Of a stretch of DNA of 20,688 bases, positions 1 through 20,688 are shown in pieces. Every line of letters begins with the position of its first letter. The stretch's first letter is position 1. A program made the translations under genes and the position numbers. This DNA is from a virus. The stretch is from the IMG/VR virus record IMGVR_UViG_3300032288_003868, positions 1 to 20,688 of that record; one strand, 5' to 3'. The notes beneath the pieces are model-generated. The model saw only the letters and a list, made by a program, of their open reading frames with translations. It ran no database searches and was not told the DNA's origin.

Positions 1-36
1 GAAGTTGTAAAACTCATTCGAGAACTTAAGATCTAA
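1..36 (+). CDS. C-terminal end of an upstream gene (partial)
   Basis: The first twelve codons read EVVKLIRELKI followed by TAA at 34-36, in frame 1. This open frame ends 13 bases before the next start codon, and its stop overlaps the purine-rich ribosome binding site (AAGGAG) of the following gene, which is normal for tightly packed phage operons. In T4-type genomes the gene ahead of gp22 is usually the prohead protease gp21, so that is the likeliest identity, but only from gene order. Eleven residues are too few to recognise a family. Confidence 0.5.
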   Translation, partial: EVVKLIRELKI

Positions 37-49
37 GGAGAATCTACTA

Positions 50-1147
50 ATGTTAGATGCAATCAAACCATTGTTAGATAGCAACCTGATCACCGAGGAA
101 ACTCGTCAAGAGATCAATGAAGCCTGGGAAGCCAAGCTGAATGAAGCTCGTGAGCAGGCTCGTGCAGAACTACGCGAAGAGTTCGCACAACGCTATGAAC
201 ATGACAAAACAGTGATGGTAGAAGCTTTAGATAAAATGGTAACAGAAGGTCTGGCCGTAGAAATCGCACAAGTGGCTGCTGAAAAGCAAGCACTTGCTGA
301 AGACCGCGTCAAGTTTCAAGCCAAAATGCAAGAGTCAGCACAGAAGTTTAACGGCTTCTTGGTGACCAAGCTGGCTGAAGAAATTAGCGAACTACGCAAA
401 GATCGTAAAATGCATGCTGAAGGTCTAGAGAAACTAGAAAGCTTCATGGTGCACGCCTTGGCCAAAGAAATTCAAGAATTTGCCGCTGACAAACGTGACG
501 TTGTGGAAACCAAAGTCCGCCTCGTTCGTGAAGCTCGTGCAAAACTTGAAACTCTGAAGACACGTTTCGTTAAGGAAAGTGCTCAGAAGATGAGTCAAGC
601 TGTTAGCCGTCATCTAAAGACAGAACTCACACAATTGCAGGAAGACATCAAAGTTGCTCGCGAGAACAATTTTGGACGTCGTATTTTTGAAGCTTATGCT
701 GCTGAATTCGGTGCTACTCATCTCAACGAGAAGGCAGAAGTACGCAAGTTATACAATGCATTGGCCAAGAAAGACCAGCAATTAGGTGAAGCCATCGATC
801 TCGTCAAACGAGCCAAAGTCGTTGCCGAGAGCAAAGAACGTGAAATACGCATGATCAAAGAAAGCAATGAGCGTCAAGACCTGATGCAAGAATTGCTGGC
901 TCCCTTAAACAAGGAAAAAGCCGAAGTTATGCGTAATTTACTGGAAAGCGTACAGACAAGCCGTCTGAAAAACGCCTTCGAAAAGTATCTACCAGCCGTG
1001 TTGGAAGACCGCTCTGTGAAAGCCTCTAAAGTGATCACAGAAAACGTTTCTGTCGCAACTGGGGATAAATCTGTTCCAAGTGGTCAACAGGAAGATAGCG
1101 ATGTTAAGAGCAACGTTATTGACCTCAAGCGCCTGGCAGGGTTATAA
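50..1147 (+). CDS. 22: Prohead core scaffolding protein, T4 gp22-like
   Basis: This 365-residue protein is the likely internal scaffold around which the major capsid protein assembles into a prohead; it would later be cut up by the prohead protease and expelled. It is highly charged (Glu/Lys/Arg/Ala) with almost no Gly or Pro and long predicted helices or coiled coils over most of its length, as expected for a core protein. The opening MLDAIKPLLDSNLITEE, the internal EHDKTVMVEALDKMVTE, the ARENNFGRRIFEAY stretch near residue 210 and the final DLKRLAGL resemble gp22 proteins of T4-like cyanophages as I know them. Several L/I-x-E tripeptides, the T4 gp21 cleavage signature, are present (for example ITE at 14-16). 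It is longer than T4 gp22 (269 residues). The ATG at 50 follows AAGGAG with good spacing, and the capsid gene starts 21 bases downstream, so the two are probably co-transcribed. Confidence 0.9.
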   Translation: MLDAIKPLLDSNLITEETRQEINEAWEAKLNEAREQARAELREEFAQRYEHDKTVMVEALDKMVTEGLAVEIAQVAAEKQALAEDRVKFQAKMQESAQKFNGFLVTKLAEEISELRKDRKMHAEGLEKLESFMVHALAKEIQEFAADKRDVVETKVRLVREARAKLETLKTRFVKESAQKMSQAVSRHLKTELTQLQEDIKVARENNFGRRIFEAYAAEFGATHLNEKAEVRKLYNALAKKDQQLGEAIDLVKRAKVVAESKEREIRMIKESNERQDLMQELLAPLNKEKAEVMRNLLESVQTSRLKNAFEKYLPAVLEDRSVKASKVITENVSVATGDKSVPSGQQEDSDVKSNVIDLKRLAGL

Positions 1148-1168
1148 AATTTTTTATAGGAGACTTAA

Positions 1169-2365
1169 ATGTCACAAGAACTATTAGAAAGCCGCTGGGG
1201 CGAGACCAAAGAAGCACTGCTTGAAGGTCTGAACGGCTCCAAGCGCAACAGCATGGGCGTTATCCTAGAGAATACACGCAAGTATTTGAAAGAAAACGCA
1301 ACAGCTGGTTCCACAGCATCTGGCAACATCGCCACACTGAACCGTGTGATTCTGCCAGTGATCCGTCGTGTTATGCCCACCGTTATTGCTAACGAGTTGG
1401 TTGGTGTTCAGCCCATGACTGGTCCAGTTGGTCAAATTCACACTCTGCGTGTTCGTTACGCCCAGAGCTTGACAGACCAATCCGCTGCCGCTACAAGCGT
1501 GACAGCTGGCACTGAAGCATTGAGCCCATTCACAATTGCACAGGCTTACTCTACTGTTCCCCAGAACACAGCTACAGCTACTGGTTATACCGGTGGTAAC
1601 ACAGCTACCATGGAAGGTACTGGCGGTAAGCAGATTTCTGTGCAAATCCTGAAGCAGGCCGTCGAAGCTCGCACACGTAAGTTGCAAGCTCGTTGGACAT
1701 TTGAATCTGCACAAGACGCTCAAGCCATGCACGGCATTGACGTTGAGGCAGAAATCATGGCTGCTCTGGCTCAAGAAATTACAGCTGAAATTGACCAGGA
1801 AATCCTGTTGAGCTTGCGCTCACTGGCTGCTACTGAGTTCACATACAACCAAGCTACTGTTTCTGGTACTGCTACATTCGTTGGTGACGAACACGCTGCT
1901 CTGGCTGTGTTGATCAACCGTGTTGCTAACCTGATCGCCCAACGTACACGTCGTGGCGCTGGTAACTACGCTGTTGTTTCTTCAGCTGCCCTGACTGTGT
2001 TGCAGTCTGCAACTACTTCTGCTTTTGCTCGTACCACAGAAGGTACTTTCGAAGCTCCTACCAACACCAAGTTTGTTGGTACACTGAACGGCGCAATGCG
2101 TGTGTTCGTTGACAGCTATGCCAGCGACACAACTCCTGTTCTGGTTGGATACAAGGGCTCCAGCGAAGCTGACGCTCCTGCATTCTACTGCCCATACATT
2201 CCTTTGATGAGCAGCGGTGTTGTTCTTGACCCAACAACATTCGAACCAGTCGTGAGCTTCATGACTCGTTATGGTTACATCGAATTGACCAACACTGCTA
2301 GCAGCTTCGGCAACGCTGGCGACTACGTTGGTGAGATCGCTGTGTCTAACCTTTCATTCTCCTAA
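1169..2365 (+). CDS. 23: Major capsid protein, T4 gp23-like
   Basis: This 398-residue protein is the HK97-fold shell subunit of a T4-type head. Segments align by eye with T4 gp23: GVQPMTGPVGQ (about 79-89) with GVQPMNSPTGQ; KLQARWTFESAQDAQAMHGI (about residues 171-190) with the T4 stretch ending LAQDLRAVHGM; RRGAGNYAVVSS with the T4 GRGEGNFIIAS region; and VGYKGSSEADAPAFYCPYIP and FMTRYGYIEL near the C-terminus. The N-terminal 42 residues look like a removable propeptide: YLKE at 39-42 fits the L-x-E signature of the gp21 protease and occupies the place where T4 gp23 is cut. The protein is about 120 residues shorter than T4 gp23, suggesting missing insertion loops and a distant branch. The ATG at 1169 follows AGGAGA at 1158-1163. 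A strong hairpin terminator lies 30 bases after the stop. Confidence 0.95.
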   Translation: MSQELLESRWGETKEALLEGLNGSKRNSMGVILENTRKYLKENATAGSTASGNIATLNRVILPVIRRVMPTVIANELVGVQPMTGPVGQIHTLRVRYAQSLTDQSAAATSVTAGTEALSPFTIAQAYSTVPQNTATATGYTGGNTATMEGTGGKQISVQILKQAVEARTRKLQARWTFESAQDAQAMHGIDVEAEIMAALAQEITAEIDQEILLSLRSLAATEFTYNQATVSGTATFVGDEHAALAVLINRVANLIAQRTRRGAGNYAVVSSAALTVLQSATTSAFARTTEGTFEAPTNTKFVGTLNGAMRVFVDSYASDTTPVLVGYKGSSEADAPAFYCPYIPLMSSGVVLDPTTFEPVVSFMTRYGYIELTNTASSFGNAGDYVGEIAVSNLSFS

Positions 2366-2395
2366 TCAGAGAATCTTACCCAGGGATGGGAAGGC

Positions 2396-2421
2396 AAAAA
2401 ACCTGCTTCGGCAGGTTTTTT
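2396..2421. terminator. Bidirectional intrinsic terminator after the capsid gene
   Basis: A perfect 11-bp stem (AAAAAACCTGC at 2396-2406 with GCAGGTTTTTT at 2411-2421) encloses a UUCG tetraloop, one of the most stable RNA loops. The A-run and U-run give a U-tract in both directions. It lies between the convergent capsid gene (+) and the TPR/glycosyltransferase gene (-), so it can end both transcripts. Confidence 0.93.
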
Positions 2422-2436
2422 GTTGGTCAAATAAAA

Positions 2437-2477
2437 GCCTGTGCATCCAGGTCGGTCAGGCAAGGAGGAGCACAGGC
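2437..2477. other. Inverted repeat with a Shine-Dalgarno-like loop
   Basis: GCCTGTGC at 2437-2444 pairs perfectly with GCACAGGC at 2470-2477, leaving a 25-base loop. On the plus strand the loop holds AAGGAGG (2462-2468), a near-perfect ribosome binding sequence with no convincing gene after it: the next ATG, at 2485, opens only 22 codons. TATAAT follows at 2481-2486. It lies in the 177-base gap between two convergent genes. It could be a small structured RNA, a second terminator arm or a remnant of a lost gene. No function is assigned. Confidence 0.4.
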
Positions 2478-2542
2478 AGATATAATGGGTTTAACGACCT
2501 ATTTTATAAATTACTATTGTAACGGTATTTATATTACAGCAG

Positions 2543-3691
2543 TTAGACCTTGAACCATGAAAGGAATTGGCCAACTTTTTTGGTGACACTGGTCCAATCT
2601 CCGCGCCTGGGTTGTCTAAACAGTCTTGCAGTGGGGTACCAAGGGCTGTCGTCTCGGTTCAGGAGCCAACGCCAATCTTGTCCATATTGATTCAGCATGA
2701 TCCAGGTTGGTCTACCCAAGGCGCCGGCCAAGTGACTCACAGCAGTGTCAACTGAAACCACAACATCCATGTGCATGAGCAAAGCAGCGGTGTCAGCAAA
2801 GCTGCTGATACTGTTGGGATAAGCAGTCACGCCAGCCGCAGCCAACTCAGCAGCTTGTTGGTCATCAACATCAACTTGTAAATTGATCCACTCATATTGA
2901 GGATTGGATCGGATCATGTCAAGTATGACAGGAAACGGAACACTCTTGTGTTGATGGATCCAAGAATCTGTGCGGCCACTCCAGCTGACGCCCACACGCA
3001 TGCGAGTTTTTGGCCCCAGGCGTTCTTGCCAAGCTTTGAACAGAGCTGGGTGTGCAGTGAGATAACTTTGAATTTTGGGAATGTTATCAAGTGTTACACC
3101 TAGTATACCTGGGATACTCATGATGGGAATCCAATAATCAAACTCGCCCATGTCTTCATCATATCTGCTCACTTGTTGAATGATGTCGCTGGCACCCAAC
3201 AATGGAATCAAGCCGTCTGTAACCTGCAATTTGACCCGAGCTCCCATGGCATGCAAGTTGAAAATAAATCTTGAAAATTGTATGCAATCCCCATGACCTT
3301 GTTCGCCTACTACAAGAATAGTTTTGTCTCGGAGATCTTCTCCGCGCCAGCGAGGTTGAACGTACTTTGGTTCAGTACCAGCAAGATGTTCAAACCTCCA
3401 ACGTGATTCGTACTGCGGCCAACCTCGCTGGTAATCTCCTGCCAATAGATATGCCACTGCTAAATTGAATTGCGCAGTGATATTAGAGGGATCCAACAAA
3501 ACGGAATGTTGTAAAAATGGTATGGCACGTTGTGGATGGCCAAGCTCGCGCATGACATTGCCGTAGTTGCAAAATGCTGGGGCATTGTCGGGATCTTCTA
3601 CCAAGACCTGTGCGTAGCATTTCAAAGACTTTTCGGGTTCGTGTTGGGCACGATAGTCATTGCCTTGCTGAATTATGTCTGGGATATTCAT
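2543..3691 (-). CDS. TPR-repeat protein with glycosyltransferase-like domain
   Basis: From the ATG at 3691 this encodes 382 residues. Residues 1 to about 97 form TPR helices (the spaced pattern of Asn-Tyr-Gly-Asn, LLDPSN and FNLAVAYLLAGDYQRGW). From about 120 a Rossmann-like domain begins with KTILVVGEQGHGD (123-135). The C-terminal part holds VSVDTAVSHLAGALGRPTW (near 313-330) followed by DWRWLLNRDDSPWYPTARLF, a signature of TPR-linked GT9/GT41-like glycosyltransferases (ADP-heptose or O-GlcNAc transferase relatives). The sugar and acceptor are unknown; virion proteins or host glycans are both possible. The frame stays open to a TTG at 3748, but that TTG belongs to the -35 box of a good sigma70-like promoter, so the internal ATG is the better start, although it lacks a clear Shine-Dalgarno. 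It is the only minus-strand gene here, inserted between head and tail-fibre genes, which suggests a separate expression class or later acquisition. Confidence 0.85.
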   Translation of the reverse strand: MNIPDIIQQGNDYRAQHEPEKSLKCYAQVLVEDPDNAPAFCNYGNVMRELGHPQRAIPFLQHSVLLDPSNITAQFNLAVAYLLAGDYQRGWPQYESRWRFEHLAGTEPKYVQPRWRGEDLRDKTILVVGEQGHGDCIQFSRFIFNLHAMGARVKLQVTDGLIPLLGASDIIQQVSRYDEDMGEFDYWIPIMSIPGILGVTLDNIPKIQSYLTAHPALFKAWQERLGPKTRMRVGVSWSGRTDSWIHQHKSVPFPVILDMIRSNPQYEWINLQVDVDDQQAAELAAAGVTAYPNSISSFADTAALLMHMDVVVSVDTAVSHLAGALGRPTWIMLNQYGQDWRWLLNRDDSPWYPTARLFRQPRRGDWTSVTKKVGQFLSWFKV

Positions 3692-3719
3692 GGTAATATT
3701 TACGTTGTGGCAGCTGACT

Positions 3720-3748
3720 ATTTTATATTTTCCATAAATACAAGTCAA
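3720..3748 (-). promoter_or_regulatory. Sigma70-like promoter for the minus-strand glycosyltransferase
   Basis: On the minus strand TTGACT (3743-3748) is followed after exactly 17 bases by TAAAAT (3720-3725): five of six matches to each box at ideal spacing. Transcription would begin near 3712, about 20 bases ahead of the ATG at 3691. It overlaps a late-type promoter on the opposite strand. Confidence 0.65.
3733..3740 (+). promoter_or_regulatory. T4-type late promoter candidate ahead of gene 3826-4650
   Basis: CATAAATA matches seven of eight bases of the T4 late consensus TATAAATA and is followed by C, as at another candidate site in this window (5309-5317). Transcription would begin near 3746-3748, giving a leader of about 80 bases before the ATG at 3826. 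It sits inside the spacer of the opposing sigma70-like promoter. Confidence 0.5.
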
Positions 3749-3825
3749 CGCAATACGGCGTTTTATGCAGTTAACCCCTGCGTAGCGGCTAGAACCCGCA
3801 TTGGGCTTCTATAAGGAGAAATCAA

Positions 3826-4650
3826 ATGGGAAGAGCTCTAAAAATTCAAAAAACAAACATTGGTTCCGGTACCGCAGTATCGGGCAGCAATCCAGTGGTT
3901 ACAACATACAACCAAAACGTGTTGACCGACGCTGGTTATCCCAACTTTGGCAGTTTGACCAATCCAGTTTATAACAGTGCTGGTACTCTAAGCGCAACAG
4001 ACTTTATTGGTGTAGTTGGTGGTTCCCCAGCAACCAGTACAGCCAGCACAACATTTCCAGAAATTGCTGCGACTGTTAACATCAGTTTGGCCGACGGAAC
4101 AAGCACAACATCAGGCGCAGGGCGTATTATTCGCCAGAAAGGTAGCCACAAGTTCTTGGTGGCTTACACAGCCTCTGCCACAGCTGATGAAAGTTTTATT
4201 GTTGGACAAGCCTATCAAGTTAGCACAGTTGGCACAACAGACTGGGCAGCAGTTGGTGCTGGCACTGGTGTAACCGTAGGCGATATCTTTACAGCCACAG
4301 CCGCAGGCGCAGGCACAGGCGAAGCATATCCAGTTGGGGTGTGCGTTTTGTCTAACACTGGAACACCTGCAGCAGGGTTTATGAGCATTGCTTACAGCGT
4401 AGGCGACAGTTCTGCTGTGTATGCCAGCTACATTACCAACAAGTGGGTACGTGACTGGAACGGTATGACTTATGGCAACTATTCTAACAGCAACTTTGGT
4501 GTCAACATTCAATCTGGTGAAAACTTCTATCCTGTGAACTTCTTCACAGACGAAGGAACCGTGACATGGTCTGGCGCTGAAGTTATCAACAGTGCCGAAG
4601 CACCAAACGGAACACTACAGTTGGCGCAAGTCGACAAAGTTACAAGCTAA
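3826..4650 (+). CDS. Virion-type protein with an inserted beta module; role unknown
   Basis: This 274-residue Gly/Ala/Thr/Ser-rich protein has no signal peptide or membrane segment. It resembles hypothetical structural proteins common in marine T4-like phages: an MGRALKIQK start, a GVVGG turn near 62-66, and RQKGSHKFLVA around 103-113. Residues of about 121-169 (FIVGQAYQVSTVGTTDW through DIFTATAAGAGTGEAYP) are a widespread phage beta module, usually found in tail or head-surface proteins, which here interrupts the body between LVAYTAS and VCVLSNTG. The context (late-type promoter, location between head genes and fibres) supports a structural role such as decoration or neck/tail, but I cannot choose. 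The ATG at 3826 follows AAGGAG at 3813-3818 with good spacing. A hairpin 18 bases past the stop ends the transcript or regulates the next gene. Confidence 0.8.
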   Translation: MGRALKIQKTNIGSGTAVSGSNPVVTTYNQNVLTDAGYPNFGSLTNPVYNSAGTLSATDFIGVVGGSPATSTASTTFPEIAATVNISLADGTSTTSGAGRIIRQKGSHKFLVAYTASATADESFIVGQAYQVSTVGTTDWAAVGAGTGVTVGDIFTATAAGAGTGEAYPVGVCVLSNTGTPAAGFMSIAYSVGDSSAVYASYITNKWVRDWNGMTYGNYSNSNFGVNIQSGENFYPVNFFTDEGTVTWSGAEVINSAEAPNGTLQLAQVDKVTS

Positions 4651-4668
4651 TTTGTAATCCAACTAATT

Positions 4669-4698
4669 CCTCCCAGCTACATACTGGGAGGATTTTTT
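4669..4698 (+). terminator. Terminator-like hairpin that contains the next gene's ribosome binding site
   Basis: CCTCCCAG (4669-4676) pairs with CTGGGAGG (4684-4691) around a 7-base loop, followed by A and six T (4692-4698), the form of an intrinsic terminator. The 3' arm carries GGGAGG, the only Shine-Dalgarno sequence for the ATG at 4699, which starts immediately after the T-run. Folding would therefore both favour termination and hide the ribosome binding site of the gene at 4699-5283. Confidence 0.8.
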
Positions 4699-5283
4699 AT
4701 GACCGTGGCATTTGTATTGGGCAATGGCGTGAGTAGACGCTCTGTGGATTTGAATCAACTAAAAACTTTTGGCCGAGTTTATGGGTGCAACGCCATTTAT
4801 AGAGAATTTGAACCAGACGTTTTGATCAGTACGGATCAACCCATTAGCGAACGCATACAACAGGAAGGTTACAGTCAAACGCATGTTCACTACACTAGGA
4901 AACCCATGAACAATTTGGGCGCCAATCGAATTCCGCAACAGTATTTTGGTTTCAGTTCGGGCCCAGTGGCTGTGGGCCAAGCTGCACTGGATGGTGCCAT
5001 GGTGATTTATCTTGTGGGATTTGACATGGGCCCCACACAAAATGGTAGATTCAACAATGTGTATGCAGACACTGAATTTTACAAAAAAAGTTCTGGTGTG
5101 CCCACTTTTACTGGAAACTGGGTGCGGCAATTGAAAACCATCGCAAAAGACCATTGCAAGGTCAGTTTCTTTAGAGTGGTAGGAGATACCACAGCAGAAA
5201 TCCGAGAACTCTTGGGTGTGCCCAACTTGGCGCACATCACTCTGGCAGAATTTCAACATCGCCTAGCGAGTGGAAAAATTTAA
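4699..5283 (+). CDS. GT42/DUF115-like Rossmann protein (putative glycosyltransferase)
   Basis: This 194-residue protein starts with a nucleotide-binding-type strand and turn, VAFVLGNGVSRR (GNG at 8-10), then GCNAIYREF (29-37), PDVLISTDQP (39-48), SSGPVAVGQAAL (86-97) and VIYLVGFDMG (102-111). The order GNG-x-S, C-N, SG-x, then a strand ending G-(F/I)-D matches the layout of GT42 sialyltransferases such as Campylobacter CstI and of related DUF115/MptE-like proteins; short relatives occur in T4-like marine phages. I see no clear equivalent of the GT42 catalytic His, so activity and substrate are uncertain; sugar transfer to virion or host glycans is inference. The start is set by GGGAGG at 4686-4691, seven bases before the ATG, within the hairpin described separately. 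No separate promoter is visible, so expression probably depends on read-through from the gene before it. Confidence 0.75.
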   Translation: MTVAFVLGNGVSRRSVDLNQLKTFGRVYGCNAIYREFEPDVLISTDQPISERIQQEGYSQTHVHYTRKPMNNLGANRIPQQYFGFSSGPVAVGQAALDGAMVIYLVGFDMGPTQNGRFNNVYADTEFYKKSSGVPTFTGNWVRQLKTIAKDHCKVSFFRVVGDTTAEIRELLGVPNLAHITLAEFQHRLASGKI

Positions 5284-5308
5284 CCAAAAATCTTCACACA
5301 GCGATTTA

Positions 5309-5317
5309 GCTAAATAC
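5309..5317 (+). promoter_or_regulatory. Late promoter-like TAAATAC site ahead of the first giant fibre
   Basis: GCTAAATAC shares the TAAATA core of T4 late promoters (6 of 8 to TATAAATA) and the following C of the 3733 site. It lies 26 bases after the previous stop and would start transcription near 5323, just ahead of the fibre gene at 5339, whose AGAGGA ribosome site is at 5321-5326. The very short leader makes the call tentative. Confidence 0.35.
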
Positions 5318-5338
5318 CCCAGAGGATAGAGTTCACCT

Positions 5339-8300
5339 ATGACGCAACAAATAATAGATGTGGGGGCAAATGCCAACGATGGAACCGGCGAGCCTTTGCG
5401 TCAAGCGTTTACTGCGGTAAACGACAATTTCACACAGATTTGGGCTGCTGGTCCAGTTGGTACCAACGTAAAAATCTCTGGCAACATAGTCACAACCACA
5501 GTTACTAACCTGGGTCTTACTCTAGCCGGCAATGGTATCGGCAACATACAAGCCAACAGTACCATTGTACCTGGCACATCTGGGGTGTATGATCTTGGTG
5601 CTCCGGACAGAACGTTTCAGTACATTTATGGCGATTATTTTGTTGGCAATGGTGCCTTGCTCACAGGCATAGTTGCCAACACCAGTTACAATGATTCAAA
5701 TGTGGCTGCATTTTTGCCCACCTACACTGGGAATTTGGTCAGTCTCACTGGGCCAGTCATAACCACCTCAAATATTACCGGGGGCAATATCGTCACCAGT
5801 GGTGTCGTGAGTGCAGCGGGCAACATCACTGGTGGCAACACAATCACAGGCAACAGTTTACGCAGTCTGGGTACCATCAGCGCAGCTGGAAACATTACCA
5901 CAGCAGCCAACGTTTCTGCCAACTACTTTATTGGTAATGGTGCACTGCTGACTGGAATCACAGCAACAAACATTTCTGCGGCTGCTCTCACAGGAACCAC
6001 ATTGAGTTCCAATGTGTTGTATTCAAGTCTAAAAGTTGTAGACGATTTGTTGTATTTGGATGTTGTTGGCAACATCACAACCACAGGACAATTCATAGGA
6101 TCAGGCGCTGGAATCACAGACATTCCAGCTGCCAATGTTTCTGGACAAGTTGCCAACGCACTAGTGGCAGGCACAGTATATAACAATACACAACCAAACA
6201 TAACTTCAGTTGGTGTTCTAACATCTCTCACAGCAACTGGTAATATCTCTGGCAATTATTTTATTGGTAATGGTGCACTGCTAACTGGCATTGCCGCAAC
6301 TAATGTCAATGCCAATGCACTTGTTGGTGACACACTGAGTGCCAACGTTCTATACTCAAGTCTGAAAGTTGTAGATGATTTGTTGTATTTGGATGTCGTT
6401 GGCAACATCACAACCACTGGAAGATTTATTGGCTCAGGTGCTGGGCTGATCAACATACCAGGCGCCAATGTCTCGGGTACAGTGGCCAATGCTGCCTATG
6501 CTACCGCAGCAGGAACTGCGTATTCAATTGCGGGCGCCAATGTCTCGGGCACAGTGGCCAATGCTGCCTATGCCATCACAGCAGGAACTGCTGCCACTGC
6601 CAACACAGCTACTACCGCCACCTACGCTGATACAGCAAATACTGTGGCGGGCGCCAATGTCTCGGGTACAGTGGCCAATGCTGCCTATGCCACCACAGCA
6701 GGTAGTGCTACCACAGCTACCACAGCCACCACTGCTGGTACAGTGACTTCAGCCGCACAACCAAACATTACCAGCGTTGGCACATTGACCTCAGTTGCAA
6801 TCTCAGGAAATGCCACAGCAGGAAATATATTAACCAGTGGTAGAATCAGCGCGGTTGGAAATATAACTGGCAATTATTTTATTGGTAATGGTTCGTTGTT
6901 GACAGGGGTGTTGGCAACCAACGTTAATGCCAATGCGTTGGTTGGCAATACACTGAGTTCAAATGTTTTATATTCAAGTTTAAAAGTAGTTGATGACTTG
7001 TTGTATTTGGATGTCGTTGGCAACATCACAACCACAGGACAATTTGTAGGATCAGGAGCAGGTCTTACTACCATACCTGGAGCAAATATCACAGGAACAG
7101 TGGCCAATGCTGCCTATGCCACTGTGGCAGGAACAGTTGCTTCAAATGCGCAGCCTAATATCACCAGCGTAGGTACGCTGACGTCGTTGTCATCATCGGG
7201 TAACATCACTGCCAATTATTTCATTGGCAACGGCAGCCAATTAACTGAAGTCACTGCTGCCCGCGTGTCAGCCAATGCATTAACAGGCAACACACTCAGC
7301 GCCAATGTACTAAACTCAAGTTTGGTGTCTGTGGGCAACCTGAATGGCTTGTCTGTGATTGGTAACACTACTGGTGGAAACTTTTTTGCTCAGGGTCAAG
7401 TCAGTGCCAGCGGCAATATCACAGGCAATTACTTTATTGGTAATGGTAGTCAACTGACTGGTATAGTCGCATCCAATATTGGGGTTCTATCAAATTTAAG
7501 TGTTACTGGAAACACCACCACTGGCAACTTGTTGTCAAATGGATCAATAAGTGCAGTTGGTAACATCAGAACTGTTGGCAACGTCTCGGGCAATTACTTC
7601 ATTGGTAATGGCGCTCTACTGACTGGTATCACTGTGGCAGCTGGCACAGCCATTGTCAACGGCAATAGCAATGTCAACGTGGGTGCCAACGGCAATGTCA
7701 CTGTCAGCACAGCTGGTGTCAGCAACGTGGCAGTATTTGACCCCACAGGCGTTTCCGTTGCAGGTCTGATATCGGCCACAGGCAACGTCACCGGCAATTA
7801 CTTGTTGGGCAACGGTGCTTTTATAACTGGATTGCCTGCAGGATACAGCAATGCTGATGTTGCCAATTATTTGCCCACCTATTCAGGTAATTTGGTCAGT
7901 CTCACTGGACCAGTCATCACAACCGCCAACATCACTGGCGGCAATTTACTCACAGCTGGGCAAGTAAGTGCTGCAGGCAATGTTTCTGGCAATTATTTTA
8001 TTGGTAACGGTAGTCAGCTAACAGGTGTTGCAGCATCCAGCGCGAATGCCAATGCTTTGGTGGGAACAACACTCAGTTCAAATGTTTTATACTCAAGTTT
8101 GACCCAAGTTGGCACACTGGCCAATCTAACAGTCACGGCCAATATTGCAGGTGGTAATGTTTTAACGGGTGGTACAGTAAGTGCCGCAGGTAATATTATC
8201 GGTGGCAACATTGTTACTTCAGGATCTGGCGGCAATATTTCGGGTGCTAACGTAATATCTGGAACCACTCTCAGCGCCACTGCCAATGTGATTGGTGGAA

Positions 8301-10384
8301 ATATAGTTACAGCAGGTGTAATCACTGCAACCGGTGAAATTACTTCAGCAGCTAATGTTACTGGTTCTAATTTGGTCACTTCTGGTTTGGTCACAGTCTC
8401 GGGCAATATCACAGGTGGCAATGTACTCACGGGTGGTCTGATCAGTGCCACCGGTAATGTGATTGGTGGAAACGTTAATACTAGTAATATTCAACCTCTC
8501 AGCGGTGCATTAACAATCTCTACAGCCTCAGGTAATCTAAATCTACAACCAGCTGGCAATGTTGTTTTATCTAACACCGTCATCAACAGTGTTGCTTATC
8601 CTCAACAAGACACAGATGCGGCCACTAAACAATATGTAGACAATGCAGTATCAACGGCAATTTCATATCATCAACCTGTAGTAGCAGCCACCATAAGCAC
8701 TTTGGACACGGCCACAGGCGGCACTGTTACATACAGCCAGCCCAACGGCGCAGGCAACGGCGTTGGGGCATTATTGACCACAACAGGATCATTCAACCTC
8801 ATTGACACAGCCAATGTCCAAACAGTGGGCACACGTATCTTGGTCAAGAACGAAGCCAATGCAGTATTCAATGGTGTTTACACTTGGGCCAATGCCACAA
8901 ATCTTATCCGTGCCACAGACGCGGACACTTATGGCGCTGCCAATACAGCAGCTCTTGGAATCAATGATTACTTTTTTGTAACCAATGGTAACGTGAACTT
9001 GGGCAGTGCTTACGTTGTCAGCGCACCAGTGGGCACAATTACTTTTGGCACCAGCAACATTGCTTTTGCTCAGTTCAGTAGTTCACAAACTTATACCGCC
9101 AATACCAATGCTGGTTTAAGTCTGATAGGTACTGTTTTCAGTGCCAAAGTTGATCAAAATACCACGGCATTTGATGGCAGTGGTAACATTGTTGTCAAGG
9201 CCGGAGCCAATCTTACAACTCCAAATATTGGTGCTGCAACTGGTACAAGTATAAGTTTAACTGGTAATGTAACTGGTGGCAATGTACTGACTGGCGGCAT
9301 TGTGTCAGCTACAGCCAACATAATTGGTGGCAATGTACTGACTGGCGGCATTGTGTCAGCTACAGCCAACATAATTGGTGGCAATGTACTGACCGCTGGT
9401 CTAATCAGTGCTACATCAACTATTACTTCGGCTGCCAACATCTCTGGTGGCAATGTACTGACAGGTGGGCTAGTTTCTGCCACAGGCAATGTTTACGGCA
9501 ATGCAATACTGTCTGACAACTATTTTTATGCCAACGGTGTTCCAATTCCCACAGGAATTGTGTACACAGCTTCTACATCTCCTCCCGCTGGTCCAGATCT
9601 TGCTGATCAGTGGTACGATACTGCCAATGATGTATTGTATGAATACATCAGCGATGGAACAAGTCAGTACTGGGTAGACGTAAATTCGCCCGCTTTTGCA
9701 GGTGGTGTGGTTGCAAATGTGGCTATTTCGGGTAGCATGATACCCAATGCCAACCTTGTGTACAATATTGGCAGCCCCAGCACAGTTTTCAACACAGCTT
9801 ACATCAACACTGTGAATGTGTCTGCCTCGGTGAATTCTTCGCTGATCAATGTTGGCACCTTGGCCAATGCCACTGCAATTGTGTTGCAAACCAACGGTGC
9901 CAATGCCATCAGCATTGATGGCAGTCAAAATTTAACATTTGCAAATAGATTGCGAGCCAATGCCATGCCAGTGGGCGCCGTGGTTCAAACAGTGATGAGT
10001 TCTGCTCTGGGCGGCAGCATAACCAACAGCACCTCTTATGTAGACATCAGTTCAGCAACGGTTACGATTACGCCATCAAGTGCAACCAGCAAAATTTTGA
10101 TTCTGGCCACAGGAACCAGCAGTTTTACTTCGGTGTCCGGTGCCAACGTTACAGCTGATACACAGTTGGTCAGAAGCCCAACTACTAGTTTGCAGATACA
10201 AAATTACGAGAGCACCATTGCTGGTGGCGGAATTGGGGGAGCGGGAGCAATTGCATATTCGTATCAAGACAGTCCAGGTACCACCAGCGCCGTTACTTAC
10301 AAATTGCAACAAAAAATATCCAACGCTAGTAGCACTTTGACCAGCACAAATATTTGGCTCATAGCCATGGAGATTGCCGCATGA
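5339..10384 (+). CDS. Giant repetitive tail-fibre protein (1681 aa)
   Basis: This is probably a long trimeric fibre that contacts the host surface. The N-terminus (IIDVGANANDGTGEPLRQAF, then VNDNFTQIW) is a familiar start of phage tail-fibre and baseplate-attached proteins. Residues of about 100-1085 are beta-rich repeats: GNYFIGNGxLLTGI units, three long VVDDLLYLDVVGNITTTG units, an alanine-rich GANVSGTVANAAYA section near residues 375-460, and GGNxLTGG units. Residues of about 1087-1280 (ATKQYVDNAV, RILVKNEANAVFNGVYTW, RATDADTYG, DYFFVTNGNVNLGSAYVV) form a conserved spacer domain also present in the 2231-residue fibre. About 1408-1455 (WYDTANDVLYEYISDGTSQYWVD) is another shared motif. The last 140 residues (from MPVGAVVQTVMSS) resemble a beta-sandwich tip found at many phage fibre ends, the likely receptor-binding head. 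The stop overlaps the next start (ATGA). Confidence 0.9.
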   Translation: MTQQIIDVGANANDGTGEPLRQAFTAVNDNFTQIWAAGPVGTNVKISGNIVTTTVTNLGLTLAGNGIGNIQANSTIVPGTSGVYDLGAPDRTFQYIYGDYFVGNGALLTGIVANTSYNDSNVAAFLPTYTGNLVSLTGPVITTSNITGGNIVTSGVVSAAGNITGGNTITGNSLRSLGTISAAGNITTAANVSANYFIGNGALLTGITATNISAAALTGTTLSSNVLYSSLKVVDDLLYLDVVGNITTTGQFIGSGAGITDIPAANVSGQVANALVAGTVYNNTQPNITSVGVLTSLTATGNISGNYFIGNGALLTGIAATNVNANALVGDTLSANVLYSSLKVVDDLLYLDVVGNITTTGRFIGSGAGLINIPGANVSGTVANAAYATAAGTAYSIAGANVSGTVANAAYAITAGTAATANTATTATYADTANTVAGANVSGTVANAAYATTAGSATTATTATTAGTVTSAAQPNITSVGTLTSVAISGNATAGNILTSGRISAVGNITGNYFIGNGSLLTGVLATNVNANALVGNTLSSNVLYSSLKVVDDLLYLDVVGNITTTGQFVGSGAGLTTIPGANITGTVANAAYATVAGTVASNAQPNITSVGTLTSLSSSGNITANYFIGNGSQLTEVTAARVSANALTGNTLSANVLNSSLVSVGNLNGLSVIGNTTGGNFFAQGQVSASGNITGNYFIGNGSQLTGIVASNIGVLSNLSVTGNTTTGNLLSNGSISAVGNIRTVGNVSGNYFIGNGALLTGITVAAGTAIVNGNSNVNVGANGNVTVSTAGVSNVAVFDPTGVSVAGLISATGNVTGNYLLGNGAFITGLPAGYSNADVANYLPTYSGNLVSLTGPVITTANITGGNLLTAGQVSAAGNVSGNYFIGNGSQLTGVAASSANANALVGTTLSSNVLYSSLTQVGTLANLTVTANIAGGNVLTGGTVSAAGNIIGGNIVTSGSGGNISGANVISGTTLSATANVIGGNIVTAGVITATGEITSAANVTGSNLVTSGLVTVSGNITGGNVLTGGLISATGNVIGGNVNTSNIQPLSGALTISTASGNLNLQPAGNVVLSNTVINSVAYPQQDTDAATKQYVDNAVSTAISYHQPVVAATISTLDTATGGTVTYSQPNGAGNGVGALLTTTGSFNLIDTANVQTVGTRILVKNEANAVFNGVYTWANATNLIRATDADTYGAANTAALGINDYFFVTNGNVNLGSAYVVSAPVGTITFGTSNIAFAQFSSSQTYTANTNAGLSLIGTVFSAKVDQNTTAFDGSGNIVVKAGANLTTPNIGAATGTSISLTGNVTGGNVLTGGIVSATANIIGGNVLTGGIVSATANIIGGNVLTAGLISATSTITSAANISGGNVLTGGLVSATGNVYGNAILSDNYFYANGVPIPTGIVYTASTSPPAGPDLADQWYDTANDVLYEYISDGTSQYWVDVNSPAFAGGVVANVAISGSMIPNANLVYNIGSPSTVFNTAYINTVNVSASVNSSLINVGTLANATAIVLQTNGANAISIDGSQNLTFANRLRANAMPVGAVVQTVMSSALGGSITNSTSYVDISSATVTITPSSATSKILILATGTSSFTSVSGANVTADTQLVRSPTTSLQIQNYESTIAGGGIGGAGAIAYSYQDSPGTTSAVTYKLQQKISNASSTLTSTNIWLIAMEIAA
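5923..7117 (+). repeat. Three long imperfect repeats in the first giant fibre
   Basis: Starting near 5923, 6256 and 6874, the same succession recurs: FIGNGxLLTGI, ANALVG, LSxNVLYSSLKVVDDLLYLD, VVGNITTTG, FIGSGAG, IPxAN, GTVANA. The copies are close to identical in protein over about 75 residues, with scattered synonymous base changes. They are in frame and spaced 333 and 618 bases apart. Confidence 0.85.
6461..6690 (+). repeat. 41-base near-identical repeats encoding GANVSGTVANAAYA
   Basis: Copies at 6461-6501, 6533-6573 and 6650-6690 differ at a single base (C or T in the Gly codon of VSG); a more diverged fourth copy lies near 7079-7119. The sequence between them is Ala/Thr-rich. The near-identity contrasts with the synonymous drift of other repeats in the gene and suggests recent duplication or conversion. 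Confidence 0.85.
9275..9376 (+). repeat. Perfect 51-bp tandem duplication
   Basis: 9275-9325 and 9326-9376 are identical and encode the 17-residue unit GGNVLTGGIVSATANII twice in frame; a third copy begins at 9377 and then diverges. This is the 17-residue repeat unit used on a larger scale in the 2231-residue fibre. Confidence 0.9.
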
Positions 10385-10818
10385 TCAGCAAAATGCAAGC
10401 CATACAAAGCTTGGTTCCCGGAGCAGAAGTTTCTATTTCTGTGACCACGGGCGCAGTGCATTGGATAAACCCGCCGGTGGCCCCAGTCACCGAAGAACAA
10501 ATTCTCAATGAGCAGATGCGGCTGCAGAACACCTATGATTGGTACGAGTATCGTAGAAATCGTGCTAGAGAATATCCCAGCATTGAAGAACAATTGGACG
10601 CTTTATATCATGCAGGAGTTTTCCCTCCTGAAATGGCTGACAGGATTCGAACAGTCAAAGAAAAATACCCGCCGCCGCAGATGAGTCGTGAACTGTGGTT
10701 GCAGCGACAGATTCAAAGTCCCCAGCCACCAGCAGAACGCATACCAATTGCACCAGCACCCATTGGTGATCCGTCACCTACAATCAGCAGAGAAGAGTGG
10801 TTGAGGCAGCAACTTTAA
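10381..10818 (+). CDS. Small fibre-accessory protein (possible tail-fibre assembly factor)
   Basis: This 145-residue protein is non-repetitive, unlike its neighbours. The central segment RAREYPSIEEQLDALYHAG (about 60-78), followed by IRTVKEKYPPP (about 91-101), is a motif widespread in small phage proteins encoded next to tail-fibre genes. The C-terminus is proline-rich and repeats a short element: MSRELWLQRQ near 103 and ISREEWLRQQL at the very end. I infer a chaperone or fibre-connector role from size and position; the family's function is not established as far as I know. The start at 10381 is chosen over a frame extension to 10354 because the ATG overlaps the upstream TGA (ATGA), and GGAG at 10369-10372 sits eight bases ahead, a typical translationally coupled pair with the first giant fibre. 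Confidence 0.8.
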   Translation: MISKMQAIQSLVPGAEVSISVTTGAVHWINPPVAPVTEEQILNEQMRLQNTYDWYEYRRNRAREYPSIEEQLDALYHAGVFPPEMADRIRTVKEKYPPPQMSRELWLQRQIQSPQPPAERIPIAPAPIGDPSPTISREEWLRQQL

Positions 10819-10821
10819 ATA
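10814..10821 (+). promoter_or_regulatory. Late promoter candidate ahead of the 2231-residue fibre
   Basis: TTTAAATA matches seven of eight bases of TATAAATA and overlaps the stop codon of the previous gene. Transcription would start near 10828, giving a leader of about 90 bases to the ATG at 10920. The remaining leader, 10829-10919, shows no hairpin or ORF that I can support. Confidence 0.45.
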
Positions 10822-10919
10822 GCAACAATGCAAAAACATGACAAAAAAGCAGTGCAGCGGCACCAAAATCAAAAGTTTGGGTTTGTCATAAGTAGTATAT
10901 AGGACCAACCGGAGAAATT

Positions 10920-13900
10920 ATGGCATTTCCAGTATCACCAACAAATGGACAAATAACGGTAGTAAATCAAGTATCTTACCAGTACTCTAGTGCAACAAAC
11001 TCTTGGACTAGAATTTTATCGACCGCAAACGTTATCACAGCCAACACAATTGCTGTTAACGGTGCGCTCACAGTGGGCACCACAATCAGTGCCACAGGTA
11101 ACATAACTGGCAACTACTTTATTGGTAATGGTAGCCAACTTACTGGAATCGCAGCAAGTACTTCTGGTTTCCCAGTCTCTGCTGGAAACAGCAATATTGC
11201 TGCCACAGCCAACGGCAACATTTTTGTCTCTGTGGCTGGTACATCAAATGTGGCAGTTTTTGCCACCACGGGTGAATATATAACAGGCGTTTTAAGCGCC
11301 AGCGGCAATGTAACTGGCGGCAATATTTTAACAGCTGGATATGTGTCGGCAACTGGGGCGATCACTGGTTCCAGTCACTTGGGTGCAGTGGTTTCAGTAA
11401 CTGGCAACATCACAGGTGGCAACGTATTGACAGGTGGTGCTGTATCAGCTACTGCCAACGTAACAGGCGGTAACGTACTAACTGATGGTGCTGTGTCAGC
11501 AACCGCCAACATCACAGGTGGTAACGTATTGACCGGTGGCTTAATTTCAGCCACATCAACCATTACTTCTGCAGCCAACATCACTGGTGGTAACGTATTA
11601 ACTGGCGGACTTGTTAGTGCCACCAGCAATGTCACAGGCGGCAACTTGTTGACTGGCGGAATTGTGTCTGCAACCGGTACTGTGACTGGCTCAAGTTTGT
11701 TGGGATCAGTAGTCAGTGCTTCGGGCAACGTCACAGGTGGTAACGTATTGACCGGTGGCTTGATTTCAGCCACATCAACCATCACATCAGCAGCCAACAT
11801 CACAGGCGGCAATATATTGACCGGGGGCGCAATATCTGCAACCGGCAATGCAACATTTGGAAATATTACTACCAGCGGCTCTGGTGGCAACATTTCGGGT
11901 GCCAACGTAATTTCTGGTACCACATTGAGTGCAAGCGGTAACGTAATTGGTGGTAATATAACCACAGCAGGCTTGATATCAGCTGCTGGTAACGTGACTG
12001 GCAATTACATTCTTGGTAACGGCTATTTCTTAACTGGAGTAATCACTTCAGTAGCCAACATCAATAACGGAACATCTAATGTCAACATTGCTGCTGCCAA
12101 TGCCAACGTCACAGTCAGCGTTGATGGAACATCAAACGTGGTGGTGTTTGCATCAACCGGTGAATATGTCAATGGGTTAATTTCCGCAAGTGGCAACATC
12201 ACTGGCGGCAACGTACTCACAGGAGGATTGATCAGCTCAACTGGTACAATCACATCAGCAGCCGACATAACTGGTGGCAACGTATTGACAGGTGGTGCTG
12301 TATCAGCTACTGCCAACGTAACAGGCGGTAACGTACTCACAAGTGGATTGATTTCTGCCACATCAACCATTACATCAGCAGCCAATATTGCTGGTGGCAA
12401 CGTATTGACAGGTGGTGCTGTATCAGCTACCGCCAACGTAACAGGTGGTAACGTATTGACAGGTGGTGCTGTATCAGCTACTGCCAACGTAACTGGTGGC
12501 AATTTGTTGACAGGTGGATTAATCAGTGCCACATCAACTATTACATCAGCAGCCAACATCACTGGTGGCAACGTACTCACCGGTGGCTTGGTATCAGCAA
12601 CTGGCACAATCACATCAGCAGCCAATATCACAGGCGGTAACGTATTAACGGGTGGTGCTGTATCAGCTACCGCCAACGTAACAGGTGGTAACGTACTAAC
12701 AGGTGGTTTGGTAAGTGCAACTGGCACAATCACATCAGCAGCCAACATTACTGGTGGCAATGTGTTGACAGGTGGTTTAGTATCGGCAACTGGCACAGTA
12801 ACTGGTTCAAGTTTGTTGGGATCAGTGGTCAGTGCTTCGGGTAATGTTACAGGTGGCAACATACTCACAGGTGGTGTTGTATCAGCAGCAGCCAACGTAA
12901 CTGGTGGTAATTTGTTAACAGGTGGATTGATCAGTGCTACATCAACAATCACATCAGCAGCCAATATCAGTGGTGGTAACCTACTCACAGGTGGCGCAGT
13001 ATCCGCAACAGCCGACGTAACTGGTGGTAATTTGTTGACAGGTGGCGCTGTATCTGCAGCAGCCAACATCACTGGTGGCAACGTACTCACAGGTGGTTTG
13101 GTAAGTGCAACTGGTACTATCACCTCAGCAGCCAACATTACTGGTGGCAATGTGTTGACGGGTGGTCAGGTGTCTGCAACTGGCAACATCACTGGCGGCA
13201 ATATTCTAAACAACGGTTTGATATCAAGTTCAGGCAATAGTATTGCTGCCAATTATTTGACAAGCGGAATTGTCAGTGCAACGGCCAATATCACTGGTGG
13301 TAACGTACTAACAGGTGGATTGATATCAGCCACATCAACTATAACATCACAGGCCAACATCACTGGTGGTAATATAACCACAGGCGGTTTGGTAACTGCT
13401 ACAGGAAACGTCACCGGCGGCAACATTAGAACTGCTGGAACAGTGTCAGCAACTGGCGACATTATCACAGCTGGCAACGTAAGTCTTGCTGGCAACATTG
13501 TTGATTCTGGTGAATTAACTATTACTACTGCATCAGGCAACTTAAATCTAGAACCAGCCGGCAACATTGTATTGGGCAATCGCTACATCAACGGGGTGCA
13601 ACTTACTCCAGTGCAAAACTCTGATGTAGCTTCTAAGTATTATGTTGACCTTCAGGCTTCGACTGCATTAGCATATCACGAAGCAGTGGTTGTGGCTACC
13701 GATACCACTTTGGCTACAGCCACAGGCGGTACCATAACTTACAATCAGCCCAATGGTGCTGGCAATGGTATTGGCGCCACACTGACCACCACAGGAACAT
13801 TTAATCTTATTGACACAGCCAACGTGCAAACAGTGGGCACACGTATCATGGTCAAGAACGAAGCTAATGCTGTACACAATGGTATCTATGTATGGTCAAA

Positions 13901-16900
13901 TGCTACAGTGATCACACGAAGCACAGATGCTGATGAATACGGTCCCAACGATGCTGAACAACTCAGTATCAACGACTACTTCTTTGTGACCAGCGGTAAC
14001 GTGAACTTGGGATCAGCCTGGGTAGTTGATCAACCCACAGGAACTATCACATTTGGTACCAGCAATATTGCGTTTGCTCAGTTCAGCCAGGCTCAGATTT
14101 ACTCAGCCAACACTAGTGCTGGTTTGGTCTTGAATGGTCAGACATTCAGCGCCAAGGTTGATAACATTACTACAGCCTTTGATCTCAGTGGCAACATCAT
14201 TGTCAAAGCATCAGCTAATCTAACAACTCCCAATATTGGTGCAGCAACTGGCACCAGCTTAAACACTACAGGTAATGTGACTGGCGGTAACTTGTTGACA
14301 GCTGGCTTGGTAAGTGCAACTGCCAACGTAACTGGTGGTAACTTGCTGACAGCTGGCTTTGTGTCAGCTACTGGTACAGTAACTGGCTCAAGTCTATTGG
14401 GTGCAGTGGTTTCAGTGACAGGTAATGTCACTGGCGGTAACGTCTTGACAGGTGGTTTAATCAGCTCAACAGGAACGATTACTTCTGCAGCCAATATCAC
14501 TGGCGGTAACGTCTTGACAGGTGGTTTAATCAGCTCAACAGGAACGATTACTTCTGCAGCCAATATCACTGGCGGCAACTTGTTGACAAGTGGTGCAGTA
14601 TCGGCTACTGCCAACATTACAGGTGGCAATGTACTCACAGCTGGATTAATTTCTGCAACTGGCAACATCACAGGCGATAACTTCATTGCTGGAAATGCGT
14701 TTATTGGTAATATTCAAGTAACTGGCAATATTAACGTAAACAGCGTGACTTCTAACACTATTGTTAGTGCGGTTGGTAATGTAACCGGTGGTAACTTGCT
14801 GACAGGTGGTGCAGTATCTGCAACAGCCAACGTAACTGGTGGCAATGTGCTCACAGGTGGTGCAGTATCAGCTACTGCCAACATCACTGGTGGCAATGTG
14901 CTCACAGGCGGCCTGATTAGCTCAACTGGTACCATTACATCAGCAGCCAACATCACTGGTGGTAACGTACTGACAGGTGGACTAGTATCTGCAACTGCCA
15001 ACATTACTGGTGGCAACTTGTTGACAGGTGGCTTAATTTCAGCTACATCAACAATCACATCAGCAGCCAATATTGCTGGCGGCAACTTGTTGACAGGCGG
15101 TGCAGTATCGGCTACTGCCAACATTACAGGTGGTAATGTACTCACAAGTGGTTTGGTATCAGCGACTGGCACAATTACATCAGCAGCCAATATCACTGGT
15201 GGTAATGTATTGACAGGTGGACTAGTGTCTGCAACTGCCAACGTAACCGGTGGTAACTTGTTGACAGGCGGTGCTGTTTCAGCTACTGCCAATATTACAG
15301 GTGGTAACGTACTCACAGGTGGCTTGATTAGCTCGACTGGTACTATTACATCAGCAGCCAATGTAACCGGTGGCAACTTGTTGACAGGTGGTGCTGTATC
15401 GGCTACTGCCAACGTAACCGGTGGTAACGTACTCACAGGTGGTGCTGTATCGGCTACTGCCAACATCACTGGTGGCAATGTGCTCACAGGCGGCCTGATT
15501 AGCTCAACTGGCAACGTAACTGGTAATTACATTCTTGGTAATGGCGCATTCTTAACTGGTGTAATTACTTCAGTAGCCAATATCAACAACGGAACATCCA
15601 ATGTTGACATTGCTACTGCCAACGCCAACATTACTGTAAGCGTCAACGGCACATCAAATGTGGCAGTGTTCTCCAACACTGGTGTAGCAGTTTCTGGCAC
15701 AGTTTCGGCAACTGGCAACGTGACTGGTGGTAACGTACTCACAGGTGGCTTGATTTCAGCTACATCAACCATCACATCAGCAGCCAATATCACAGGTGGC
15801 AACATCCTAACTGGTGGATTAGTAAGTGCAACTGCCAACGTAACAGGCGGTAACTTGTTGACAGGTGGCTTGATTTCAGCAACTGCCAACATTACAGGTG
15901 GCAACGTACTCACAGGCGGATTGATCAGCTCAACTGGTACAATCACATCAGCAGCCAACGTAACAGGCGGTAACTTGTTGACAGGTGGCTTGATTTCAGC
16001 CACATCAACCATCACAAGCGCAGCCAATATCACTGGTGGTAATGTGCTCACAGGCGGATTGGTAAGTGCAACTGCCAACATTACTGGTGGCAATGTGTTG
16101 ACGGGTGGTTTGGTATCAGCTACCGCTAACGTAACTGGTGGAAACTTACTCACAGCAGGTATCATAAGTGCCACAGGTAACATCCGTGGTGGCAACGTTG
16201 CAGCAACAAACTTCTACTATGCCAATGGTGTTGCAGTTGTGGGTTATTCAGCATCTACAACTCCCCCAGCAAACCCAACCACAGGCTGGTGGTGGTACAA
16301 CACTTCTACCGACGTACTTTATGAATACCTCAATGATGGAACATCAAATTATTGGGTAGACGTATCAAGTCCTGCATTCTCAAATGGCCCTGCAGGCGAC
16401 ATGGCTATATATGGCAACTTGTTGGCTGGAGCCAATGCCACGTACAACATTGGTAGCCCAATAGCAACGTTCAACAATGTGTACGCTCAGAACTACTACG
16501 GTAATGGCGCTACACTGACTGGTATTATAACCAGCGTGAGTAATATCAACAATGGTACTTCCAACATCACTGTTGTGAGTTCTGGCGGTAACATTACAAC
16601 CAGCGTGGGCGGCACAGCCAACGTTGGTGTATGGTACGATAGTGGTTTGAGCATCACTGGTGACTTGACTGTGACTGGCAATGCTACATTGACTGGAAAC
16701 ATCCTGGGCGACAGAGTACAAAACGGTACAACCAGTATTGATATTCAGTCAGCAGGCGGCAATGCCAACGTCAACATTGGTGGCACAGGCAACTTGGCAG
16801 TATTCTCTCCGGGCAACTTGGTGATGACTGGTAACATTAACCCCAGTGCCAATATCACATACGATCTAGGCACATCAAGTCAACGTTGGAAAGACATCTG

Positions 16901-17615
16901 GTTGGCCAACAGCACAATCTACCTGGGCAACGCTCAAATCAGTGCCAACGCCACTGCGGTTACAATTGTTAACCCTGCAGGCGGTACCACAGTATTGGCT
17001 GGTTTGACTCCGAGCATTACTGGTAATGTGGTAAGTGCAAGTGGCAACATCACAGGTGGTAACATTCTGACAGGTGGATTGATCAGTGCAACTGGTGCAA
17101 TCACTGGTTCTAGCTTGACAGTATCAACTGGTAATGTTACATTGGGCAACATTATCAACGCCAACGGTAACGCGGTAGGCAACATTGGTAGTTCAAGCAA
17201 CTACTTCAACACCATATTTGGTAAAGCAACCACAGCACAGTATGCTGACTTGGCAGAAAACTATCTGGCTGATGCAGCGTATACTCCAGGAACAGTTTTG
17301 GAATTTGATGGCGAACAAGAGGTTACTATAAGTACTCGTGATTCCAGCAAGCGGGTTGCTGGTGTGGTTTCTACAAACCCAGCGCACTTGATGAACTCAA
17401 CTCTTGACGGCGCACACGTTGTTGCTGTGGCTTTGGTTGGACGAGTACCAACACAAGTAACTGGCAAAATTGTCAAGGGTGATTTGATGGTATCTGCTGG
17501 GAATGGTCGTGCAAGAGCCGAAGCCAATCCTACAGTAGGTACTGTGATTGGTAAAGCATTGGAAAACTTTAGCGGCGGTGAAGGCACTATCGAAATCGTG
17601 ATTTGTATGCAATAA
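10920..17615 (+). CDS. Giant repetitive tail-fibre protein (2231 aa)
   Basis: At 6.7 kb this is about a third of the window and probably forms a very long trimeric beta-structured stalk. N-terminus: MAFPVSPTNGQ, then a YQYSSATNSWTRI stretch, shared with the next gene and likely the attachment end. Residues of about 128-840 and 1116-1760 are arrays of 17-residue (NVTGGNVLTGGAVSATA) and 23-residue (adding STITSA) units, about 57 GGN-type copies in all. Between the arrays, about 898-1090, sits the KNEANAV spacer domain shared with the first giant. Later come a WWWYNTSTDVLYEYLNDGTS motif (about 1785), DLGTSSQRWKDIWLANSTIY (about 1982) and a distinct C-terminal domain (about 2105-2231: YADLAENYLAD, FDGEQEVTIS, RVAGVVSTNPAHLMNS, VALVGRVPTQV, GKALENFSGGEGTIEIVI), a conserved end domain of phage fibres. 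The ATG at 10920 follows GGAGAA. No frameshift interrupts the frame. Confidence 0.92.
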   Translation: MAFPVSPTNGQITVVNQVSYQYSSATNSWTRILSTANVITANTIAVNGALTVGTTISATGNITGNYFIGNGSQLTGIAASTSGFPVSAGNSNIAATANGNIFVSVAGTSNVAVFATTGEYITGVLSASGNVTGGNILTAGYVSATGAITGSSHLGAVVSVTGNITGGNVLTGGAVSATANVTGGNVLTDGAVSATANITGGNVLTGGLISATSTITSAANITGGNVLTGGLVSATSNVTGGNLLTGGIVSATGTVTGSSLLGSVVSASGNVTGGNVLTGGLISATSTITSAANITGGNILTGGAISATGNATFGNITTSGSGGNISGANVISGTTLSASGNVIGGNITTAGLISAAGNVTGNYILGNGYFLTGVITSVANINNGTSNVNIAAANANVTVSVDGTSNVVVFASTGEYVNGLISASGNITGGNVLTGGLISSTGTITSAADITGGNVLTGGAVSATANVTGGNVLTSGLISATSTITSAANIAGGNVLTGGAVSATANVTGGNVLTGGAVSATANVTGGNLLTGGLISATSTITSAANITGGNVLTGGLVSATGTITSAANITGGNVLTGGAVSATANVTGGNVLTGGLVSATGTITSAANITGGNVLTGGLVSATGTVTGSSLLGSVVSASGNVTGGNILTGGVVSAAANVTGGNLLTGGLISATSTITSAANISGGNLLTGGAVSATADVTGGNLLTGGAVSAAANITGGNVLTGGLVSATGTITSAANITGGNVLTGGQVSATGNITGGNILNNGLISSSGNSIAANYLTSGIVSATANITGGNVLTGGLISATSTITSQANITGGNITTGGLVTATGNVTGGNIRTAGTVSATGDIITAGNVSLAGNIVDSGELTITTASGNLNLEPAGNIVLGNRYINGVQLTPVQNSDVASKYYVDLQASTALAYHEAVVVATDTTLATATGGTITYNQPNGAGNGIGATLTTTGTFNLIDTANVQTVGTRIMVKNEANAVHNGIYVWSNATVITRSTDADEYGPNDAEQLSINDYFFVTSGNVNLGSAWVVDQPTGTITFGTSNIAFAQFSQAQIYSANTSAGLVLNGQTFSAKVDNITTAFDLSGNIIVKASANLTTPNIGAATGTSLNTTGNVTGGNLLTAGLVSATANVTGGNLLTAGFVSATGTVTGSSLLGAVVSVTGNVTGGNVLTGGLISSTGTITSAANITGGNVLTGGLISSTGTITSAANITGGNLLTSGAVSATANITGGNVLTAGLISATGNITGDNFIAGNAFIGNIQVTGNINVNSVTSNTIVSAVGNVTGGNLLTGGAVSATANVTGGNVLTGGAVSATANITGGNVLTGGLISSTGTITSAANITGGNVLTGGLVSATANITGGNLLTGGLISATSTITSAANIAGGNLLTGGAVSATANITGGNVLTSGLVSATGTITSAANITGGNVLTGGLVSATANVTGGNLLTGGAVSATANITGGNVLTGGLISSTGTITSAANVTGGNLLTGGAVSATANVTGGNVLTGGAVSATANITGGNVLTGGLISSTGNVTGNYILGNGAFLTGVITSVANINNGTSNVDIATANANITVSVNGTSNVAVFSNTGVAVSGTVSATGNVTGGNVLTGGLISATSTITSAANITGGNILTGGLVSATANVTGGNLLTGGLISATANITGGNVLTGGLISSTGTITSAANVTGGNLLTGGLISATSTITSAANITGGNVLTGGLVSATANITGGNVLTGGLVSATANVTGGNLLTAGIISATGNIRGGNVAATNFYYANGVAVVGYSASTTPPANPTTGWWWYNTSTDVLYEYLNDGTSNYWVDVSSPAFSNGPAGDMAIYGNLLAGANATYNIGSPIATFNNVYAQNYYGNGATLTGIITSVSNINNGTSNITVVSSGGNITTSVGGTANVGVWYDSGLSITGDLTVTGNATLTGNILGDRVQNGTTSIDIQSAGGNANVNIGGTGNLAVFSPGNLVMTGNINPSANITYDLGTSSQRWKDIWLANSTIYLGNAQISANATAVTIVNPAGGTTVLAGLTPSITGNVVSASGNITGGNILTGGLISATGAITGSSLTVSTGNVTLGNIINANGNAVGNIGSSSNYFNTIFGKATTAQYADLAENYLADAAYTPGTVLEFDGEQEVTISTRDSSKRVAGVVSTNPAHLMNSTLDGAHVVAVALVGRVPTQVTGKIVKGDLMVSAGNGRARAEANPTVGTVIGKALENFSGGEGTIEIVICMQ
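11302..13440 (+). repeat. First GGN-x-LTGG repeat array in the 2231-residue fibre
   Basis: About 29 in-frame copies of a 51-bp (17-residue) or 69-bp (23-residue) unit follow one another, interrupted by a GNYILGNG/GTSNVVVF module near 11995-12175. Protein units are almost invariant, but codons differ between copies (for example aac-gta, aat-gtg and aac-ttg after GGN). A few copies end in GSSLLGSVVSASG instead of the standard unit. Confidence 0.92.
14266..16200 (+). repeat. Second GGN-x-LTGG repeat array in the 2231-residue fibre
   Basis: A further 28 or so copies of the 51/69-bp unit follow the spacer domain, broken by a non-repeat segment near 14670-14770 (GDNFIAGNAFIGNIQV) and by a GNYILGNG/GTSNVAVF module near 15520-15700. 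The pattern mirrors the first array, as if the whole stalk segment had been duplicated and then edited. Confidence 0.92.
14431..14568 (+). repeat. Perfect 69-bp tandem duplication
   Basis: 14431-14499 and 14500-14568 are identical and encode two consecutive 23-residue units ending in SSTGTITSAANIT. Surrounding units have several synonymous differences, so this pair is probably a recent duplication or conversion. Confidence 0.9.
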
Positions 17616-17625
17616 AGGATAGAAG

Positions 17626-19218
17626 ATGGCCTTTCCAGTATCGCCGACGAACGGCCAAACTGCTATTGTTAACAACATAACATATCAGTTTTCCAACGTC
17701 GGCAACACGTGGACACGCCTTGGGTCCACTGCTAATACCATAACGGCCAACATCATAACGGCCAACACTCTCAATATCAACACACAGATAAGCGTTACTG
17801 GTAATGTAACCGGTAACTATATCTTGGGCAACGGTGCTCTGCTGACTGGCATCACTACCAGTTCCAACAGCATATTCAATGGTACAAGCAACGTCACTGT
17901 AGTAAGTTCAGGTGGCAACGTCACAGTTGGCGTTGGTGGAACCAGCAACATAGCGGTGTTTGCCACCACAGGCGAATACATCACCGGTTTAGTAAGTGCC
18001 AGCGGCAACATCACCGGCGGCAATATTTTAACAGCCGGAGCAATATCGGCCACTGGTACTCTCAGCGTCACAGGTAACACAACACTTAGTACGACTAGCA
18101 CAGGAAACTTATCAGCAGGTAACGTGACTACAGGTGGCATAGTTTCGGCCACAGCCAACATCACTGGTGGAAATATACTAACTAGCGGATTGATAAGCGT
18201 TGCTGGAAACGTCACTGCCGCAAACTTTTTTGGCAATATCTATACCAACGGTTATTATTATGCAAACGGTGCTCCGTTTTCTGGTGGCGGTGGCGGCACT
18301 CCCGGCGGCGCAAACACTCAAATACAGTTCAATGATGGTGGTGTTTTTAGTGGCTCTGCTGCATTGACTTTTGATAAAACTTCAAATGCTGTTACTGCTT
18401 CTGCCAATATCACCGGCGGCAACATCATATCTCTCGGGATAGTGAGCACTGTTGGGCGTCCCACATTTGGTGCTATAACATTGCCAAACACAGACGGCAC
18501 AGCCAATCAACTTTTGGCCACTTATGGCAACGGCTCCTTGTATTTTGCCAACGTCTCTGCTGGCAATGTATTGTCACAGACCTTTACCGGCAACGGAGTA
18601 CAAACAGTATTCACGTTGAGTTCAGCACCGCCCAGCATCAATTCCACGTTTGTAAGTTACAATGGTGTGTTGCTGTTGAGATCCACTTATTCGTTGTCTG
18701 GAGCAAATATAACTTTTAGTTCAGCACCAGCCAATGCTTCTTCAATTGAAGTAACCACAGTAAACCCCGGCAGCGGTGGACTTTCAGGAACACCCACAGC
18801 AGCAGGCACAGACACTCAGGTCCAGTTCAACGATGGCGGCATTTTTGGTGCCAACGCAAACCTTACATTCAACAAAACCAGCGGCGTATTCACTGCCAAA
18901 AATCTAGCATCAGGCGGCAGCATCAACGAAACTGTGTATACCATCACCGACGGTGCCGCAGTTGATTTGAATCCCACCAACGGCACAGTTCAGTTGTGGA
19001 CTCTGGGTGCCAGCCGAACACCTACTGCCAGTAGTTTTTCATCAGGTCAAAGCATGACCTTGATGATAACAGCCAACGTGTATTCAATAACTTGGACCAG
19101 TGTAGGAGTGAACTGGGTAGGAAACAGTGCGCCCACACTGGCCAGCACGGGCAACACTGTGATAGTGCTTTGGAAAGTCAGCAGCACTGTTTATGGTGCA
19201 TTGTCGGGGACTGTATAA
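17626..19218 (+). CDS. Short tail-fibre paralogue (530 aa)
   Basis: It shares the MAFPVSPTNGQ N-terminus and the YQFSNVGNTWTRLGSTAN continuation with the 2231-residue fibre, so both probably attach at the same kind of site. A GNYILGNG/GTSNIAVF module and only a few GGN units follow. Two copies of a TQIQFNDGG/LTFDKTS motif (about 229-258 and 395-425) flank a TFTGNGVQTVFTLSSAPP domain (about 319-385). The C-terminal 100 residues (ITDGAAVDLNPTNGTVQLW, GQSMTLMITANVYSITW, VIVLWKVSSTVYGALSG) are a common phage fibre end domain, unlike the ends of both giants. The ATG lies 11 bases after the previous stop with AAAGGAT ahead, so it is probably co-transcribed. This looks like an alternative, short-stalked fibre carrying another tip. 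Confidence 0.9.
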   Translation: MAFPVSPTNGQTAIVNNITYQFSNVGNTWTRLGSTANTITANIITANTLNINTQISVTGNVTGNYILGNGALLTGITTSSNSIFNGTSNVTVVSSGGNVTVGVGGTSNIAVFATTGEYITGLVSASGNITGGNILTAGAISATGTLSVTGNTTLSTTSTGNLSAGNVTTGGIVSATANITGGNILTSGLISVAGNVTAANFFGNIYTNGYYYANGAPFSGGGGGTPGGANTQIQFNDGGVFSGSAALTFDKTSNAVTASANITGGNIISLGIVSTVGRPTFGAITLPNTDGTANQLLATYGNGSLYFANVSAGNVLSQTFTGNGVQTVFTLSSAPPSINSTFVSYNGVLLLRSTYSLSGANITFSSAPANASSIEVTTVNPGSGGLSGTPTAAGTDTQVQFNDGGIFGANANLTFNKTSGVFTAKNLASGGSINETVYTITDGAAVDLNPTNGTVQLWTLGASRTPTASSFSSGQSMTLMITANVYSITWTSVGVNWVGNSAPTLASTGNTVIVLWKVSSTVYGALSGTV

Positions 19219-20688
19219 TGTTGTTGAGTAGAGGTCTTTTAACAGTGGGCGGTGCGGTGCCTGGCGGAGTGCTGTTTCGCAGTCAAAACGGGGCCGCGAA
19301 CAATTCCACAACTTCTTACACTATCACTGTGCCACCGGGAGTTACCAGCATTGCAGCCTTGGCCATAGGCGCAGGCGGAGGTGGTGGTGGAGCCAGCAGC
19401 GGTGCCACAGCAGCAGCCGGGGGTGCTGGCGGAGGCGCCTTGAGCTACAGCAACAGTATTGCAGTTACTCCCGGCGAAACTCTTACTGTCAACGTTCCAA
19501 ATCAAGCAGACAACGGCGGACTCACTGGCACTGCTGGTGCTGCAGGCCGCGACGCCAGCATCTTGCGAGGAGCCACCACCCTGTTGTTGGCACAAGGTGG
19601 CCGCGGATCCAACGGAACTACAGGTGGTACAGCAGGCACCGGCGCAGCAGGTGGAGCAGCAGCGTCTGGAGTTGGCGATGTGCGACAATCTGGTGGTGCT
19701 GGGGGCAACGGCACGGCAGCCAACGACATTGGTGGTGGTGGAGGCGGCGCAGCCGGTTACTCAGGCACTGGCGGCCAAGGTGGTACCAATGTAGGCAGCG
19801 GCAATGCAGGCGCAGGCGGCGGCGGCGGCGGCGGTGGCACTTTCAGCAACAGCATCATCAGCGGACCTGGTGGCGGAGTTCTATGGTATGGGCAAGGGGC
19901 AAATGGAGCAGGCGGGCTAAACAATGCTGGAAACGCAGTTGGCAGACTTGGTTCTAGTATTGGCGGTAGAACCAGCGTGTCAGACGTTACCTACGCTGCA
20001 AACTCATCAAACATGATTGGTTTGCCAGGATCCGGCGGCGCCGGTGCTCCTAGTGCGGGATCCACGGCCTATTATGGTGGCCAGGGAGCCGGCGGCGCAG
20101 TTCGCATACTTTGGAACAAAACTTTTGATTGGGCTGCCCCGCTGAATGTTACATCCAACACAATAACCATACCCGAATATACTACCAGTGCCACCGCCAA
20201 CATTGTTACCCCGCAGGTGCAACTGGGTGATACCTTGTATTTTGTAGACTACGCCATGGGTGCCACACTGCCTGCAGCAGTGACACCTTCGGGATTTACC
20301 ATATTGGGCACAAGCCAAACCAGTGGCACCACTAGATTAACCGTTTACACTCGACAAGTGTTGAGCTACACTGAATCAGGAGTCACACTAACCGGTGCCA
20401 CAGGCAGCACCATAATGTCCAAGTTTTTGATAGTGGTGCGAGGCACAGCAGGCGCCGCCCGTAGTGATTGGCAGAGTGTGCTGGGCGGAACTGGCAGCTC
20501 TACTTCAGTGCAGTCCGCTGCCAGTTTTACCTATACACAAACGGGCACGGTGGGCATATCAACCACTACCACCACTATTGATGCTTATGCCATGGGCGTG
20601 CCTGTGTGTTTCTTGTTTTTTGGCAGTGGCACCGGATCTGATATCAATCCTGACACCGACATGACCATGACCGGTGCCACCACATTGC
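19218..20688 (+). CDS. Glycine-rich tip-like adhesin (partial, runs off the right edge)
   Basis: The ATG at 19218 overlaps the previous stop (TAATG) and follows GGGGA at 19206-19210; the frame is open for 490 codons to the window end. Near residues 35-60 it has TSYTITVPPGVTSIAALAIG followed by GAGGGGGG, the entry of the glycine-rich phage adhesin domain. Many Gly runs follow up to about residue 300, ending with GGAVRILWNK. These Gly-rich segments recall the polyglycine sandwich of T-even gp38 adhesins, which sit at the tip of long tail fibres and choose the receptor. After about residue 305 come beta-type Thr/Ser/Gly repeats (VTPQVQLGDTLYFVDYAMGA and a related TIDAYAMGVPVCFLFFG) that look like duplicated domains. 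A receptor-binding role is inferred from composition and position; the true C-terminus is outside the window. Confidence 0.85.
   Translation, partial: MLLSRGLLTVGGAVPGGVLFRSQNGAANNSTTSYTITVPPGVTSIAALAIGAGGGGGGASSGATAAAGGAGGGALSYSNSIAVTPGETLTVNVPNQADNGGLTGTAGAAGRDASILRGATTLLLAQGGRGSNGTTGGTAGTGAAGGAAASGVGDVRQSGGAGGNGTAANDIGGGGGGAAGYSGTGGQGGTNVGSGNAGAGGGGGGGGTFSNSIISGPGGGVLWYGQGANGAGGLNNAGNAVGRLGSSIGGRTSVSDVTYAANSSNMIGLPGSGGAGAPSAGSTAYYGGQGAGGAVRILWNKTFDWAAPLNVTSNTITIPEYTTSATANIVTPQVQLGDTLYFVDYAMGATLPAAVTPSGFTILGTSQTSGTTRLTVYTRQVLSYTESGVTLTGATGSTIMSKFLIVVRGTAGAARSDWQSVLGGTGSSTSVQSAASFTYTQTGTVGISTTTTTIDAYAMGVPVCFLFFGSGTGSDINPDTDMTMTGATTL
19815..19838 (+). repeat. In-frame GGC run encoding eight glycines
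   Basis: Six GGC codons (19815-19832) followed by GGT and GGC give eight consecutive glycines. A triplet run of this kind can change length by slippage without shifting the frame, which would alter a glycine-rich loop. Confidence 0.8.

Follow-up and report, generated by a model that had tools for sequence, protein, structure and literature searches.

What kind of protein is encoded by a 2231-residue reading frame filled with short repeats, and how its length is set, are the questions raised by the 20 688-base virus contig analysed here. This whole stretch of DNA is called the window. The protein is referred to as fibre 2, and the proteins encoded on either side of it as fibre 1 and fibre 3.

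Gene and domain organization of fibre 2

Fibre 2 is encoded by a single open frame of 2231 aa (10920–17615, + strand). The frame starts with an ATG preceded by a GGAG-type ribosome-binding-like site and stops 10 bases short of the following gene, fibre 3. A protein of this size carrying repeat arrays had been described in an initial annotation, and both the frame and the repeats were confirmed.

All the parts of the protein are given on the + strand, and the arrays were delimited by a repeat census. The N-terminal domain (MAFPVSPTNGQ..., 10920–11156) is conserved in relatives and in fibre 3 and is probably the attachment end. Next come the first copy of a module of about 68 residues (aa 68–132, 11121–11315), array 1a (aa 133–343, 11316–11948), the second copy of the module (aa 361–428, 12000–12203) and array 1b (aa 429–850, 12204–13469). 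The spacer domain (aa 880–1120, 13557–14279) is 71% identical to the spacer of fibre 1 and has distant relatives in fibres of isolated phages. It is followed by array 2a (aa 1122–1250, 14283–14669), by the uninterrupted array 2b (aa 1290–1534, 14787–15521), by the third copy of the module (aa 1535–1602, 15522–15725) and by array 2c (aa 1603–1756, 15726–16187). The distal part after the arrays (aa 1757–2109, 16188–17246) contains irregular repeats, and the protein ends with a domain (aa 2110–2231, 17247–17612) assigned by fold match to the phi29 gp12-like chaperone fold. The arrays total 1354 residues. The earlier description of two arrays around a spacer holds for the spacer, but left unmentioned that the arrays (aa 133–850 and 1122–1756) are also broken up by the module of about 68 residues, present in three copies in the protein. 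Long antisense frames were found in the arrays (up to 375 aa; e.g. 12023–13150, – strand). Codon repetition explains these frames, which are probably not genes.

Repeat units

Fifty-nine anchors of the type GGN[VIL]xT (GGNxLT-type) were counted in fibre 2. Successive anchors were separated by exactly 17 residues (n = 28), exactly 23 residues (n = 19), 33 residues (n = 4) or 85 residues (n = 2); the remaining spacings were 34 (2 × 17, n = 1), 31, 38 and two long ones. The initial annotation gave about 57 copies, which is acceptable as an anchor count, although exact lengths of 17 or 23 residues account for only 47 intervals. Its reading of the 23-residue unit as the 17-residue unit with six inserted residues (STITSA) was correct. 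Same-residue autocorrelation in fibre 2 reached 0.294 at lag 17 and Tandem Repeats Finder returned periods of 51, 69 and 120 nt from the DNA, which excludes a chance origin of the repeats. Recent duplications of single units were also detected. In fibre 2, a 69-nt unit coding for one 23-residue unit is repeated with a 95% match (14424–14594, + strand; Tandem Repeats Finder) and, in fibre 1, two and a half 51-nt units, 98% alike, derive from one 17-residue unit (9270–9393, + strand).

A strand-sized building block

Distances between successive anchors were collected from 234 non-redundant relative proteins. They were of 17 (1164), 23 (588), 22 (41), 28 (21), 29 (19), 33 (229) and 34 (96) residues, and other lengths made up only 41 of the 1874 distances in the range 12–31. 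The clusters at 17, 22/23, 28/29 and 33/34 can each be made up of steps of 5 and 6 residues: three steps for 17, four for 22 and 23, five for 28/29 and six for 33/34. In the arrays of fibre 2, hydrophobic periodicity peaked at 5.65 residues.

The sharpness of the peak at 23 may come partly from common descent. Because common descent alone could explain the frequency of the 23-residue unit, unit representatives were clustered below 70% identity and further lengths were tested. Unbroken chains of aliphatic residues spaced by 5 or 6 positions were counted and compared with shuffled units, the sole valid control; other step pairs cannot sum to most unit lengths. Such chains were present in 31 of 37 representatives of length 17 (shuffle mean 6.7), 10 of 11 of length 22 (1.05), 32 of 34 of length 23 (1.2), 5 of 9 of length 28 (0.17), 7 of 9 of length 29 (0.09), 7 of 10 of length 33 (0.15) and 11 of 14 of length 39 (0.06). 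Units of 31 and 32 residues did not follow the rule (0/2 and 0/4 representatives, respectively). Of 285 distinct 23-residue units, 283 have an aliphatic residue (I, V or L) at position 16, within the added hexad.

From these sequence patterns, we conclude that the true unit is one strand-sized block of 5–6 residues, used three times (17 residues) or four times (23 residues). The lengths 17 and 23 are not independent of each other. The defined repeat geometry suggested earlier is supported in this form; its two exact unit lengths become three or four steps of one block, to which the relatives add 22, 28/29 and 33/34. The stepped unit lengths read in the relatives are new here.

Fold of the shaft

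Two geometries were considered for a shaft built in this way. We give an even chance to a triple-stranded beta-helix, in which three chains would run round one axis, each with one strand per face; the register would then be kept however many strands were added. At the textbook value of 0.48 nm for each strand step, the 1354 array residues would form a rod of about 115 nm with interleaved chains, but of about 38 nm with a separate solenoid for each chain. Unit lengths that step by one strand and the free mixing of three- and four-strand units argue for this geometry, as does the C-terminal fold, which belongs to trimeric proteins. Most receptor-binding fibres of phages are trimers with an intertwined beta-helix (PMC9863714). 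Against it, a single-chain AlphaFold2 model preferred a solenoid.

That model was calculated for 13 units (array 2b), with 22 relatives in the alignment. It is a right-handed beta-solenoid (mean pLDDT 77.6, pTM 0.75) with three short strands per 17 residues and inserts of low confidence. It points to the second geometry, to which we attach a little under an even chance: each chain would form its own right-handed beta-solenoid of 17 residues per turn, three of them would lie side by side and the extra six residues would bulge at a corner. The body of phi29 gp12 is beta-helical, which is consistent with this arrangement. The model also superposed at 3.2–3.6 Å on the right-handed beta-helices of MpAFP (3p4g), HMW1 (2odl) and EtpA (8vbb), a similarity that depends on a type of model error-prone for repeats. 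Sequence searches of solved structures revealed no relationship between these three proteins and fibre 2. Chains of the left-handed beta-helices LpxA, LpxD and GlmU aligned only at about 11 Å rmsd, the handedness of the model being given by AlphaFold2 alone.

However, AlphaFold2 is known to give unjustified but confident solenoids for near-perfect repeats (PMC11795689), and the modelled fold is therefore treated as a lead only. The aliphatic residue at position 16 of the added hexad is unlike what is expected of a free loop, and the loop drawn for the six-residue insert sits badly with it. Foldseek returned no match to the array model below E 0.001 in the PDB. The initial annotation knew of no solved structure for the unit; sequence searches of solved structures returned no credible match, whether the query was the complete protein or a profile of the array. 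Among predicted structures of viral proteins (BFVD), the best Foldseek match to the array model was an uncultured Caudovirales protein (A0A6J5QQ29; E 7e-15, 48% identity), followed by weaker matches in Synechococcus phage S-CAM7 and in a protein of Paramecium bursaria chlorella virus. The BFVD matches are mostly predicted proteins without names, and the weaker ones may reflect a shared solenoid-like prediction alone. Two Pfam profiles scored below their cut-offs: the FapA beta-solenoid profile PF03961 (21.7 bits, curated cut-off 31) and the chlorovirus glycoprotein repeat PF06598 (20.5 bits for the N-terminal part of fibre 2 and 25 bits for fibre 1, cut-off 27).

C-terminal domain

The C-terminal domain was modelled with pLDDT mostly above 90 for residues 70–190 of the model. 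It has the same fold as the C-terminal chaperone domain of phi29 gp12 (Z 14.6–14.7, 2.3–2.6 Å): Z was 14.6 for 3gqh (2.3 Å over 109 residues) and 14.7 for 3suc. The domain occupies the C-terminal position in both proteins (aa 2110–2231 of 2231 in fibre 2). The next structural matches were the phi29 head-fibre base and head decoration proteins. Fibre 2 differs from gp12 in its shaft, made of tandem 17/23-residue units and not of the gp12 body, and in a sequence match too weak for the Pfam family Peptidase_G2 (PF11962). The fibre 2 domain did not match this family up to E 10; within the same limit eight of 32 relatives did (best E 4.1e-6), and the relatives scanned singly stayed below the cut-off (best 24.6 bits versus 25).

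The 3gqh alignment begins at phi29 residue 692, with which D2110 of fibre 2 is aligned. D2110 lies within an invariant ADLAE motif, which is aligned with the phi29 junction: mature gp12* ends at residue 691 (PMC6542822). Phi29 gp12 is a homotrimer and its chaperone domain is missing from the virion (PMC9863714). By analogy with gp12 through this fold, we infer that fibre 2 would be a homotrimer, and a cleavage is predicted just before D2110, with loss of the last ~122 residues.

Virus type and neighbouring genes

The genes upstream encode a phrog_10922 protein and a T4-type (gp23-type) major capsid protein (phrog_138, E 7.5e-99). The capsid protein was matched by 2485 phage records and is 62–67% identical to those of PA5oct, Phosso, Vibrio phage 2.275.O and Erwinia jumbo phages (66–67% for PA5oct and Phosso). 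The virus would be a myovirus related to T4, and jumbo phages have the capsid proteins nearest to its own. Fibre 1 (1681 aa, 5339–10384, + strand) has repeats of the same kind (14 GGN) and the same spacer domain. Fibre 3 (530 aa, 17626–19218, + strand) has an N-terminal domain 62% identical to that of fibre 2 and few units. Downstream, a frame that is open at the window end (19092–20687, + strand) encodes a glycine-rich protein matching phrog_4474, possibly another fibre or tip protein. Its true start is probably later than the listed TTG, since this codon overlaps fibre 3.

Three further genes lie between the capsid and fibre genes. The antisense gene at 2543–3748 (– strand) encodes a putative glycosyltransferase that combines TPR with a heptosyltransferase-like GT9 part (PF01075 27.5 bits, cut-off 22) and is kept in 29 of 32 relative loci with a capsid gene, loci that are not all independent. 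The gene at 4699–5283 (+ strand), kept in 26 of these 32 loci, matches phrog_4603, annotated as alpha-2,3-sialyltransferase (E 1.3e-6). Between these two putative glycosyltransferases, 3826–4650 (+ strand) encodes a protein without a Pfam or PHROG match, with related proteins in 46 relative loci. The motif N-x-S/T was present in 814 of 1164 17-residue units of the relatives. Fibre glycosylation is a testable idea.

Place on the virion

Counterparts in PA5oct (gp359), Phosso and Atu_ph07 have a C-terminal domain 38–44% identical to that of fibre 2. PA5oct gp359 was recorded in virions by ESI-MS/MS and its gene adjoins baseplate genes. The earlier view of fibre 2 as a fibre or stalk thus finds support in the gene block, in the C-terminal fold and in a virion protein with the same C-terminal domain. 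Unlike fibre 2, PA5oct gp359 (478 aa) and the Phosso protein (626 aa) have neither the 17/23 arrays nor the MAFPVSPTNGQ domain, and the repeat was also absent from the 3857-aa virion protein of PA5oct.

A tail or baseplate location is the most likely one. That fibre 2 is instead a head fibre or capsid whisker is improbable, though several observations fit it: head decoration proteins and the phi29 head-fibre base are among the matches to the C-terminal fold, 8.5 kb separate the gene from that of the capsid protein, and the whiskers of Atu_ph07, a phage whose counterpart shares the C-terminal domain, are mainly capsid-associated (PMC6102473). The position of the PA5oct gene in a baseplate gene block argues against it, as do the long kinked fibres of MIJ3, a close relative of PA5oct, which sit at the baseplate (PMC6892783). 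Phage CBB has whiskers of about 119 nm whose gene was not assigned (PMC5259590). A link between fibre 2 and the whiskers or fibres of CBB, Atu_ph07 or MIJ3 is only hypothetical.

Relatives and copy-number variation

Relatives of fibre 2 are encoded on more than 400 viral stretches, and relatives in viral contigs number in the hundreds for each of three parts: the array, the C-terminal domain and the N-terminal domain. No relative was confirmed among bacterial and archaeal genomes (one genome per species, 84 980 species). In phage records, tblastn picked up the spacer and C-terminal domains alone, the arrays being probably hidden by low-complexity masking. The 17/23 arrays were not found in the fibre proteins of Pelagibacter phage Mosig and Limnohabitans phage DC31 when these proteins were read.

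Twenty complete homologues with both end motifs ranged from 575 to 3563 aa and contained 7–90 GGN copies. In close pairs, copy number differed while the ends were held: L165 (60 copies) and L168 (47) have ends 97.9% identical, and L034 (45) and L090 (42) have ends 100% identical. The ends of L028 (90 copies) and L034 are 92% identical. When close pairs were aligned as nucleotides, many gaps within the arrays were ambiguous, and the lengths of single gaps were left out of the evidence. Judged from these sequences, copy number varies, and in close pairs does so faster than the ends. More copies would give a longer rod, and the fibre appears to be lengthened or shortened by gain or loss of units, in agreement with the initial proposal that length is set by copy number.

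The initial annotation had raised the doubt that the arrays might be an assembly artefact, which would be plausible for a metagenomic contig, where assembly of repeats is difficult. An artefact of this kind, or an unselected expansion, is highly improbable because the DNA differs among 45 of the 47 exact 17/23 units, because mean pairwise difference between units is 0.48–0.49 at third codon positions versus 0.06–0.08 at second positions (6–8 times more), as expected of old copies under selection on the protein, because full arrays of relatives are near-identical in different assemblies (4/6570, 36/5535 and 1/5667 nt differ, from source samples that may not be independent), and because related arrays number in the hundreds.

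Discussion

The explanation that we favour, and hold to be probable, is that fibre 2 is a long homotrimeric virion fibre, most likely of the tail or baseplate of a T4-related myovirus, with a shaft built in strand steps, a gp12-like chaperone at its C-terminus and units gained or lost between fixed ends. The conserved N-terminal domain would join the fibre to the particle. In the shaft, beta strands of 5–6 residues would follow one another in units that usually have three strands (17 aa) and in some cases four (23 aa), with small modules in between. The C-terminal domain would drive trimer formation and then probably be cut off. Recombination between similar copies would presumably add and remove units, and the array would thereby change quickly between ends that stay fixed. 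Three observations weigh against this explanation: the C-terminal domain falls short of Peptidase_G2, as do singly scanned relatives; the C-terminal fold is matched by head decoration and head-fibre proteins as well; and PA5oct gp359 has the C-terminal domain but no 17/23 arrays.

More tentatively, the shaft could be counted in single strands, one strand of 5–6 residues being gained or lost at a time. Three interleaved chains would keep the register, so that three- and four-strand units could mix and, in jumbo relatives, such shafts could be the unassigned long whiskers.

As a repeat-rich phage fibre, fibre 2 is ordinary. It is unusual in its size, in the strand-step rule of its lengths and in the range of natural copy numbers. 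If the favoured explanation is true, it would be a natural protein rod with fixed ends and a variable number of steps, of which many natural length variants exist, and the rule for such rods would be a simple one, an aliphatic residue every 5 or 6 positions. Fibres of this type would be candidates for the long whiskers of some jumbo phages, and the effect of shaft length on virus attachment would become testable in phage–host pairs kept in the laboratory.
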